From Maritimibacter sp. (GTDB lineage: Bacteria > Pseudomonadota > Alphaproteobacteria > Rhodobacterales > Rhodobacteraceae), in the NCBI GenBank assembly GCA_002695005.1, contig NZNT01000015.1, positions 1-64,000 of the forward strand: DNA of 64,000 bases. The letters are read 5' to 3'. The notes beneath the pieces were generated by a model that worked only from the letters and a program-made list of their open reading frames with translations, was not told the DNA's origin and searched no databases. Both the position numbers and the translations under genes were made by a program. How positions within the stretch are numbered: position 1 is the stretch's first letter; every line of letters begins with the position of its first letter. Positions 1 to 64,000 of this stretch are shown one piece after another.

Positions 1-50
1 GCAGCGCCTCCCCCACCCGGTCGACGCGGGCGGAGGCCCGCGGCGAAATC
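1..50 (-). repeat. Intergenic GC-rich repeat, partial copy at window edge
   Basis: This stretch matches the element at 17165-17254 in the same orientation: it shares the GTCGACGCGGGC core and the GCCCGCGGCGAAATC end. It lies just beyond the 3' end of the leftward SDR gene, as the other copies lie at gene ends. The copy is cut by the window edge. Confidence 0.6.
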
Positions 51-52
51 CC

Positions 53-790
53 TCAGATCGACAGTTTCTTGAAGATCGGTTCGGGCACCGACTTGATGAT
101 TGTCATGATGATGCGCCAAAAGAACGGCGTGTAGATCACGTTCTTCTTTTTCTCGACGGCCTTGAGGATTTCGGCGGCCACGTCCGCCGGATCGGCGACG
201 AGGAACATGCCCTCGATCCCCCAGGTCATCGCGGTATCGACGAAGCCCGGTTTCACGGTGACCACATGCGCACCTGAGCGATTGAGCCGGTTGCGCAAAC
301 CCGCGAGGTAGGTGTGGAAACCCGCCTTGGCCGAGCCATAGACATAGTTGGACAGACGCCCCCGGTCCCCCGCGACCGAGCCAATGCCGACCACGGTGCC
401 GCCCGCGCGGGCTTCCATCACGGGGGCCAGCATGTGCAGGAAGCGGGCGGGGCCGATGTAGCTGTCGGTAACAGTGCCTTCGATCAGCGCGGGGTCGCTG
501 TCGACCGCCGCCTGTTCCGGCATGGAGCCGACGAAAACAGCGGCGTTGATGACGCCCTCCTGCGCTTCGGCCTTTTCGATGATCGGGCCGAAGGTTGCCG
601 GGTCGCGGGCGTCGAAGCGCACCGCTTCCGCCGCCTCGGCCCCGCGCGCGGTGAGGTCGACTGCCGCGCCCTTCAGGTCGTCCATGTCGCGGCCCGCGAG
701 AATGACGGTCGCGCCGCGTTCCGCCACGGCCCGCCCGAAAGCGCGCGCCATCGACGAGGTGGCGCCGAGGATGATCCAGGTCTCGCTCAT
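53..790 (-). CDS. SDR oxidoreductase, DprE2-like (decaprenylphosphoryl-ribose 2-epimerase partner)
   Basis: This 245-residue short-chain dehydrogenase has an N-terminal Rossmann motif (GATSSMARAF, residues 8-17) and the YxxxK active site in YVYGSAKAG near residue 155. Its start ATG overlaps the stop of the upstream FAD oxidase by 4 bp (ATGA at 787-790), so a longer upstream reading is only open frame. A DprE1-like oxidase directly upstream points to the NADH-dependent reductase that turns the 2-keto intermediate into polyprenyl-phospho-arabinose. The family assignment is firm. The DprE2 role is inferred from the pairing. Confidence 0.8.
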   Translation of the reverse strand: MSETWIILGATSSMARAFGRAVAERGATVILAGRDMDDLKGAAVDLTARGAEAAEAVRFDARDPATFGPIIEKAEAQEGVINAAVFVGSMPEQAAVDSDPALIEGTVTDSYIGPARFLHMLAPVMEARAGGTVVGIGSVAGDRGRLSNYVYGSAKAGFHTYLAGLRNRLNRSGAHVVTVKPGFVDTAMTWGIEGMFLVADPADVAAEILKAVEKKKNVIYTPFFWRIIMTIIKSVPEPIFKKLSI

Positions 791-2097
791 GTCGCGCTCC
801 TCATGTCCAGTCTGCGCACCATATCGGTGATGAGTGCGCCCTCCGGGTCCGCCTTCGCGGCTTCCGCCACCCAGTCCTGCCATTCGGGATACATCGCCTT
901 GATGGTCTCTCCGGTCGCGAGCGAATCCTTGGCGAGGTAGAGCCGCCCGCCGGCCTCCGCGCACATCTGTTCCAACGCGCCAATCAGCTTGCGCGCCTTG
1001 TCGCGGTTGGGGAAATCCACGGCCAGCGTATAGCCCTCCATCGGGAAGGACAGCATCCCGGCCCGTCCCGCGCCCATGCGTTTGAGTACTGCTAGGGGGG
1101 AGGCGAGGCCGGAGCGGGCGATCCGCTCCATCATCCCGCGCAGCGCGTCGGTCTGGTCCGGGCCGACGACGCATTGGAACTGGTGAAACCCGGCCTTGCC
1201 GTAGAGCTTGGTCATCCCGTGGACCTTGTCGAGCGGGAAGAAGAAGTCCTCCATCGGTTTGTCCGACGTGCGTCCGCCCACCGGGATGCGCCGCAGGTAG
1301 CCCGCGTTGAACCCCTTGGTGAACAGGCTGTTTGAGAACAGCCCGATATTGACCGGAACGGATTTCGGTTTGGCCCGAGAAGGCAGGTTCTGTCCGGCGA
1401 GTTCGGCTTCCTCGAGGATGCCACGCCCGAGCTTCGAGCCCTTGGCCTGCGCGTCGATCCAGCTCACCGCATAGGGCGCGGTCGAGGCCTCCAGCGCGTC
1501 GATCTGGTCGTCCCAGTCGTCGATGCGCCGCTCGGTCACGCGCATGGCGGTGCCGGGGCAGGGCTTCATCTTGATCTTCGCCGACAGGATCACGCCGGTC
1601 TGGCCGATCCCGCCCATCGTGGCGCGAAACAGCGTCTTTTGCCGGGAGGGCGAGGCGGTAACCCGTTTGCCGCCGGAGAACAGTGTCACCGACACGACAT
1701 GCTCGCCGAAACTGCCCGCGACATGGTGGTTCTTGCCGTGCACGTCATTGGCGATGGCTCCGCCGAGGGTGCAAAATCCGGTGCCGGGCACCACGGCAGG
1801 CGTCCAGCCGCGTGGCGCGAACAGGCGCATGAGTTCGCCCAGACGAATGCCGGCCTCGGCCTCGACGATGCCCGTATCGGGGTCGAAGGCGAGCACTTTG
1901 TCCATGCGGGTCATGTCGATGGCGCGACCCCCGTCGTTCAGGGGCGAGTCGCCATAGGAACGGCGGTTGCCGAAGGCAGGGGCGGGCGTGTCCTGCATGA
2001 TCCGGGCGAGGGTGGCGGCCCGTTCGGGCCGCGCGATATCGCCGGTGGCATTCAGTACACGGCCCCAGCCGGTGTATTCAGTCGTTTTCCAGAGCAT
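787..2097 (-). CDS. FAD-binding oxidoreductase, DprE1-like
   Basis: This 436-residue protein has a PCMH-type FAD-binding domain. The motif GNRRSYGDSPLN (about residues 43-54) and the segment VPGTGFCTLGGAIANDVHGKNHH (a run with the typical GGxIAxDVHGKNHH signature) are hallmarks of DprE1-type oxidases acting on decaprenylphosphoryl-ribose. The start at 2097 lies inside the end of the upstream membrane-protein gene (20-bp overlap), and the stop overlaps the next gene by 4 bp, so the three genes form one operon. The substrate lipid is inferred, since in proteobacteria the carrier would be a shorter polyprenol than in mycobacteria. Confidence 0.8.
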   Translation of the reverse strand: MLWKTTEYTGWGRVLNATGDIARPERAATLARIMQDTPAPAFGNRRSYGDSPLNDGGRAIDMTRMDKVLAFDPDTGIVEAEAGIRLGELMRLFAPRGWTPAVVPGTGFCTLGGAIANDVHGKNHHVAGSFGEHVVSVTLFSGGKRVTASPSRQKTLFRATMGGIGQTGVILSAKIKMKPCPGTAMRVTERRIDDWDDQIDALEASTAPYAVSWIDAQAKGSKLGRGILEEAELAGQNLPSRAKPKSVPVNIGLFSNSLFTKGFNAGYLRRIPVGGRTSDKPMEDFFFPLDKVHGMTKLYGKAGFHQFQCVVGPDQTDALRGMMERIARSGLASPLAVLKRMGAGRAGMLSFPMEGYTLAVDFPNRDKARKLIGALEQMCAEAGGRLYLAKDSLATGETIKAMYPEWQDWVAEAAKADPEGALITDMVRRLDMRSAT

Positions 2098-3103
2098 TCT
2101 GTCGTGCTTTCGAATGTTTCTCGGCCACGGGGAACAGGGCGAGCCCGATCCCGATAGCGAACCAAAGGGTCGTGACCCGAATGATGGCGGTGGCGGGGAG
2201 CGAGGTTTCCAGCCCCACACCTTCGAGTGTGAGGAGCGCGATCATCGCCGCCTCGGCCCCGCCCACACCGCCGGGCGCGCCGGTCAGCCCGCCTGCGAGC
2301 GAGGCGAAGACGAAGATGGCGACCGACTTGGCGATCCCGATGTCCGCGCCCATCCAGACGAGGAGCAGGTGAAAGGCGTAGCCTTCCGCGAACCAGCCCA
2401 CCAGCCCGATGACCAGTGCGAGCGCGGTCAGGCCGGGGGCCGAAAAGGTCTGAAGCGAGCGGGCGGCGCGGCGCACCTTGGCGAAGAGGCGCGGCAGGCG
2501 CCCGAGCGTGCGGTGGCCCCACGTCGCGATCTTTTCCAGCAGGACCGGGCGAGTCACCACCAGCGCGCCGATGAGCGCGAGGATGGTGACGGGAATACCG
2601 CCCGCGATTCCGGTCGTGGAAAAGGCCAGCGCGATCCCGAGGATGAGGCCCATTGCGGCGAGGTCCGAGGCACGATCGACCAGAACCAGCGGCGCGGTGC
2701 GCTCGAACGTCCAGCCCGTCTCGCGCCGGATCCAGCGCATCCGGACGAGCTCGCCCACGCGACCCGGTGTCACGCTCATGGCGAAACCGCCGAGGAAATG
2801 GAGGAAATTGGCGACGGGGCCGAGACCGAGGCCAAGGCGTGATGCGAAAAGGTGCCAGCGCAGGCCGCGCAGCAGGTAATTTACGAGAGACAGGGCGAGA
2901 AGCGCGAGGAACTGCCAGCCTGAGAGCTTGGCGAGCTGGGCGCGCGTTTCCTCCCACCCGGTCGCGGCGGCGGCGCCGATGAGGCCCGCGACGACCAGCG
3001 CGAACAGGCCCAGCAGCAGGAGCGTGTCCCGCATGCGGCGCCGGGGGCGCACGGTGTCCGTTCGTGTGGCCATAGGGGCGGAATTCGCACTCGTCATCGT
3101 CAT
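2078..3103 (-). CDS. Flippase-like integral membrane protein (LPG synthase TM-region/UPF0104 family)
   Basis: This 341-residue polytopic protein has hydrophobic segments throughout (for example residues 28-48, 62-78 and the GLVGWFAEG helix). It carries the family signatures GRVGELVRMRW and TGAPGGVGGAEAAM. This family includes YbhN and AglD-type proteins thought to move or modify lipid-linked sugars. Being first in an operon with DprE1- and DprE2-like genes, it may carry the lipid-linked pentose across the inner membrane. That function is inferred, and an internal ATG 10 codons in (MATRT) is an alternative start. Confidence 0.75.
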   Translation of the reverse strand: MTMTSANSAPMATRTDTVRPRRRMRDTLLLLGLFALVVAGLIGAAAATGWEETRAQLAKLSGWQFLALLALSLVNYLLRGLRWHLFASRLGLGLGPVANFLHFLGGFAMSVTPGRVGELVRMRWIRRETGWTFERTAPLVLVDRASDLAAMGLILGIALAFSTTGIAGGIPVTILALIGALVVTRPVLLEKIATWGHRTLGRLPRLFAKVRRAARSLQTFSAPGLTALALVIGLVGWFAEGYAFHLLLVWMGADIGIAKSVAIFVFASLAGGLTGAPGGVGGAEAAMIALLTLEGVGLETSLPATAIIRVTTLWFAIGIGLALFPVAEKHSKARQNALEND

Positions 3104-3197
3104 TGACCGCTTGGCTAGCGACAGATTGGGGCGACAATATGATGTTGTTTCGAATTTAGCGACAATTCCTGCGGTTTTCGCAGGGCACCCGCTGTCG

Positions 3198-3899
3198 CTA
3201 TTTCAACGTCAGGTATGTGTGTATCGAGAATACCACCGCACCGCTTACGGGCAGGCGCTTGAGCACCTGTCGTTCGCGCCGGTGATAGGGCCGGGGGCCG
3301 GGCGGTTCGCGCGGCTCGGCCTCGGGTTTCGGATTGTGCAGGATGTCGGTCCAATAGGGCAGGTTGTTCCAGCGCACCAGCGGCTGCTCGACGCGGACGC
3401 CGTCGAAGAGGCGCTGTACCCGGCGCGCGACCCCGTCGTCATAGACATCGACTGGCTTGTGGATCCGCGTAAGCGGGCGTCCGAGTTTTTCGGCGAGCGT
3501 CCAGCGGGAAGGAAAACAGATTGTCCCGGCGGCCAGCACATGCTCGTCCTCGCCGCGCACCATGATGGCGAAATCCTCCTGCACCATACGCCCGAGCGTG
3601 CCCAGCGGGTCGTCGTGGTCCAGCGCGATAGTGCCCCCGTCGGGCCGGGCGTAGGTGTCGCTGGTGACGCCCAGTTCCGCACAGACCGCATCCAGCAGTT
3701 CGCGCGCGGGTGCTTCCCCCTCCGGCAGGCTGCCGATCACGTCGTCGCGCCGCTCGGCGATCAGCCGGTCTTTTTCGGCCATCTGTTCGGCGAACCGCTC
3801 GTCACGGCGCAGCCAGTCGCCCGGCGCGAGGGGCCGGGTGCCCGGAAGCGGGTGGTCCGCGGCGTCCGCGGGCATGGTGTCGTGCAGGTGGCGGGTCAT
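3198..3899 (-). CDS. DUF3445 family protein (haem-dependent oxidative N-demethylase alpha-like)
   Basis: This 233-residue protein matches the DUF3445 family, typified by the alpha subunit of the haem-dependent oxidative N-demethylase. Its typical core is visible around FAIMVRGEDEHVLAAG, FPSRWTLAEKLGRPL and IHKPVDVYD. The start at 3899 (MTRHLHD) was preferred over an upstream ATG because the first dozen residues of the longer form are unlike the family. No partner demethylase subunits are adjacent, so the substrate cannot be named. Confidence 0.7.
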   Translation of the reverse strand: MTRHLHDTMPADAADHPLPGTRPLAPGDWLRRDERFAEQMAEKDRLIAERRDDVIGSLPEGEAPARELLDAVCAELGVTSDTYARPDGGTIALDHDDPLGTLGRMVQEDFAIMVRGEDEHVLAAGTICFPSRWTLAEKLGRPLTRIHKPVDVYDDGVARRVQRLFDGVRVEQPLVRWNNLPYWTDILHNPKPEAEPREPPGPRPYHRRERQVLKRLPVSGAVVFSIHTYLTLK

Positions 3900-3937
3900 C
3901 GGCGCAGGGTGACGCGACTCGCGCGCCCTTGGCAAGC

Positions 3938-4771
3938 TCAGAGGTCGAGCGACATGTGCCGGTTCACGTCCTTGTAGAGCAGGTAGCGGAATGGTTCCGG
4001 TCCGCCCGCGTAGCAGGCCTGCGGGCAGAAGGCGCGCAGCCAGATGTAATCGCCCGCCTCGACCTCGACCCAGTCCTGATTGAGCCGGTAGATGCCCTTG
4101 CCTTGCAGAATGAACAGCCCGTGCTCCATGACATGCGTTTCCATGAAGGGGATCACCGCGCCCGGCTCGAACGTGACGATGGTGACGTGCATGTCATGGC
4201 GCACGTCGAGCGGGTCGACGAAGCGGGTGGTCGCCCATTTGCCTTCGGTTCCCGGCATCGGGTGGGGGGCATGGTCGCGCTCGTTCGTGATGAAGACCTC
4301 GGGCGTGTCGATGCCCTCGACCTTGTCATACCGTTTGCGAATCCAGTGGAAGAACGCCGGTATGTCGCCCTGGTTCTCGATCGCCCAGTCGGTGCCGGGG
4401 GGCAGATATGCATAGCCGCCCGGTCCCATCCGGTAGATCTCGCCCTCGATCTTGAGCCAGAGCTCGCCCTTGGTGACGAAGAGCACCGCCTCGGCGGCCG
4501 GGTTCGTCTCGGGCGTGGCGGAGCCCCCGCCGGGCGCCACTTCGAGAACGTAATGCGAGAAGGTTTCGGAGAATCCCGTCATCGGGCGCGACAGCACCCA
4601 GACCTTGGTGTTGCCCCAAAACGGCAGCGCGATCAGCACGATGTCGGTCATCGTGGCGCGCGGAATGACGGCATAGGCGTCGGTCAGGACCGCCCGGCCC
4701 GTGTCGCCGGTCATGAGATCAGATTGCGGGGGAAGCCCCCCGGGAGGTGTAGAGTAGGTGCGCGTGGCCAT
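3938..4771 (-). CDS. allE: (S)-ureidoglycine aminohydrolase
   Basis: This 277-residue bicupin releases ammonia from ureidoglycine, a late step in purine ring catabolism. The C-terminal cupin carries the metal site signature: METHVMEHGLFILQGKG supplies Glu and two His, and FCPQACYAGGP supplies the Gln. The N-terminal cupin (FVTKGELWLKIEG) is degenerate, as usual for the family. The rest of the purine pathway lies 8 kb downstream (allA, puuE-uraD, uraH, puuD), so the pathway is split by the glp and molybdenum hydroxylase genes. Confidence 0.88.
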   Translation of the reverse strand: MATRTYSTPPGGLPPQSDLMTGDTGRAVLTDAYAVIPRATMTDIVLIALPFWGNTKVWVLSRPMTGFSETFSHYVLEVAPGGGSATPETNPAAEAVLFVTKGELWLKIEGEIYRMGPGGYAYLPPGTDWAIENQGDIPAFFHWIRKRYDKVEGIDTPEVFITNERDHAPHPMPGTEGKWATTRFVDPLDVRHDMHVTIVTFEPGAVIPFMETHVMEHGLFILQGKGIYRLNQDWVEVEAGDYIWLRAFCPQACYAGGPEPFRYLLYKDVNRHMSLDL

Positions 4772-4866
4772 GATTTCCTCGGTAACCCGACGTCTATACG
4801 CGCGGATGTGATCGTAGCCAAGGGGGCATACCTTGCAGGTGCAGCATAAGGCCTTAGGGTAGGGGC

Positions 4867-6342
4867 ATGTCTGAAACTGTCGATATTTTCGTCATAGGCG
4901 GTGGTGTGAACGGCGTCGGGATCGCGCGAGACGCGGCCGGCCGCGGCCTTCGGGTGACGCTGGCCGAGATGGGCGATCTGGCTCAGGCGACCTCGTCGGC
5001 CTCGTCCAAGCTCATCCACGGGGGCCTTCGCTACCTCGAATTCTACGAGTTCCGGCTGGTGCGCGAGAGCTTGCAGGAGCGCGAGAAGCTTCTGGCCGCG
5101 ATGCCCCATATCGCCTGGCCCATGCGCTTTGTCCTGCCGCATCATTCGGGGCTGCGCCCTGACTGGATGCTGCGCTCGGGTCTGTTTCTGTATGACCGGC
5201 TGGGCGGGCGTGGCCTGCCGGGGACCAAACGCATCAACCTGCGCTCGCATCCGGCGGGGGCGTTGCTCAAGCCGGATTTCCGCACCGGGTTCGAGTATTC
5301 CGATGCCTGGGTGGACGACGCGAGGCTCGTTGCGCTCAACGCCCGCGATTCCGAAATGCGCGGGGCGCGGATCATGACGCGGGCCAAGGTCGTCGCGACC
5401 GCACGTCATGCCTCGCACTGGGAAGTGAATGTCGAGCGGGACGGGCGGATCGAGACCCACCGCGCGCGCAAACTCGTCAATGCCGCCGGACCGTGGGCCG
5501 GGGACCTGAGCGAAAAGACAGGCGACAGCCACAAGATCCGGCTCGTGCGTGGCTCGCACATCGTTATTCCGCGGCTGCCGGGCCACAATCAGCCCTATAT
5601 CCTGCAAGGCGGGGACGGTCGCATCGTCTTCGTCATACCCTATGAAGACGATTTTACGCTGATCGGCACGACCGAGGCCGAGCATCACGGCGACCCGAAG
5701 GCGGCGGAGTGCTCGCCGGAGGAAGCGGCCTACCTCGTGGATTTCGTGAATGACTACCTCGCCACGCCGGTTTCCACCGACGACGTGGTCTGGACCTATT
5801 CCGGCGTGCGGCCCCTTATCGAGACCGAAGGTTCGGCGCGCTCGGCGAGCCGCGATTATCAGCTCGCCTATGACGACAGTGCGGCGCCCCTGCTGACTGT
5901 ACTCGGAGGCAAGCTGACCACCTTTCGCAAGCTTTCGGAGGCGGCGCTGGAGAAACTGGGCTATTCCGGCCAGTGGACCGCTCGCGCGCCACTTCCCGGC
6001 GGCACCTTCGACCGCCAGCAGAGCGTCGCGATGGTCGGGCGCTGGATGGAGCGTCATCCGTTCCTGACCGAGGCTTGGGCGCGGCGTCTCCTGCGGGCCT
6101 ACGGGACCGAGGCGGAGACGATCCTTGGCGCGTCGCAGACCGTAGAAGACCTTGGACAGGATTTTGGCGCGACCCTGACGGAAGCCGAGGTGCGCCATCT
6201 TATGCGGCATGAATTCGCGCGCACGGCCGAGGACGTGCTGTGGCGGCGCTCCAAGCTCGGGCTGCGGATGGATGCCGCCGGGATTGAGGCGCTGGAGAGC
6301 TTCATGGCAGGCCGGCGCGACGAGATCAGGGCGGCGGAATAG
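4867..6342 (+). CDS. glpD: Aerobic glycerol-3-phosphate dehydrogenase
   Basis: This 491-residue FAD-dependent flavoprotein oxidises sn-glycerol-3-phosphate to dihydroxyacetone phosphate and feeds electrons to quinone at the membrane. The N-terminus has the dinucleotide-binding motif GGGVNGVGIARDAAGRG (residues 11-27). It is followed by the family signature SSKLIHGGLRYLE, and near the C-terminus comes GGKLTTFRKLSE. The length is normal. glpK follows 68 bp downstream on the same strand, so the two enzymes probably act together in glycerol use. Confidence 0.95.
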   Translation: MSETVDIFVIGGGVNGVGIARDAAGRGLRVTLAEMGDLAQATSSASSKLIHGGLRYLEFYEFRLVRESLQEREKLLAAMPHIAWPMRFVLPHHSGLRPDWMLRSGLFLYDRLGGRGLPGTKRINLRSHPAGALLKPDFRTGFEYSDAWVDDARLVALNARDSEMRGARIMTRAKVVATARHASHWEVNVERDGRIETHRARKLVNAAGPWAGDLSEKTGDSHKIRLVRGSHIVIPRLPGHNQPYILQGGDGRIVFVIPYEDDFTLIGTTEAEHHGDPKAAECSPEEAAYLVDFVNDYLATPVSTDDVVWTYSGVRPLIETEGSARSASRDYQLAYDDSAAPLLTVLGGKLTTFRKLSEAALEKLGYSGQWTARAPLPGGTFDRQQSVAMVGRWMERHPFLTEAWARRLLRAYGTEAETILGASQTVEDLGQDFGATLTEAEVRHLMRHEFARTAEDVLWRRSKLGLRMDAAGIEALESFMAGRRDEIRAAE

Positions 6343-6410
6343 GCGACGTCTTCGGATGACATACTGCGGGGAGTCGACATGAATTCTGCCGCCGACAGGA
6401 GGGAGGACAC

Positions 6411-7877
6411 ATGACCCATATTCTCGCGCTCGATCAGGGCACGACCAGTTCCCGCGCCATCGCGTTCGATGGCGACATGGCCCCCGTGACCAGCGCCCAG
6501 CGGGAGTTCGACCAGCACTTCCCGCGCTCTGGCTGGGTCGAGCACGAACCCGAAGACATCTGGGACACGACCCTCGCCACAGCCCGCGAGGTCGCGCAAG
6601 AGGTCGGCGATATCGCCGCCATCGGGATTACCAACCAACGCGAGACCGTCGTGATCTGGGACCGCGAGACGGGCAAGGCGATCCATAAGGCGATCGTCTG
6701 GCAGGACCGGCGAACGGCGCCACTCTGCGCCACACTGCGCGACGAGGGATTCGAGGATGTAGTACGCACACGCACCGGTTTGCTGCTCGACCCCTATTTC
6801 TCAGCCACCAAGGTCAAATGGCTTCTGGACGAGGTTCAGGGCTCACGCGCGGCGGCCGAGGCTGGAAAACTCGCGTTCGGGACCGTCGACACGTTCCTCA
6901 TCTGGCGGCTGACCGAAGGGCGGGTCCATGCCACGGACGCCACGAACGCGGCGCGCACCATGCTTTACGATATCCACAAAGGGACGTGGGACACGGAGAT
7001 CTGCGACCGGCTTGGCATCCCCATGTCGATGCTGCCCGAGGTGCGCGACAGCGACGGAGATTTCGGGGAGACGACGTTGCTGGGCGGCTCCATCCCGATC
7101 CGGGGTGTGGCAGGGGATCAGCAGGCGGCCACCATCGGACAGGCCTGTTTCACGCCGGGTATGATCAAGTCCACCTATGGAACCGGGTGCTTTGCGCTGT
7201 TGAACACCGGCGCAACCGCCGTCACCTCGAAAAACCGGCTGCTCACCACCATCGCCTACCAGCTTGGCGGCAAGACGACCTACGCGCTCGAGGGCTCGAT
7301 CTTCGTTGCGGGGGCCGTCGTGCAATGGCTGCGCGACGGGCTTGGCATTCTTGGTCAGGCGTCGGACGCGGGACCATTGGCGCGCAAGGCCGATCCCGGT
7401 CAGGACGTGATCCTCGTCCCAGCCTTCACCGGGCTTGGCGCACCCTATTGGGATGCGGAATGCCGGGGCGCGGTCTATGGCCTGACCCGCAATTCCGGAC
7501 CTGCGGAGTTCGCCAAGGCCGCCCTTGAGAGCGTGGGGTTCCAGACCCGTGATCTGCTGGAGGCGATGGAGGCGGACATGGGGCAGCCGATCGAGGGAGT
7601 GCTGCGCGTCGACGGCGGCATGTCTGCTTCGCGCTTCGCGATGCAGTTCCTCGCCGACATCACGGGTGCTCCGGTGGACCGTCCGCCGGTGCTGGAGACG
7701 ACGGCGATGGGCGCCGCCTGGCTTGCGGGGCAGGCCGTCGGGCTTTACCCGGATGCCGAGACTTTCGCCAAGGGATGGTCTGCAGAGATGCGCTTTGATC
7801 CGAAGATGGACCCGGACGACCGCGCGGCACGCTACGGCGCGTGGAAGGACGCGGTCCGGCGCACCCTGTCGTCATGA
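6411..7877 (+). CDS. glpK: Glycerol kinase
   Basis: This 488-residue FGGY-family kinase makes sn-glycerol-3-phosphate from glycerol and ATP. It has the N-terminal ATP-binding signature [10 protein letters not shown], the substrate region [14 protein letters not shown], the motif [10 protein letters not shown] and the C-terminal signature [16 protein letters not shown]. It starts 7 bp after a strong ribosome-binding site (AGGAGGGAGG). It follows glpD and precedes an MFS transporter gene. No glpF or glpR is nearby. Confidence 0.96.
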
Positions 7878-7933
7878 CGCGCGACAGGTGCGGGGTGCCG
7901 TGATAACCACGCGGTGCAGTTGGGGGGCATGAC

Positions 7934-9142
7934 ATGACCGGAGACGAGAGCGCGCTGAAGCCATATCGCTGGGTCGTGGTCGGGGCGTCTGCGCTGATCC
8001 TCGCGCTCGCGATGGGGTCCATCGTCAATGGCATGTCCGCCTATGTCGTCCCGCTCGAGGAGACCTATGGGTGGGAACGCGGGGCGATTTCCCTGATCAA
8101 TGTCTCCGGCATCCTCGGCATGGCGCTGGGCGGTATGCTCATGGGCGCCGTGGCCGACCGGATCGGCACGCGGCCTGTCGTTCTGATCGGTGTCGTGGTC
8201 ATGGGGCTGGCCTACCTCGCCGCGTCCTTTGCCGTGGCTCTGTGGCAGTTCTACGCGCTGATGTTCATCGCAGGCGCGTTCGGGGCCGCAGGGATTTTCG
8301 CCCCGATCATGGCGCTCGTGGGCAAGTGGTTTCCCATCGGGGCTGGCCTCGCGCTCGGGATCGCGTCGGCCGGACAGGCGTTGGGGCAGGGCGGCGTGCC
8401 GTTCGGCTCGGCGCTGCTGATCAAGTCGGTCGGAATATCGGGTGCGCTCGCGATAACTGGCGGGCTGATGCTGGCACTTCTTCTGCCGCTCGCATTGCTC
8501 CTGCGGCCCGTGGCGGCCCTCGCGGCGGGCGCGCGCGTACCGGATGAGAGCGGCTATCCCCCGATCCGGCTCGTCGTGCCCACGATGTGCCTCGCCATCT
8601 TCCTGTGCTGCACCTGCATGTCGGTGCCGCTCATGCACCTCGTGCCCTATATTCAGGACTGCGGGTTCACGGTCGATCAGGCCGGTGGCGTCGTGTTCCT
8701 CATGCTCATGGTCGGCATCCTGGGGCGCGTGGCGTTCGGCAAGCTGGCCGACATCGTGGGTGCCATTCCCGCCTATATGACCGCGACCGCGTGGATGACG
8801 CTTTTGATCTACGGGTTCATGCTGATCAACGACCTGTCGGCCTTCTACCTCTACGCCCCGATCTATGGCTTTGGCTACGCGGGCGTGATGACCGGCGTGC
8901 TGACCACCATCGCGGCGAACACGCCGCCGTCGCGGCGCGGCTTCGCGATGGGTGTCGTGACGATGTTCGGCTGGTTCGGTCATGCGAACGGCGGCTATAT
9001 CGGGGGCGCGCTTTATGACCTCACGGCGGATTATGCGGTGGCCTATGGCCTTGCCGCCCTCGCCGGCGCGCTGAACCTTGTCGTCGTCGGCTGGCTCTAC
9101 TGGCGCATCCGGGGGCAGCGCGCGGCCGCGATACCCGCTTAA
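7934..9142 (+). CDS. MFS transporter, monocarboxylate/oxalate-formate antiporter type
   Basis: This 402-residue membrane protein has about twelve hydrophobic segments and the MFS loop 2-3 signature in GAVADRIGTRPVVLIG (residues 72-87). The opening segment, with an external YVVPLEETYGWERG loop, resembles the oxalate/formate and monocarboxylate branch of the family. It lies between glpK and a Tat-exported molybdenum hydroxylase. A carboxylate or heterocycle substrate is possible, but the sequence does not decide it. Confidence 0.8.
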   Translation: MTGDESALKPYRWVVVGASALILALAMGSIVNGMSAYVVPLEETYGWERGAISLINVSGILGMALGGMLMGAVADRIGTRPVVLIGVVVMGLAYLAASFAVALWQFYALMFIAGAFGAAGIFAPIMALVGKWFPIGAGLALGIASAGQALGQGGVPFGSALLIKSVGISGALAITGGLMLALLLPLALLLRPVAALAAGARVPDESGYPPIRLVVPTMCLAIFLCCTCMSVPLMHLVPYIQDCGFTVDQAGGVVFLMLMVGILGRVAFGKLADIVGAIPAYMTATAWMTLLIYGFMLINDLSAFYLYAPIYGFGYAGVMTGVLTTIAANTPPSRRGFAMGVVTMFGWFGHANGGYIGGALYDLTADYAVAYGLAALAGALNLVVVGWLYWRIRGQRAAAIPA

Positions 9143-9350
9143 CATGTATAGGAATTGCCAATTTCGTGGATCGCTTGACTGTTTTCCTTGAGAGTTTTGC
9201 GAAAGGCGCCCCAACGGTCCGGGTCGCCTAGCTTCCCCGGCACGCGAACCTGTGTCTACCCTTCGTAAGAGTCCGGGCGAATTGCGCCTGCGAGAGCTGC
9301 ACGCCGGGACTGCCAAATAGCCACGAGCCAAAGGCGTCAGGGAGGACAAC

Positions 9351-9812
9351 ATGGCGATCACACTGAAAATCAACGGCGAGGAGAAGAGTGTCGAGGCGCC
9401 GCCCGATATGCCGCTTCTCTGGGCCATCCGGGACATGCTCGGCATGACCGGGACCAAGTTCGGCTGCGGCGTAGCCTCCTGCGGTGCCTGCACGGTGCAT
9501 GTGGACGGGGAACCGACCCGCTCCTGCCAGGCGCAAGTGGGCGACCTTGAAGGGGCCGAAATCACGACGATCGAGGGTCTGAACTCCGACGTCGCGGCAG
9601 CGGTGCAATCGGCATGGGCCGATCTGGACGTCGTGCAATGCGGTTACTGCCAGTCCGGACAGATCATGTCGGCGGTGGGCCTTCTCAGCGAGAATGCCAA
9701 ACCGACCGACGAAGACATCGACAGCTACATGTGGGGCAACGTCTGCCGCTGCGCGACTTACACGCGCATCCGGGCCGCGATCCACGAAGCGTCAAAGCGG
9801 ATGGAGGCCTGA
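9351..9812 (+). CDS. Molybdenum hydroxylase small subunit, 2x[2Fe-2S] (IorA-like)
   Basis: This 153-residue iron-sulfur subunit belongs to the xanthine oxidase family. The plant-type ferredoxin cluster is bound by Cys39, Cys44, Cys47 and Cys59 (CGVASCGAC). The second cluster is bound by Cys97, Cys100, Cys132 and Cys134 (CGYC, CRC). It is followed after one base by the large catalytic subunit. The absence of a FAD subunit is typical of isoquinoline 1-oxidoreductase-type two-subunit enzymes, which pass electrons to a cytochrome or quinone. Confidence 0.9.
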   Translation: MAITLKINGEEKSVEAPPDMPLLWAIRDMLGMTGTKFGCGVASCGACTVHVDGEPTRSCQAQVGDLEGAEITTIEGLNSDVAAAVQSAWADLDVVQCGYCQSGQIMSAVGLLSENAKPTDEDIDSYMWGNVCRCATYTRIRAAIHEASKRMEA

Positions 9813-9813
9813 T

Positions 9814-11964
9814 ATGAACATCAAGACCACACGCCGCGCCTTCTTGCAGGGCGCCACAGCCGCATCGGCCGCGATGGTCGTCGGGCTGAACGCCAAGGGG
9901 GCCTGGGCCGCCGGCCACGGCGGAGATTTCGTGCCGAACCCCTTCGTCAGGATCGCGCCGGACGGAAGTGTTACCGTCGTGCTCAAGCATTTCGAGATGG
10001 GGCAGGGCACGTCCACGGGCCTTGCAACGCTGCTGGCGGAAGAGTTGGACGCGAAGTGGGAGGACGTGGGCATCGAATTCGCCCCCGCCGACACCGCGAT
10101 CTACATGAACACGCTGATGGGTGTGCAGGGATCCGGCGGTTCGACCGCCATCGCCAACAGCTACATGCAATACCGTGAGGCAGGGGCCGCGGCGAAGTCG
10201 TTGCTCGTGCAGGCTGCTGCGTCGGAGTGGGGCGTGGATGCCAGCGAGATCGAAGTGCAGGACGGCATGGTGAGCCACGGCTCCAACAGCGCGTCCTTTG
10301 GCGATCTGGTCGGCATGGTGCCCGAGGGCGCGACGCCGAACCCGCAACTCAAGGACCCGAGCGCCTTTACCAAAATCGGGGCTGACAAGCTGGCGCGCAA
10401 GGACAGCAAGGCCAAGACCGACGGCACCGCGATCTTCGCGATGGACGTCATGCCCGAGGGCGTCGTCTTCGCAGTGCTCAAGCGGTCGCCCAAGTTCGGC
10501 GGCACGCTGACCTCGTTCGATGCCTCCGCCGCGATGGAGGTCGAGGGCGTGGTGGACGTCAAGCAGACGCCGATGGGCGTCGCGGTTTACGCCACCAACA
10601 CCTGGGCCGCCTTGAAGGGGCGCGAGGCGCTGACGACCGAGTGGGACTTCTCCAACGCAGAAACCCGGTCGCAGGACGAGATGGAGGCGGAATATGCCGC
10701 CGCGATGGACGAGGCCGAGGGGCTTCCCGCCCGCGCCGAGGGCGATACCGCCGGTGCGCTGGAAGGCGCGGCCAAGACCATCGAGGCCGAGTTCCACTTT
10801 CCGTTCCTCGCTCATGCGCCGATGGAGCCGCTCAACAGCGTGGTCCAGATCAAGGATGGCAAGGCGCAGTGCTGGGACGGGTGTCAGTTCCACACCGTAA
10901 CGCAGGGCGCGGTTGGCGCCGTGTCGGGGGTCGGGCCGGAGAACACCTCGATCGAAACCGTCTATGCGGGCGGATCGTTCGGGCGGCGGGCCAACTTCTC
11001 GTCCGACTACGAGGTCGAGGCGACGATGGCCGCGATGGCGCTGGGCGATGGCCGCCCGGTCAAGCTCGTCTGGTCGCGCGAGGACGACGTGCGGGGCGGC
11101 TACTACCGCCCGATGACCAAGCACCGTGTGCGCGCCGGGGTCGATGCCGACGGCAAGCTCGTGGGCTGGCATTCCATCATGGCCAACAAGTCGATCTTCA
11201 AGACCACGCCGATGGACGAGGCCGTGGTTGTCGACGGCGTCGACATCTTCTCGGTCGAAGGGGTGGCGGATACGGAATACGCCATTCCGAACATGTCCGT
11301 GACGCTCCATGACATGGAGACCGCAGTGCCGATGCTCTGGTGGCGCTCGGTGGGTCATTCCCATTCGGGCTACGCGATGGAGGTCGCCATGGACATGGCC
11401 GCCGAAGCCGCAGGGCGCGATCCGGTGGAGTTCCGGCAGGACCTGCTCGCGGGTGCGCCGCGGTCGCTGGCTGTCCTTAACCTCGCTGCCGAGAAAGCGG
11501 GCTGGGGCGGGGATCTGCCGGACGGCTGGGGACGCGGCGTCGCGGTTCACAAGAGCTTCAATACCCATATGGCGCAGGTGGCCGAGGTTTCGGTCACGGA
11601 CGGCAAGGTGAAGCTCGAACGGATCGTGGCGGCCGTGGACTGTGGCGTCCCCGTGAACCCGGACGTGATCCGCGCGCAGGTGGAGGGGGCCATCGGCTAT
11701 GGCCTCGGCCACGTCATGCGTCAGAAGATCACGTTCACGGATGGGGAGGTGGATCAGTCGAACTTCCCCGACTACGAACCGCTCCGGATCTCGGACATGC
11801 CCAAGGTGGAAGTGCATATCGTCCGGTCGAGTGAGGCCCCAACGGGCATTGGTGAGCCGGGCCTGCCGCCTGCCGGACCTGCCGTGGCCAACGCGATCTA
11901 TGCCGCGATGGGCAAGCGGGTGATGCATCTGCCCATGGTGGATGACGGGGTCGAATTCTCCTGA
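9814..11964 (+). CDS. Molybdenum hydroxylase large subunit, Tat-exported (IorB-like)
   Basis: This 716-residue molybdopterin cytosine dinucleotide-binding subunit starts at ATG 9814, with a twin-arginine signal ([17 protein letters not shown], residues 4-20) and an Ala-rich h-region. Internal landmarks are [15 protein letters not shown] and the C-terminal [18 protein letters not shown] with the catalytic Glu. It should act in the periplasm with the iron-sulfur subunit. The substrate is unknown; isoquinoline and aromatic aldehydes are used by relatives. It lies next to purine catabolic genes, but a link to xanthine oxidation is only a hypothesis. Confidence 0.88.
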
Positions 11965-11982
11965 TCCACCCTGATCGATGAC

Positions 11983-12016
11983 GACGCCCCCGGTGAAGGC
12001 CGGGGGCGTCTTTTTT
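11983..12016 (+). terminator. Rho-independent terminator after the molybdenum hydroxylase genes
   Basis: A perfect 9-bp GC stem (GACGCCCCC with GGGGGCGTC) closes a short loop and is followed by six T residues. It lies 19 bp after the large-subunit stop codon. Confidence 0.9.
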
Positions 12017-12017
12017 G

Positions 12018-12102
12018 GGTTTCGCCGCGGGCTGCGCCCGCGTCGACCGGGGCGAGGGGCGCTGCCCCTCGCGCTCCCCGAGGTATTTCCGGACCAGAGA
12101 AG
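12018..12102 (+). repeat. Intergenic GC-rich repeat, copy 2
   Basis: This element is about 85 bp and has two internal inverted repeats, one around GCGGGC/GCCCGC and one around GAGGGGCG/CGCCCCTC. It ends with CTCCCCGAGGTATTT and GGACC-AGAAG. It closely matches 21388-21473, more loosely 15781-15863, and inverted copies at 17165-17254 and 1-50. It lies between two convergent genes. Confidence 0.8.
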
Positions 12103-12112
12103 TTGGGCCGCG

Positions 12113-12604
12113 TCAGGTCGGGGCGGCGACCGTCCAGGGTGTCTCGAACAGGTGTTCCTCGAGGTTCGCGCCCGGCCCGATGCGGTCGATCACGGCGAAG
12201 AGGCCGGGCGCCTCAAGCGGTGTGAGGACGCCGTGCCAGGTGCCGCGGTGGAAATTGATCGCCTGGCCGGGTGCGGTGAGGAAGGCCTCGGGCGTGCCCG
12301 GTGCGCCGCCCGTGTCGGGGGCCGCGATCACGAGGAAGCTTGTCATCGACATGGGCACGAAGCACTGCGAGCCGTCCGGGTGGCGCTCGACCAAGGCGAG
12401 GGCATAGGGCAGCGCCCGCGGTTCGGCGTTGAACAGGCTGACGCCTGCGCGGCCGTCGGTGAAGTCGAGGGTGGCGCGGTCGTGGTAGCGGCCGCACTTG
12501 CCCGCGTTGATGATCTTGTCCGGCGCGCCTTTCGTGTCGAGAACGTCGCCAAACGGGGCGAAGGCTTCACGCGTCAGCGGGCGGGCCGCGATTGTGCGGC
12601 TCAT
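12113..12604 (-). CDS. allA: Ureidoglycolate lyase
   Basis: This 163-residue cupin-fold enzyme splits ureidoglycolate into glyoxylate and urea. The family features RPLTREAFAPFGDVL at the N-terminus, HPDGSQCFVPM, and FHRGTWHGVLTPL are present. Its start overlaps the stop of the puuE-uraD gene by 4 bp (ATGA), so the two are co-translated. It ends the leftward half of the purine locus. Confidence 0.92.
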   Translation of the reverse strand: MSRTIAARPLTREAFAPFGDVLDTKGAPDKIINAGKCGRYHDRATLDFTDGRAGVSLFNAEPRALPYALALVERHPDGSQCFVPMSMTSFLVIAAPDTGGAPGTPEAFLTAPGQAINFHRGTWHGVLTPLEAPGLFAVIDRIGPGANLEEHLFETPWTVAAPT

Positions 12605-14016
12605 CCGAGCTTTTCCTTCAGGCGGAGGAAGGCGATCCGCTCCACCTGTTTGCAGGCCTCGGAAAATTCCGTGTCGGTGTCGTTGTCGACCCGGCGGGTG
12701 AAGGCGTTGAGGATGCCCTGCTTGTCGTGATCACGCACGGCGATGATGAAAGGGAAGCCGTGTTTCGCGACATAGGCGTCGTTCAGCCGTGTGAAGGCCG
12801 CACGTTCATCGTCTGTAAGGGCGTCTAGCCCTGCGCTGGCCTGTTCCGAGGTGCTTTCGGCGGTCAATCGCTTCGCCGCGGCGAGCTTGCCCGCCAGGTC
12901 AGGGTGGGCGGTCAGGACGCCAAGGCGTTCCTCCCGGCTGGCCGAGCGGAAAACGCGGGCGAGCGCGTTGTGGATGCCGACTGCGCTGTCGTGGGCGGGG
13001 CCCAGCTCGAGATGCCACGCCCTGTCCGCGATCCATGGGGAATGTTCGAAAATTCCCCCAAATTCCCGGACGAAACGGTCGTTTTCCCACCGATGAGGTT
13101 CGATTCGTGCAATTCGTGGATGCTCCTCGGCCCAATGGCGCGCGATGTCGATGCGGCGCGGAGTCCAAACGCCTTCGTGCCCCTGAATGTAGTCGATGAA
13201 GCGCTTCAGTGCCATAACGCGCCCGGGCCGTCCGACGATCCGGCAGTGCAGCCCAATGCTCATCATCTTCGGCGCGCCAGCCAGCCCCTCGGCATAGAGC
13301 GCGTCGAAACTGTCCTTGAGATAGGTGAAGAACTGCTCGCCCGTGTTGAACCCCTGCGCCGTGGCGAAGCGCATGTCGTTGGCGTCCATCGTATAAGGGA
13401 TCACGAGTTGTTCGCGATCGCCCACGCGCAGCCAATATGGCAGGTCGTCGTCGATGGTGTCGGAGACATAGGCCATCTGTCCGGTCTCGGCCACGAGCCG
13501 CACCGTGTTCATCGAGCATCGGCCGGTGTACCAGCCCTCGGGCGAGGTGCCGGTGACCTCGGTGTGAAGGCGGATCGCCTCGGCTATTGTGGCGCGTTCT
13601 GCGTCCTCGGGCATATCCTTGTGCTCGACCCACTTCAGGCCGTGCGAGGCGATCTCCCAATCCGCGTCGATCATCGCGGCCACCTGTTCCGGCGAGCGGG
13701 CGAGTGCGGTGGCAACGCCATAGACCGTCGGCTTGATCGCGGCCTCACCGAACAGCCGGTGAAGCCGCCAGAACCCGGCGCGCGCGCCGTAATCGTAGTT
13801 CGATTCCATGTTCCAGTGGCGCTGACCGGGCCAGGGGGCCGCGCCGATGATCTCGGACAGGAAAGCTTCTGACGCCGCGTCCCCGTGCAAGACGTTGTTT
13901 TCGCCGCCTTCCTCGTAGTTCACGACGAACTGGACGGCGATGCGCGCACCGCCCGGCCACTGCGGATCGGGGGGCGTCGCCCCGTAACCGCGCAAGTCTC
14001 TCGGATACCTGTTCAA
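12601..14016 (-). CDS. puuE-uraD: Fused allantoinase PuuE and OHCU decarboxylase UraD
   Basis: This 471-residue two-domain protein has a polysaccharide-deacetylase-type, cofactor-independent allantoinase (about residues 1-305, with NYEEGGENN, ASHGLKWVEH and WYTGRCSMNT). It is followed by 2-oxo-4-hydroxy-4-carboxy-5-ureidoimidazoline decarboxylase (about residues 310-471, with AHPDLAG, TSEQASAGLDALT and YVAKHGFPFIIAVR). The two domains do consecutive steps, making allantoin and then opening it to allantoate, so the fusion would channel the product. Similar fusions are known in Rhodobacterales. The gene diverges from uraH-puuD. Confidence 0.93.
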   Translation of the reverse strand: MNRYPRDLRGYGATPPDPQWPGGARIAVQFVVNYEEGGENNVLHGDAASEAFLSEIIGAAPWPGQRHWNMESNYDYGARAGFWRLHRLFGEAAIKPTVYGVATALARSPEQVAAMIDADWEIASHGLKWVEHKDMPEDAERATIAEAIRLHTEVTGTSPEGWYTGRCSMNTVRLVAETGQMAYVSDTIDDDLPYWLRVGDREQLVIPYTMDANDMRFATAQGFNTGEQFFTYLKDSFDALYAEGLAGAPKMMSIGLHCRIVGRPGRVMALKRFIDYIQGHEGVWTPRRIDIARHWAEEHPRIARIEPHRWENDRFVREFGGIFEHSPWIADRAWHLELGPAHDSAVGIHNALARVFRSASREERLGVLTAHPDLAGKLAAAKRLTAESTSEQASAGLDALTDDERAAFTRLNDAYVAKHGFPFIIAVRDHDKQGILNAFTRRVDNDTDTEFSEACKQVERIAFLRLKEKLG

Positions 14017-14188
14017 CGCGTGCCCCTCATCCTGCCGAAGCCGTCGACTTTGCCCTTAATTTGAGCAAACGGTCCTCCGAATGGATATTCCCTTGTGAAG
14101 GGATTTGAAACGCTTTTCACTCAAGCCATTGTTGTGAGGACGATTTCGGGCGATTGTCGACGCGGGACACAAGGGACATGATCGAAAA

Positions 14189-14542
14189 ATGAGCGGATAC
14201 CTCACGACTCACGTTCTGGACACGGCGCGCGGGCAGCCGGCGGAAGGGATCGAGATTGCCCTTTACCGGGTGTCGGGCGCATCGCGCGACAAGATCGCGA
14301 CGACCACGACCAATGCGGACGGACGCACCGATGGTCCGATCCTGCCGGAGAGCGTGTTCAGGACAGGGACCTATGAACTGGTCTTCTTCGCGGGTGACTA
14401 TCTGCGCGCGACGGGGCAGGCCCGCAGCGATCCCCTGTTTCTGGACGAAATCCCGATCCGCTTCGGCATGGACGAGGAAAGCCACTACCATGTGCCGCTG
14501 TTGCTCTCGCCCTTCGGCTACTCGACCTATCGCGGGAGCTAG
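14189..14542 (+). CDS. uraH: 5-hydroxyisourate hydrolase
   Basis: This 117-residue transthyretin-like enzyme hydrolyses 5-hydroxyisourate to OHCU. The N-terminal motif LTTHVLDTARGQPA and the C-terminal tetrapeptide YRGS are the family signatures. It sits between PuuD, which makes the substrate, 4 bp downstream, and the divergent PuuE-UraD gene, whose decarboxylase consumes the product. The 172-bp gap upstream must hold the divergent promoters. Confidence 0.95.
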   Translation: MSGYLTTHVLDTARGQPAEGIEIALYRVSGASRDKIATTTTNADGRTDGPILPESVFRTGTYELVFFAGDYLRATGQARSDPLFLDEIPIRFGMDEESHYHVPLLLSPFGYSTYRGS

Positions 14543-14545
14543 GCC

Positions 14546-15775
14546 ATGGCGGGTATTATCCTTCTCGACTGGCTGGAATTCGCGGTGCGCTGGCTCCACG
14601 TCATCACCGCGATCGCCTGGATCGGGTCGTCCTTCTATTTCATCGCGCTGGACCTTGGCCTGCGCCCCTCCACCGACCGTCGGCAGGAGGGCGTGGGCGG
14701 TGAAGCCTGGCAAGTGCATGGCGGCGGATTCTATTTCATCCAGAAGTACCTCGTCTCGCCCTCCCGGATGCCGGATGAACTGACATGGTTCAAATGGGAG
14801 AGCTATTCGACCTGGCTGTCCGGGGCTGCGCTTCTCATGCTGGTCTACTGGGCCGGTTCCGAGATGTACCTGATCGACGCGGCCAAGATGGAACTGTCGC
14901 CTCTGATCGCGATCCTGATTTCGGCGGCGTCACTGACGGTCGGCTGGATCATCTATGATTTCCTGTGCAAGTCCGGGCTGGCGGAGCGGCCCACGCTCCT
15001 CATGATCCTATTGTTCGTGCTCCTCATGGCGATGGGCTGGGGTTACAACCAGATATTCACGGGGCGCGCGGTGATGATCCACCTCGGGGCCTTCACGGCC
15101 ACGATCATGACGGCGAACGTGTTTTTCATCATCATGCCGAACCAGCGGATCGTGGTGAAAGACCTGATCGACAAGCGCGAGCCCGATCCGAAATACGGCA
15201 AGATCGCCAAGCTGCGCTCGACCCATAACAACTATCTGACCCTGCCGGTCATCTTCCTGATGCTGTCGAACCACTACCCGCTGGCCTTCGCGAGCACCTA
15301 CAACTGGGTCATCGCGGGCCTCGTGTTCCTGATGGGCGTGACGATCCGGCATTTCTTCAACACGCATCACGCGCACAAGGGCAACCTGTGGTGGACGTGG
15401 CTGGTCACCGCGCTCCTGTTCCTCGGCGCGGTCTGGCTGTCGACGCTGGGCACGCAGGCGGACAGCTATGAGGAAAGCGAAGCCCGTGCGCTCACGCCGC
15501 ATGAGGAGCGGTATGCGAGTGTTGCCGAGTTCGAGGATGTGCTCTGGGTCGTGCAGGGGCGGTGCTCCATGTGTCATGCGCGCGAGCCGGGGTGGGACGG
15601 GATCGCAGCGGCGCCAAAGGGCGTTCTGCTGGAGACGCCCGCCGATATCGCGGGCGAAGCGAAACGCATCTATATCCACGCGGGCCTGACCGACGCGATG
15701 CCGCCGGCCAACATCACCTTCATGGAGCCCGAGGAACGAGCAATCCTCCGGCGCTGGATCGAGGCGGCGGGCTGA
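14546..15775 (+). CDS. puuD: Membrane-bound urate oxidase (urate hydroxylase) with cytochrome c domain
   Basis: This 409-residue protein has an N-terminal membrane domain of about eight helices (starting WLHVITAIAWIGSSFYF). A C-terminal monohaem cytochrome c domain follows, with CSMCH near residue 344 and axial Met in DAMPPANITFM. It oxidises urate to 5-hydroxyisourate and passes electrons to the respiratory chain instead of making hydrogen peroxide. It is co-transcribed with uraH (3-bp gap). Confidence 0.93.
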   Translation: MAGIILLDWLEFAVRWLHVITAIAWIGSSFYFIALDLGLRPSTDRRQEGVGGEAWQVHGGGFYFIQKYLVSPSRMPDELTWFKWESYSTWLSGAALLMLVYWAGSEMYLIDAAKMELSPLIAILISAASLTVGWIIYDFLCKSGLAERPTLLMILLFVLLMAMGWGYNQIFTGRAVMIHLGAFTATIMTANVFFIIMPNQRIVVKDLIDKREPDPKYGKIAKLRSTHNNYLTLPVIFLMLSNHYPLAFASTYNWVIAGLVFLMGVTIRHFFNTHHAHKGNLWWTWLVTALLFLGAVWLSTLGTQADSYEESEARALTPHEERYASVAEFEDVLWVVQGRCSMCHAREPGWDGIAAAPKGVLLETPADIAGEAKRIYIHAGLTDAMPPANITFMEPEERAILRRWIEAAG

Positions 15776-15780
15776 AGGTG

Positions 15781-15863
15781 TCGCTGCGGGCTGCGCTCGC
15801 GCCGATCCAATCGAGGGGCGCTGTCCCTCCGGACCTCCCCGAAGTATTTTTGAAACAGAGAAG
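15781..15863 (+). repeat. Intergenic GC-rich repeat, copy 3 (degenerate)
   Basis: This is a diverged copy of the 12018-12102 element, with recognisable GCGGGCTGCGC, GAGGGGCGCTG, CTCCCCGAAGTATTT and AGAGAAG blocks. It lies between puuD and hisB. Confidence 0.65.
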
Positions 15864-15938
15864 ACGGACCGTGGTGCTTTGGCTTTGCAGGCGCTCGCGC
15901 GCTGACTATAAGGCCCCGTGACCATTGGAGTTTGCGAC

Positions 15939-16526
15939 ATGCGCAGAGCGAAGGTGAGCCGGTCCACGGCGGAAACCGAGATCACCGTCGAGATCGACCT
16001 CGACGGCACCGGGGCCTATGACAATCAGACGGGCGTGGGGTTCTTCGACCACATGCTCGATCAGCTCGCGCGCCATTCGCTCATCGACATGACCGTGCGG
16101 GCCAAGGGCGACTACCACATCGACGACCACCACACGGTCGAGGACACGGGCATCGCGCTGGGTCAGGCGCTGCGCGAGGCATTGGGCGACAAGACGGGCA
16201 TCAACCGTTACGGCGAATGCAACCTGCCGATGGACGACGCGCAGGTACGCGCTGCGCTCGACCTGTCGGGGCGCCCCTACCTTGTCTGGAACGTCGACAT
16301 CCCGACGGCCAAGATCGGCGCGTTTGATACCGAGTTGGTGCGCGAGTTTTTTACGGCGTTCTCCGGCAACGGGGGCATCACGCTCCACGTCGACCGCTTG
16401 CATGGCTTCAATTCGCACCATATCGTCGAGGCGGCGTTCAAGGCGGTGGCGCGGGCGCTGCGCATCGCGGTCGAGACCGACCCGCGCAAGGCCGATGCCA
16501 TTCCGTCGACGAAGGGGGCGCTGTAA
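15939..16526 (+). CDS. hisB: Imidazoleglycerol-phosphate dehydratase
   Basis: This 195-residue enzyme catalyses the sixth step of histidine synthesis. The manganese-binding motifs HxxHH-type [22 protein letters not shown] and [16 protein letters not shown] are present. Starting at ATG 15939 gives the usual family length. An in-frame GTG at 15918 would add seven residues. hisH follows after one base. Confidence 0.96.
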
Positions 16527-16527
16527 C

Positions 16528-17163
16528 TTGGTCACGGCGCTGATCGACTACGAGAGCGGCAACCTCCACTCCGCCGAAAAGGCCTTTCAACGCATGGCGC
16601 AGGAGGTCGGCGGGGGCGAAGTCGTCGTGACCTCCGACCCGCATATCGTCGCGGCGGCGGACCGGATCGTGCTGCCGGGCGACGGCGCGTTCCCGGCCTG
16701 CAAGCAGGCGCTCTTCGACCATCGGGGCATTTTCGAGGCCATGGAACGCGCGGTCTTCGAGCGGGGCGTGCCCTTCATGGGGATCTGCATCGGGATGCAG
16801 ATGCTAGCCACACGCGGGCTGGAATACAGCGAGACCACGGGTTTCGACTGGATCGGGGGAGACGTGGTCGCGATCGAGCCGGGCGCGGGCAAGAAGGTGC
16901 CGCACATGGGCTGGAATGACCTCGTCATCGACAATCCGCACCCGGTTCTGGACGGGATCGAAACCGGCGACCACGCCTATTTCGTCCACTCGTTCCATTT
17001 CCGCGTTTCGGACCCGGCCCACCGGATCGCCTATTGCGACTATGGCGAGGAAATCACAGCCATCGTCGGGCACGACAACATGGTGGGCACCCAGTTCCAC
17101 CCGGAAAAATCACAGGCGAACGGCCTGAAGATCATCGCCAATTTCCTCAACTGGCGTCCCTGA
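16528..17163 (+). CDS. hisH: Imidazole glycerol phosphate synthase, glutamine amidotransferase subunit
   Basis: This 211-residue class I amidotransferase supplies ammonia to HisF. It has the nucleophile motif GICIGMQMLA and the catalytic His and Glu in GTQFHPEKSQ. The only start near hisB is TTG at 16528, one base after the hisB stop, followed by the usual VTALIDYESGN opening. Translation is probably coupled to hisB. Confidence 0.93.
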   Translation: MVTALIDYESGNLHSAEKAFQRMAQEVGGGEVVVTSDPHIVAAADRIVLPGDGAFPACKQALFDHRGIFEAMERAVFERGVPFMGICIGMQMLATRGLEYSETTGFDWIGGDVVAIEPGAGKKVPHMGWNDLVIDNPHPVLDGIETGDHAYFVHSFHFRVSDPAHRIAYCDYGEEITAIVGHDNMVGTQFHPEKSQANGLKIIANFLNWRP

Positions 17164-17164
17164 T

Positions 17165-17254
17165 CTTCTTCGGTCCAAAAATACCTCGGAGGGGGTGTGG
17201 GGGAGGCAGCGCCACCCCCACCCGGTCGACGCGGGCGCTGGCCCGCGGCGAAAT
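17165..17254 (-). repeat. Intergenic GC-rich repeat, copy 4 (inverted)
   Basis: Read on the minus strand, this copy begins GATTTCGCCGCGGGCC and ends with the AGGTATTTTTGGACC-GAAGAAG block seen in the other copies. It lies between convergent hisH and DUF2147 genes, and its edge touches the DUF2147 stop codon. Confidence 0.7.
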
Positions 17255-17640
17255 CACTGGATGCGCGACCATGTCTGGTTGGCGCAGAGCAGACCGCCGG
17301 CGACGCAACCTTTGAGGTCGATACGGTTGCCCGAAACCTCCATCTTCCCGATATAGATCTTGTCGTTGGACGGGCGCCAGACGTTCCCTTTGTAAGTCCC
17401 GTCGCCTTGCGGGGCCATATTGATGACCAGCGCCTTGCCGATGTTGGGGGACTGGTATTCGCCCGTGTCGTTGAAGGTGCGCGTGATCCGTCCGCAGACC
17501 TTTTGACCGCATTGATACATATCGACATAGGCATAGGCGCCATCATCGATCTGTGTTTTCCAGAGGCCAAGCGCGGGATCCTGGGCGAAGGCGGGCAGGC
17601 CGGCAACGGCCAGCACGGCGGCGAGTGCGAGTTTCTTCAT
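17254..17640 (-). CDS. DUF2147 family secreted protein
   Basis: This 128-residue protein has a cleavable signal peptide (about residues 1-19, ending PAFA-QDP) and the DUF2147 core with a conserved cysteine pair (YQCGQKVCGRI). The second cysteine pair (GCVAGGLLCANQTW) closes the domain. It has a paralogue just upstream at 17734-18117. The biochemical role of the family is unknown. It runs opposite to the his genes. Confidence 0.8.
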   Translation of the reverse strand: MKKLALAAVLAVAGLPAFAQDPALGLWKTQIDDGAYAYVDMYQCGQKVCGRITRTFNDTGEYQSPNIGKALVINMAPQGDGTYKGNVWRPSNDKIYIGKMEVSGNRIDLKGCVAGGLLCANQTWSRIQ

Positions 17641-17733
17641 GGAGTCCTCCCTGTTTCAGGCATCGTCCATCAAGTCGCGTGCCAATACAATATTGACGTG
17701 AAGCAAACCGCTGTTGGGGTCGCCGACCCGTGT

Positions 17734-18117
17734 TTACTGCACCCGCGTCCAGGTTTCGTTGCGACAGAGTGGGCCGATACAGGCCGACACGTTCATGGTC
17801 CCGCCGTTGACCTGAAGCGTCAGGGGCGCGGATTGCCCGGTGTCCGGCCGCCGGATGCGGCCGTTTGCGAATTCTCCGCCACCCACGGGTTCCATGTTGA
17901 TCACGATGGTCTTGCCCAGCGATCCGCCCTGAATCTCGCCGTTGGGTCCGAACGTGCGGGTCACGACGCCGCAGATTTTTCCCGAGCAGGGGCCGAAGCG
18001 CACGAATGCATAATCGCCCATGTAGGTCGCGGTGCGCCAGATGCCGTTAAGGTTCGTTTCTGCACTGGCGGCGGTCGCGCTGAGTGTAACGGCCGCCGCG
18101 ACGGCGAGCGGTTTCAT
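17734..18117 (-). CDS. DUF2147 family secreted protein, paralogue
   Basis: This 127-residue secreted protein has a signal peptide (about residues 1-18, ending ASA-ETN) and the same layout as its neighbour: GPCSGKICGVVTRTF in the middle and ACIGPLCRNETWTRVQ at the end. The ATG at 18117 places a lysine just before the hydrophobic core, so it is preferred to the ATG at 18135. Tandem duplication is the likely origin. Confidence 0.78.
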   Translation of the reverse strand: MKPLAVAAAVTLSATAASAETNLNGIWRTATYMGDYAFVRFGPCSGKICGVVTRTFGPNGEIQGGSLGKTIVINMEPVGGGEFANGRIRRPDTGQSAPLTLQVNGGTMNVSACIGPLCRNETWTRVQ

Positions 18118-18269
18118 GGGAAAGGTCTGTATCATGTCCGTCCTACGTTGCTGTGTCTGCCATCGTGATGGGGAACGAACGAGGTCTTTTGTTGTAATGT
18201 TCCGTCCGTCTTGTCGTGGGTCATTACGCGTGTTTAATGCGCTCAGATCAAAACCGACCCGGAGCTGAC

Positions 18270-18992
18270 ATGATCCTCTATCCCGCTATCGACCTGAAAG
18301 ACGGCCAATGCGTGCGGCTGCTGCGCGGCGAAATGGAGGCGGCGACGGTGTTCAATGACGACCCGGCGGCGCAGGCCAAAGCGTTCGAGGCCGCGGGCTG
18401 CGAGTGGATCCATCTTGTCGATCTGAACGGGGCCTTCGCGGGCACGCCGGTCAATGCTGCGGCGGTCGAGGCGATCCTCGCGGCCATCGACGTGCCAGCA
18501 CAACTGGGCGGCGGTATCCGCGATATGGCCACCATCGAGGGCTGGCTCGACAAGGGCCTGTCGCGCGTGATCCTCGGCACCGTGGCGGTCGAGAACCCGG
18601 ATCTCGTGCGCGAGGCGGCCCGCGCCTTCCCCGGCAAGGTCGCCGTGGGGATCGACGCGCGCGATGGCAAGGTGGCCACCAAAGGTTGGGCGGAAGAGAC
18701 CGACGTGGACGCGACCGAGCTTGCCCGGTCTTTCGAGGACGCGGGCGTGGCAGCCATCATCTATACCGACATCAACCGGGACGGGGCGATGCAGGGGCCG
18801 AATGTCGAGGCGACGGCGGCGCTGGGCAATGCTGTGTCGATCCCGGTGATCGCATCGGGTGGCGTGTCGTCGCTGGACGACCTGCGCGCGCTCAAGTCCT
18901 GTGGGGCGCCCTTGAACGGGGCCATTTCGGGCCGGGCGCTTTATGACGGGGCCATCGACCTTTCGCAGGCGCTGGCAGTGCTCAAGGGCTGA
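18270..18992 (+). CDS. hisA: ProFAR isomerase (phosphoribosylformimino-5-aminoimidazole carboxamide ribotide isomerase)
   Basis: This 240-residue TIM-barrel enzyme of histidine synthesis begins [18 protein letters not shown]. It has the catalytic Asp8 region and the second catalytic Asp in [10 protein letters not shown]. It shares the half-barrel symmetry of HisF. It starts at ATG 18270, and an upstream in-frame extension is not family-like. Confidence 0.96.
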
Positions 18993-19047
18993 CGATTTTC
19001 GTGGTCCTGTGTGCCCTGCGTCTTAAGGTGTGGGGCAGGAGGATGCC

Positions 19048-19440
19048 ATGACCGCCAAAGCCAGCCGAGTAGCCAACCGCCCGCCGAAACTCATCCGTGC
19101 TGCCGACGGCGCGCATCGCAACGGGCCGTGGTCCGGGAGCGTGTCGTCCGAGGCGCTTGGCACGGATAGCTTCGTCCTTTTCGCCCGGTTCGAGGCGGTC
19201 GGCACCGGCCCTGTGCTGCATGTTCATCCCTATGACGAGGTTTTCGTGGTCAAATCCGGCCGGGCGCTGTTCACCATTGGGAACGAGAGCTTCGAGGCCG
19301 CCGAAGGCGACGTCGCGATGGCACCGGCCAATGTGCCCCACAAGTTCAAGAACCTGGGGCCGGGGCCGCTGTACACGATGGACATTCATCTGAACGACGA
19401 ATGGATTCAAACCGATCTGCACGACCCGGACGTGGCCTGA
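19048..19440 (+). CDS. Cupin-domain protein
   Basis: This 130-residue protein has a single cupin barrel: motif 1 is LHVHPYDEVFVVKSGRA and motif 2 is GDVAMAPANVPHKFKNLG, together giving three His and one Glu for metal binding. The start at 19048 follows a CAGGAGG ribosome-binding site. It sits between hisA and hisF with no obvious link to histidine synthesis, and its substrate is unknown. Confidence 0.8.
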   Translation: MTAKASRVANRPPKLIRAADGAHRNGPWSGSVSSEALGTDSFVLFARFEAVGTGPVLHVHPYDEVFVVKSGRALFTIGNESFEAAEGDVAMAPANVPHKFKNLGPGPLYTMDIHLNDEWIQTDLHDPDVA

Positions 19441-19449
19441 GCGGCGTGG

Positions 19450-20205
19450 TTACATCGATCCGGCGGTCACATTAAAGCTGCCCGCGGTACACATCCTGCT
19501 GTCCTCGGAGGCCAGGAACAGGACCATCCGCGCGACCCAGACCGGATCGATCATCTCGGGCAGGCATTGAGATTCCTTATGACGCGCCTCGCCTTCGGGC
19601 GTGAGCCAAAGAGTTTTTTGTCGCTCCGTCATGATCCAGCCGGGGACGACCGTGTTCACGCGGATGTGGTCGGGGCCGAGATCGCGCGCCATCGTGCGGG
19701 TCAGTCCCTCCATCCCAGCTTTTGCGGTGGCGTAAGCCGGGAAGTTGCCCACGGATTCGTGCCAGGAGTTCGACCCCATGTTCACGATGCTGCCGCCGCC
19801 CGCCTCGGCCATCCCCGGTGCCACTGCCTGAATGGCAAAGAAAGCGTGGCGCAGGTTGGTCCGCATCCGCTCGTCCCAGTAGTCCGGCGTCACCGCGCGC
19901 CAGTCGTGCCTGTCGTCATGGGCGGCGTTGTTGACAAGGACGCGGGTGGGGCCATTCGCGGCCTCCAGCGTCGCAACAGCCGAACGCAGCGCCGCGATAT
20001 CCGTGAGGTCCGCTTCGGCGAAGGTTACGCCGTCTCCCAGGTCTGCCGCGAGCGCTTGTCCGGTCCTGGCGTCCCGATCGATGAAGCCGACCTTTGCGCC
20101 CTGAGCGGCGAAGGCGCGCACGATTTCGGCGCCGATCCCGCTCGCGCCACCCGTGACGAGGACCGGCCGTCCGGCGAGCGAGGGATATGTCGCGAATTCA
20201 ACCAT
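19450..20205 (-). CDS. SDR family sugar dehydrogenase (xylose-dehydrogenase-like)
   Basis: This 251-residue classical SDR has the NAD(P)-binding motif TGGASGIG, an NNAA segment and a YxxxK active site (YATAKAG). Blocks such as [30 protein letters not shown] and TPEGEA resemble Caulobacter-type D-xylose 1-dehydrogenase from memory. The start at ATG 20205 follows a good AAGGAGAT site. Pentose substrate use is inferred. The gene is antisense within the his cluster. Confidence 0.75.
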
Positions 20206-20318
20206 CCACTGATCTCCTTTTTTGCGGACCCTGCCGCGCGTTACGGGCGGGCGCAAGGTGCCACTGGCAAAGCCGTGCCAAACCGTTTATTCGGGCGCTG
20301 AACTTGCCCGGAGGCGAC

Positions 20319-21080
20319 ATGCTCAAGACCCGCATCATCCCCTGCCTCGACGTGGCAGACGGCCGCGTGGTCAAGGGCGTCAACTTCGTCGACCTGCGCG
20401 ATGCGGGCGACCCGGTGGAAGCCGCCAAAGCCTATGACGCGGCCGGTGCGGACGAGCTGTGTTTTCTCGACATTCACGCCACCCACGAGAATCGCGGGAC
20501 GATGTTCGACCTCGTCCGGCGCACGGCCGAGCAATGCTTCATGCCGCTCACCGTGGGCGGCGGGGTGCGCACTGCCGAGGATGTGCGCGCGCTGTTGCTC
20601 GCGGGCGCTGACAAGGTGAGTTTCAACTCGGCTGCCGTCGCGAACCCCGACGTGATCGCGGACGCGGCCGAACGGTTCGGCAGCCAGTGCATCGTCTGTG
20701 CCATCGATGCCAAGACCGTTGCTGGCGGTGGATGGGAAATTTTCACCCACGGCGGGCGCAAGCCGACGGGGATCGATGCGGTCGAGTTCGCGAAGACCGT
20801 CGTGTCCAAGGGGGCGGGGGAGATCCTGCTCACCTCGATGGACCGGGACGGGACGCGCGCGGGCTTCAACCTGCCGCTTACGCGGGCGATTTCGGATGCC
20901 GTGGACGTGCCGGTCATCGCGTCCGGGGGCGTCGGAACGCTCGATCACCTCGTCGAAGGCGTGACCGAGGGCGGGGCGAGCGCCGTGCTCGCGGCGTCGA
21001 TCTTTCACTTCGGTGATCACACCATCCGCGAGGCCAAGGAGCATATGGCCGCCGCGGGCATCGCGATGAGGCTGGAATGA
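20319..21080 (+). CDS. hisF: Imidazole glycerol phosphate synthase, cyclase subunit
   Basis: This 253-residue TIM barrel is the cyclase partner of HisH. The opening [20 protein letters not shown] contains the catalytic Asp11, and [14 protein letters not shown] contains the second. It starts at ATG 20319 after a CCCGGAGG site and overlaps hisE by 4 bp. Confidence 0.96.
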
Positions 21081-21385
21081 ACGCATTGGACCGGTTGGCG
21101 GAGACCATCGAAAAGCGCCGGGGCGTGAACCCGCGCGATAGCTGGACGGCCGCGTTGCTCGCGCGTGGGCCTGAGAAATGCGCCGAGAAGTTTGGCGAGG
21201 AAGCGGTCGAGGCCATTATCGAAGCGGTGAAGGACGACCGCGAGAAGCTGGTGGGGGAAGCGGCGGACGTGCTTTATCACCTGCTCGTCATGCTGGCCTC
21301 GCGCGACGTGGCCTTTGCCGATGTCCTGGACGAGCTCGAGCGGCGTGAGGGGACGTCAGGGATCGCCGAAAAGGCATCGCGTTAG
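21077..21385 (+). CDS. hisE: Phosphoribosyl-ATP pyrophosphatase
   Basis: This 102-residue MazG-like hydrolase catalyses the second step of histidine synthesis. It has the signature [16 protein letters not shown], followed by [14 protein letters not shown]. Its start lies in the ATGA overlap with hisF, so the two are co-translated. Confidence 0.95.
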
Positions 21386-21387
21386 GG

Positions 21388-21473
21388 GGTTTCGTCCCGG
21401 GCTTGCGCCCGGGCCGACCCGGGCGAGGGGCGCTGCCCCTCGCGCTCCCCGAGGTATTTCAGGACCGCAGAAG
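21388..21473 (+). repeat. Intergenic GC-rich repeat, copy 5
   Basis: This copy is nearly identical to 12018-12102 through GCGAGGGGCGCTGCCCCTCGC and CTCCCCGAGGTATTT. It fills the gap between the convergent hisE and methyltransferase genes and has internal inverted repeats that could fold in RNA. Confidence 0.8.
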
Positions 21474-21474
21474 A

Positions 21475-22269
21475 TCAGGACGTGGCGTCGATCCGGCCCC
21501 ACCAGCGGCGCCGGTCACGGCTGACCACCGGAATACCGAGGGCTTCGAGGCGCGGACCCGGTCCGCTGTCGGCCATGACGACGGAGCGCCGTGCGACGCG
21601 CCGCGCCTGATCGAGAGTGGTTGCCGTGGGTACCCAATCGCTCGCGAACAGGCGGACCAGATCGAGCCCGTGGCCGCCCTCGCGCGGGGTGGCGAACATC
21701 GGGTCGAGCGCGACCACGTCGAAGCTGTTGTTGGGCATGGCGGCCAGGTAGGTGTCGGCTTCTGTTTGCAAGTGCTCGATCCGGCGCATGGCCGCCATCA
21801 GCTGCGGTGAGGCTTCGTAACGGGCAAGGCCGCGCGACACGATGCTGGCGAGGATCGGCGCGGCTTCAAGGGCCACGACGCGGCCCTTTGGCCCGACCGC
21901 ATGGGCCGCGGTGATTGCATCCGCGCCCATGCCGCAGGTGCAGTCCAGAATGTGATCTCCGGGGCCGATCCCGGCGATGGTGAGGAAGTGGTCGCCCTGC
22001 GCTCCGCCACCCGCCACTCGGCGAGTCGCCATGTTCGGGTGGAAACTCAGCCGCCGGTCGCCGAGCACGAGATGGATGGCGCTTTCCTTGACCACGAGCG
22101 CGCCGGGCCGTTCGATGTTCTGCCTGAGCTTTGTGATCGAAAGGTCGTCGCGCGGCGTGAATGGCAGGTCGAAATCGGCAGCGAGGCCGCGCGCGTCCGC
22201 CTCTTCCTCAGCCGTTGGCTGCTTGCGGGTCGTGACGAAGAGATCGGCGGGGGTGAGGCGCTCAGCCAA
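21475..22269 (-). CDS. Class I SAM-dependent methyltransferase, RsmJ-like
   Basis: This 264-residue protein has a SAM-binding motif (ILDCTCGMGADA, about residues 107-118) and a DPMFATP motif typical of the RsmJ/DUF548 branch, which methylates a guanine in 16S rRNA. The N-terminal 70 residues are less conserved. It overlaps the upstream CoA-binding protein gene by 8 bp. The rRNA target is inferred from motif order. Confidence 0.65.
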   Translation of the reverse strand: MAERLTPADLFVTTRKQPTAEEEADARGLAADFDLPFTPRDDLSITKLRQNIERPGALVVKESAIHLVLGDRRLSFHPNMATRRVAGGGAQGDHFLTIAGIGPGDHILDCTCGMGADAITAAHAVGPKGRVVALEAAPILASIVSRGLARYEASPQLMAAMRRIEHLQTEADTYLAAMPNNSFDVVALDPMFATPREGGHGLDLVRLFASDWVPTATTLDQARRVARRSVVMADSGPGPRLEALGIPVVSRDRRRWWGRIDATS

Positions 22270-22693
22270 GGAGGCGCGGGATTTCGATGGCCGGACAGCG
22301 GTCCATCACCACGTCTATGCCCGCGGCACGGGCGGCCGCAGCGGCGTCCTCATTCTCGACGCCAAGCTGCATCCAGACGGTTTTCAGGCCCGGAAGATGT
22401 TCGAGCGCTTCGTCCACCACAGGGCCGACCGCATCGGAGCGGCGGAAAATATCGACCATGTCCACCGGCCACTCGCGGGGAATGTCGGCGAGGGAGGCGA
22501 CGACGGTTTCGCCCAGCGCTTCCTTTCCGGCCTGCCCGGGGTTCACGGGAATCACCCGGTAGCCGCGGTCGGCGAGGAAACGGGCCACCCGGTGCGATGG
22601 CCGTGCGTCGTTCGGGGACCAGCCGACCAGAGCGATCGTGCGGGTCCGCTCGAAAATATCGGTGATGTAGTCGTCGGAATAAGTCTGTGTCAT
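22262..22693 (-). CDS. CoA-binding domain protein (YccU-like)
   Basis: This 143-residue single Rossmann-type CoA-binding domain has IALVGWSPNDARPSHRV at the N-terminus and PVNPGQAGKEALG and VWMQLGVENEDAA further on. This matches the stand-alone YccU family, whose role is poorly known. It is co-transcribed with the downstream methyltransferase gene. Confidence 0.85.
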   Translation of the reverse strand: MTQTYSDDYITDIFERTRTIALVGWSPNDARPSHRVARFLADRGYRVIPVNPGQAGKEALGETVVASLADIPREWPVDMVDIFRRSDAVGPVVDEALEHLPGLKTVWMQLGVENEDAAAAARAAGIDVVMDRCPAIEIPRLLG

Positions 22694-22753
22694 GTCTTGA
22701 CCTTAGCCTATCTAGGCACCGGCGAAAGCGGACAATCCGCCGCTGCGGCCGTC

Positions 22754-22789
22754 AAAAAAAAGCGCCCGGAAGGGGACCCGGGCGCAGTT
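22754..22789 (-). terminator. Rho-independent terminator, minus strand
   Basis: On the minus strand a GCGCCCGG/CCGGGCGC stem is followed by eight T residues. It lies 155 bp after the rlmB stop codon, so the rlmB transcript would have a long untranslated tail (22790-22943), in which I see no convincing gene. Confidence 0.8.
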
Positions 22790-22943
22790 TGTGGAACGAG
22801 GGACAGTGAAGTGAGATTGCGGGCGTTCCACCACCCGGTCTCGTCATATCAGGTATGATGCGCCCTCCTGATTGGAAGGGTGAATAAACAATCTGTGAGA
22901 ACGCGGTGACGGCTGGCAGGCGGAGTATGGCCACCAGTGGATT

Positions 22944-23726
22944 TCAGCGCCGACGCGTGGCGTAGAGCGCGACGGCGGCGGCGTTGGAAACGTTGAGCGA
23001 GCCGAATTCCGCGTCGAACGGGATTCTGACGAGTCCGTCGCAGGTGTCGCGCGTCTTGGGGCGCAGACCCGGACCTTCGGCGCCGAGGACCAGCGCCACC
23101 GCCCGGCCCGCGAGGGGGGCGAGCGCGGCGTCGATCTCGGTCTCGGCCTCGCCGGCCAATCCTAGGACGGTGTAGCCCATGTCCTTGAGCCGCGTCATCG
23201 CATCGGCCAGGTTCGTGACCCGCAGGTAAGGCTGGCGTTCCAGCGCGCCCGAGGCCGTCTTGGCCAGCGCACCGGTCTCGGGCGCCGAGTGGTGTTTGGT
23301 GCCGATCACGGCGCGGGCGCCGAAAACCTCGGCAGAGCGCAGGACGGCGCCCACGTTATGCGGGTCGGTCACGCGGTCGAGAAGGACCACGGTCGGCGCG
23401 GTGTCGCCGTCACCCATGCAGACATCCTCAAGCCGGCCCCAGTCGAGCGGTTTGACTTCAAGCGCCGCGCCCTGATGCACGGAGCCGGGGTCGAGGGGCA
23501 CGGGAAACTTGCGCGGGTCGGCCAGCTCCGGTTCCATCCCGCCCGCTGCAATGGCGTCTGCCAGCTTGTCGGCGGCGTTCTTGGTGACGACGAGGCGCAG
23601 TTTCACGCGCGCCGGGTTCTCCAGCGCGTCGCGCACGGCATGAAGGCCGAAGAGCCACAGCGTTTCGGCAGCGGCAGCCCTTTTGCCGCGCTCCTTCTCG
23701 ACCACCCATTTCGGTTTTTTCACCAC
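22944..23726 (-). CDS. rlmB: 23S rRNA 2'-O-ribose methyltransferase (TrmH/SpoU family)
   Basis: This protein of about 260 residues starts at a GTG near 23726, after a run of G residues. It has the substrate-binding N-domain (LFGLHAVRDALENP) and the SPOUT knot motifs, ending in LVLGAEGPGLR and IPFDAEFGSLNVSNAAAVALY. It probably methylates the ribose of G2251 of 23S rRNA. The longer open frame reaches into the divergent tRNA-Tyr gene, so it is not used as coding. Confidence 0.88.
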   Translation of the reverse strand: MVKKPKWVVEKERGKRAAAAETLWLFGLHAVRDALENPARVKLRLVVTKNAADKLADAIAAGGMEPELADPRKFPVPLDPGSVHQGAALEVKPLDWGRLEDVCMGDGDTAPTVVLLDRVTDPHNVGAVLRSAEVFGARAVIGTKHHSAPETGALAKTASGALERQPYLRVTNLADAMTRLKDMGYTVLGLAGEAETEIDAALAPLAGRAVALVLGAEGPGLRPKTRDTCDGLVRIPFDAEFGSLNVSNAAAVALYATRRR

Positions 23727-23795
23727 GTCCAGCCCCCGTTTCGACAGGCCCGGAATGTGCGCCGGGGCGCGGTGGAAGTGCAAGGGATTTTCGGC

Positions 23796-23824
23796 TTGAC
23801 GGGTCGGGGGCGCACGGGTAATCA
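23796..23824 (+). promoter_or_regulatory. Probable sigma-70 promoter of tRNA-Tyr
   Basis: TTGACG and TAATCA are separated by 17 bp, and the expected start lies about 25 bp before the tRNA. Confidence 0.6.
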
Positions 23825-23855
23825 GCCCCCCACGCATCGGGGGCAACCCCGGTTC

Positions 23856-23939
23856 GGGCGACGAGCTGCAAGGTGCGGCAGCGGACTGTAACTCCGCCGG
23901 GGAGACCCACGCCTGGTTCGATTCCAGGGTCGCCCACCA
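23856..23939 (+). tRNA. tRNA-Tyr (GTA anticodon)
   Basis: The acceptor stem GGGCGAC pairs perfectly with GTCGCCC. The D stem is GCTGC/GCGGC and the anticodon stem is GCGGA/TCCGC, with loop CTGTAAC giving GTA. The long variable arm has a GGG/CCC stem (class II), the T arm is CCTGG-TTCGATT-CCAGG, and CCA is encoded. The prophage integrase gene lies 80 bp downstream and ends toward this tRNA, which makes its 3' end the likely attachment site. Confidence 0.95.
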
Positions 23940-24018
23940 CAACCTTTTCAATGACTTAGTTGATGTTCCCTTTTCGGTCCTTCTGGACGGTTTACAGTCA
24001 CGTTTACACTGGCTGCGA
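23911..24018. other. Putative left attachment region (attL)
   Basis: The region from the tRNA T arm to the integrase stop codon is where a tyrosine integrase using a tRNA 3' end would recombine. No second copy of the tRNA 3' segment is visible elsewhere in the window, so the core cannot be bounded. Confidence 0.45.
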
Positions 24019-25056
24019 TCATTTCGACCTCGTCAGCAGCCGCAACACAGCGTCCGACTCATCCGGCGACACCGCCGCATATTTCTCGATGACCTTCGAC
24101 GCGTGATCCAAACTCCACCCCATATGCGAGGCGATCTGGCCCAGCGTCAGGCCCGCTCTGAGTAGCCGTGTCGCCGCCGTTCCGCGCGCGTCGTATAGGC
24201 GCAGGTCGTCGGACAGGTTCGCCTTTCGGCGCCATTCCATCACCGCCTTCGATGCGCGTTCCTCGGTCAGCGGTCGACCTTTCGAGTTGACCAGAATCAA
24301 GAGTTGTCCGCGTGGCGTGCTGTCGATCAGGTCGGCTAGGCCGGGCGTCACCGGGATCGAAGCGATCCGGCCGCGCTTGTTCGTGCGCACTGTCAGGCGG
24401 CGTCCGCCCGGCGTGGTCTCGATCTGGCCGCGGTTAAGCTCGATCAAGTCGCCGGGCCGCAAGCCTGTCTCCAACGCCGCCGACAGGATCCGCCGCACCC
24501 AGAGTGGCGCAGTGCGGTTGAACGTCTCGATGTCGGCGGGGGTCCACAGGATCTCGGCGCGGTCGCTCGTGTAGATCTTGCGCAGGCGGTCGCAATGGTG
24601 TTCGCGGACCTTCCCGGCATCTCGCGCCCAGTTCAATATGACGGTGACGACTGTTCCGGCGTAGTCGTACTGTTTCGGTGAATGCGCCCAGCCTTCGCGC
24701 CATGCGTTGACCTCGCCGCGCGATCGAGGATCTTCGAAGATCCTGGCCGGGTCGTTCGTGAATTCTTCTGCAAACCGCGTGGCCCACCGGCGGTAGTCGC
24801 TCTGCGTCCGCTCCTTCTTCGCCTTGAAATCGGCGCTGGCGAGGTAGTCGGACACCAGATCGGGCGTCATGTAATCGCCCACCTTCGGCGTCATGGCGAC
24901 TGCGGTAAACGCGGCGAAATACTCTGCGGAATTGAGCTTCACATCGCTGGCGTTGTCCCAGAATTTCGGGCCGCCGCGCCATGCGTAGTGATGATGTCGG
25001 TAGGTGCCGTCCGCCAGCTTGCGACGGACCCGATGGATACCGCTACCTTTCACCAC
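24019..25056 (-). CDS. int: Tyrosine recombinase (phage integrase)
   Basis: This 345-residue integrase has a SAM-like N-terminal core-binding domain (about residues 60-155) and a catalytic domain with Arg200 (ETGLRPGD), Arg291, His311 (HMGW) and nucleophile Tyr326 (IEKYA). The usual HxxR histidine is Tyr288 here (LYDARGT). It is the last gene of the leftward operon, ends beside tRNA-Tyr, and overlaps the xis-like gene by 14 bp. Confidence 0.93.
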   Translation of the reverse strand: MVKGSGIHRVRRKLADGTYRHHHYAWRGGPKFWDNASDVKLNSAEYFAAFTAVAMTPKVGDYMTPDLVSDYLASADFKAKKERTQSDYRRWATRFAEEFTNDPARIFEDPRSRGEVNAWREGWAHSPKQYDYAGTVVTVILNWARDAGKVREHHCDRLRKIYTSDRAEILWTPADIETFNRTAPLWVRRILSAALETGLRPGDLIELNRGQIETTPGGRRLTVRTNKRGRIASIPVTPGLADLIDSTPRGQLLILVNSKGRPLTEERASKAVMEWRRKANLSDDLRLYDARGTAATRLLRAGLTLGQIASHMGWSLDHASKVIEKYAAVSPDESDAVLRLLTRSK

Positions 25057-25297
25057 GCCGCGCCCTCCGCTGTCCGATTAGATCATCGGTCGATGATGCG
25101 GTACTTTCGCCGTCAGCGACAAGCCCTTGCGCCTCATCCAATCGACGGCGCACGAGTTTCGGGTCGTAGAAGCCGCGCCGACCCGGCACAGGCCGGATCC
25201 CCATATTCGCGCACCAAGCTCGGAACGCGTTGGTCGGGCGGTCATACCCAACGCTGCGCGCCAGCTCCTCGGTCGATATGAGGGTCACTTCGTTCAT
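25043..25297 (-). CDS. Small DNA-binding protein, probable excisionase
   Basis: This 84-residue basic protein has a predicted winged-helix or MerR-like fold (STEELARSVGYDRPTNAFRAW, residues 8-28 as landmarks) and a charged C-terminus. Its position directly before int, with a 14-bp overlap, is typical of a recombination directionality factor. The family match is weak, so the role is inferred from context. Confidence 0.6.
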   Translation of the reverse strand: MNEVTLISTEELARSVGYDRPTNAFRAWCANMGIRPVPGRRGFYDPKLVRRRLDEAQGLVADGESTASSTDDLIGQRRARRGER

Positions 25298-25509
25298 TTT
25301 TCCGACGCGGTTGCGTGCCACCATTCGAGCGCGGCGATTGTGTCCGCAGCGGAAAACCGGACGATCGCATCGGCTATCAGGATCACAGCCAGGATCGCCG
25401 GAATCACCTTGAACATGATCTGGGCGACAAAGCCGTGGGTCGAAACCATCGCAGCGATGATGGTGAAGTAAGCGCCGGATACGAATTCGAGGGTAACGAG
25501 GGGGGTCAT
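25294..25509 (-). CDS. Small membrane protein, unknown function
   Basis: This 71-residue protein has two hydrophobic segments (about residues 10-28 and 33-52). It is joined to the xis-like gene by an ATGA overlap. I do not recognise a family. Confidence 0.6.
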   Translation of the reverse strand: MTPLVTLEFVSGAYFTIIAAMVSTHGFVAQIMFKVIPAILAVILIADAIVRFSAADTIAALEWWHATASEK

Positions 25510-25578
25510 GCGCCGATCCTTTCCTTAACACCGGCGGCGGTCGTCTCCCGCGCGAATATGGGCTCGTGTTTCACGGGG

Positions 25579-26013
25579 TCACGTCTCCTGTGGGGCGTCG
25601 GGGAGGGACTTGCGAAGGTGGGCAACGCGAGCGTTGAGCCAGCCAGCGCACACAGTCACACGCCCCTTTTCGGCGGCGGGTGCGTCGTATTTTCCGGACT
25701 TCGGATCATAGGGCAGGCCCTTATGACAATGAAACGGCTGGCCGCTTTCCACGATCTCGCGAATTTTCATCCACTCCCACGGATCGGATTGCTCCGGCGA
25801 TCCTTTCCGAAAAGCGCAGTCGTCGCACGGTTCGGCTTCCGGCCAGTTGCGGGTTTCCACGTCCTGTATGCGCCCACAGTCCCGGCAGCGCCCAAGGAGA
25901 CGCTTGCTGTCGCATAGCCGCGTAGTGGTCATCTTGCGCGATCCGCACCCGCCGCAGCGTCCGGACTCGTCACCCTCGTGCCGCGTTTGGCGGTCCTTCT
26001 GCCACTTACCCAT
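25579..26013 (-). CDS. Cysteine-rich phage protein, metal-binding
   Basis: This 144-residue protein has several CxxC pairs (CGGC, CRDC, CDDC), then PFHCHKGLP and VCAGW. The C-terminal half, from PCDDCAFRKGSPE to CAGW, could bind zinc or an iron-sulfur cluster with four cysteines. The function is unknown. It overlaps the upstream gene by 8 bp. Confidence 0.65.
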   Translation of the reverse strand: MGKWQKDRQTRHEGDESGRCGGCGSRKMTTTRLCDSKRLLGRCRDCGRIQDVETRNWPEAEPCDDCAFRKGSPEQSDPWEWMKIREIVESGQPFHCHKGLPYDPKSGKYDAPAAEKGRVTVCAGWLNARVAHLRKSLPDAPQET

Positions 26014-26359
26014 TGCCCTCTCCCTCCTGTGTCAGAGCGGAGAGGATGCGGCGCTCGTAGTCGGCTTGGGCGGCGGCTTTGGCGGCTTCTTCGCTATCGA
26101 ACTCGCCTATTGTGGACCCTGAAAGTGTCAAAGCGAAAACGCCATTCATCAGGCCATACCCTATGTGAATTCGGTATTGGAGCATCACTCCAGTAGTCCC
26201 GCGCCCGTCCCACTCCAACGGCTTCACCTTCGGCGCAGCCCGCAGGCGCTCGATTTCGGCAGTCATTCTGTCAATGATCCAGTTGGCCTCGTTCACATCG
26301 TCTGGCGTAGGGTCAACGCCAAGACGAAAGACGTCTGCCCGCTCCACTATGTCAGTCAT
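26006..26359 (-). CDS. Phage early protein, unknown function
   Basis: This 117-residue protein starts at ATG 26359 (MTDIVERAD), which preserves an 8-bp overlap with the upstream gene. It has an N-terminal helical part (IIDRMTAEIERLRA) and a beta-rich middle with WDGRG. It ends in an Ala-rich helix (EEAAKAAAQADYERRI) common in phage early proteins. The function is unknown. Confidence 0.65.
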   Translation of the reverse strand: MTDIVERADVFRLGVDPTPDDVNEANWIIDRMTAEIERLRAAPKVKPLEWDGRGTTGVMLQYRIHIGYGLMNGVFALTLSGSTIGEFDSEEAAKAAAQADYERRILSALTQEGEGNG

Positions 26360-26789
26360 GGGTGTTCTCCCGGATGGCGGCGGCGATGTATGCCCCATCG
26401 TTCCAAGCACCTTCGCGCCGCTTCATGACTTGGGACTCAGCGATATTTATGCACCGCTCCCGCTCCGCTTCCACCGCCTCGCGCCTGACGGCCTCAAGGG
26501 CGGCTGCTTGGTCACCTGTAATGAGGGCGCGGATGGCGTTGGCCATTTTCCACAGGTTCCATTCGAGAACCATAGATGCATGGCGCTCCGGAGTGTCCGA
26601 CTTCATCCACCCGTAGGCGTCCAACGGGTCTTCGGGGTCGTGCAGTCCGTGCCAGCACGCTTCCGCCGCCCGTTCCAGCGCCGCCGCCACTTGGGCGTGG
26701 GCTAGGTCGGCGTGCCAAATCTCTCCGTGAACATTCTCGGTTACAGGTGCGCCGCACGCTTCACATATCCGCTCCGGTGCTTCGGTCAT
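26352..26789 (-). CDS. Phage early protein with N-terminal zinc knuckle
   Basis: This 145-residue protein has one CxxC near the N-terminus (CEACGAPV) followed by H/D residues (GEIWHADLAH), suggesting a small metal site. A long helical body with an Arg/Glu-rich segment follows (EAVRREAVEAERERC). Its start overlaps the upstream gene by 4 bp. The function is unknown. Confidence 0.65.
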   Translation of the reverse strand: MTEAPERICEACGAPVTENVHGEIWHADLAHAQVAAALERAAEACWHGLHDPEDPLDAYGWMKSDTPERHASMVLEWNLWKMANAIRALITGDQAAALEAVRREAVEAERERCINIAESQVMKRREGAWNDGAYIAAAIRENTHD

Positions 26790-27067
26790 TTTGCGTCCTT
26801 TCGCGCAGAGAGGGCGGCGCGGCGCAGGCGTTTTTCGATGTAATCGCCTTCGTCCCTGCCGTCCGCCATGCTGACGGCTTCATTAATTACTCCTTCGATC
26901 ACCTCCGCGTCACGCTCACGGGCGGCGAGAAGGGCGCGGAGTGTGTCGGCGGCTTCCCAGCAGATCGTTTCGTCAGCCAGCCGCTCCACCGCTTCCTTGC
27001 TCGTATCCACCTTATGCAGATCGTCGTGCATCCCGCTCATGTTCATTTTGTCGTCGTAGTCACTCAT
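26786..27067 (-). CDS. Phage early protein, unknown function
   Basis: This 93-residue acidic, mainly helical protein is overlapped by ATGA with its downstream neighbour and separated by 1 bp from the upstream gene. I see no recognised domain. Confidence 0.6.
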   Translation of the reverse strand: MSDYDDKMNMSGMHDDLHKVDTSKEAVERLADETICWEAADTLRALLAARERDAEVIEGVINEAVSMADGRDEGDYIEKRLRRAALSARKDAK

Positions 27068-27068
27068 C

Positions 27069-27431
27069 TCAGCCTCCTAGCCACCGGAACAACTCAACAG
27101 CGCCCGTCTCGCCTTCCTGGATTTCCATGAACATCGGACGGGCCAGAACCCCATCGGGCAGGGCAACGACACTCAGCGTGTCAGCGCAGCATCCGCCGGG
27201 TTCGTTCTTCGTGATGACATGCTCGACCACGACCGTTCCGTGTGGCGTCTCAAACGTGTATGTGTAGGTTCCACCGCCCCCGTGGAGGTTGCGCATGTGG
27301 ATCGTGGCAAACGGCGCGTGGTCGGCCCCGTGCTGCTCTATGGTGATCTGGTCGGGCTGACCTTGGGCCAGTAGCTGCGTTGCGCAGATGACGGCCAGCG
27401 TGAAGCCGGAGAGGATGGCGAGGGGTTTCAT
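27069..27431 (-). CDS. Secreted phage-encoded protein, unknown function
   Basis: This 120-residue protein has a clear signal peptide (about residues 1-22, ending LLA-QGQ) and a beta-rich mature part with a CC pair (GGCCADTL). Export of an early-operon product suggests action in the host envelope. No family is recognised. Confidence 0.6.
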   Translation of the reverse strand: MKPLAILSGFTLAVICATQLLAQGQPDQITIEQHGADHAPFATIHMRNLHGGGGTYTYTFETPHGTVVVEHVITKNEPGGCCADTLSVVALPDGVLARPMFMEIQEGETGAVELFRWLGG

Positions 27432-27559
27432 TGGCCCGCCCTCAGGTCCGCCCTCTCCCGCAGCAAGACGCTGTAAAGTGTCTTGGCATCCAGAATGTCG
27501 ATGGCGAAATTCAGTAGAAGAAACACGGAGATAACTCCAACTTGCTGTCTCATATTCAT
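27428..27559 (-). CDS. Small membrane protein (43 aa)
   Basis: The start at ATG 27559 follows an AAAGGGA site and lies in an ATGA overlap with the upstream gene, while the stop overlaps the downstream gene by 4 bp. It has one hydrophobic helix (VISVFLLLNFAIDIL). The longer open frame upstream is not used. Confidence 0.55.
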   Translation of the reverse strand: MNMRQQVGVISVFLLLNFAIDILDAKTLYSVLLRERADLRAGQ

Positions 27560-28035
27560 CGCTGTCCCTTTCTCAGAATATCTGCTAAAAACGCCTTGTT
27601 CGCTCGGTCTTGCATGTCGAGGAAAAGCGTTGTGGGGTCGTCGTTCGCTTCGAAGATATCGAATAGGCGTTCTGCCCATTTGTATCGCTCATTGCCGGGG
27701 AAGCCCGCGTCAGGCCAGAAAGTCGAGCGGTTGCGTTCTTCGTAAAGGTGGAGCCAGAAGGACAGCGGCAGCGCGTGCCGGATCGGCCCCTTTATCGCCA
27801 TGCCCTTTCCGTCTGCGACATCGGACGTGTGCGCCACCTGAATATCCGGGCGACCGGAGAGGCAGCACATTTTCCACTCATGCAGCCATTTGCAGTAAGC
27901 GGATTCCTCCCGCCCCGCCTCGGACTTACGGTAGTCGGCTCTCTTGCGAGATACCGGGGGAAGTCCTTGGCGGGGCTTCTTGGTGGGCTTGCCCGATTTG
28001 AAGCCGAGCGGTCCGCGTTGGGCGAGGTCGTTCAT
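27556..28035 (-). CDS. HNH-like/DUF968-Ref-type nuclease candidate
   Basis: This 159-residue protein has a basic N-terminus and a core reading CCLSGRPDIQVAHTSDV, then GMAIKGP and a later LHLYEE. This resembles the Cys, AH and H spacing of DUF968/Ref-type HNH proteins found in phage recombination regions. The catalytic assignment is by motif resemblance only. Confidence 0.55.
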   Translation of the reverse strand: MNDLAQRGPLGFKSGKPTKKPRQGLPPVSRKRADYRKSEAGREESAYCKWLHEWKMCCLSGRPDIQVAHTSDVADGKGMAIKGPIRHALPLSFWLHLYEERNRSTFWPDAGFPGNERYKWAERLFDIFEANDDPTTLFLDMQDRANKAFLADILRKGQR

Positions 28036-28901
28036 TTTCTGGCCCTCTCATCTGATGTGAGATGCACGGCGCAAACCTTGGCACAGGCTTTGCGGCAATC
28101 CTCGGAAGCGGGAGCATTGAATCGCGCCTTGACCTCTTGAACATGGACAGGATGCCCGCCGAAGCGCACGGTTGCCCGCTCCTTGCCTTCGATCCGCATC
28201 ACCATGCACCGGCCTCGCTTCGCGTCGTCGGCATAGGACGCCACACAATTCCGCTGGGTGATGCCTTCAAACGAAAAAGCCCCGTCGCCGTTGAGAAGCG
28301 TGAACTTGAACCCGTCCATTTCGCAGGACCACGGCGCGGCCCACGGTGTCCGGTCGGATTTGGCATACGCCCATTCCATTGCCTTGCGATCGTGTTCTTC
28401 ACACAACCGGCGCAGGGACCATTTAGGGTTTGGAGTGCCGCCCATCCGGATCGTGTCGTGCGCCAGCATCACGGCCTCCCGGAACTCCGTCCGGTTGCGG
28501 GCGATCAGGCCAGCGACGGTAACGGCGGCATCGCTACTCCTGCGGGACTTGCTCAGAACCTCGCGCAATGCACCCCTTGGGAACTCCACAAGGTCTTTGA
28601 TCTGTATGCGCGACCGCAGGAGAACATTCGCGCGGGCGACGTTCAGCGATAGATCGCTGTGGTGTATCTTTTTCCAGACGGCCTTGCCGACGCGCCGCCG
28701 GGCTTCTGCCGGATTGCGGCCCAACGCCAGCAGGATCGGCGCGACATGATCGATTCCGTCTGTCTGCGCTCTGGCGATGATGTCGGCGCGGGCATGAACT
28801 AGGCGCAGGACTTGCGAACTGCGCACGTAGCCCAGCTCGTAGCACCAATACGGGACATGCCATGCGCCATCATGGAATGGCAGGAGTCGTTGATCAGTCA
28901 T
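28032..28901 (-). CDS. PcfJ-like domain protein
   Basis: This 289-residue protein starts at ATG 28901 (ATGA overlap). The C-terminal part matches the PcfJ-like family: a conserved cysteine in RNCVASYADDA, then RGRCMVMRIEGKERATV and VQEVKARFNAP. The N-terminal two thirds are helical and unassigned. PcfJ proteins are best known from conjugative plasmids and their role is unclear. Confidence 0.65.
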   Translation of the reverse strand: MTDQRLLPFHDGAWHVPYWCYELGYVRSSQVLRLVHARADIIARAQTDGIDHVAPILLALGRNPAEARRRVGKAVWKKIHHSDLSLNVARANVLLRSRIQIKDLVEFPRGALREVLSKSRRSSDAAVTVAGLIARNRTEFREAVMLAHDTIRMGGTPNPKWSLRRLCEEHDRKAMEWAYAKSDRTPWAAPWSCEMDGFKFTLLNGDGAFSFEGITQRNCVASYADDAKRGRCMVMRIEGKERATVRFGGHPVHVQEVKARFNAPASEDCRKACAKVCAVHLTSDERARK

Positions 28902-29398
28902 TCGGCTGCGTATGCCTCCGATGTCTGGGCGGCGATCCATTCGAGAACCGCCTGTTTCGATTCCTGAAACCGCTCCTTGCCCATCGCACGGTAGGACTGG
29001 CTCTCTGGTGTCCAGACAATGCAGACGGGACCGCGAACCTGCCCGATGGCGTATCCGTGGGCTCTGGTTTCAGCAGCGATCAGCGCGGCTTTCACGCGGT
29101 GCGCGGCGGCGTTCGACCCGCAGTCAACTTGCGAGACCATGTGATAGCCGGTCGCGATCAGCGCGTGTTTCCGTGTCGTCTCGGCAGTCGCCGCCCAGGG
29201 CATCATCGCCAGCCGCTCGGGAAGGTGGTGCCACGCTTCATTGATGGCGGCGAACTGATGCCGGTGGCTTCTACCGGTGCGGACGCGCTGAATGTCGAGA
29301 AAAACGACCTCGCCCTCGTTGATGTTCGGCAGGGCGTTGGTTAGGGGGCGAAACACGCCGCCCTCCCATCTGGCCCGGATCAGATCACCGTCCGCCAT
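28898..29398 (-). CDS. Phage early protein, unknown function
   Basis: This 166-residue protein has a conserved-looking centre (RSHRHQFAAINEAW, then LPERLA) that recurs in phage hypothetical proteins near recombination genes. It shares an ATGA overlap with the PcfJ-like gene. It could act on single-stranded DNA intermediates, but there is no direct evidence. Confidence 0.65.
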   Translation of the reverse strand: MADGDLIRARWEGGVFRPLTNALPNINEGEVVFLDIQRVRTGRSHRHQFAAINEAWHHLPERLAMMPWAATAETTRKHALIATGYHMVSQVDCGSNAAAHRVKAALIAAETRAHGYAIGQVRGPVCIVWTPESQSYRAMGKERFQESKQAVLEWIAAQTSEAYAAE

Positions 29399-29610
29399 CA
29401 CGCCACCCCGATAACGTCCAGACGGTCCGCCCACAGCTTGTGCAGGCGGGCGTTCATCACGTCCTTGTCGGTGTCGTGCTCGATGCCGAAGCGGCCGCAG
29501 ATTTCGCGCAGGGCGGCGGGGATGGCTTCATCGGGGTTATGCCAGCCATGCTGGGCGGCGGCCTCGCGCACGATGGGCCAGATGTCGTTGTCATGGAGTT
29601 TGTGTTTCAT
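29398..29610 (-). CDS. Small phage protein, unknown function
   Basis: This 70-residue helical protein is joined to both neighbours by TGATG overlaps. No motif is recognised. Confidence 0.6.
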   Translation of the reverse strand: MKHKLHDNDIWPIVREAAAQHGWHNPDEAIPAALREICGRFGIEHDTDKDVMNARLHKLWADRLDVIGVA

Positions 29611-29903
29611 CAGGCTTCCTCCCGAACGGCTGCGGTCGCGCAGAACACTTGGAACGTCTCGCCGGGGAACTGCGCGGCCAGCCGGTCACGCTCGTTGATG
29701 GCGGCTTCGAAGGTCGGATGCTCGAATGGGTATTCCGGGCAGCGAATCCGGCCCGTGCCGCCGCCGCGACGGAACACAATGTATCCACCTCCGATGGATT
29801 CACCTTCGCGGGTGTCGCGCGGGTCTTTCAGAAAACCGGGGTGGCCCTTCTGCGTGTTGCGCTTCTTGGGCTTCTTGGCGGGGATGGGTGCGTGGTCTTT
29901 CAT
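29610..29903 (-). CDS. Small phage protein with basic N-terminus
   Basis: This 97-residue protein has a lysine/proline-rich tail (PAKKPKKRNTQKG) that may bind nucleic acid, followed by a compact alpha-beta part. It is joined to the GapR-like gene by a TGATG overlap. The function is unknown. Confidence 0.6.
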   Translation of the reverse strand: MKDHAPIPAKKPKKRNTQKGHPGFLKDPRDTREGESIGGGYIVFRRGGGTGRIRCPEYPFEHPTFEAAINERDRLAAQFPGETFQVFCATAAVREEA

Positions 29904-30157
29904 CAGCCCATCCCCAGCGCGGATTTGTACATGTCGAGGATGGCTTCTTCCTCGGCAATGTCGTCGGGCTCGCGCTTGCGCAAGGCGATGACCTTGCGCA
30001 TGACCTTCGTGTCATAGCCACGGCCCTTGGCCTCCGACATGACCTCTTTCTGCTGGTCGGCGGCGTCCTTCTTTTCCATTTCGAGCCGCTCGAACCGTTC
30101 GATGAACTGGCGAAGCTCGGCCCCGGTCGCGCGGGTGGTGTCGGTTTGGTCGTACAT
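29903..30157 (-). CDS. GapR-like (DUF2312) nucleoid-associated protein
   Basis: This 84-residue protein matches the DUF2312/GapR family along its whole length: [36 protein letters not shown] and [16 protein letters not shown]. Cellular GapR binds overtwisted DNA and helps gyrase and topoisomerase during replication in alphaproteobacteria. Here it lies in the early operon beside SSB and ERF, so it may serve phage replication or recombination. Confidence 0.85.
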
Positions 30158-30168
30158 GTTTCTTCCTC

Positions 30169-30642
30169 CTAGAATGGGATCTCGTCGTCGAAGCCGCCGC
30201 TTCCGGCGGGTGGGGCGTCATCGTTCGGGGGCGGCCCGGATGCGCCCGGCAGGTCGCCGTAGGCTTCGCGCTGGCCGTCAGCCTTGCCAGATCCACCCGT
30301 GGGCGAGCGAAGCATGATCAGCTTGCTGTCGAAGCCGGTCAGAACGATCTCTGTGCTGTAGCGGTCTTGCCCGGTTTGGTCCTGCCACTTGCGGGTGCGG
30401 ATCGCTCCCTCGACCAGGATCTTGTCGCCCTTTCGGACATACTGCTCGATCACGTCCACCAGCTTTCCAAACACCGAAACCCGGTGCCATTCCGTGCGCT
30501 CTTTCTGCTCTCCGGTGTTGCGGTCCTTCCAGCGGTCGGACGTGGCGAGCGAGAAGTTCGCAACCCGGTCGCCGTTGTCGAATGTGCGGACCTCTGGGTC
30601 TTTCCCCAGATTCCCGATCAGCGTTGCGCGGTTCATGTGCAT
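30169..30642 (-). CDS. ssb: Single-stranded DNA-binding protein
   Basis: This 157-residue OB-fold SSB has [17 protein letters not shown] near its start and the acidic tip DDEIPF at its end. The ATG at 30642 is 8 bp from a GGGAGGG site and overlaps the upstream stop (TGATG). It protects ssDNA during phage recombination and replication, next to the ERF protein. Confidence 0.93.
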
Positions 30643-31004
30643 CACGCGGCCCTCCCTTCCAGAATCCCGATCAACCCGCCGTCATGCGACCACGCGCGCA
30701 GCCGGTCCTCGCTTCCGAAGCATCCGCCGGGGGCGTAGTTGAACAGGAAGATCGCGTAGTCATGCAGCGCTGCCCGGTTGGCGTCGTCAGCCCGGCGCAC
30801 GGCGTTGAACAGGTCGCCCTCCAGAACGGCGGAAAGGAAAGAGCCGGGGATGATGCCGAGAAGGATGTAGCGGACCATGCCGGCCTGCATATGCTCCGGC
30901 ACCTTGCGGCGCAGACCGTCTGCGGATTCCGGGGTGTGGTGTGCCGCGTAGGCGGCGACGGGATCGGCCTCTATGGCTTGGGCGGTTTGGGTGGCGGGGG
31001 GCAT
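30642..31004 (-). CDS. Phage early protein, unknown function
   Basis: This 120-residue protein has a conserved central part (VPEHMQAGMVRYILLGIIPG, then FLSAVLEGDLFNAV), probably helical. A C-terminal GGLIGILEG follows. It sits between SSB and the coiled-coil gene, consistent with recombination, but no activity can be named. Confidence 0.65.
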   Translation of the reverse strand: MPPATQTAQAIEADPVAAYAAHHTPESADGLRRKVPEHMQAGMVRYILLGIIPGSFLSAVLEGDLFNAVRRADDANRAALHDYAIFLFNYAPGGCFGSEDRLRAWSHDGGLIGILEGRAA

Positions 31005-31702
31005 TAATAGGCCTCTCTCTCGGTCCAGACGCGGACGCCTGCGATGTCGCGCACCTTGTGATTGCGGCGCACGTAGTCTTCGATGAACGCGGTGATCGCA
31101 TCGCGGTCGTTGCTGGCGATGTCGTGGAGCGCGGCGCGGTGGTCATCGATGGCGTATTTCGTGACCTTGCGCAGACCCTTCACCGTGTCCTTATTCGCGG
31201 CGGACGCGGCCTTCTTGGCCTCGATAGCCTCATCCTTGAGGCGGGCGGCTTCGGTCGCGGCGTCCAGGTCGGACACGTCAGCGGCGCGGGCGGCTTCCTC
31301 GGCCTCTCGCTCTTTGCGCCGGGCTTCCTCGTAGGCGGCGCGTTTCGCGGCTTCCTTTTCCTCGGCCAGCTTGCGCTTGAACGGGTCCACGATTGCGGCC
31401 AACCCTTTCAGGCGGCGATCGATGTCATCCTCGGTCGGCTTCCACCGGGCAATCTCAGCCTTCCATGCGTCATGAAGGGGCGCGGTCGTGGATTTCTTGG
31501 CCTTGGCGAGTTCGGACTTGGCCGACCGGATTTCCTTGATGATGGCGTCAACCGCCTTCATCTGGTCCTCGTTTTCGACCGGTGATCCGTCCAGCCAGTT
31601 TTCCGCTTCCTCTATGGCGTCGCCGTATGGGGCCAAGGCCTCGTCAATCGGGTCCGGCGGGTTGTTCGCGCCGATCTGTTCGCGGGGGTTTCCGTCGTGC
31701 AT
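31004..31702 (-). CDS. Coiled-coil phage protein associated with ERF
   Basis: This 232-residue protein is dominated by charged helices (about residues 95-170) that should form a coiled coil. It ends in a conserved globular part (KVTKYAIDDHRAALHDIA, then RNHKVRDIAG). It lies directly after the ERF gene. A role as accessory to single-strand annealing is possible. Confidence 0.7.
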   Translation of the reverse strand: MHDGNPREQIGANNPPDPIDEALAPYGDAIEEAENWLDGSPVENEDQMKAVDAIIKEIRSAKSELAKAKKSTTAPLHDAWKAEIARWKPTEDDIDRRLKGLAAIVDPFKRKLAEEKEAAKRAAYEEARRKEREAEEAARAADVSDLDAATEAARLKDEAIEAKKAASAANKDTVKGLRKVTKYAIDDHRAALHDIASNDRDAITAFIEDYVRRNHKVRDIAGVRVWTEREAY

Positions 31703-31712
31703 CGTGGTCTCC

Positions 31713-32513
31713 TCAGTAGGGAATTTCGTCGCCTTCGATGGTGGGCTTTTTCTGGTCGATGGTGAGTTGCAGCTTGCGCATCACCGCATCGAAATCAGCG
31801 GCGGGGAATTGCTCCAGCGACGGCACCTTGGCGCGTTCGCAGATCATGGCCGGGTCAACGTCCGCTTCCTCGCACTTGTCGCGCAGCTTCACGAACTGGT
31901 CTGGCGAGACGGTCGCAGGGCCCCGACGATCTTCCGGTCGAGGGCCAGCGCCTTGCGCGTCATCGTCTGCCGCCGCAGAGAGGCCAAGCGCGGCCTTGAG
32001 CGTGTAGCGCTGGAAGTAGGTCACGGCGCTGCCGACCGCCTGAAAGTTGTTCTTGTTGCCGGACTGGTCAGGAGCGCCGCGCAGGGACGTTTCCTCGCTA
32101 TGGCCGTCCGCGTGGGCGATGATGCAGGTCACCTCGACCGCGCCGCCGTCCTGCGATGTGCGGAAGCGGTAGGACAGGCCGTGCTGTGACAGGATGGGGT
32201 CGATGACCCGCGCGATCCCGGCCAACGTCTCGTGTTGGTAATGGGTCCGCTTGCCTTCCTTGTTGCTGAAGTCCACCGTGGCGTCCTTCATGATCGGCGG
32301 GATTTCAGCGCGGGCTGCGGAAATGGCCTGAGCAAAGGCGACCTTGGCCGATTGCGCGTCCATCCGTTCCTTCATCGCGAGCATCCGCTCCAGCTTGTCG
32401 AGGTCGGCGCTCGGATCGGTGACAACCCTCTCGATCATCGCGACCATCTGGTCAGCGGCGCGCATGACTGGCGTTTGCGCCCCCTGCGGCTCCATCTTCG
32501 TGACTTCGGTCAT
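31713..32513 (-). CDS. ERF-family single-strand annealing protein
   Basis: This 266-residue protein has the ERF core: FAQAISAARAEIPPIMKD, YQHETLAGIARVIDPIL, and the GSAVTYFQRYTLKAALGL signature. ERF proteins anneal complementary single strands in phage recombination and circularisation. It starts at ATG 32513 (ATGA overlap) and heads a recombination block with SSB. Confidence 0.88.
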   Translation of the reverse strand: MTEVTKMEPQGAQTPVMRAADQMVAMIERVVTDPSADLDKLERMLAMKERMDAQSAKVAFAQAISAARAEIPPIMKDATVDFSNKEGKRTHYQHETLAGIARVIDPILSQHGLSYRFRTSQDGGAVEVTCIIAHADGHSEETSLRGAPDQSGNKNNFQAVGSAVTYFQRYTLKAALGLSAAADDDAQGAGPRPEDRRGPATVSPDQFVKLRDKCEEADVDPAMICERAKVPSLEQFPAADFDAVMRKLQLTIDQKKPTIEGDEIPY

Positions 32514-32833
32514 CGTGCATCCTCCATGTGGGTGACGTTCCATCCGGGGTGGTCGCGCAGGGCTTTCTCAGCCAGCGCAACGAGGCTCTGAGGCCAGACG
32601 CCCGGCGGGGTGGTGGCGATCATGTGAGCGCGTTCCATTTCGCGCAGGAAAAAGCGCCGCGCCCGGTCACTGGGGATGTGAGCCTGTCCGGGCGCGGCTT
32701 CCTCAGCACTGCCACGCGCCGGGGAATGGGAAGAAAGGGACCGGCGAGCGGAGCAGAAAGCCCGCCGGTCAGTTGCCGCGCGGCCCAACAGGGAGGAAAA
32801 GCCGTTGCGCGGGGTGTTCGTTTGGTCTGCCAT
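32510..32833 (-). CDS. Phage early protein, unknown function
   Basis: This 107-residue protein has a low-complexity, Ser/Arg/Ala-rich N-terminal half and a more ordered C-terminus (FFLREMERAHMIA). It is overlapped at both ends by neighbours. No family is recognised. Confidence 0.55.
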   Translation of the reverse strand: MADQTNTPRNGFSSLLGRAATDRRAFCSARRSLSSHSPARGSAEEAAPGQAHIPSDRARRFFLREMERAHMIATTPPGVWPQSLVALAEKALRDHPGWNVTHMEDAR

Positions 32834-33222
32834 CACGCCACCGCCTTCATCCGCGCACGGATGCGCTTCTCGATGGCTTCGGCGTTCTTGCGGCAGGCGC
32901 TCATCATGGGGCGGTAGGCGTCTTCGCCAATCTCGCGAAGGTCGGCAGTCAGGCCGCCGGGAACGTAGGCGGCGACGAAATCGAGGATGGCAATCTGCAC
33001 CTCCAGCGACTTCGCCGTCAGCGCCCGGTCCAGATGGCAGCGGATGGCGCTCTCAAGCGTCTTGTCGCGCCAGCTTCCCGCGCCCCATGACCAGATGCCG
33101 CGCGCCGCGTCAGCAGCACCGCAGACCACCGCAAGGCGGCGCATGTCGGAAGCGTGGGAACGGTCGAGCGCCGGGAAGATCGGCTCGTCCTGCTTAAGGA
33201 TTGTCTGGCTGTCGTAGGGCAT
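32833..33222 (-). CDS. First gene of the leftward early operon, unknown function
   Basis: This 129-residue helical protein starts about 19 bp after the expected PL transcription start, with a GGAG ribosome-binding site. The centre (LESAIRCHLDRALTAKSLE) is helical. As the first product after induction it could be a host-takeover or antitermination factor, but no motif supports either. Confidence 0.6.
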   Translation of the reverse strand: MPYDSQTILKQDEPIFPALDRSHASDMRRLAVVCGAADAARGIWSWGAGSWRDKTLESAIRCHLDRALTAKSLEVQIAILDFVAAYVPGGLTADLREIGEDAYRPMMSACRKNAEAIEKRIRARMKAVA

Positions 33223-33247
33223 GGCTCACTCCGTTTGGCTTGGAGTG

Positions 33248-33276
33248 AATATGCACTTTGCATCGTCCGCAGTCAA
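33248..33276 (-). promoter_or_regulatory. Leftward early promoter PL with operator OL
   Basis: On the minus strand TTGACT and CATATT are 17 bp apart. The 13-bp palindrome ATGCACTTTGCAT (33251-33263) covers the spacer and the -10 box, so a bound repressor would block polymerase. The same 13-bp site is present at PR in the opposite orientation. Further ATGCAT half-sites follow up to 33308. Confidence 0.8.
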
Positions 33277-33341
33277 TACAAAATGCATAGAAACTGCAAA
33301 AACGCATAGAGCACCCAGAATCACCTGCTATCCTAGACGCG

Positions 33342-33363
33342 AAAAACCCGGCACTGGGCCGGG
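33342..33363 (-). terminator. Terminator of the repressor operon
   Basis: On the minus strand a CCCGGC/GCCGGG stem is followed by five T residues. It lies about 70 bp after the stop of the gene downstream of cI and about 65 bp upstream of PL, so it separates the immunity operon from the PL transcript. Confidence 0.8.
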
Positions 33364-33434
33364 CGGAGTCTCGCTGCGAAGTGGGTATTCCTTACGGGCT
33401 GGACAGGGTCGATGCGTCGAACGCAGACGCGCCC

Positions 33435-33827
33435 CTATCGCTGTTCGTAGACATGCACGACGTGCGAGCAACCATCGTTGTCATATTCGCCATAGGCCGT
33501 CGTTGTAATAGTCGCGCCGAATGCGTTCTCGGCTCGGTAGGTCATGCGGATAGTGTGTGTCCCGGCCTCGTTCACGGGCGTCACGGCGGTTTCGACGTGG
33601 TCGAAGCTGCCGGGGTTGTTCAGTTGATCCTTAACGTCGCGCTTGAATGCCGTGTGCGACCCATCCCAAGAGGAAAGGCAATGAAATCCGTCCGACGTGT
33701 CAATAGGGCGCTCTGCGGTGGCGTCCTGAGTAGGGGCCTCTTTTTCTGAACCTGACCCCATGACCGCCAGAGTTATGATAACCCCTGCGGTCACCGCGAT
33801 CCATGTTATCGGTTTAGTCTTCGCCAT
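33435..33827 (-). CDS. Membrane-anchored protein co-expressed with the repressor
   Basis: This 130-residue protein has an N-terminal hydrophobic segment (about residues 7-24) with a short cytoplasmic tail. The outside domain has SDGFHCLSSWDGSH, LNNPGSFDHVET and IRMTYRAENAFGA. The start overlaps the cI stop (TGATG), and a terminator follows. It should therefore be made in the lysogen, as expected for a lysogenic conversion or superinfection-exclusion protein; that role is inferred. Confidence 0.7.
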   Translation of the reverse strand: MAKTKPITWIAVTAGVIITLAVMGSGSEKEAPTQDATAERPIDTSDGFHCLSSWDGSHTAFKRDVKDQLNNPGSFDHVETAVTPVNEAGTHTIRMTYRAENAFGATITTTAYGEYDNDGCSHVVHVYEQR

Positions 33828-34495
33828 CAGACCTTTCCGCCTTTCCAGATAACTTTCCCGACCACCTCGACTTCATCCATTGGGTATTCGCGCGGCGGGT
33901 AGTTTTCCCGGTTGTCGGAGATCACCATAACTTGCCCCGGCCCAGAATGGCTCAACCGCTTCACATGGAGCACGTCATAAACCCGGATCACGAAAAGGCC
34001 CTCATAGCCGAGCGAGGTCTTGGACATGTCCAGCATGACTATGTCGTCGTCCTTCAGCGTGGGCTCCATACTGTCGCCCTTGACCGAAATGATGGTCAGG
34101 TTCGATGGTGATGCGCGCGTGACGCGGCGAATGTAGTCGGGCGGGAATGCCAGGGAGTAGGCGACCCCCTCGTAATCGACCACGGCCCCGCCGCCCGCAC
34201 TGGCCTCAATATCGTAGACTGGAACGAGGTCAGTTTTGGCCGGAGCAGGGTGGCCGTTTTCTACCCGAGCGACGACAGGGGCGTTCTTGTCGCGGTCTCC
34301 ATAAAGAATCCAAGCCGGGTCCACCTTGAAGAACTTGGCGTATCTCTCTGCGACATTGGCCGGGAAACCGCGCGAACCGTTCTCATGTGAAGAATAGGTT
34401 GGCGCAGCGATATTCATCGCGCGCGCAGCATCCGCTGCTGTTTCATATCCGGCGCTCACGCGGGCGCTTCTAAGTCGGTCTGATTTCTCATTCAT
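33827..34495 (-). CDS. CI-like repressor with S24 peptidase domain
   Basis: This 222-residue protein has an N-terminal helix-turn-helix (about residues 8-60) and a C-terminal LexA-fold domain with Ser142 (GDSMEPTL) and Lys179 (HVKRL). An Ala100-Gly101 pair lies before the peptidase domain, at a plausible self-cleavage site, so RecA-stimulated cleavage could trigger induction. It is divergent from the Cro-like gene and has operators in its own promoter region. Confidence 0.92.
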   Translation of the reverse strand: MNEKSDRLRSARVSAGYETAADAARAMNIAAPTYSSHENGSRGFPANVAERYAKFFKVDPAWILYGDRDKNAPVVARVENGHPAPAKTDLVPVYDIEASAGGGAVVDYEGVAYSLAFPPDYIRRVTRASPSNLTIISVKGDSMEPTLKDDDIVMLDMSKTSLGYEGLFVIRVYDVLHVKRLSHSGPGQVMVISDNRENYPPREYPMDEVEVVGKVIWKGGKV

Positions 34496-34519
34496 GATGC
34501 ATCGCTACCGCCCCGAACT

Positions 34520-34532
34520 ATGCAATGGGCAT
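34520..34532. promoter_or_regulatory. Second operator (OR2-like), imperfect
   Basis: ATGCAATGGGCAT has the same half-sites as the PL/PR operator with one mismatch. It lies just upstream of the PR -35 box and over the probable cI promoter, so it may control both. Confidence 0.6.
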
Positions 34533-34560
34533 TGACTTGAGGCGATGCAAAGTGCATATC
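34532..34560 (+). promoter_or_regulatory. Rightward early promoter PR with operator OR
   Basis: TTGACT and CATATC are 17 bp apart. The palindrome ATGCAAAGTGCAT (34545-34557) is the exact reverse complement of the PL site. The predicted start falls at or next to the ATG of the Cro-like gene, implying a leaderless message. Confidence 0.8.
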
Positions 34561-34567
34561 ACGATGC

Positions 34568-34783
34568 ATGGAGAAGATTTTCAGCATCTGGCCGTCGCTG
34601 TCTGACCTCGCGAAAGACCTTGGACGCCCGTATCCGACCGTCGCCGCCTGGAAGCAGCGCGGCAGCATTCCGGCGAAATATGACATCCCGATGATCAAGG
34701 CGGCGGAGCGGCGCGGGAAGCGCCTCACGCTCGAAACCCTTGCGCGGGCACGGGCACATGGAGCCACCCACGCCGCCGAGTGA
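34568..34783 (+). CDS. Cro-like DNA-binding protein
   Basis: This 71-residue protein has a helix-turn-helix (LSDLAKDLGRPYPTVAAWKQRG, with recognition helix near residues 24-32) and a short basic C-terminus. It is divergent from the CI gene and is first on the PR transcript, the place of cro. It probably binds the ATGCA-type operators. Its ATG coincides with the predicted transcription start. Confidence 0.78.
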   Translation: MEKIFSIWPSLSDLAKDLGRPYPTVAAWKQRGSIPAKYDIPMIKAAERRGKRLTLETLARARAHGATHAAE

Positions 34784-34832
34784 TTTTCTCCTTTCCATGC
34801 ATCCACGATGCACATCCAACCGGGAGCAAGCC

Positions 34833-35291
34833 ATGAAGAACGAACCCATCATTCCGCACGATCTTGCGGCACGGGTCATAGAGGACGCCCTGCGCCTTCG
34901 CGTGGGCCGGGGCAAGCGCCACAGCTTCGCCGCCCTCTCCGACGCCACCGGGATTCCGACACGGACGCTCGAAAGCTATGTGCAGGGCGCGACGCCGGGG
35001 CTTTCCGGTCTTCTCAGCATTTGCTCAGTGCTTGGACCCAGCTTCACCAGCGACGTTCTCGGTGTCTGCGGACAGTCTGCACGGGAAGGGAGCGACGACG
35101 CACCGGAACACCTGCGGGTTCTGGCCGCGCTCGGCCACCTCACCAAGCAAATCGCGGAAGCGGTCGAAGACGGTCACGTCGACCACCGGGAAGCCGCCCA
35201 GCTTCGGCCCACGGCGCAAGCCCTCATGGAAGTGCTGGAGCCTCTGGCGCGGGGTGAGAACGTGGAACCCATCGACCGGAAGGCGGGATGA
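34833..35291 (+). CDS. CII-position regulatory protein
   Basis: This 152-residue protein starts at ATG 34833. It has a predicted helix-turn-helix near residues 33-50 (FAALSDATGIPTRTLESYV), with C-terminal helices. Its place after cro matches cII of lambdoid phages. Extra ATGCA half-sites lie just upstream (34797-34813). The function is inferred from position. Confidence 0.6.
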   Translation: MKNEPIIPHDLAARVIEDALRLRVGRGKRHSFAALSDATGIPTRTLESYVQGATPGLSGLLSICSVLGPSFTSDVLGVCGQSAREGSDDAPEHLRVLAALGHLTKQIAEAVEDGHVDHREAAQLRPTAQALMEVLEPLARGENVEPIDRKAG

Positions 35292-35491
35292 TGAGCCGGT
35301 CACGCGAGCAAGACGAGCGCACCCTGCATATGATCGCCCTCCGCGCGGCTGGAAAGTCCTGCGGTGAAGTCGCCAAGCTGGTCGGTTCTGCCTCTGGCAA
35401 CGTCTCCCGCGTCACCAACGGCGTGATGGATGCTGACGCGGCCTATGTCGGCCGCGACCTGTCGGCGGAATATTGGGAGCGGCGCGCATGA
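35288..35491 (+). CDS. Small helix-turn-helix protein
   Basis: This 67-residue protein has a resolvase-type helix-turn-helix (IALRAAGKSCGEVAKLVGSA, then GNVSRVTNG). It is linked by ATGA overlaps to the genes on both sides. It is probably a DNA-binding regulator or origin protein. Confidence 0.65.
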   Translation: MMSRSREQDERTLHMIALRAAGKSCGEVAKLVGSASGNVSRVTNGVMDADAAYVGRDLSAEYWERRA

Positions 35492-36315
35492 GCGACCTTC
35501 TTCCAATCCTGCCGCTGGCCGGTGACTTCGAGGCCAAGCCTGTATCCGGTCACCCGGGAGCGCTCCAGACGCTTCCCATATCCTCGCTTCGTATCGATGA
35601 TACCTACCAGCGCGCGATAAGCGCCGGGTCGATCCGCGTCATTAAACGCATCGTCAATGACTTCGACTGGGCGAAATTCCTGCCTGTCATCGTCGTTCAG
35701 GATGGCGATGTGTTCTCGGTCGTAGACGGCCAGCACCGAACCACGGCAGCCGCCACCATCGGGATCACCGAGGTTCCCTGCTACGTCCTGCGCTGCACCG
35801 CCGAGGAAGCCGCCGCCGCCTTCGCCGCGATCAACGGCAACGTAACTCCCGTGGCTCCGGTGGATCTGTGGTTCGCGATGCTGGCCGCGCGTGATCCGGA
35901 CGCTGTGAAATTGCAGCGTGTCCTAGACGCGGCAAACGTGAAGGTCACTCGCCGAAAGAGCGCACATGGTGTGGGCGAAACCCGGTCGATCAACGTACTG
36001 CGCCGCGCGCTTGACTTCTACGGCGGTGCGCTCCTGACGACTATTCTCCAGTGCATCACGGAAACAGGCGACGGAAACCCCGGCATGCTCGTGGGTGCAG
36101 TCATCCACGGGGTTGGCCGGTCGATCCGCACCAAGCCGGAACTGCTGGCGGACCCTTCCAGCCTGTTCGATGTGTTCGATGGAATCGACCTCGGGGAGTT
36201 GCTGGAGCGGGCCAAGACAGAGTGCGCCCACACCGGAAATATCGTTCAGGCGGTCATCACGCGCGAGATCAATGCGAAAATCACGAAGGCAAAGGAGCGC
36301 GCCGATGCCGCTTGA
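35488..36315 (+). CDS. ParB/Srx-fold phage protein
   Basis: This 275-residue protein has a ParB N-terminal-like domain at residues 25-110. The opening is LPISSLRIDDTYQR and the motif VVDGQHRTTAA stands where ParB has its arginine-rich CTP-binding box. The C-terminal half is helical. Such proteins in phages can be nucleases, CTP-dependent clamps or regulators, and no ParA is present here. The start at 35488 keeps the ATGA overlap. Confidence 0.72.
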   Translation: MSDLLPILPLAGDFEAKPVSGHPGALQTLPISSLRIDDTYQRAISAGSIRVIKRIVNDFDWAKFLPVIVVQDGDVFSVVDGQHRTTAAATIGITEVPCYVLRCTAEEAAAAFAAINGNVTPVAPVDLWFAMLAARDPDAVKLQRVLDAANVKVTRRKSAHGVGETRSINVLRRALDFYGGALLTTILQCITETGDGNPGMLVGAVIHGVGRSIRTKPELLADPSSLFDVFDGIDLGELLERAKTECAHTGNIVQAVITREINAKITKAKERADAA

Positions 36316-36661
36316 ATGCACTTGCCCGGTCTGCGGATCGGAGGTCGAGCCTCTGCCGATCACCTTACTCCCCGAGCGAGGAATGGTCATTCATGGCGGA
36401 TCATTCGTCTCCGTGACTGGGTCGGAAATGGCGATCCTGCGCGCCCTTTCCACGCAATTCCCGCGCGTCGTTTCAAAGGAAAGCCTTTTGACGGCGTTAA
36501 CCAATGGAAAGCTTGACGAGCCCGAAATCAAGATTGTCGACGTGATGGTCTGCAAGGTTCGCAAGAAGGTGGCGCCGCTCGGGATCGAAATAACCACGTC
36601 TTGGGGGCAGGGCTATAGCCTCACCGCCCCGGCGCGGATCGTGCGAGAGGAACTGGTATGA
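36305..36661 (+). CDS. OmpR/PhoB-type winged-helix protein without receiver domain
   Basis: This 118-residue protein has an N-terminal cysteine knuckle (CTCPVCG, residues 5-11), then a Trans_reg_C-like winged helix. It has the helix FPRVVSKESLLTAL, the recognition region VDVMVCKVRKKV and the wing ITTSWGQGYSL. There is no phosphoacceptor domain. It overlaps the ParB-like gene by 11 bp. It may bind host promoters recognised by OmpR-type regulators. Confidence 0.75.
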   Translation: MPLECTCPVCGSEVEPLPITLLPERGMVIHGGSFVSVTGSEMAILRALSTQFPRVVSKESLLTALTNGKLDEPEIKIVDVMVCKVRKKVAPLGIEITTSWGQGYSLTAPARIVREELV

Positions 36662-36852
36662 CCGCCGCCCGCATCCGAACCCGCCTCGACGCCCTCTACC
36701 GTCTCCGCACCTGCCTTCAGCGCCGCCGGGACAACTGGCAACCCGGTCAGCACTCCCGCCTGCGCGACCTCGACGCGAAGCTGCGCACAATGACGACAGA
36801 GATCATGGGGCTGGAGGTCGAGTTGGCCGAGAAAGAACGGAGGGTCGCGTGA
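36658..36852 (+). CDS. Small coiled-coil phage protein
   Basis: This 64-residue, arginine-rich, fully helical protein has overlapping junctions (ATGA with the upstream gene, TGATG with the downstream gene). No family is recognised. Confidence 0.6.
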   Translation: MTAARIRTRLDALYRLRTCLQRRRDNWQPGQHSRLRDLDAKLRTMTTEIMGLEVELAEKERRVA

Positions 36853-37373
36853 TGGGCAAGCGATCCGACTTCGAGCGCATCCCGCGCGATTTCTATCCAA
36901 CCCCGCGCGAGGCGGTCTTGCCGCTCATACCTCACTTGCCCGAATGGTTCACCTACCTTGAGCCATGCGCGGGTGACGGGGCGCTGATCAATGCGCTGCC
37001 AGGGTCCGCAATCTGCCCGTCTGACATAGATCCGCGCGGCGAAGGTATCATGCAGAGAGACGCGCTTGAATTGACCGAGCGGCAACTGTCAGCCTGCGAC
37101 TTCATCATAACAAATCCACCGTGGGACCGGAAGGTTCTGCACCCGATGATTGAGCATTTCTCGGCAATGCGCCCGACGTGGCTCCTGTTCGATGCCGACT
37201 GGATGCACACCAAGCAATCCGCCCCCTACATGCCGTGGCTCCGCAAGGTGGTGTCGGTCGGTCGGGTGAAGTGGATTCCGGGCAGCAAGATGACCGGCAA
37301 GGATAACTGCGCGTGGCATTTGTTCGACCAGAACGCCGAGGGTGACACCGTTTTTGTCGGGAGGGCCGCATGA
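36852..37373 (+). CDS. Phage SAM methyltransferase, N6-adenine type
   Basis: This 173-residue protein has the opening FYPTPREAV, the SAM motif LEPCAGDGALI and the catalytic motif NPPW (DFIITNPPWDR), which is typical of amino-methylating DNA methylases. No target recognition domain is obvious, as in short phage enzymes. It may protect phage DNA from host restriction. ATG 36852 was chosen over GTG 36849. Confidence 0.8.
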   Translation: MGKRSDFERIPRDFYPTPREAVLPLIPHLPEWFTYLEPCAGDGALINALPGSAICPSDIDPRGEGIMQRDALELTERQLSACDFIITNPPWDRKVLHPMIEHFSAMRPTWLLFDADWMHTKQSAPYMPWLRKVVSVGRVKWIPGSKMTGKDNCAWHLFDQNAEGDTVFVGRAA

Positions 37374-37594
37374 CCATCAAAGCCATGCCCGTCTCCGACT
37401 TCAACCCCGCCGAACACCAGGGCCGCGCTGTCATCGTTCTGGATGAGGCCGGGAAGGATCTGTTCAACCGGGTTCTCAAGCGATGCACCCCGCTGCGCAC
37501 CGATGACCCCAAGGGCTTCAACGCCGCGCTTTCCGACGTGTCGGGCTCGCTCATCGCGGCTTCGCACCAGATGGGATGGAGGTGGCCGCAATGA
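37370..37594 (+). CDS. Small phage protein, unknown function
   Basis: This 74-residue protein is joined by ATGA overlaps to the methylase and nuclease genes. I see no recognised motif. Confidence 0.6.
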   Translation: MTIKAMPVSDFNPAEHQGRAVIVLDEAGKDLFNRVLKRCTPLRTDDPKGFNAALSDVSGSLIAASHQMGWRWPQ

Positions 37595-38001
37595 ACCGCC
37601 CGTGGACCGATCGAGAAGGCCCCATCCACAAAGCCTGCCTCGACTACCTTCGCACCCAATACCCCCGCGCCCTCATTCACCACAGCCCCAACGAGAACAG
37701 CATGACCGGAAAGGACGTGGCCCGGCTCATTTCCAAGAACAAGGACATGGGCATGATGCCGGGGTTCCCCGACATCCTCATGCTCCACAACGGCCGGTTC
37801 TACGGCTTTGAGGTCAAGGCCGAGGGCAACACCCAGCAGGAGAACCAGAAGGACGCGCAGCGCCTCATAGAGGCCAACGGCGGCGTCTACGCCGTGGTGC
37901 GGTCGATTGATGATGTGATGGAGGTCATGCGGGCCGCACCGAGTCCGTGGCGCTCCATAGGCGACATTGCAGCCGGCATGGTCGAGGGGGTGGTGAAGTG
38001 A
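37591..38001 (+). CDS. VRR-NUC domain nuclease
   Basis: This 136-residue protein has the PD-(D/E)xK nuclease fold of the VRR-NUC family, with PGFPDILML giving Asp and FEVKAEGN giving Glu-x-Lys. The helix QQENQKDAQRLIEANGG follows and ends at VRSIDDVMEVM. Stand-alone versions in phages act on branched or flap DNA in replication and recombination. It is followed immediately by the helicase. Confidence 0.87.
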   Translation: MNRPWTDREGPIHKACLDYLRTQYPRALIHHSPNENSMTGKDVARLISKNKDMGMMPGFPDILMLHNGRFYGFEVKAEGNTQQENQKDAQRLIEANGGVYAVVRSIDDVMEVMRAAPSPWRSIGDIAAGMVEGVVK

Positions 38002-39389
38002 ACGACATGACGCCCTCGGACAGCCCCGCCACATACAACGTCGAGGCTGAACAGCAGCTTCTTGGGGCGATCCTGACAAACAACGACACCTTGCCCGTGG
38101 TCGATCTCATCATTGGGCCGGAAGACTTCTACGAGCCGACCCACGGCCGCCTATACGCAGCCATGCGCGAGAAGATCGGGCGCACCGAGCTCGTCAGCCC
38201 GATCACGATGAAGGCGATAATGGCGGAAGACCCTGGGCTGGCCGAACTGGGCGGGCCGGGATACCTCGCCCGCCTCGCTGGCGCGGCAATCTCCGGCTTT
38301 GCGGCAAAGGACTATGCCGAACTCATCCGCGAGACATCGGCCAAGCGCGACGCGCTGGAAGTTCTCAGAAGCGCCACGCGGGCGCTGCAAGGTGGCAAGG
38401 AGGCCGTGGGGGACGTTCTCGGTGGCCTTGAGGCCGCGCTGACGGGCATGGCGCCCTCACGCACGGGGGCGCAGCCCATGTCCTTCCTCGCTGCCACCAC
38501 GGCGGCAATCATGCAGATCAACGACGTATATCAGGGCAACGCCCTGCCGTCTGTCCCGATGCCTTGGGGTCCGCTGGCCGACATCGTGCCATCCGTGCGG
38601 CCCGGAGATATGTGCGTCATCGGCGGCAGGCCCAGCATGGGCAAGAGCGCCGTGGCCCTCTCGATCGCAACTCACGCCGCGCGCATGGGGCATCCAGTCG
38701 TGTTCGCCTGTTTCGAGATGACGCCGGAAGACATGGCGATGCGCGCGCTCTCGGAAGCCTCCAGCCTCGCCAACAACGCCGTGGCCTATACGTCGATGGT
38801 GCGGGACTTGCGCGAGGATCAGTTTCGCACCGTGGTCGATCAGGCCAAGGAAATGCAGGTTCTCCCGATCCAGCTTCTCAGCGTGGACTTTGCCCGTCCC
38901 GGCTCGCTGATCTCTGGTGTTCGCAAGGCGCTGCGGACCATGAACATGAAGAACGGAAAGACGCCCTTGATCGTGGTCGACTACCTGCAACTGATGGACG
39001 CCGAGGGGCGGTCCAAGGTCGAGAAAATCACGGAAATCTCGCTCCAGGTGAAGCGGCTCGCGGTCAAGGAAAACGCCGGGGTTATCGCCCTGTCGCAGCT
39101 CTCCAGAAAATGCGAGGAGCGCGACGACAAGCGCCCCATGCTCTCCGACCTTCGCGAGTCCGGCCAGATCGAGCAGGACGCCGATACGGTCATCTTCTGC
39201 TATCGCGACGAATACTACGCCGAGCGCGAAAAGCCGCAGGGCCGCGACGACGCCAAGCTCGAGGAATGGGTGAAGCGGATCGACCGCGCCCACAACCGGA
39301 TTGAACTGATCGTCGCGAAACAGCGCCGCGGGCCGATCGGCACCGCAGGGCTGAACTGCGCGCTGAAATTCAACAGAATATGGGAATGA
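37998..39389 (+). CDS. dnaB: Replicative DNA helicase (DnaB family)
   Basis: This 463-residue protein has a DnaB N-terminal domain (about residues 12-110) and a RecA-like motor. Walker A is GGRPSMGKSA and Walker B is PLIVVDYLQLM. The GTG start at 37998 overlaps the nuclease stop (GTGA) and is well placed after GAGGGGG. An ATG at 38007 is the alternative. Encoding its own helicase lets the phage bypass the host DnaB. Confidence 0.92.
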   Translation: MNDMTPSDSPATYNVEAEQQLLGAILTNNDTLPVVDLIIGPEDFYEPTHGRLYAAMREKIGRTELVSPITMKAIMAEDPGLAELGGPGYLARLAGAAISGFAAKDYAELIRETSAKRDALEVLRSATRALQGGKEAVGDVLGGLEAALTGMAPSRTGAQPMSFLAATTAAIMQINDVYQGNALPSVPMPWGPLADIVPSVRPGDMCVIGGRPSMGKSAVALSIATHAARMGHPVVFACFEMTPEDMAMRALSEASSLANNAVAYTSMVRDLREDQFRTVVDQAKEMQVLPIQLLSVDFARPGSLISGVRKALRTMNMKNGKTPLIVVDYLQLMDAEGRSKVEKITEISLQVKRLAVKENAGVIALSQLSRKCEERDDKRPMLSDLRESGQIEQDADTVIFCYRDEYYAEREKPQGRDDAKLEEWVKRIDRAHNRIELIVAKQRRGPIGTAGLNCALKFNRIWE

Positions 39390-39393
39390 GCAG

Positions 39394-40188
39394 ATGAGCA
39401 ATCAGGTCTCCGTGATCACCTATAGCCGGAAGCTCGGCAGCCCCACGCGAAAGGCGGTGATGGTCTACTTCGCGGAGCGCGCCAGCGACAACGGTGAGGG
39501 TATATGGGCCTCAAAATCTACGATGGCTGAAGCAATCGAATGCGGCCGTTCAACCGTGATCAGGATCATAAATGAATTTGTTTCCGAGGGCCTTCTGAAA
39601 GTCGTTGGAAGCCGTCCATGCAAGAATGGGTCGACCGTCGAATACGCGATCGATATCGACGCACTAAAGGCTCTCCCGCTTGTTCACGCGACCTCTGAAA
39701 AGCGCGAGACCCGTCCCGCAGTGACACCCGTCCCAGAGCGGGACCCGTCCCAGAGCGGGACGCCACCCGTCCCAGAGCGGGACCCGTACCCGTCCCAGAG
39801 CGGGACCCAAACCACCATAGGAACCACCAATGAACCGTCAGGAGCGCGCGCGATCCTCTGTGAGGTTCTCAGCGAAGAAACCGCCGACAGCTACATCGAC
39901 CACCGGAAGGCCAAGAGGGCGAAACTAACAAACCGCGCGGCCGAGCTGATCGTGAAGAAGCTCAAGGGACACCAAGATCCAAACGGCGTAGTCGAGGAAA
40001 GCATCGCGAACGGCTGGACCGGTGTGTTCCCGGAAAAATCACGCGCTGGCCCTTCTCAGCAATCCTACGGCTACCGCCCATCGGTCGAGCAGGAATGGCA
40101 GGCCGGCGCTCGCATCCCGTCTCAGGAGATCGACGAGATGTTCGGGGAAGTCCTCCCGCCGCCCGGTGACACCGCCCGCCGCCACTGA
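39394..40188 (+). CDS. Replication initiator-like protein with winged helix and internal iterons
   Basis: This 264-residue protein has an N-terminal winged helix (residues 15-75, SKSTMAEAIECGRSTVIRII) and a C-terminal domain (about 160-230). The linker (about residues 107-140) is read from four copies of a 15-bp DNA repeat. It follows the helicase gene, which fits an O-type origin-binding protein that loads DnaB. The order helicase then initiator is the reverse of lambda O-P. Confidence 0.72.
   Translation: MSNQVSVITYSRKLGSPTRKAVMVYFAERASDNGEGIWASKSTMAEAIECGRSTVIRIINEFVSEGLLKVVGSRPCKNGSTVEYAIDIDALKALPLVHATSEKRETRPAVTPVPERDPSQSGTPPVPERDPYPSQSGTQTTIGTTNEPSGARAILCEVLSEETADSYIDHRKAKRAKLTNRAAELIVKKLKGHQDPNGVVEESIANGWTGVFPEKSRAGPSQQSYGYRPSVEQEWQAGARIPSQEIDEMFGEVLPPPGDTARRH
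39730..39806 (+). repeat. Four 15-bp iterons, probable phage origin of replication
   Basis: The imperfect palindrome GTCCCAGAGCGGGAC occurs identically at 39730-39744, 39747-39761, 39769-39783 and 39792-39806. Spacings are 17, 22 and 23 bp, so copies 1 and 3 are read in one frame (VPERD) and copies 2 and 4 in another (SQSGT). Sequence is kept at the DNA level, not the protein level. Lambda ori has the same location, within the initiator gene. Confidence 0.8.
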
Positions 40189-40222
40189 TCCCCCCGGCAT
40201 CTAGGTAAGCGAAAGTAAGCAC

Positions 40223-41938
40223 ATGATCGGCATGACCTTCTGTTCTGGAATTGGCGCCCCCGAGGTCGCCCTACCCTGGGTCGATTGGCGGTTCGCGTCC
40301 GAGATCGAGCCATTCCCGCGCGCCGTTTTGCAACACCGGCACGGCTACAAGATGCCCGACGATCACAACCAGGGCGAGCCGCTGCTCTGGGGTGATATGA
40401 CCGAGGTCGGGCCGGATCTCCTGCGCCGCCACGGCATCCCGCTGCCGGATCTGATCGTCGCCGGCACCCCTTGCCAGGCCTTTTCCGTCGCTGGGCTGCG
40501 CAAGGGCACGGAAGACCCGCGCGGCAACCTAACCCTCGCATTCGTGGAGATATGCCATGCAATCGTCGATGCTCGACCTGATGGAAAACTCGCCGTCCTC
40601 TGGGAAAACGTGCCCGGCGTCCTCTCGGACAAAGGCAATGCGTTCGGCGCTTTCCTGGGAGGACTTGTCGGCGCACTGGACGCCCTCCCACAACCTACCG
40701 GGGGAAGCTGGCCCGGTGAAGGTATGGTTGAGGGGCCAAGGGCACGGGCAGCTTGGGCCGTTCTCGACGCCCAATGGTTCGGAGTGGCGCAGCGGCGCCG
40801 TCGCGTGTTCGTTGTCGTCGATTTTGGAAACTGCGTCGATCCCGCGGCGGTATTACTTGAGCCAGACCGCCTGCGTGGGGATACTCCGCCGCGCAGAGAA
40901 ACGGGGCAAGGCGTTGCCGGAGGCGCTGCGTGTGGCGCTGATCACGGTGGCGCTGACTGGAGCGAAGATCATCGAGGACGTGACGCAGGACCGGGGTGCC
41001 AGCGGGGTTCGCAAGGGGGCGTCGGCACTGAAAATTCACGATGCGCTGTAGGACTGACAGATATTGCTGGCACGCTTCGGGAAACCGACGGCGGTAGCGA
41101 TGTAGATCACGCGATCTGCGGTCATTTAGTGCCAGAAGTATGCGGCACCCTGTCCGATGGGGCGCACAACGGCGGAGTTTTGAACGGTCAGGACGCCAGC
41201 GAGGACGGCACTGGGCGCGGAACGCCGGTTGTGGCTCATGAGGTCGCTGGAACGATGAAAGCCTGCAAAGACAGCGGCGGCTGGTCCAACAGTGCAGATC
41301 ACGCGGCCGCTGTCTACATGGTTCCCGTGGCGTTCGCTCATCAGGCTGGCGGAAAACAGACGACACTGGGGTTTCAGGACGACGGCACTTGCCAGACCAT
41401 CGGCGCCCATCAGACGCCGGCCATTGCCATCCAAGAGCGCGCGGTGAGCGAAAACCCGGATGTCGGGCCAGACGGCGCTGGGTTTCGTAATGACGACACC
41501 GCCTACACGCTGGAGGCGCGGCAGGTTCCGCAGGCAGTGGCGTTCGCTCAGAACCAGCGCGACGAGGTTCGCACGATGGAAGTCGCTGGCGCTCTGAGCG
41601 CCGAACCGGGGATGAAGCAACAGACGTATCTCGCCCACCCGTGGGCCGTTCGCCGTCTGACGCCGCGCGAATGCGAGAGATTGCAGGGATTCGAGGACGA
41701 CTTCACGCTGATCCCCGGATGGGCCGCTCGCGCCAGCATGAAAGACCTTGAGGAAACTGCGCGATGGATATGGAGCGAGGACAATCAGTTGAACGGAATG
41801 ACGTGGGAGGACGCTCTCGCACTCGCCCGGCATCCTGACGGCCCGCGCTACAAGGCGCTCGGCAACAGCATGGCGGTTCCGGTGATCGCGGATATCGGGG
41901 AGCGGATCAGGGCATCAATGCAGGGCATCGCAACATGA
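40223..41938 (+). CDS. C5-cytosine DNA methyltransferase
   Basis: This 571-residue protein has the C5-methylase motifs: FCSGIGAPEVAL (motif I), Cys84 in GTPCQAFSVAG (IV), ENVPG (VI), QRRRRVFVV (VIII), RRLTPRECERLQGF (IX) and YKALGNSMAVPV (X). The stretch from about 200 to 470 between VIII and IX is long and should hold the target recognition region. A second protein is encoded in another frame inside it (40557-41051). Confidence 0.93.
   Translation: MIGMTFCSGIGAPEVALPWVDWRFASEIEPFPRAVLQHRHGYKMPDDHNQGEPLLWGDMTEVGPDLLRRHGIPLPDLIVAGTPCQAFSVAGLRKGTEDPRGNLTLAFVEICHAIVDARPDGKLAVLWENVPGVLSDKGNAFGAFLGGLVGALDALPQPTGGSWPGEGMVEGPRARAAWAVLDAQWFGVAQRRRRVFVVVDFGNCVDPAAVLLEPDRLRGDTPPRRETGQGVAGGAACGADHGGADWSEDHRGRDAGPGCQRGSQGGVGTENSRCAVGLTDIAGTLRETDGGSDVDHAICGHLVPEVCGTLSDGAHNGGVLNGQDASEDGTGRGTPVVAHEVAGTMKACKDSGGWSNSADHAAAVYMVPVAFAHQAGGKQTTLGFQDDGTCQTIGAHQTPAIAIQERAVSENPDVGPDGAGFRNDDTAYTLEARQVPQAVAFAQNQRDEVRTMEVAGALSAEPGMKQQTYLAHPWAVRRLTPRECERLQGFEDDFTLIPGWAARASMKDLEETARWIWSEDNQLNGMTWEDALALARHPDGPRYKALGNSMAVPVIADIGERIRASMQGIAT
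40557..41051 (+). CDS. Overlapping gene inside the cytosine methylase (+1 frame)
   Basis: This 164-residue frame is open from ATG 40557. From residue about 85 its C-terminal part reads SLSSILETASIPRRYYLS and continues ACVGILRRAEKRGKALP. I recall this pattern from phage proteins encoded with phage Dcm genes. At the same bases the methylase frame encodes motif VIII and a familiar LLEPDRLRGDTPP segment, so both frames look functional. No start signal is clear, and the N-terminal half may be non-coding. Confidence 0.6.
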   Translation: MQSSMLDLMENSPSSGKTCPASSRTKAMRSALSWEDLSAHWTPSHNLPGEAGPVKVWLRGQGHGQLGPFSTPNGSEWRSGAVACSLSSILETASIPRRYYLSQTACVGILRRAEKRGKALPEALRVALITVALTGAKIIEDVTQDRGASGVRKGASALKIHDAL

Positions 41939-42108
41939 ACACCATCCGCCATGTTTCACAGCGCACCGGTCACCGCGAAGGCGGCGCGGCATGGGTCGCG
42001 CCACACAAGGACTGTATCTCAATCCCGGTCAGCCACTTCGCGCTGTCCGACCAGCACGGCGGGGCGCTTTCCCGGCGTCCCGCCTCCATCAAGAGGGGCA
42101 GGGCATGA
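41935..42108 (+). CDS. Small phage protein (57 aa) between methylase and NusG-like gene
   Basis: An open frame runs from the ATG in the ATGA overlap with the methylase stop to a TGA that overlaps the ATG of the next gene. Perfect overlaps at both ends are typical of true genes in this phage. The product is basic and histidine-rich (RHVSQRTGHREGG) with no recognised fold. Confidence 0.6.
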   Translation: MNTIRHVSQRTGHREGGAAWVAPHKDCISIPVSHFALSDQHGGALSRRPASIKRGRA

Positions 42109-42629
42109 CGACACCAATCAACTATCTCGGGTATGCGAAGACTGGCCACGAGTTCGCTGTATGCGAGGATCTCGAAGAACAGGGCATCAGCGCATGGGCG
42201 GGCCGCGTGATCCGTTGGAAGCGCGCAGGCAAGAAACGGCGCCCAGAGCCCCACGAGGAACCCGCGCTTCCGAATTACATCTTCATGGCTCTCGACGATC
42301 GGTCCTTTCACGCCGCACTCGGGACCCGGTTTCTTGCCAGCACTTTCGTTCTACTGGGGCCGGGTGACCGCCGCGATTTGTCCAAGTTCCAGAACATCGT
42401 CGAGCGGGAATACGAGAAGCAGGACCGCATCAGGCGCAATGCCGAGCTCCCGAAGGCCGAGTTCAGTCCAGGTCAGGAAATCGAAATCATCGGCGGCCCG
42501 TTCGCGGAAAAGATCGGCACGTTCCGCAGGATTGTCGAGCGATCGAACCAGCTTTTCCCAAAGCTTGAGGCCGAGATCGAGGGAATCAGGTTGCAACTCG
42601 ATCCGCTTGATGTGAGGCGCTTCGGCTAA
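42105..42629 (+). CDS. NusG-like transcription antitermination protein
   Basis: This 174-residue protein has an NGN-like domain (residues about 8-100, with LPNYIFMALDD) and a KOW-like segment (FSPGQEIEIIGGPFAEKIG) followed by LEAEIEGIRLQLDPLDV. It lies at the end of the early rightward operon and just before the terminase genes, where Q acts in lambda. It may therefore modify RNA polymerase to read through into the late genes. Confidence 0.78.
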   Translation: MTTPINYLGYAKTGHEFAVCEDLEEQGISAWAGRVIRWKRAGKKRRPEPHEEPALPNYIFMALDDRSFHAALGTRFLASTFVLLGPGDRRDLSKFQNIVEREYEKQDRIRRNAELPKAEFSPGQEIEIIGGPFAEKIGTFRRIVERSNQLFPKLEAEIEGIRLQLDPLDVRRFG

Positions 42630-42803
42630 ATGTTGCGGGTTTTGCCCAGATATGGCATGTTCGGCTCAGGCTCGCCATATAGGCGGGAGCGTCGCACCTG
42701 GACCTCTCCGGTCGGCGCAGCGGGTGACGCTGAAACAGCGCGTCGCCGTCTGCTACTGCATTGGGGCGGGAAGCCCTCTCACCACAACTGACGGGAAGTC
42801 ACT

Positions 42804-43361
42804 ATGGCGCTTACTGCAAAGCAGGAGCGCTTTGTTGCGGAATACCTCATCGACCTGAACGCCACTCAGGCGGCCATTCGGGCGGGATACAGCGAAAAGT
42901 CGGCCTATTCTCAAGGCCAGCGTCTGTTGAAAAATGCTGAAGCGCAGGCAGCAATCCAAGAGGCCAAGGCGAAGCGCCAGAAAAGAACGGAGATCACGCA
43001 GGATCGCGTGATTGAGGAGCTCGCCAAGCTGGGCTTCGCTGACATCCGAAAGGCCGTCCAGTGGGGGCGAAATCCGGGCGACACGGAAAGCGATAATGCT
43101 GATCCGAACGGCCTTGGGGTCTACCCGGTCAGTCTGGTTCCGTCCGACAAGGTTGATGACGACACGGCGGCGGCCATTACGGAGGTTTCGCTCACCCAAA
43201 CAGGTGTCAAGATCAAGATGGCGGACAAGCGGGCGGCGCTCGATACGCTACTCAAGCACATGACCGGCATGGACGGCGACGACGACGCTCCGCAGATGAC
43301 CATCAACATCAACTCCGACGCCCCGGTCAAAGATGTCCGCGTCACACGATCTGAGGGTTAG
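42804..43361 (+). CDS. Terminase small subunit
   Basis: This 185-residue protein matches the Terminase_2 family: ALTAKQERFVAEYLIDLNAT and AAIRAGYSEKSAYSQGQRLL give the helix-turn-helix that selects phage DNA for packaging. The 174 bp before it hold no gene and may contain the cos/pac site and late promoter. It overlaps the large subunit gene by 29 bp. Confidence 0.92.
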   Translation: MALTAKQERFVAEYLIDLNATQAAIRAGYSEKSAYSQGQRLLKNAEAQAAIQEAKAKRQKRTEITQDRVIEELAKLGFADIRKAVQWGRNPGDTESDNADPNGLGVYPVSLVPSDKVDDDTAAAITEVSLTQTGVKIKMADKRAALDTLLKHMTGMDGDDDAPQMTININSDAPVKDVRVTRSEG

Positions 43362-44589
43362 CGCCCCGCAGGGTATCTTTCTCTCCGACCTCAACACCAA
43401 GTTTCGCGGCTATGTTGGTGGCTTCGGGAGTGGAAAGACATTTGTGGGGTGCCTCGACCTCGGCCTGTTCGCCGGGGCAAACCCAAAGACGGTGCAAGGA
43501 TACTTCGCCCCGACATACCGCGACATCAGGGATACGTTCTGGCCCACGATGGATGAGGCGGGAACGCTGCTCGGTTTCACGGTCAAGATCAAGAAGGCAG
43601 ACAAGGAAGTCGACCTCTACAGGGGCCGCGCCTATTACGGCACGATCATCTGCCGGTCGATGGACGATCCTGGCAGTATCGTTGGTTTCAAGATCGCCCG
43701 CGCGCTGGTTGATGAGATCGACATCTTGCCGAAGGACAAGGCGACGGACGCTTGGCGCAAGATCATCGCCCGTATGCGCCTCGTTCTCCCCGGCGTGGTC
43801 AACGGGATCGGGGTGACGACAACGCCGGAGGGCTTCCGGTTTGTCTATGACACGTTCGCCCGTGATCCTCGGCCGGGTTACAGCATGGTGCAGGCCAGCA
43901 CATACGAGAACGAGAGGTATCTCCCGCCTGACTACATCACCAGCCTGCGCGAGACCTATCCGCAGGAGTTGATCGACGCCTACCTGATGGGCGAATTCGT
44001 GAACCTCACGGCCGGAACGGTCTATCGGAACTACGACAGGGCGGCGAACCGGAGCACAGAGGCGATACAGGACCGCGAGCCGCTTCACATCGGGCAAGAC
44101 TTCAACGTGGGCCAGATGGCAAGCGTTGTGCATGTCGAGCGCGAGAATGGATGGCACGCGGTCGATGAGCTCAAGGGGCTGACTGACACGCCACGGCTAA
44201 TCGAGGTGCTGGGCGACAGATACCCCGGCCACAAGCTGACGATCTACCCTGACGCATCGGGTGGCTCGCGCAAGACGGTGAACGCCAGCACGTCAGACAT
44301 AGAGCTTTTGCGAAAGGCCGGTCACGCAATTCGGGCGCCCAAGGCAAACCCGCCCGTCAAGGATCGCATCCTTGCTGTGAATACGGCGTTCTCCAAGCGC
44401 CGCTATTGGGTCAATGACGCCAAGTGCAAGACTTACGCCGAGGCGCTGGAACAGCAGGCGTATGACAAGAATGGCGATCCGGACAAGACCGCCGGCCTCG
44501 ATCACCACCCGGATGCGGGCGGCTACTTCGTCCACCAGAAAATGCCGGTTGTGAAACCGACCATCACCTCTCGGGAGCTTCGCCTTTGA
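43333..44589 (+). CDS. Terminase large subunit
   Basis: This 418-residue packaging motor has Walker A at residues 29-36 (GGFGSGKT) and Walker B near 124-130 (ALVDEID). The RNase H-like nuclease has Asp256 (GQDFN), Asp307 (YPDAS) and Asp394 (HHPDAGG). The length is normal for this branch. It is coupled by ATGA to the portal gene. Confidence 0.94.
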   Translation: MSASHDLRVSAPQGIFLSDLNTKFRGYVGGFGSGKTFVGCLDLGLFAGANPKTVQGYFAPTYRDIRDTFWPTMDEAGTLLGFTVKIKKADKEVDLYRGRAYYGTIICRSMDDPGSIVGFKIARALVDEIDILPKDKATDAWRKIIARMRLVLPGVVNGIGVTTTPEGFRFVYDTFARDPRPGYSMVQASTYENERYLPPDYITSLRETYPQELIDAYLMGEFVNLTAGTVYRNYDRAANRSTEAIQDREPLHIGQDFNVGQMASVVHVERENGWHAVDELKGLTDTPRLIEVLGDRYPGHKLTIYPDASGGSRKTVNASTSDIELLRKAGHAIRAPKANPPVKDRILAVNTAFSKRRYWVNDAKCKTYAEALEQQAYDKNGDPDKTAGLDHHPDAGGYFVHQKMPVVKPTITSRELRL

Positions 44590-45980
44590 CCGATACCGTT
44601 GCCAAGCGCGCCCCCGAGGCGGAACAGATGGTCACGCAGGCCGCGAAAGGCCGGGCGCTTCTGGGCGGCACGGACTCCATGCGCGCGGCGGGCGAGACCT
44701 ACCTGCCGAAATTCGAAAGCGAAAGCGTCGAATCCTACAACGCGCGCCTGAACTCGTCCTGGCTGTTCAATGGGTTCCGCAAGACTGTGCGGGACATGTC
44801 GGGCCGGGTGTTCGACAAGCCGGTCGAGATTGCCGAGGGCGCCCCGGCGCAGATCGAGGGTTGGTGTGAGAATGTCGACCTTGAAGGCCGTGACCTGTCG
44901 GCATTTGCGCGGGACGTGTTCATTGCCGCCATGTCCGGCTCCGGCGTGTCCTATATCATGGTGGACGCGCCAGCGCGCGGCGAAGACACCACGCGCGATC
45001 AGGCGCAACGCGAAGGACTGCGGCCCTACTTCGTCCACCTGAAAAGCGAGGACATTCTCGGTTGGCGTACAAAGCTGGTCGGCAACGCTGTCAAGCTGGC
45101 GCAGATCCGCATCATGGAGACGGTGCGCGAACCGGACCCGGAAGATGAATTCGCGGAAAGCGTGGTTCAACAGGTTCGCGTGATCGACGCCCCTGACGAT
45201 GGGTCGGTGCAAGTCCGGCTGTTTCGGAAGGCGGGCAAGACGAACCGATGGGAACAAGTCGAAGCCTACACCACGGACGCTGAAGAAATCACGGTTGTTC
45301 CGGTCTACCTGACCCGCACCGGGTTCATGACGGGAGAACCGCCGCTGGAGGATTTGGCGGACGTGAACGTGGCGCACTGGCAAAGCCAGTCGGATCAGCG
45401 CAACATCCTGCATTTCGCGCGCGTGCCGATCCTTCACGGGTCTGGGCGTGACGATGACGAGCCGCTGGTGATTTCCGCTGGCATGGCGACGACATCGCGC
45501 GATCCGCAGGCAAAACTCGAATGGGTGGAACACAACGGCCATGCGATCAAGGCAGGACGCGACGACCTCAAAGATCTCGAATTCCAGATGGAAACGCACG
45601 GTCTGCAACTTCTGGTGGCCCGCGCGCAATCAGCGACAGGTGAAGCACTGGACGCGGCGAAAGAAACGTCGCAACTAGCCATGATGGCCGATGCGCTCAA
45701 GGACGCGCTCGAGCAGGCGTTGATCTGGATGGGCGACTACGGCGGGACGCCCGCCGAGGGCTTGGCGGTCACTGTCAACAAGGACTTCGGCGTTTCGATG
45801 CTGACGCCGCAGGAAATGCAGGCGATGCTCATGGCCGTGAACACCGGAAACATGAGCCGCGAGACCTTCCTGCGCGAAATGGCGCGGCGCGGTGCGATCC
45901 GGGCTGACATCGACCCCGCCGAGGAGGCGGATCGAATCGAAGCCGAGGGAGGGGGCATGACCGATGGCCTCGGTGAATGA
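44586..45980 (+). CDS. Portal protein (DUF4055 family)
   Basis: This 464-residue protein follows terminase directly and has the features of DUF4055 portals: SWLFNGFRKTVRDMSGRVF and FIAAMSGSGVSYIMVDAPA near the N-terminus, and ATGEALDAAKETSQLA near residue 345. It should form the dodecameric ring for DNA entry. The C-terminus overlaps the MuF gene by 17 bp. Confidence 0.85.
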   Translation: MTDTVAKRAPEAEQMVTQAAKGRALLGGTDSMRAAGETYLPKFESESVESYNARLNSSWLFNGFRKTVRDMSGRVFDKPVEIAEGAPAQIEGWCENVDLEGRDLSAFARDVFIAAMSGSGVSYIMVDAPARGEDTTRDQAQREGLRPYFVHLKSEDILGWRTKLVGNAVKLAQIRIMETVREPDPEDEFAESVVQQVRVIDAPDDGSVQVRLFRKAGKTNRWEQVEAYTTDAEEITVVPVYLTRTGFMTGEPPLEDLADVNVAHWQSQSDQRNILHFARVPILHGSGRDDDEPLVISAGMATTSRDPQAKLEWVEHNGHAIKAGRDDLKDLEFQMETHGLQLLVARAQSATGEALDAAKETSQLAMMADALKDALEQALIWMGDYGGTPAEGLAVTVNKDFGVSMLTPQEMQAMLMAVNTGNMSRETFLREMARRGAIRADIDPAEEADRIEAEGGGMTDGLGE

Positions 45981-47016
45981 GGAGATTCTTGACGAGCTGA
46001 CGCGGCACCAAGTCTACCTTCAGCGCCTTTCGGCCAACACGGTTCGCAAGGTCATCGCCGCCCTGAACCGGTCTGATGCCCGGCTTGTTGAGCGCCTTCT
46101 GCGTGACGACATCACCGCCATGTCGCGGACACGACAAGAGCAACTTCTGCGCGACCTGCGCCGCATCGTGGAAAGCGCCTACACCGACGCCACTGGCGCC
46201 CTGCGCATCGAATTGGACGCCCTGGGGAAATACGAGGCCGAATACCAACTGGATATGTTCCGTCGCGTCTTGCCGGTCCGTTTCGAGACGGTCACGCCAG
46301 CGGCAGAGCAAATCCTCGCCGCGGTCAGCGCCCGGCCGTTTCAAGGCAAGCTGCTGCGCGAGGTCTACAGCGAATTGGAGGCCAGCGCGTTCCGCAAAGT
46401 GCGCGACAACATCCGGGCCGGGATCATCGAAGGCCGCACCACGGACCAGATTGTGCGCGACTTGCGCGGAACACGGACGCAGGGATATCGCGACGGCATC
46501 CTATACCAGAACAGGCGATCGACGGAGGCCGTGGTTCGCACCGCAGTCAACCACACCGCCAATGTGGCGCGTGAATACACATACGAGCGCAATTCGGACC
46601 TTGTGAAGGGGGTTCGCTGGAACGCCACCCTCGACAGCCGCACGACGCTTGTTTGCGCGAGCCGGGACGGCAAGGTTTACGATCCGGGCAAGGGGCAACG
46701 CCCCCCGGCGCACTTCAACTGCCGATCCTCGACGAGCCCGGTGGTGAAATCGTGGCGGGAGCTTGGTTTAGACGCTGACGAACTGCCCGCATCGACACGG
46801 GCCAGCATGAACGGGCAAGTGCCGGCGGATCTGGATTATGACGGATGGCTCCGACGCCAGCCGCGCGCGTTTCAGGACGAGGTTCTGGGCGAGAAAAAAG
46901 CCGCCCTATTCCGCAAAGGCGTGAAAGTTGATAGGTTCGTCGACAGGAAGGGCCGGGAATTCACCCTGGACGAACTGAAGCGGCGGGAGCGTGAGGCTTG
47001 GGCGGAGACCACCTGA
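45964..47016 (+). CDS. Head morphogenesis protein (MuF domain)
   Basis: This 350-residue protein has a helical N-terminus and a MuF-like domain near residues 195-260 (RTAVNHTANVAREYTYE, then TLVCASRDGKVYDPG and PPAHFNCRSS, with Cys and His). MuF proteins are minor head components near the portal and sometimes carry C-terminal effector domains. Here the C-terminus (RREREAWAETT) is short, with no extra enzyme. Confidence 0.85.
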   Translation: MASVNEEILDELTRHQVYLQRLSANTVRKVIAALNRSDARLVERLLRDDITAMSRTRQEQLLRDLRRIVESAYTDATGALRIELDALGKYEAEYQLDMFRRVLPVRFETVTPAAEQILAAVSARPFQGKLLREVYSELEASAFRKVRDNIRAGIIEGRTTDQIVRDLRGTRTQGYRDGILYQNRRSTEAVVRTAVNHTANVAREYTYERNSDLVKGVRWNATLDSRTTLVCASRDGKVYDPGKGQRPPAHFNCRSSTSPVVKSWRELGLDADELPASTRASMNGQVPADLDYDGWLRRQPRAFQDEVLGEKKAALFRKGVKVDRFVDRKGREFTLDELKRREREAWAETT

Positions 47017-47201
47017 AGCTAGTGGACGACAAGCCCACGAAGCCGCGCAAGACCTACGCGGGCAAGCCGCTTGAGTGCCCGCACTGCCGAAACCGAGACC
47101 TTATCGAGACATTCCGGCCCGCCCTGAAGGGTGGCCGGGACGTGAAGGGCAAGCGCACAGGATGGGCTTGCCCTCTTTGCCAGCGAAAAGTCTGGCCTTA
47201 A
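46998..47201 (+). CDS. Small zinc-ribbon protein
   Basis: This 67-residue protein has two CxxC knuckles (ECPHCRN and CPLCQRK) about 30 residues apart, a typical zinc ribbon. The TTG at 46998 is the first possible start (GTG at 47022 is an alternative), and it overlaps the MuF gene. The function is unknown. Confidence 0.55.
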   Translation: MGGDHLKLVDDKPTKPRKTYAGKPLECPHCRNRDLIETFRPALKGGRDVKGKRTGWACPLCQRKVWP

Positions 47202-47203
47202 CC

Positions 47204-47220
47204 GCAGGCGGGACGCCTGC
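47204..47220 (+). other. Stem-loop before the scaffold gene
   Basis: GCAGGC and GCCTGC form a perfect 6-bp stem with a 5-base loop, 26 bp before the scaffold ATG. There is no T run, so it may protect or process the message instead of terminating it. Confidence 0.5.
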
Positions 47221-47246
47221 TAGACCTTAGCGGGAAGCTACACACC

Positions 47247-47966
47247 ATGAAAATCGAACTGTCCGACCTCTCGGGGCTTCCCGAGGGGCTTCAATCCGTT
47301 GTCGAAACCGAAGGCGAAACTTCGACCCTCGACCTCACCAAGCTGATGCCGGCAGAAGACCTTACCGGCCTGAAATCCGCGCTTCAGAAGGAGCGCGAGA
47401 ACGTCGCGACCTACTCCAAGCTCGGCAAGCCGGACGAAATCCAGCAGCGCATTGCCGATCTCGAGGAAAAGGCCAAGGGCACCGGCAAGGGCGCAGAGGA
47501 AGCGCAGGCCAAGCTCGACGCGATGGAACAGAAATACCAGGGCGAAATCAGCGCCCGCGACGAGCGCATCACGAAGATGATGCAGTCCAACGCGCAAGCC
47601 AGCCTCAAGGCGGAGCTCGCGAAGGTCGGCTTTATCTCGGAAGCCATCGACGACATCGCCGCGACTGCAATGGCGCGGCTCCAATTCAACGAGGACGGCA
47701 CTCCGAAGGTGCTGACCTCTGACGGAAAACCGATGATCGGGAATGGCCCCGATCACGGTGCAACCTTGGCCGAACTCGCCAAGGAGCTTGCCGAAGCGAA
47801 ACCATACGCGGTGCGCGACGGCGGCAAAGGGGGTGGCGGGAAGCCGCCCGGATCTGGTGGCGGGACGCCTCCGACCGGGGCGAAGCGCTCCGAAATGAAC
47901 CATTCGCAGAAGGCCGCTTACATCCGTGAGAACGGCCAGAGTGAATACAACAAACTCCCTGAATAA
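47247..47966 (+). CDS. Capsid scaffold protein
   Basis: This 239-residue, charged, largely coiled-coil protein (ALQKERENVATYSKL, IADLEEKAKG, DAMEQKYQGEISARDERI) has a Gly/Pro-rich linker near residue 195. It lies immediately before the major capsid gene, the position and composition of GP20-type scaffolds. Confidence 0.8.
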   Translation: MKIELSDLSGLPEGLQSVVETEGETSTLDLTKLMPAEDLTGLKSALQKERENVATYSKLGKPDEIQQRIADLEEKAKGTGKGAEEAQAKLDAMEQKYQGEISARDERITKMMQSNAQASLKAELAKVGFISEAIDDIAATAMARLQFNEDGTPKVLTSDGKPMIGNGPDHGATLAELAKELAEAKPYAVRDGGKGGGGKPPGSGGGTPPTGAKRSEMNHSQKAAYIRENGQSEYNKLPE

Positions 47967-47977
47967 GGAATACGACA

Positions 47978-48970
47978 ATGGCGACGAGCCTTCCCTCTGA
48001 TATGTCGTTCCAGGACCCGTTCATCCAGAGCGGATACTCGGACGTCATCGCACAAGCCGTGGACAAGTTTAACGCTGGCTCCAACGGCACCATCACCCTG
48101 AGGACCAACCGCAAGCCGGGCGACTATGACTACGCTGCGTTCTTCGCGAACGCCGGCGGCCTCGTGTCGCGCCAGGACCAGACCTCGACATCCGACGTGG
48201 CGGGCACCAAGCTTACGCAGTCGGACATGATCTCGGTCAAGGTCAACCGCAAGATCGGGCCGGTCGAGTGGGCGCGCTCCGCGTTTCTCAAGCCGGGCCT
48301 CGATCAGGACGCTATTCGCGTAGCGGCTGGCGAACAGGCCGCGCGGGACGTTCTGGCTGACATGCTGAACAACTCCATCCGCGCTGGCCGTGCCGCGCTC
48401 GACAACAACGCGGGCTCGACCTACACGATCGGGTCCGATGGCACCCTGACCACGGCCGGGCTCGTTTCCGGTCTGGCGCTCATGGGCGACCAGTCGCAGC
48501 GGGTTTCGGCATGGGTCATGCACTCCAAGCCGTTCTTCGACTTGGTGGGCCACCAGATCGACCCGGCCAACAACGGTGACATCACGGCGAATACCATCGT
48601 CGTCTCGGGAATGCCCGGCTCCCTCGGCCGCCCGATCATCGTGACGGACTCGGATTCGCTGATCGTCAATGCCGGCTCCGGCTCGGCGGCCACGACCGAC
48701 TATTACACCCTCGGCCTCACGCCGGGCGGTCTGATGGTCGAGGATACCGAGGAAGAATACATCCTCCTGGATGAGGTCAGCGGCAAAGAGCAGATCCTCA
48801 TGCGGATGCAGGGTGAATTCGGCTACAACCTCGGCCTCAAGGGCTTTCAGTGGGATGTGTCGAACGGCGGCAAGAACCCGACCGACTCCGCTGTCGGCAC
48901 CGGTTCCAACTGGGACAAGGTCTACAACGACGACAAAGACCTCGCGGGCATCGTGATCCAGTCGCGCTAA
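47978..48970 (+). CDS. Major capsid protein
   Basis: This 330-residue protein is placed after the scaffold gene and has blocks typical of HK97-fold capsid proteins of this group (RKIGPVEWARSAFLKPG, SAWVMHSKPFFDLV, GSLGRPIIVTDSDSL). The GTITLRTNRKPGDYD part forms the N-terminal arm. The start follows AAGGAAT. Confidence 0.88.
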   Translation: MATSLPSDMSFQDPFIQSGYSDVIAQAVDKFNAGSNGTITLRTNRKPGDYDYAAFFANAGGLVSRQDQTSTSDVAGTKLTQSDMISVKVNRKIGPVEWARSAFLKPGLDQDAIRVAAGEQAARDVLADMLNNSIRAGRAALDNNAGSTYTIGSDGTLTTAGLVSGLALMGDQSQRVSAWVMHSKPFFDLVGHQIDPANNGDITANTIVVSGMPGSLGRPIIVTDSDSLIVNAGSGSAATTDYYTLGLTPGGLMVEDTEEEYILLDEVSGKEQILMRMQGEFGYNLGLKGFQWDVSNGGKNPTDSAVGTGSNWDKVYNDDKDLAGIVIQSR

Positions 48971-49788
48971 TGCGCATCGGAATCTATGGCCGGGAAAACC
49001 GGCCCTGCGTGGGGGCGCTCTATCAGGGCGCCCTCGCGAACGGATACCGCCCAGTCCGGCGCTCACTGAGCGACCACGCGACAGGGCAACTTGAGGATTT
49101 TGACGCCATCGTCGTCTATGGCCTTCGCGGCAAGGGCGATGCTCTGGTGAAAGAGTATGAGGTCGCAGGCGTTCCGGCATTGGTGCTGGACTTCGGCTTT
49201 CTGAAGCGCGTCAACCGCGAGGCAGACTTCGCGACCGGGCACTGGCAACTGAGCGTGGGCGGGCTGAATAAGGCGCCGCGCTTCGATGTCTCCGCCGACC
49301 GTTTTGACGCACTGGGCATCGAGTGCAAATCGCCGGGGAACGGAAGCGTCGTTGCCGTATTTGGTCAGGTGGTCGGGGATATGTCCCACGGATACGACCT
49401 GGAAAAGATGAGAGGCTGGGCGCGACGCACGGTTCGGGATCTCGGCGCGCATTGGCGCCCGCACCCGCTCGACCGCCTCACGGCTGACTATGGCCCGCGA
49501 CTGGACGGCGAACTTGCTGACCTGTGGCCGAAACTGAAGCGGATCGAAACGCTGTGCAGCACGGCAGGGCTTGAGGCGCTGATTGCGGGGGTTCCTGCGG
49601 TCGCACACTTGCCGGAACGGGCCGTGTGGGGCGATTTGAGCGGCCCCGCGCACCCTGGACCCGAAAAGGTCAGAGACCTATGCCAGAGGGTCGCCTACGC
49701 GCAGTGGACATCAGATGAACTTGCAAGCGGCGAGGGGTTGGCCTTCGTGGTGGAAAACTTGGAGCGGTGGAATGCTGAACGGCGGTGA
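48970..49788 (+). CDS. Glycosyltransferase-like (GT-B fold) phage protein
   Basis: This 272-residue protein starts in a TAATG overlap with the capsid gene. The N-terminal half has a nucleotide-fold look (IVVYGLRGKGDALV), and the C-terminal half has RPHPLDRL and TLCSTAGLEALIAGVPAVAH. These resemble the nucleotide-sugar site of capsule-type GT-B enzymes. It is followed by a methyltransferase with a 17-bp overlap. Its target (virion, LPS or other glycan) is unknown. Confidence 0.65.
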   Translation: MRIGIYGRENRPCVGALYQGALANGYRPVRRSLSDHATGQLEDFDAIVVYGLRGKGDALVKEYEVAGVPALVLDFGFLKRVNREADFATGHWQLSVGGLNKAPRFDVSADRFDALGIECKSPGNGSVVAVFGQVVGDMSHGYDLEKMRGWARRTVRDLGAHWRPHPLDRLTADYGPRLDGELADLWPKLKRIETLCSTAGLEALIAGVPAVAHLPERAVWGDLSGPAHPGPEKVRDLCQRVAYAQWTSDELASGEGLAFVVENLERWNAERR

Positions 49789-50359
49789 ACGACAGGTTGC
49801 CCCGACCATCGCGGGCATTCGCCGGGACCATGTGGCCCGGTATGAATTCGCCGCCACGCAACTGCGGCCGCGCAGCCGGGTTCTCGATTTGGCCTGTGGC
49901 GTTGGTTACGGGTCAGCCATTCTTGCGGAAGCGCATCACAACGTGACCGGCATCGACCAGAGCGCCGCGGCAATCAATTACGCCATCCAGCATTATTGGC
50001 GGCCCGGCGCGCTGTTCATGACCCAGCGCGCCGAAGATCTCGACATGCAAGGTCGCTATGATGTGGCGGTTTCATTCGAGACGGTCGAACACATCGAATA
50101 CCCACTGCCGGTTCTTCGAAAACTGCGCACGATGGCTGACAAACTGATCGTTAGCGTTCCGAATGAGGCAGAGTTTCCGCACACAACGAACCGATTTCAC
50201 TTTCGCCATTACACGAAAGACGACCTTGACACGCTCCTGGCTGATGCGGGCTGGTCGGTTGAGGGCTGGTTCGGGCAAGCCGGGCCGCATTCTGACGTAA
50301 CCCGCGGCGCTCGGGGCCGCACAATCATCGCAATTGCCAACCACGAGGTGAAGGAATGA
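49772..50359 (+). CDS. Class I SAM methyltransferase (type 11)
   Basis: This 195-residue protein has SAM motif I (VLDLACGVGYGSAILAE), the acidic loop (VTGIDQS) and motif SFETVEHI, followed by VPNEAEFPHTTNRFH. It resembles small-molecule and glycan methylases more than DNA methylases. It forms a two-gene unit with the glycosyltransferase-like gene inside the head operon. Confidence 0.78.
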   Translation: MLNGGERQVAPTIAGIRRDHVARYEFAATQLRPRSRVLDLACGVGYGSAILAEAHHNVTGIDQSAAAINYAIQHYWRPGALFMTQRAEDLDMQGRYDVAVSFETVEHIEYPLPVLRKLRTMADKLIVSVPNEAEFPHTTNRFHFRHYTKDDLDTLLADAGWSVEGWFGQAGPHSDVTRGARGRTIIAIANHEVKE

Positions 50360-50622
50360 CACGACCGATCCACTATGAGCCGCACCCGGTTTCACCGGAG
50401 CGCAAGGCAGAGCTCCGCGCGAAAGGCGTGCAGATCATCGACGCGATCTACGCCCCGAAGGAAGGCGCTGCGCAGGTTGAGCACATCACCCGCGAGGACA
50501 TCGACAAGATGCCGCGCAAGGAAGTGGTCGACCACCTTGAGGCGCATGGCGTCGAGGGTGCGACGGGCAAGGTCTCTGACCTGCGCAACTGGCTGAAGCA
50601 AATCATGTTCGTGGATCTCTGA
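50356..50622 (+). CDS. Small head protein, LEM/SAP-like helical domain
   Basis: This 88-residue protein has a C-terminal helix-extended-helix pattern (MPRKEVVDHLEAHGVEG, then KVSDLRNWL) that resembles HeH/LEM-type folds. It lies between the modification pair and the connector genes. The function is unknown. Confidence 0.6.
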   Translation: MTRPIHYEPHPVSPERKAELRAKGVQIIDAIYAPKEGAAQVEHITREDIDKMPRKEVVDHLEAHGVEGATGKVSDLRNWLKQIMFVDL

Positions 50623-50623
50623 T

Positions 50624-51124
50624 ATGAGCCTGACGGTCGAAACCGGGGCTGTCGTTCCCAGCGCCGACAGCTATGTCACCCTTGCCGTCTATCAGGCATA
50701 CGGGGCGGCGCGAGGCTGGACGCTGGGTGATGCTGACGCCGACGATGAGGCCAACCTTGTGCGCGCGTATGACGCCATCAATCGGCTCTGGGTCTACCGC
50801 GGCGAACAGGTGAATGAGGATGTCCAGACCGGGGAATTTCCGCGCTACATCATCAAGAACCGCTTTGAGTATGTGGCCCCGGCTGATGAGGTGCCGCAGC
50901 GGGTCAAGGACGCGCAGTGCGAACTTGCCTACCTCATCCAAGGCGGTCTCAACCCGTTCGCGACCATCGAGGCGAACACGACCGGTGAAATGGTCAAGGT
51001 CGGCCCGATCACGGTGGATGAGACGACCACAGGCACGGGCAAGCCGCGTCTGGTGGCGGTCGAGGGGCTTCTGCGCCCATATCTTCTTGCAGGGGCGGGG
51101 CAAGTGGCCCTGACGCGCGGATGA
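50624..51124 (+). CDS. Head-tail connector/adaptor (DnaT-like annotated family)
   Basis: This 166-residue protein, with ADSYVTLAVYQAYGAARGW and a helical middle (RVKDAQCELAYLIQGG), matches the phage family often labelled as DnaT-like ssDNA-binding. Its location after the capsid genes points to a gp6-type connector at the portal. DNA binding is not supported by context. Confidence 0.72.
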   Translation: MSLTVETGAVVPSADSYVTLAVYQAYGAARGWTLGDADADDEANLVRAYDAINRLWVYRGEQVNEDVQTGEFPRYIIKNRFEYVAPADEVPQRVKDAQCELAYLIQGGLNPFATIEANTTGEMVKVGPITVDETTTGTGKPRLVAVEGLLRPYLLAGAGQVALTRG

Positions 51125-51342
51125 ATATTGTTCCGATCGATAAAGACGTTGACGCCGACACCGTAGACCTGATCGAGACTGTCCTCGCGATGGCAAAGCG
51201 CGGTGAGCTTCGTGATGTCGTCGTTGTGGGCGCGGTCAACGACGAAGATGGAACCGGGTTTTACAGAGCGGCGTCATTCAGTGACCGGTGGCGCATTCTG
51301 GGCGCGCTGGAGTATGCGAAAGAAGGAGTGCACCGCGGATGA
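51121..51342 (+). CDS. Small phage protein in the connector block
   Basis: This 73-residue protein is coupled by ATGA overlaps on both sides. It has an alpha-beta pattern (DLIETVLAMAKRGELRDVVVVG) with no assigned family. Confidence 0.6.
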   Translation: MNIVPIDKDVDADTVDLIETVLAMAKRGELRDVVVVGAVNDEDGTGFYRAASFSDRWRILGALEYAKEGVHRG

Positions 51343-51719
51343 CCACCCTAGCCGCCAAGGTTACGGCAGCGTTCGACAAGATCGCCGCTGCGCGCCCGCA
51401 GGCCATCCAGACGGCGACGATCCGCAAGACGGCGGTTTCCGGCGGCGGCCCCTCGGATACCAGTGGTGGCACGGCGACGCCTACCGACTATTCCGTTCGC
51501 GTGGCGGTGTTCTCCATCCCGCTCCCCCGCGTGGGTTACACCTTGATCGACGGCACCAACATTCAAGCAACGGACTATCAGGTGGTGGTTGAGAGCTTCG
51601 CGGTAGAACTCGAGCCCGGTGACAAGATCATCGTCACCCAAGGGATGCTTCGGGTTGTGGACCCCGGCGCCATTGCCCCCGGCGGCACCGTTTTGGCCTA
51701 TGACGCGGTGGCCCGTTGA
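51339..51719 (+). CDS. Head-tail joining protein
   Basis: This 126-residue, beta-rich protein starts at ATG 51339 (ATGA overlap). It has the layout of head-tail stoppers (TATPTDYSVRVAVFSIP, GDKIIVTQGMLRVVDPG), and its place between adaptor and gp10-like genes supports this. The exact subfamily is not recognised. Confidence 0.65.
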   Translation: MTTLAAKVTAAFDKIAAARPQAIQTATIRKTAVSGGGPSDTSGGTATPTDYSVRVAVFSIPLPRVGYTLIDGTNIQATDYQVVVESFAVELEPGDKIIVTQGMLRVVDPGAIAPGGTVLAYDAVAR

Positions 51720-52127
51720 ATGGCTGGATGGAAGGGAACAAGCCCGGCCGCCTGGGCGGACAAGACAGACCGGAAAACGGACATGCTGGTGCAGAAAGTT
51801 GCGCTGGAAATGTTCTCCAAGGTCATCATGCGCAGCCCGGTCGACACGGGCCGGTTTCGCGGCAACTGGCAAGTCGGGATCGGGAATGTTCCGGCGGGAA
51901 CGCTAGACCTGAACGATGGCAGCGGCACGGCAACCGTCAATCGCGCAACGGCCGAGGCGATGGGCGTCAAAGCCGGGGACACGATCTCGCTCGTCAATAA
52001 TCTGCCCTATGGCCCACGTCTTGAGGATGGGTGGTCAGGTCAGGCCCCGGCGGGGATGGTGGGCCTCACGGTTCAAGAGTTTCAGGCCGTGGTGCGCAAG
52101 ATCGGATTGGAGCTTGTCCAGATATGA
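51720..52127 (+). CDS. HK97 gp10-like tail completion protein
   Basis: This 135-residue protein has the gp10 family signature SPVDTGRFRGNWQV and later LPYGPRLEDGWS. This family completes or terminates the tail at the head interface. It starts immediately after the upstream stop and is followed by an ATGA overlap. Confidence 0.82.
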   Translation: MAGWKGTSPAAWADKTDRKTDMLVQKVALEMFSKVIMRSPVDTGRFRGNWQVGIGNVPAGTLDLNDGSGTATVNRATAEAMGVKAGDTISLVNNLPYGPRLEDGWSGQAPAGMVGLTVQEFQAVVRKIGLELVQI

Positions 52128-52522
52128 GCATCGAAGGAAGCCTTTACGCCGCGCTGGCCGCCCAGGTCGAGACGATCACCGGTTATACCGTGATCTGGCC
52201 GCGCAAAGGCGGGGATCAACCTGCCGGAGATCACCTGCGCATTTCATTCGTGCCGAACGACAACCAGCTTGCGGACCTCGCGTCGCAGGCAATGGAGCGA
52301 CAGGGCTTCCTCTACGTGACGCTGGTTGAGGATGGCGGGGAATACGAGGTCGTCAGCCGGGAAAAGGCGGGAGACATCGCTGAAACGTATTTCAAGACGG
52401 GCGCGCGCCTTACGTTCACGGGCGGCAACCTGAAAATCACAGGCCACACGGTCAGGCCGGGGCGGATGGAGGGGGGCCGTTGGGAAACCCCGATCCGCAT
52501 TTCTTACTGGAGCATGTCATGA
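52124..52522 (+). CDS. Tail terminator-like protein (DUF4128-like)
   Basis: This 132-residue protein starts at ATG 52124. The layout, with YAALAAQVETITGY at the start, LRISFVPNDN in the middle and WETPIRISYW at the end, matches tail-terminator proteins that stop tail-tube growth. The order gp10-like, terminator, tube is as in lambda-like phages. Confidence 0.75.
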   Translation: MSIEGSLYAALAAQVETITGYTVIWPRKGGDQPAGDHLRISFVPNDNQLADLASQAMERQGFLYVTLVEDGGEYEVVSREKAGDIAETYFKTGARLTFTGGNLKITGHTVRPGRMEGGRWETPIRISYWSMS

Positions 52523-52725
52523 CGGACGAACCCAAACAGAGCGAGCCGGTTGTTCTGCCGGAACCGGAGGTTGAAAAGCCCAAGGCGAAGGCGAAACCGG
52601 CCAAGCCGCGGCGCGTGACGCTGGTTCACCCCAAGATGCGTGGCGAAGCGCGCCCGCTGGACAAAGACATTGACGCCTGGCTTGCGAAGGGCTGGGCGCG
52701 GAAATCGGCGGGGAACGCCGACTAA
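52519..52725 (+). CDS. Small basic phage protein before the tail tube
   Basis: This 68-residue, Lys/Pro/Glu-rich protein starts at ATG 52519 (ATGA overlap). It has a disordered first half and a short ordered tail (DIDAWLAKGWARK). The function is unknown. Confidence 0.55.
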   Translation: MTDEPKQSEPVVLPEPEVEKPKAKAKPAKPRRVTLVHPKMRGEARPLDKDIDAWLAKGWARKSAGNAD

Positions 52726-52778
52726 ACCCCAACGCTCGCGGGGTCAAAAGCGGGCTTCCCCCAAATCTGAAACAGACC

Positions 52779-52797
52779 ACCCCGCGAGCGGGGTCTT
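52779..52797 (+). terminator. Hairpin before the tail tube gene, possible attenuator
   Basis: ACCCCG and CGGGGT form a perfect stem with a CGAG loop and a short T run (TCTTT). An upstream segment CGCTCGCGGGGT (52733-52744) is exactly complementary to 52779-52790, so an alternative 12-bp long-range hairpin would disrupt the terminator-like one. Confidence 0.65.
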
Positions 52798-52815
52798 TCA
52801 TCATGGAGACAAGAT

Positions 52816-53304
52816 ATGTCTGACAACTTCATCGGGCGCACGATCTATGTCGCGGAAAGCGCCCCCGCGACGAACGACACGACGGGCTTTGAGGCCTTGA
52901 CGTGGGTGCAGGTCAAGGGCGCGCAGGTTATGCCGCAGCTTGGCGTGACGCACTCCAACATCGACGTGGACGACCTCGGGACCGGCTTTTCGTCCGGCGT
53001 GAAGGGCATGGGCTCCGGGCGCGAAAGCACCTTGCAATTCCGCACCATCGCGAGCGACGCGGGGCAGGAAGACGTGCTCGGCCTCGCTGCCGACCAGGAC
53101 GGCATCGGCGCGGTGAAGATCTGCAAGGGCACCGGAACCGACAGCGGCGATGGCCCGGCGGTGCAGACCGGCGACGTGGTGGAGTATGCCCACGGCTATT
53201 TCCACAGCGCCGAACCGAACACGCCGGACGGGTCGAGCCATGAGGGCTGGACCGTCACGTTCAAACAGAACGCGGCCACGATCACGGGCGTCGAGCCCAG
53301 CTAA
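52816..53304 (+). CDS. Major tail (tube) protein
   Basis: This 162-residue protein has the features of siphophage tube subunits, such as VTHSNIDVDDLGTGFSSG and ESTLQFRTIASDAGQ, and a strand-rich C-terminus (GWTVTFKQNAATI). It lies between the terminator gene and the tail chaperone genes. It should be one of the most abundant late proteins. Confidence 0.82.
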   Translation: MSDNFIGRTIYVAESAPATNDTTGFEALTWVQVKGAQVMPQLGVTHSNIDVDDLGTGFSSGVKGMGSGRESTLQFRTIASDAGQEDVLGLAADQDGIGAVKICKGTGTDSGDGPAVQTGDVVEYAHGYFHSAEPNTPDGSSHEGWTVTFKQNAATITGVEPS

Positions 53305-53402
53305 TTCCCGCCACCTCCTCCCGGCGGGGATACCGGGGCGGGCAGCGTTTTCGTGGTCGTTGCCCGCCTCACCACGAAACCACGGAAAACCACAGGTGAA
53401 AC

Positions 53403-53834
53403 ATGGAACTGACGAACCTCGAAACAAAATCGGGCGAGAACAAGGGCGCATTTCTGCATCTTTCGCACCCTGCCGGCGGCTTCAAGATGTGGACCGGCGA
53501 GGGCTCCGACAAGGACGGGCGACTGATCGACAAGGCGAAGGCCGAAAAGGTCGGCGTTCACGTTCTGGGCCTCGAAAGCGAACGAGTGCGGGAACGCGCC
53601 CGGCAACTGTCCAAGAAGAAGCTGGAGGGCGATGACGACGCCGAGGAAGCGGGGCTCGACTTCGTTTGCAGCCTCGTGACCGAATTCGTCGGGCTCACGC
53701 AGGACGGAAAGCCGCTGGTCGCGAACGAGGCCAACAAGCGCGCGTTTTTCGAGCAGTCCGACGCCCTGGTAAAGCAGGTCATGGACTTCGCGGGTGACAA
53801 GGCAAATTTTTGGCAGGGCGACTCCGCCGCCTGA
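53403..53834 (+). CDS. Tail assembly chaperone (G-like), upstream frame
   Basis: This 143-residue protein lies between the tube and tape measure genes, the place of lambda G. It is acidic and helical (ESERVRERARQLSKKKLEG). A slippery AAATTTT lies eight codons before its stop, so a fraction of ribosomes would shift into the next frame and make a longer G-T fusion. Confidence 0.82.
   Translation: MELTNLETKSGENKGAFLHLSHPAGGFKMWTGEGSDKDGRLIDKAKAEKVGVHVLGLESERVRERARQLSKKKLEGDDDAEEAGLDFVCSLVTEFVGLTQDGKPLVANEANKRAFFEQSDALVKQVMDFAGDKANFWQGDSAA
53804..53810 (+). promoter_or_regulatory. Programmed -1 frameshift site AAATTTT
   Basis: The heptamer is in the X-XXY-YYZ register (A-AAT-TTT). After slipping back one base, the next codon is TTG at 53811 minus one, leading into LAGRLRRLTLY of the downstream frame. 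The fusion would have 136 plus 132 residues. Confidence 0.8.
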
Positions 53835-54208
53835 CCCTCTACGCGGAACAGATGGGGTTTCTACAGGCCCCAATCGACGTGAAGAAACAGGACGGCAGCG
53901 TGGAGCGCACCTTGCCGTCCCGACTTGAGCAATACCGCGAAGCGGGGCGCAAGGCGCCGCTTCCAGATCTGCCGGACGGGGCTGACTACCTCGTCAATGC
54001 GTTCTTCGCCCTGCGTCCGACACGGCCGCTCGCGATGGGCGGCATAAGGGCGGCTGACTGGCCCGAGATCGCGCCATTCATGCAGGCCACCAAGTCGATA
54101 AGCGACGCATGGGAGGCTGAAACGCTGCACAGCATGTGCTCGGCCTTCTGTGACGGGTTCCACGCCGGTCAAAACTCGTTCGGCATTTCACCGATGGAGC
54201 GGGGCTAG
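53810..54208 (+). CDS. Tail assembly chaperone, T-like extension (made by frameshift)
   Basis: This frame of 132 codons lacks its own ribosome-binding site and is probably made as a G-T fusion through the AAATTTT site. The segment YLVNAFFALRPTRPL and the C-terminal MCSAFCDGFHAGQNS are characteristic of this kind of chaperone extension. Its stop overlaps, tail to tail, a gene on the other strand by 4 bp. Confidence 0.78.
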   Translation: MAGRLRRLTLYAEQMGFLQAPIDVKKQDGSVERTLPSRLEQYREAGRKAPLPDLPDGADYLVNAFFALRPTRPLAMGGIRAADWPEIAPFMQATKSISDAWEAETLHSMCSAFCDGFHAGQNSFGISPMERG

Positions 54209-54546
54209 TCCGCAGTGAGCCCGCGCAAGATCTCGGCGCCGGTCAAAAGCGGGTCAGCCTCGCAGGCGGCACGGAAACGCATCAGCGTGGATGTGTCGCC
54301 ATCCCAAAGCCCAGCGTTGGCGTAGTCGAACCCGAGAATGAACCCGGTGGTGATTGCGAAAGTCCCAACGTCTGACAGAGCGCCGCCAAAGCTAGGCAGG
54401 GTCGTTTCGTCGGAATCCAGGATTGCCAAGACATATCCGCACGGCCTCTCGGTGAAAATGCGGACCCCTTGGTGGTCTTCGTAACTCTCGGCCAGCGCGC
54501 CGCCGGCAATCATCGTCGCAAGCGCAGCCCCGAAAATCGCTCTCAT
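54205..54546 (-). CDS. Secreted protein on the opposite strand (moron candidate)
   Basis: This 113-residue protein has a signal peptide (about residues 1-19, ending ALA-ESY), two cysteines (Cys36 and Cys95) and no transmembrane part after it. It is the only minus-strand gene within the late operon, lying between the tail chaperone and the tape measure. It should be expressed independently in the lysogen. The function is unknown. Confidence 0.72.
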   Translation of the reverse strand: MRAIFGAALATMIAGGALAESYEDHQGVRIFTERPCGYVLAILDSDETTLPSFGGALSDVGTFAITTGFILGFDYANAGLWDGDTSTLMRFRAACEADPLLTGAEILRGLTAD

Positions 54547-54574
54547 TCAAATCTCCTTTCGTGAGGTGACGCCA

Positions 54575-57500
54575 ATGGATATGGCCGTTCTGGGCTTGTC
54601 TGTCGATAGCTCCGGCGTTCGCCGCGCGACCACGGACCTTGACCGCTTCGGGCGCGAGGGGTTGGACGCAGAGCGCGCAGCAAATCGCGTCGAGCGGTCG
54701 TCAACCCGGATGGGCGCGGCATCTCGCACGGCGGCTGTCGGCATTGGCCGCATGGTTGGGATGCTGGGCAGTCTGGTTTCGATTGGCGCGGTGGTTCGGC
54801 AGGCCGATATCTACACGGGTTTGCAGAACTCGATTCAGGCGATGGGGAAATCCACCACGGAAGCCGCGGCGGCTATGGACGAGATTTTCCGGGTGTCGCA
54901 GGCCACCCGCGCGCCGATGCAAGCCACCGCGAAACTCTACACTCGCCTGAGCATGGCCGCAGGGGAACTTGGCGCCAGCGAGCGTGAGGTTCTGACATTC
55001 ACCGAGACAGTGGGCAAGGCGCTGGCCGCGTCCGGCACGTCCGCCTCCGAAGCATCCGGCGCGCTTCTGCAATTGTCCCAGGCGATGGCCGGCGGCGTGG
55101 TGCGGGCCGAGGAATTCAACTCGATCCTTGAGGGCGCGTTCCCAATCGCGCAAGCGGCGGCGGACGGCATCGAGGCGGCGGCCGGGTCGGTCGGAAAGCT
55201 GCGCCAGCTTGTGGTCGAAGGCAAGATTTCCAGCGAGGAATTTTTCGCTGCGATCCTGTCGCAAGCCCCCCAAATCACCAAGGCGTTTGACGAAACATCG
55301 GTCACTGTCGGGCAGGCCACAACCATGCTCGGCAACTCGTTCACGAACCTGATCGGCAAGATGAACGGCGAAACCGGCATGACGGGTGCGCTGGCCGGGG
55401 TCGTGATGAAGCTTTCAAGCTTCGTGGACACGCTGGCCGAAATGGACAACCTACAGAACATCGCCCTCGGGGTTGGCGCTGTTGCTGCGGCCTTCGCTGC
55501 AATGGTGTTCCCGGTTGCGGCGGCTGCGGCGGCGCTGACGGTTGGCGCGATCTACATCGCCACGCACTGGCAAGATCTGGAGGCGCGCTTTCCCGGCATT
55601 ATGGGCGGGATCACAGCAGCGATGGACGGGGCCAAGACCTACATCAGCGAGACGTGGGCCCCTGCGATGGAGGAAGCCGTAAACGGCGGCCTGTCGGGCA
55701 TCGAGGCTTCGATTCAGGCCGTCAAGCTGGCCCTTGCAGGCGATTGGGCGGCGGCTTGGGAAAGCGCGAAGGCTGCGTTTCAGGGGTTCGTCGCCTTCGT
55801 GCAGAACATCAACCCGATGAACCGCATGGCGGACGGCATCCGGGCGGCCGCGGCGAACGTCGGGGCGTCGATCTCAAGCGTGTGGACCGGCACGATCATT
55901 CCTGCTGTCGAAGGCTGGGCCGAACGCATGGTCGCCAAGGGTCGCGATCTGGTGGACGGGATCAACGAAGGCGTCAGCGCGGCAGCGGCGTCCGTCACCG
56001 AGGCGTTCAATTCGATTCTGGCGACGATCCAAAGCACTGTCGCGGGGTGGTCGGGCGCACTTGTTCAGGCGGGCCGAGATCTGATCGACGGCTTTACGCG
56101 CGGCATCAGGGAAAAACTCGGCAGCGTTGGGGAGGCGGTCAGCGGCGCGGCGGCGTCAGCGGTCAACACGGTCAAGTCGCTTCTGAAAATCCAGTCGCCC
56201 TCTCGCGTGTTTCAACAGCTTGGCGAAGACACGATGGAGGGCTACGGGATCGGCATCGAGGCGATGGCCGACAACGTCGCGAACGAAGTCGCAGAGGCAA
56301 TGGAAAAGGCGATTGCCGAAGCCGAAAATGCAGAGCGTGAACTGAAGGCCAGAGCGGACCGCATCATCGATTCCATCGGGAGCAATCTCCTGAAGGGCAA
56401 CGGCGATCTGACCGATGTATGGGCAGACATCAAAGACGCGGGCGTCGATGCGTTCACCGACATTCTGAAAACCAGTTTCGCCCCCGGCGGCGATGGCATC
56501 AAAGGCGTGATGAACGGGCTCACCGGCGCGTTTCAGGGTGTGATGCAAGGACTGAGCACCGGCGGGATTGGCGGGATCATGTCAGCCGTGTCGAGCGCCC
56601 TTCCGATCATCGGTGCGGTCGTCGGCGTCATCAACTTGATCAAGGGGTTTTACACCAAAGAGACCATCGGCGCTGGCGTGACGGGCACGCTGGGCATGGA
56701 TACCGCGGTTCGTGACTTCGAAACGACCCGGCACAAGATCCTGTGGGGCTTGATTTCGTGGACCACGGAGACCGAGAAGGTGAACTCGGAACTCACGGGC
56801 TTGATGCGCGACCGGACGCAGATGATCCGAGACAGCATCATCGACATCGCGGCCACGATTGGCGCTGGCGCGACGGACCTGTCTCGGGTCGCCTTGGACT
56901 TCAAGATCGATGCACGGGATATGAGCCAAGACGAGATCAAGTCGGCGCTTGAGGACCAGTTGACCGCATACGGCGACCTCGTTGCTCAACAGATCATCCA
57001 GAGCGAAGAATATTTGCGCGCCGGCGAAAGCTACTTGGATGCGCTCAAGCGCATGGCGGAGGCTCTGCCGACCGTCAACGCCGCCCTCGATACGATGGGT
57101 CAGCGCATGTTCGACATATCCATCGTTGGAGCTGACGCCGCTTCGGCGCTGGCCGAGTTGTTCGGTGGCGTCGAGAACTTTGCGCGCTCCGCAAACACGG
57201 TCTTTGAACGCTTCTACACCGAGAGCGAGCGCACGGCGCTGCTCACTGGCAAGCTGTCTCGCGACATCGCGGATCTTGGATTGGCAATGCCCGCGACCAG
57301 AGGCGAATTCATCCAGCTTCTAGAGAGCCAAGCCCTCATGACGGAAAAGGGTCGTGAGAACTACGCTGCGCTGATGCAGATGGCGGGCGCTTTCGACGCC
57401 ATTCTGCCGAAGATCGTGGATTTCACGACGGAGGTTTCAAGCCTAATCAGCAGTGCGGAGGAAGGCGCCAACGCGGCGCGGCGCACGGCCAGCGAATTCG

Positions 57501-58585
57501 AGCGCCTGTTTGAAACCCTGTCGGATGGGGCCCGCGACCTGCGCCGGGACGCCATGCCGACACAGGCCCTTTTCGCGGATCAGCAGCGCGAATATCAGGC
57601 GCTCCTGCGCCGGGCTATGTCCGGTGACGCGGGCGCTATGGGCGAACTCACAGGATCGGCGTCTGCGCTTCAGTCGACCTTCGCTCAAATCGCGGGCAGC
57701 CGGGCTGAATTCCAAACGTTCTCTGCGCGCCTCGCTGCTCAGATTTCGGACGTAGCCGATCTGGCCGGCGATATTGGCGAGACGAAGAACATCGAGGCCG
57801 AGTCTCTGGATGCGCTGATCGAGGCGCTTCAAAAGGACGACGTGACGCACAAGCTGCTCAACGCCCAGATTTCGGCGCTGGATGGCATGAACGCCAGCAT
57901 CGTCTCGCAGCTTATCGACCTGAAATCCGCGCTCACGCGACAGGACAACAGCGCGGCGCAGAACGCGGCGAATGCCACGGCAATGAAGATCGCGCAAATC
58001 TCATCTGAGGCGGTGCGCATCGTCCGGCAGCTTGAGCAGAACGACATTCCGAACGCAGTGCGCATGTCTGATAGCCGGATGGTCGTGTTCGGTCCGTCCT
58101 GGGCGGAAACCTCGGACGGCAAGAAGTTTGAGGCGAGCGCCTTCAACCCGTTCCGCGAGCACGAGCAAGCGATCGAAAAGGCACGCAACTACGTCGACAA
58201 GGCGAACGAAAGCCGCGCCTCGGCTCTGGCGAAAGAGCGATCCCTTGAAGGTCAACTGGACGCCCTGCGCTCGCAAGTCCGGTCGCTTGGCGCCACGCCG
58301 ACCTTCGCGACAGGCGGGATGCACCGTGGCGGGCTACGCATCGTCGGGGAGCGCGGCCCGGAAATTGAGGCGACCGGCCCATCGCGCATTTTCAGCAACA
58401 GCGATACGCGCCGGATGCTCGATTTCTCCGGTCTTGAGCGCGAGATGCGCGAGGCCCGCCGTGAGATTGCCGCGCTTCGCGATGAACAGCGCCAGCTTGG
58501 CGTTCAGACCGTCCGCAACACCCGGAAAACCGCTCAGAACCTCGACAAGTGGGATGAGATCGGACTGCCGCAGGAGCAAGCTTAA
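54575..58585 (+). CDS. Tail tape measure protein
   Basis: This protein of about 1336 residues has the tape-measure N-terminal domain (ADIYTGLQNSIQAMGKS, RAPMQATAKLYTRLS), several hydrophobic helices near residues 300-335 and 695-715, and long helical stretches. It ends with FATGGMHRGGLRIVGERG. ATG 54575 is 8 bp after a GAGG site; GTG 54566 is an alternative. By the usual 0.15 nm per residue, the tail would be roughly 200 nm. Confidence 0.9.
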   Translation: MDMAVLGLSVDSSGVRRATTDLDRFGREGLDAERAANRVERSSTRMGAASRTAAVGIGRMVGMLGSLVSIGAVVRQADIYTGLQNSIQAMGKSTTEAAAAMDEIFRVSQATRAPMQATAKLYTRLSMAAGELGASEREVLTFTETVGKALAASGTSASEASGALLQLSQAMAGGVVRAEEFNSILEGAFPIAQAAADGIEAAAGSVGKLRQLVVEGKISSEEFFAAILSQAPQITKAFDETSVTVGQATTMLGNSFTNLIGKMNGETGMTGALAGVVMKLSSFVDTLAEMDNLQNIALGVGAVAAAFAAMVFPVAAAAAALTVGAIYIATHWQDLEARFPGIMGGITAAMDGAKTYISETWAPAMEEAVNGGLSGIEASIQAVKLALAGDWAAAWESAKAAFQGFVAFVQNINPMNRMADGIRAAAANVGASISSVWTGTIIPAVEGWAERMVAKGRDLVDGINEGVSAAAASVTEAFNSILATIQSTVAGWSGALVQAGRDLIDGFTRGIREKLGSVGEAVSGAAASAVNTVKSLLKIQSPSRVFQQLGEDTMEGYGIGIEAMADNVANEVAEAMEKAIAEAENAERELKARADRIIDSIGSNLLKGNGDLTDVWADIKDAGVDAFTDILKTSFAPGGDGIKGVMNGLTGAFQGVMQGLSTGGIGGIMSAVSSALPIIGAVVGVINLIKGFYTKETIGAGVTGTLGMDTAVRDFETTRHKILWGLISWTTETEKVNSELTGLMRDRTQMIRDSIIDIAATIGAGATDLSRVALDFKIDARDMSQDEIKSALEDQLTAYGDLVAQQIIQSEEYLRAGESYLDALKRMAEALPTVNAALDTMGQRMFDISIVGADAASALAELFGGVENFARSANTVFERFYTESERTALLTGKLSRDIADLGLAMPATRGEFIQLLESQALMTEKGRENYAALMQMAGAFDAILPKIVDFTTEVSSLISSAEEGANAARRTASEFERLFETLSDGARDLRRDAMPTQALFADQQREYQALLRRAMSGDAGAMGELTGSASALQSTFAQIAGSRAEFQTFSARLAAQISDVADLAGDIGETKNIEAESLDALIEALQKDDVTHKLLNAQISALDGMNASIVSQLIDLKSALTRQDNSAAQNAANATAMKIAQISSEAVRIVRQLEQNDIPNAVRMSDSRMVVFGPSWAETSDGKKFEASAFNPFREHEQAIEKARNYVDKANESRASALAKERSLEGQLDALRSQVRSLGATPTFATGGMHRGGLRIVGERGPEIEATGPSRIFSNSDTRRMLDFSGLEREMREARREIAALRDEQRQLGVQTVRNTRKTAQNLDKWDEIGLPQEQA

Positions 58586-59490
58586 TGTTCATCGTGCCGC
58601 CTTACGCGCTGACCGACAGCGACCTTTCATCCTCGAACCTGACCGAAGACGATTACGACGAATATGACAGCGGCACCACCTACGCCGACGGCAACCGCGT
58701 GATCGTGGTCGCGGACCATCGGATTTACGAGAGCGTTCAGGGCTCCAACACCGGCAACGACCCGTCGACGGATGACGGCACATGGTGGGTGGACGTTGGC
58801 GCGACGAACCGCTGGAAGCCGTTTGATCAGACAATCAGCGATCAGGCGGAAGGCTCGGGGTCGATTACCTACTCCATCGACCTTTCCAGCTTCATCGACA
58901 CCGTAACATTCTTCGGCCTAGCCGCGTCGCAGGTCACGGTCGAGGTCCTGGACGGTGGGGGCGGCACGGTCTTCGATGAAACTCAGACGGCCGCCGACGC
59001 ATCGGAAATCATCGACTGGTATACGTTCTTCACAGCCGAAGTGGACCCGGAGCCGGAATTGATCTTTGACCAGATCACGGGGTTGTCCGGCTACACCCTG
59101 AATATCACCATCGGCGACGGAGCGGACCCTGCGCCCGCAGTCGGACAGATCGTATTCGGGCGAGCCTACCGACTCGGCCAGACGCTCGACGGCACGGAAA
59201 TAGGGATCGAGGACTTTTCGGCCAAGTCTGAGGACCAATTCGGAAACCTGTCCGTGACTGAGCGCGGCTTCGCGGATCTGGTGAATTTCCAATTCAGCTT
59301 CCGAACCGACACCGCCCGTCGCGTGAAGCGCATCCTGTCGGAAAACCGGGCCACGCCCTGCGTCTACTTCGCGGACCCCGAAATCGTGGACTACGGCGCG
59401 ACTGTTTACGGATTCTATGAAGACTTCCTCGTGCCGCTCAGCGCAGGCGGCACGTCCCTTGGCTCCCTTGATGTGAGAGGACTTGTGTAA
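58585..59490 (+). CDS. Tail-tip/baseplate protein
   Basis: This 301-residue, acidic, beta-rich protein starts in a TAATG overlap with the tape measure gene. A part near residues 40-75 (GNRVIVVADHRIYES, then GTWWVDVG) resembles a small carbohydrate-binding-like module. The C-terminal half (TDTARRVKRILSENRATPCV) is more typical of tail hubs. The function is inferred from position. Confidence 0.65.
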   Translation: MFIVPPYALTDSDLSSSNLTEDDYDEYDSGTTYADGNRVIVVADHRIYESVQGSNTGNDPSTDDGTWWVDVGATNRWKPFDQTISDQAEGSGSITYSIDLSSFIDTVTFFGLAASQVTVEVLDGGGGTVFDETQTAADASEIIDWYTFFTAEVDPEPELIFDQITGLSGYTLNITIGDGADPAPAVGQIVFGRAYRLGQTLDGTEIGIEDFSAKSEDQFGNLSVTERGFADLVNFQFSFRTDTARRVKRILSENRATPCVYFADPEIVDYGATVYGFYEDFLVPLSAGGTSLGSLDVRGLV

Positions 59491-60737
59491 TGGCAATCAG
59501 CTTGACCGATCCGCCAACCCTGCCGGACTTGAGCGATCCGTCGACGTTCAATTCCCGCGCTTTGGCGCTGTTCCAGTGGCTTCGGGACAACCATATCCCC
59601 GAATTGGAGGCCATCGACAGCGACGATCTTGGCGGCGCTCTCCAGACCCAAGGCGACGTTCTGGACGACCTGAACACGCTTGGAGCGGCGACGGCTGCGG
59701 CGCAGTTTCTCGTCTCTACGGCAGCCGGGGCCTTCGCCTACCAAAGCGGCGGAGCAGCCCGTGACAGTCTCGGTGTCGGCCTCATGTCCGGCTTTCGTAA
59801 CAAGATCATCAACGGCAACTTCGACGTTTGGCAGGAAGGCACCAGCTTTACGGCTGACGGCTATACCGCAGATCAGTGGAAACTGACGGAAGGCTCGGGC
59901 GCGGCCTGCACGGTGTCTCGGCAGGCCTTCACGCTTGGGCAGACGGACGTTCCCGGAAACCCGAAGTTCTTCGCACGGTGGGCAAGGGGAACGGCAGGCT
60001 CGGCGGCGTCTACCTTTGAGCAGCCTATGGAGGATGTTCGGACGCTCGCAGGGGAAACCACCACGGAAACGGTTTGGCTAAAGGCATCGGCGGCGACCGA
60101 GATCGACATTGATCTTGTGCAGAACTTCGGCACGGGCGGCTCGCCCTCATCTGAGGTGGAAACGTCTGTGGTTTCCGGGGCATCCCTGACAACATCGTGG
60201 CAGAAATTCACCTATAGCGTTTCGGTCCCGTCAATCTCGGGCAAGACCGTGGGCAGCGACAGCAATGACTACCTGTCGCTCAAGCTCACCCGCGCCCACG
60301 ACGCGACGAACCCGACTGCGAGCGTGGATATTGCCCGAGTTTCCGCTGTCCAAGGTGACGCGACCGGCGAAACCGACCCGCACGAGCCGCGCCCCCATTG
60401 GCTGGAGGAACAATTTTGTAAAAGGTATTTCGAGAGGCTCGGACCGCTCGAATACCTGCCGGGCTTCTGGAACAGCGGGACACAATTGCTTGTAATTGCA
60501 AAAATGGCGGTCACGAAACGCGCCGACCCGAGCCTGTCCTACAACGGCACGCTTGGCGACTACACGACTCAGGCGCAGACAGCGACGATTACGGGCATCA
60601 GCCTGTCCGGGGGGGCCACGAATGAGAGGGTGGCCTTGGTAGACGTGACTTGCAGCGCGAGTTCAGCGGCGACAGCAGACGGCGGGGCGCTGTTTATTGG
60701 CGCAAGTGGCAGCATTGATCTGGATGCGAGGCTTTAA
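59490..60737 (+). CDS. Tail fibre/receptor-binding protein
   Basis: This 415-residue protein has a short helical N-terminus and then the phage-fibre motif FRNKIINGNFDVWQEGTSF near residue 102. It is followed by a jelly-roll-like part with FARWARGTAGSAASTFEQ and a variable C-terminus. It is the best candidate for host recognition. It starts in a TAATG overlap. Confidence 0.78.
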   Translation: MAISLTDPPTLPDLSDPSTFNSRALALFQWLRDNHIPELEAIDSDDLGGALQTQGDVLDDLNTLGAATAAAQFLVSTAAGAFAYQSGGAARDSLGVGLMSGFRNKIINGNFDVWQEGTSFTADGYTADQWKLTEGSGAACTVSRQAFTLGQTDVPGNPKFFARWARGTAGSAASTFEQPMEDVRTLAGETTTETVWLKASAATEIDIDLVQNFGTGGSPSSEVETSVVSGASLTTSWQKFTYSVSVPSISGKTVGSDSNDYLSLKLTRAHDATNPTASVDIARVSAVQGDATGETDPHEPRPHWLEEQFCKRYFERLGPLEYLPGFWNSGTQLLVIAKMAVTKRADPSLSYNGTLGDYTTQAQTATITGISLSGGATNERVALVDVTCSASSAATADGGALFIGASGSIDLDARL

Positions 60738-60739
60738 TC

Positions 60740-61276
60740 ATGGAAATTCACGGCTACACACAATCCGGCTCTATCGACGCCACCATCAACGGCAAGCGTA
60801 TGTCGGTTCCTGACGCTCCCGGAAACCGCCATCGTCGCATGATCGCGGAATGGGAAGCCGAGGGAAACACGATCCCGCCGTTTGCCCTTTCGCTAAACGA
60901 AGCCAAGGCCGAAGCGCGGGCCACGATGCTCGCCGCGCTCAAGGAGGCCGAAGCGCCGTATCTCGCGGGATACTCCAATGGTGAACCGTATAGCTGGGAT
61001 CGCAAGGCACGGGAGGCCGATGCTATCGCAGGCGGGGAGACCGACCCGGCGAAGTTCCCGGTCATCGCGGCAGAGGCGCAGGCCCTTGGCGTCACGCCTG
61101 CGGATGTGGCGGCGGTAGTGCAGACCAAGGCAACGCTATTCGCGGCGATTTCCGGCGCTCTGTCCGGCATCCGCCAAAAGTGGGGCGCGGCGATTGATGC
61201 GGCCACCGACCAAGACGACCTCGACGCAGCGGCGACAGCCTGTCAGGCTGCGCTCACGGCAGCATTGAGCACCTAA
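60740..61276 (+). CDS. Tail fibre-associated protein
   Basis: This 178-residue protein has a small N-terminal domain (GYTQSGSIDATINGKR) and an Ala-rich helical remainder (SLNEAKAEARATMLAAL, SWDRKAREADAIAGG). This layout recalls fibre assembly or DUF4376-like proteins that follow fibre genes. The role is inferred. Confidence 0.6.
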   Translation: MEIHGYTQSGSIDATINGKRMSVPDAPGNRHRRMIAEWEAEGNTIPPFALSLNEAKAEARATMLAALKEAEAPYLAGYSNGEPYSWDRKAREADAIAGGETDPAKFPVIAAEAQALGVTPADVAAVVQTKATLFAAISGALSGIRQKWGAAIDAATDQDDLDAAATACQAALTAALST

Positions 61277-61351
61277 CCCACACTCCCACAATCTGACCGA
61301 CGCACCCGCGCCAGCGCGTTCGCTTCGTGCGTCCACATGAAAGGACCAGAC

Positions 61352-62086
61352 ATGAACCGAGCAGCTTTCTTCGACTGCCTGCGCAAGCGCGAAAGCGGCG
61401 TGTTCGGCACGTCCCTCTCGCAACGGCAGGTCACGGCGACGGACGCCATCCTCGACGCCGGGGCGCACCTGCCAATCGATCACCTCGCGCATGTGCTTGG
61501 CGAGGTCTACCATGAGACAGGCGGCGGCATGTATCCGGTCAAGGAAACGGTGTTCCGGTCGCACAAAGATCAGAACCCGTCCGACGCCACCGTAATTGCC
61601 CGCCTCGACGCGGCCTATCGCCGGGGACGCCTGCCTTGGGTTTCCGCGCCCTACTGGCGCGACGGCTGGTTCGGGCGCGGTGGCATCCAGCTCACGCACC
61701 GGGCCAACTACGCGAAACTCTCGCCATATGTCGGTGCGGACCTCGTGAAGAACCCCGACAAGGCGCTCGATCCGGCAATCTCGGCCAAGGTCGCGGTGGA
61801 AGGATGCTCGCGCGGTCTGTTCACCGGCAAGAAGTTGGCCGACTACGACGGCGACCCGTTCGACCATTTCGGCGCCCGCGCCATCGTGAACGGCGACAAG
61901 CGCGTGACCGGCCATGACGTGTCCGACTACGCCCTCGCCTTCACCAAGGCACTCAGGGCGGCGGGATACGCCGAAAAGCGGGCCGTCAGCGCACGAAAGA
62001 CACCTTCCGGGGGCGAGGGTGCCGCAAACGGCCTCATGGATGTCCTGCGGCGAATTTTCGAGGCTCTGAAAGGGGGCAAGGCATGA
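61352..62086 (+). CDS. Endolysin (GH19-like lysozyme)
   Basis: This 244-residue enzyme has the GH19/chitinase-like lysozyme core: VLGEVYHETGGGMYPVKE supplies the catalytic Glu, and WFGRGGIQLTHRANYAKL the substrate cleft. There is no signal peptide, so it needs a holin for release. The start at ATG 61352 follows AAAGGACC. It is followed by four small membrane-protein or spanin genes. Confidence 0.88.
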   Translation: MNRAAFFDCLRKRESGVFGTSLSQRQVTATDAILDAGAHLPIDHLAHVLGEVYHETGGGMYPVKETVFRSHKDQNPSDATVIARLDAAYRRGRLPWVSAPYWRDGWFGRGGIQLTHRANYAKLSPYVGADLVKNPDKALDPAISAKVAVEGCSRGLFTGKKLADYDGDPFDHFGARAIVNGDKRVTGHDVSDYALAFTKALRAAGYAEKRAVSARKTPSGGEGAANGLMDVLRRIFEALKGGKA

Positions 62087-62340
62087 GATACTTCAGACCC
62101 AAATCTCTGACGTGGTGGGCGGGCGTTGGCCTGATCGCGAGCGGCGTCCTGTTGGCGCTCTTTCCGGGGCAGGATCAGCTTGGCGTTCTGGGTGCGCTTC
62201 TGGGCCTCCTGACCGGCGGCGGTGAAGGCGCATCGCCCGCGTTCCTCATCTTCTCCGGCCTGGGCCTGATCGGCATTCGGGACAAGATGGAGCGCGACAC
62301 GAAGGCAACGCCCGAAAGTGACCCGTGGGACGTGGAATGA
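62083..62340 (+). CDS. Holin candidate, small membrane protein
   Basis: This 85-residue protein has two or three hydrophobic segments (about residues 11-29, 33-45 and 52-65) and a charged C-terminus (RDKMERDTKATPESD). It overlaps the endolysin by ATGA, as holin genes often do. The family is not recognised. Confidence 0.6.
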   Translation: MRYFRPKSLTWWAGVGLIASGVLLALFPGQDQLGVLGALLGLLTGGGEGASPAFLIFSGLGLIGIRDKMERDTKATPESDPWDVE

Positions 62341-62495
62341 CCGGCTGGCTTCCGTTCTCGGTCACGCTCGCCTGCATCCTCGCCGTGTTCTGGATGCTCC
62401 ATAGCACGGCCTACCCGCTGCCGCTGCATTTCGTCGGACTGACCATGCTGGGCGGGACGTGGGCCGTCCCGCTCGCGCTGATGGTGCTGGCGTGA
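62337..62495 (+). CDS. Small membrane protein (52 aa) in lysis cassette
   Basis: The frame runs from the ATG in an ATGA overlap to a TGA that overlaps the GTG start of Rz. It encodes two hydrophobic helices (SVTLACILAVFWML and LTMLGG-WAVPLALMVL). It could be a second holin or antiholin. Confidence 0.6.
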   Translation: MTGWLPFSVTLACILAVFWMLHSTAYPLPLHFVGLTMLGGTWAVPLALMVLA

Positions 62496-62779
62496 CCCGC
62501 CTCACACTCATTCTGGGCGCGCTGGTGGCCGCTCTGGTGGCCGCTGGCGTGATCTGGCGCCTGTCGGACCGCAACGCGGATCTGCGCGCCGAGAACAAGG
62601 CCCAGGCGGCAACCATCCGAAACCACGAGGAAGCCGCGCGCGTGCTGAACGACGTTCTGCGCAACGAGCGCCGGATACGCGAGGATCTGGAAACCGCGCT
62701 ATCCGAAACTGAGAACCTGGAAGGGGCAGATGATGCGCTATCCGCTTATGGCCGCGCTGTTCTTGACCGCGTGCGCTGA
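62492..62779 (+). CDS. Inner-membrane spanin (Rz-like)
   Basis: This 95-residue protein starts at GTG 62492 (GTGA overlap), with one N-terminal membrane helix (LILGALVAALVAAGVIW) and a long coiled coil (RAENKAQAATIRNHEEAARV). That is the layout of i-spanins, which join inner and outer membranes in the last lysis step. The Rz1-like gene overlaps its 3' end in another frame. Confidence 0.8.
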   Translation: MTRLTLILGALVAALVAAGVIWRLSDRNADLRAENKAQAATIRNHEEAARVLNDVLRNERRIREDLETALSETENLEGADDALSAYGRAVLDRVR

Positions 62780-62957
62780 GACGGCCGCCCGACAGCCGAT
62801 CCCTGCGCCCCTTCTCGAGCCTGTCGAGGTGCGCTGCGCTGACGGCACGACTGAGCGCGCGTTGGGCGAGTGTGCGCTCCGCCTGCGCGCCGGACTTGAA
62901 ACCGCAAACGGAAAGATTTCCGCGATCAAGGAGCTCGTGACGGATGATGACAGATGA
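62733..62957 (+). CDS. Outer-membrane lipoprotein spanin (Rz1-like)
   Basis: This 74-residue protein has a lipobox (LFLTAC, Cys near residue 14) after a short hydrophobic signal, and a proline-containing mature start (RQPIPAPLLEPVE). It overlaps the Rz-like gene by 47 bp in a different frame. The ATG at 62733 is spaced 6 bp from GGAAGGGG. Confidence 0.8.
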   Translation: MRYPLMAALFLTACAETAARQPIPAPLLEPVEVRCADGTTERALGECALRLRAGLETANGKISAIKELVTDDDR

Positions 62958-63174
62958 CGACATAGAGCGACTGGAGGCGAGGCTCGCGGATCTCGAAAGT
63001 CAGGTTCTGACCGAGGGCGAGAAAGAGACGCTGCGGTTTCTCATCAAGGTCGTGAAGGCCATACAGGCAACCGCTTGGCTCGGGACATGGGCAATCAAGA
63101 TCGCGCCCGTCGTGGCCGCGATCTGGTTTTTCTGGGATCAGGGTATGCAATGGCTTACGTCGTGGGTGCGCTAA
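62944..63174 (+). CDS. Small membrane protein, possible holin
   Basis: This 76-residue protein has an amphipathic N-terminal helix (DIERLEARLADLESQV) and one C-terminal hydrophobic segment (IKIAPVVAAIWFFW). It overlaps Rz1 by 14 bp. Such layouts occur in phage holins with an N-terminal coiled part. The function is inferred. Confidence 0.6.
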   Translation: MMTDDDIERLEARLADLESQVLTEGEKETLRFLIKVVKAIQATAWLGTWAIKIAPVVAAIWFFWDQGMQWLTSWVR

Positions 63175-63593
63175 TGAAGTCGTGGAACTGGATAGGCATC
63201 GCCTGCATCTTCGCGCTGGTGCTATCGATCGCGCCGGTCACGCGGCTGGTGATCGACCCGCAGGCGGTCGAGGTGGACGGGCTGAACGTCAGCGTGGCCC
63301 GGTCGTTTCCCACTGACGCGCTCGGACTGCCTCGCCCGCGCATCTCCTACATCGAGACGGTGACACCGCTGACGAAGGGTTGGAATGACGGGCATTTCTG
63401 CCAGCAGCGCGGAGGCCCGACGCGCTACACCAAGGCGGGCGAGGCTGGCCGGTGGCAGATCGCGTGGGCGGCGTCCTGCGTCAGCGACCCGGCGGGCTTC
63501 ACATGGGAGGCCTGTTGGCACTGGCATGTGGGCGTGTTCAAGATGGGCGCCGTCTGTCTGAGCCGCACGTTTCTCAAGGCGGATCGGAAATGA
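63174..63593 (+). CDS. Membrane-anchored phage protein, unknown function
   Basis: This 139-residue protein starts in a TAATG overlap. It has an N-terminal membrane helix (WIGIACIFALVLSIAPV) and a periplasmic-looking part with several cysteines and tryptophans (GHFCQQRGG, EACWHWHVG). No family is recognised. Confidence 0.62.
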   Translation: MKSWNWIGIACIFALVLSIAPVTRLVIDPQAVEVDGLNVSVARSFPTDALGLPRPRISYIETVTPLTKGWNDGHFCQQRGGPTRYTKAGEAGRWQIAWAASCVSDPAGFTWEACWHWHVGVFKMGAVCLSRTFLKADRK

Positions 63594-63766
63594 CCGCCAT
63601 CCTCATCACCACGGTCTGCATCGCCTTCGGGCAAGAGGCGGAATGTCAGCGTGAGGTGCGGATCTACGACGACCCCAAAGAGTGCATCGTGATGAGGCGG
63701 CCGACGCGGGAATATCTGGAAGCCGTCAAGATACCGGGGGGGGGTCATCGTGTTCGTTGGGGCTGA
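63590..63766 (+). CDS. Small secreted or cysteine-rich phage protein, possibly frameshifted
   Basis: This 58-residue protein starts in an ATGA overlap. It has a hydrophobic start (ILITTVCIAFGQEAECQ). A run of nine G residues near 63736 shifts the frame: with eight G the product would continue as GGVIVFVGAECKWGRGA to a stop at 63791, which looks like a better end. Either an indel, a sequencing error or slippage is possible. Confidence 0.5.
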   Translation: MTAILITTVCIAFGQEAECQREVRIYDDPKECIVMRRPTREYLEAVKIPGGGHRVRWG

Positions 63767-63810
63767 GTGCAAATGGGGCCGGGGCGCCTGACCGATCGAC
63801 AGTGAAGCGA

Positions 63811-63845
63811 AAGCCCCGCCGGTGAGGACCGTGCGGGGCTTTTTG
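63811..63845 (+). terminator. Rho-independent terminator of the late operon
   Basis: AAGCCCCGC and GCGGGGCTT form a perfect 9-bp stem followed by a T run. It lies about 45 bp beyond the last late gene. Confidence 0.88.
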
Positions 63846-63857
63846 TTGGCGGGGTTT

Positions 63858-64000
63858 TTAGGACTCGGCCATTGCCGCGTCGATTGCTTCGTCCAGATCC
63901 TCGCCATTGAGGACCATGTTTTGCGGGGTCAGACCGGCAAACACGCCGCCCTTATCGATCGTGTCGAGGTCACGCGCGCGCAGCCAGCGATAGCGTGCAG
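63858..64000 (-). CDS. C-terminal fragment of an unrecognised gene
   Basis: A minus-strand frame enters from the right window edge and ends at a TAA at 63858-63860. Its 46 visible codons read LRARDLDTIDKGGVFAG and end in DEAIDAAMAES. It is not recognised. It may be the first gene of the phage end region or of the host. Confidence 0.5.
   Translation of the reverse strand, partial: ARYRWLRARDLDTIDKGGVFAGLTPQNMVLNGEDLDEAIDAAMAES

Follow-up and report, generated by a model that had tools for sequence, protein, structure and literature searches.

A second, seldom annotated protein-coding frame within C5-cytosine methyltransferase genes of phages and plasmids and its probable role as a methyltransferase partner

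The 64,000-nucleotide stretch of Maritimibacter sp. DNA analyzed here, termed the window, harbors a C5-cytosine DNA methyltransferase (MTase) gene, and an open reading frame (ORF) that lies entirely within this gene in the +1 frame and spans motif VIII is almost certainly a protein-coding sequence under purifying selection, as judged from the comparison of many related loci. This second small protein is seldom annotated and appears to be kept by selection in very different phages and plasmids. As a whole, the findings are probably best explained by a small partner subunit of the MTase, which would be translated from an internal start on the same mRNA. A second conserved gene in the +1 frame of the cytosine methylase had been proposed in a first-pass annotation of the window, and an ORF of 164 codons at exactly 40557-41051, with relatives in phages, bears the proposal out; the arrangement is in fact broader than was claimed there, since it includes an association with C5-MTases, a likeness to an MTase segment and an occurrence on Firmicutes plasmids as well. 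The features of the locus are as follows.

40223..41938, forward strand: C5-cytosine DNA methyltransferase (MTase), 0 frame, 571 aa (PF00145, E 4.4e-29; phrog_116, E 2.8e-67)
40546..40549, forward strand: GGAG, possible Shine-Dalgarno (SD) sequence, 7 nt upstream of the +1 ATG (from the sequence)
40557..41051, forward strand: 164-aa ORF (plus stop) overlapping the MTase in its +1 frame (ATG start; selection tests)
40560..40574, forward strand: QSSML, residues 2-6 of the +1 product, where relatives carry the QLxLF clamp-like motif (degenerate in the window)
40790..40804, forward strand: MTase motif VIII, QRRRR, double-coding zone
40806..40955, forward strand: conserved core of the +1 protein (CSLSSILET...ALITVA; alignments)
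40823..40942, forward strand: MTase residues 201-240, relaxed 0-frame constraint, pLDDT <50 from residue 219 (pN/pS; MTase model)

The window holds a prophage, in which genes for a DnaB-like helicase, terminase subunits, portal, head and tape-measure proteins are found around the MTase gene, the latter being preceded by a replication O-like gene and followed by a NusG-like gene. The 0 frame carries both the family profile and the motifs of the C5-MTases (PF00145). The two peptides previously ascribed to the alternative frame, SLSSILET (residue 85) and GILRRAEKRGKALP (residue 108), which together span nt 40809-40919, are present in the +1 product, and motif VIII of the main frame (40790-40804) lies within the ORF.

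In a +1 overlap, the third positions of the MTase codons coincide with the second positions of the inner frame and the MTase first positions with the inner-frame third positions, so that an inner frame under selection is expected to hold the third positions of the MTase fixed and to leave the first ones free. The first loci were picked by a pattern inside the +1 core, which biased the synonymous drop, and the tests were repeated on an unbiased set of 80 IMG/VR loci fetched by the MTase N-terminus alone. Of these 80 viral contigs, 77 contain the +1 ORF, whole or partial, two being cut by contig ends and one having lost it (L207); the 77 include a cut locus (L244), one with the core only (L208), one with a frame change (L233) and three with a late start (L221, L234 and L239). 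A match to the +1 profile at E <1e-3 was obtained in 78 of the 80 loci, among them L207 with a mere 43-codon scrap, and in 83 of 87 when seven annotated phage loci were added, while the two loci of the 80 without a match end just after the N-terminus query match. The selection tests covered 68 of the 80 loci plus the window (69 in all); L180 and L195 were left out because of contig ends, L207, L208, L233 and L244 by hand, and L170-L173, L197 and L246 because the motif pattern missed them.

Over MTase codons 115-238, the +1 frame was stop-free in 64 of 69 loci compared with 8.6 (maximum 14) after synonymous shuffling, and in 64 of 71 with the hand-excluded L207 and L208 counted as failures, L233 not being scored; the lack of conservation and frequent stops that the first-pass annotation had named as counter-evidence were thus not encountered. 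The +1 profile scored 89-275 bits in 68 loci (median 223), against a median of 55.6 and a maximum of 110 bits in 1,360 synonymous shuffles, the two ranges touching. That a conserved MTase protein and codon bias alone could mimic the +1 conservation is nevertheless very improbable. Part of the similarity is indeed such a shadow, given that the shuffles still reach their 55.6 bits, from which it follows that plain tblastn E-values are inflated, and five of the 68 loci fall below the highest shuffle; every one of the 68, on the other hand, scores above all 20 shuffles of its own gene. The profile had been trained on the first loci, with 53 of its 165 rows being near-copies of test loci, and the result holds after their removal (median 199.3 bits observed versus 49.2 for the shuffles), with 64 of 68 loci above every shuffle and again 68 of 68 above all 20 of their own gene.

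Synonymous change, counted as identical amino acids encoded by different codons, falls from about 0.63 to 0.17 along the gene, and its suppression starts at MTase codon 111, which is the start of the +1 ORF. The values amount to 0.53-0.69 for codons 1-110, 0.47 and 0.44 for 111-130, 0.60 for 131-150, 0.36 and 0.30 for 151-170, 0.58 for 171-180, 0.37, 0.30 and 0.31 for 181-210, and 0.17 for 211-240, after which they return to 0.49 and 0.61. A drop at about 40780-40960 had been predicted beforehand, and a strong one was observed at 40763-40942. MTase third positions evolve more slowly than first positions only in codons 201-240, and the pN/pS ratios of the two frames are exchanged there, reaching 1.22 in the MTase frame and 0.42 in the +1 frame over codons 201-238, compared with 0.28-0.39 and 1.22-1.58, respectively, in three MTase control regions. 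Both observations contradict the shadow explanation, which is refuted for the core and only weakened for the first 40 residues.

Overlap-aware ratios were obtained from close pairs (130 pairs, 48 sequences). For the +1 frame, dNN/dNS was 0.34 [0.21-0.49] and dSN/dSS 0.15 [0.08-0.40] in the core, while dSN/dSS was 0.37 [0.13-1.05] in the middle of the ORF and 0.88-1.09 in control regions. In the motif VIII zone (MTase codons 186-205), dSN/dSS was 0.13 [0.04-0.22] and dNN/dNS 0.57 [0.18-1.17], the latter interval reaching above 1, and the MTase frame gave a dNS/dSS of 0.12 [0.03-0.21]. Selection on the N-terminal stretch of the +1 product is modest in the main clade (dSN/dSS 0.55 [0.21-0.99]; dNN/dNS 0.97 [0.63-1.50]). 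According to the SN/SS and NS/SS ratios, both frames are under purifying selection at motif VIII, and the codon-position pattern is reversed directly after it. Both frames are therefore real at motif VIII, and downstream of it selection acts on the +1 frame. The MTase model, with pLDDT <50 at residues 219-329 and 343-460, agrees with the +1 frame being the selected one in this part. MTase codons 210-212 read GTA TTA CTT, from which the +1 frame yields Tyr-Tyr-Leu; TTA accounts for 3 of 417 Leu codons in 12 ORFs of the window.

Synonymous change could likewise be reduced by an antisense gene or by any conserved element at the RNA or DNA level, and such an explanation is barely conceivable here, as the constraint follows a period-3 pattern with a free +1 third position, and as the other four non-MTase frames are stopped over MTase codons 112-238 in 69, 57, 46 and 66 of the 69 loci compared with five in the +1 frame. 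The locus therefore presents a frame open beyond chance and purifying selection on both frames (in the core mainly on the +1 frame), as is required of same-strand overlapping genes. Extended dual coding on one strand across a catalytic motif has rarely been established in bacteria and phages, and here it is supported by many sequences. As for the extent of the gene, the ORF is open to 41051 as described before, but conservation stops near nt 40955 and the last 31 residues are not conserved.

The core of the +1 product follows the consensus CSLSxxLExxxIPxRYxLSxxACxGILRRAEKRGKxLPxxLxxAL and consists mainly of two confident helices, helices being predicted at residues 86-92 (with low confidence), 103-116 and 122-145, with block mean pLDDT values of 94-97 at residues 101-130 and 60-79 at residues 81-100. 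A Foldseek search with the AF2 model (mean pLDDT 69.7) returned no match (best E 1.9), no family was matched by the window protein in Pfam, PHROGs, NCBIfam and PADLOC at E 1, no HNH domain was detected in Pfam at E 1, and an eight-row +1 profile found nothing among PDB sequences at E 10.

Many ordinary C5-MTases, including E. coli Dcm, carry a segment of the type LxxILDxxVDEKYTLSxKLW in frame after motif VIII. When the core was compared by hhalign with this segment in 17 canonical templates chosen by its motif pattern, a probability of 90.5 and a score of 37.5 were obtained, and none of 150 column permutations reached this score (maximum 17.6); with all 33 templates unfiltered, the probability was 80.1 and the score 31.2 against a maximum of 17.0 in 100 permutations (0/100). 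Against full-length MTases, the core aligned at the same place with a probability of 70. The similarity covers 39-46 columns with an identity of 17-21%, and the segment is missing from about half of the ordinary MTases examined. With the 17-template profile, all 87 +1 products scored above 0, compared with 4 of the 68 MTase 0-frame products. The core thus resembles a segment that many ordinary C5-MTases have in frame and that the 0-frame product lacks, although the similarity could also be due to convergence.

The recurrence in phages that had been suggested was confirmed by tblastn of the 164-aa product (E 1e-5), which matched 127 of 50,697 phage records, the best 60 of the 127 being listed. 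In the seven records checked first, namely P1 dmt, an uncultured myovirus, Enterobacter phage CobraSix, Pseudomonas phage TC7, Ruminococcus phage NatCom_23091, Curvibacter phage PCA1 and Caulobacter phage DMCA, it lay in every case in the +1 frame of an annotated MTase CDS, and the same was found within the MTase genes of Streptococcus phage Javan105, Mycobacterium phage Lucky2013 and Sinorhizobium phage NV1.1.1. The occurrence in P1 places the arrangement in a textbook phage. An MTase N-terminus like that of the window was present in 321 phage records, which means that some related MTases give no tblastn match. A Ruminococcus-type query matched 128 records, 39 of them over at least 80% of the query, including those of gut and Streptococcus phages. 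In an early set, the core pattern was present in 165 of 169 loci, and all four MTase motif patterns occurred one base back in 148 of these 165, the remainder showing fewer owing to contig ends, looser motifs or broken genes; of the four loci lacking the core pattern, L107, L127 and L132 carry both frames, and no MTase frame was seen in L093.

On plasmids, 530 records were matched, 448 from Escherichia and 38 from Salmonella, and among the best 40 of the 530 the matches are mostly annotated as methyltransferases. A Streptococcus-type query matched 66 plasmid records, mostly from Firmicutes, and on Carnobacterium and Enterococcus faecium plasmids the +1 product was again located inside dcm, with a relaxase gene nearby. 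In host genomes it is rare, being found in 3 of 101 relatives and at least 6 of 398 genomes of the phylum (a lower bound, as 10 candidates were scored per genome), the window's own genome being counted in both. In each of the nine host-genome loci read, the +1 product overlaps an MTase frame, which is truncated in L386, and among all loci whose frames were read no free-standing copy lacking an MTase was seen, L093 being the one in which no MTase frame was seen. Gene prediction tends to accept a single frame for a given stretch, and similar genes may therefore be widespread.

A distant MTase type of Streptococcus phages, a set found with +1 peptides, shows the same overlap, and its +1 product matches that of the window by profile (probability 97.5), from which it differs in its N-terminus and a shorter core. 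Among 56 non-redundant loci, a +1 stop occurred within residues 10-60 in 54 and within residues 60-177 in none. Synonymous change was 0.39-0.54 in codons 1-40, 0.28 and 0.19 in 41-60, 0.07-0.32 in 61-190 and 0.43-0.50 in 191-210. In the record of pneumococcal phage MM1 1998 (DQ113772), a homologous +1 ORF, orf14 (7631-8056), lies inside the MTase orf13 (7480-8637) and starts at codon 51 behind AAGGAG; the two are annotated as 'C5 methyltransferase alpha / beta subunit', in this one phage record only, and the pairing is one of annotation only. PHROG 16143 ('DNA methyltransferase') matches the +1 frame, rather than the MTase frame, of phage IPP48 (L254, 8035-8436; E 3.3e-58), and its name is misleading for the +1 product. 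The +1 relative of Caulobacter phage DMCA also matches PHROG 16143 (E 2.4e-7), and the window +1 protein gave no match to it at E 1.

A separate internal start at ATG 40557 is very probable on the basis of these comparisons. An ATG within 3 codons of the +1 start was present in 45 of 69 loci versus 25.7 expected. A good SD sequence, on the other hand, is rare in the window's clade (5 of 69 starts versus 1.3 expected), which speaks against such a start. In the Streptococcus set, the suppression of synonymous change sets in over codons 41-60, where orf14 of MM1 starts, and an SD sequence preceded 45 of 45 non-redundant located starts, compared with 20 of 37 under a 'first ATG of ORF' rule. These starts bear on a rival possibility, namely that programmed +1 frameshifting after motif VIII produces an MTase isoform in which motifs I-VIII are followed by the +1 core at the C-terminus, in place of a separate protein. 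The likeness of the core to the canonical post-motif-VIII segment and the few genes that keep only the core open (L208 and L117) would fit such an isoform, but we regard it as improbable, considering that 64 of 69 loci, versus 12.8 expected, have no +1 stop ahead of the core (MTase codons 115-200), that the constraint begins near the +1 frame's own start, that SD sequence and start are conserved in Streptococcus, and that the N-terminal clamp-like motif of the +1 product would not be made.

This motif resembles the QL[S/D]LF-like consensus, which we take to be the binding motif for the bacterial sliding clamp. Its strict form, Q[LM][SDTG][LIMV]F, is carried by 32 of the 130 representatives of the main clade, 31 of which have it at residue 2 or 5, compared with a mean of 0.3 and a maximum of 2 in shuffles; it is absent from the other 98, the window having the degenerate QSSML. 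In the Streptococcus set it was found in 38 of 45 (shuffle mean 0.31), where one branch of the start-locating pattern contains the motif itself, and in 0 of 6 Streptococcus rows under another start rule. It is possible, although somewhat doubtful, that this peptide serves as a tether to the sliding clamp.

The strongest reason for calling the +1 product an MTase partner is a fusion. In L207, L259 and the shorter L260, a related domain is located in frame at the MTase C-terminus, with a score of 17.1 bits in L207 versus a maximum of 4.8 in 4,858 scored shuffles. The L207 protein ends in ...TQLSLFDPID, which includes the clamp-like QLSLF, and the +1 frame at its motif VIII contains stops. In a tree of the catalytic region, L207 falls inside the +1 clade on a long branch, and it therefore looks like a move from overlap to fusion. 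On this evidence, a partnership with the MTase appears rather probable for the +1 product.

The main competitor is a separate phage protein unrelated to methylation, such as a regulator or an anti-defence protein, which would live in a tolerant stretch of the MTase. All coding evidence fits such a protein, and no annotated family provides a function for the window product. We nonetheless consider it unlikely, since in the loci read, from P1 to Firmicutes plasmids, it lies in C5-MTase genes, a few of them broken (with no MTase frame seen in L093), and in view of the fused domain of L207 and the match to the canonical MTase segment.

In the preferred reading of a partner subunit, the 0 frame would make the catalytic MTase chain, and the internal ATG at 40557 would give rise, on the same mRNA, to a second polypeptide of about 130-165 residues working with the MTase. 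The latter may bind its own MTase as a 'beta' subunit and supply or stabilize the post-motif-VIII segment in trans, and the QLxLF-like peptide, where present, may anchor the pair on the DNA sliding clamp of the host, by which newly replicated phage DNA would be methylated; one mRNA for both chains would provide a fixed ratio. More tentatively, and with less than even confidence, an ancient cross-phylum split MTase could be envisaged, whose two subunits are made from the same bases in two frames and whose +1 chain both supplies the segment and ties the enzyme to the replication clamp, as a bacterial counterpart of DNMT1 on PCNA. Should the +1 product indeed be a partner of the MTase, one subunit would be missing from the annotation of many MTases of phages and plasmids, and assays of the single chain may mislead.

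The nearest precedent appears to be M.EcoHK31I, by analogy and with the motifs divided differently. Lee et al. are said to have reported in 1995 that its small chain is encoded inside the large one in another frame. Passages of two papers describe M.EcoHK31I as a C5-MTase of two polypeptides (PMC3404938, PMC3439449), with motif IX on the small chain (PMC3404938). The MTase of the window would likewise consist of two chains, but instead of a large chain lacking motif IX and a small chain carrying it, motif IX (RRLTPRECERLQGF) was found in the 0 frame and hence on the large chain, while reading of the +1 product revealed nothing like it. In M.AquI and in the fragment complementation of M.SssI and M.HhaI, one frame is split into two pieces, whereas both frames lie on the same DNA in the window. 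A ShiLan-type hidden HNH endonuclease, according to passages of PMC11855218, is encoded by an out-of-frame ORF inside a mycobacteriophage methylase gene and represents a mobile insertion, in contrast to the window ORF, which extends over motif VIII itself and gave no match to HNH. PMC8637289 refers to MTase genes of MM1 and VO1, described as putative, and its passages contain no overlapping frame. In the parts of the open-licence literature covered by searches not aimed at the clamp, no description was found of the overlap across phyla, of the selection acting on it or of the clamp-like motif. A split C5-MTase (M.EcoHK31I) and one annotated phage record are already known, and these other three points appear to be new.

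The pair is not obligatory, as follows from the +1 stops in the N-terminal half of 5 of 69 loci and from the hand-excluded L208 (a stop before the core), L233 (a frame change), L207 (lost) and L244 (cut). Only the core is kept in L117, L165, L167, L266 and L386, most of which are broken or mosaic MTase genes. L165 and L167 both lie on a single Bifidobacterium moukalabense contig, and in these two copies a broken MTase frame accompanies a +1 core that is still open. The tree requires three changes of the +1 trait, namely one for a large clade, one for a Streptococcus clade apart from it and one for the loss in L207, and its bootstrap is not settled; either a very old single origin or a trait that arose or moved twice would be compatible with it.

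Several minor observations concern the MTase gene and its neighborhood. The profile phrog_864, labelled DNA primase, matches the window MTase at 143 bits and on account of this seemingly contains an MTase part. Window positions 40880-41602 (MTase residues 220-460) form a long spacer with GTL-like units recurring by eye, mostly of pLDDT <50, which is perhaps a modular target-recognition region. Within the replication O-like gene, four copies of GTCCCAGAGCGGGAC are located at 39730-39806, and these repeats may be origin iterons as in lambdoid phages.
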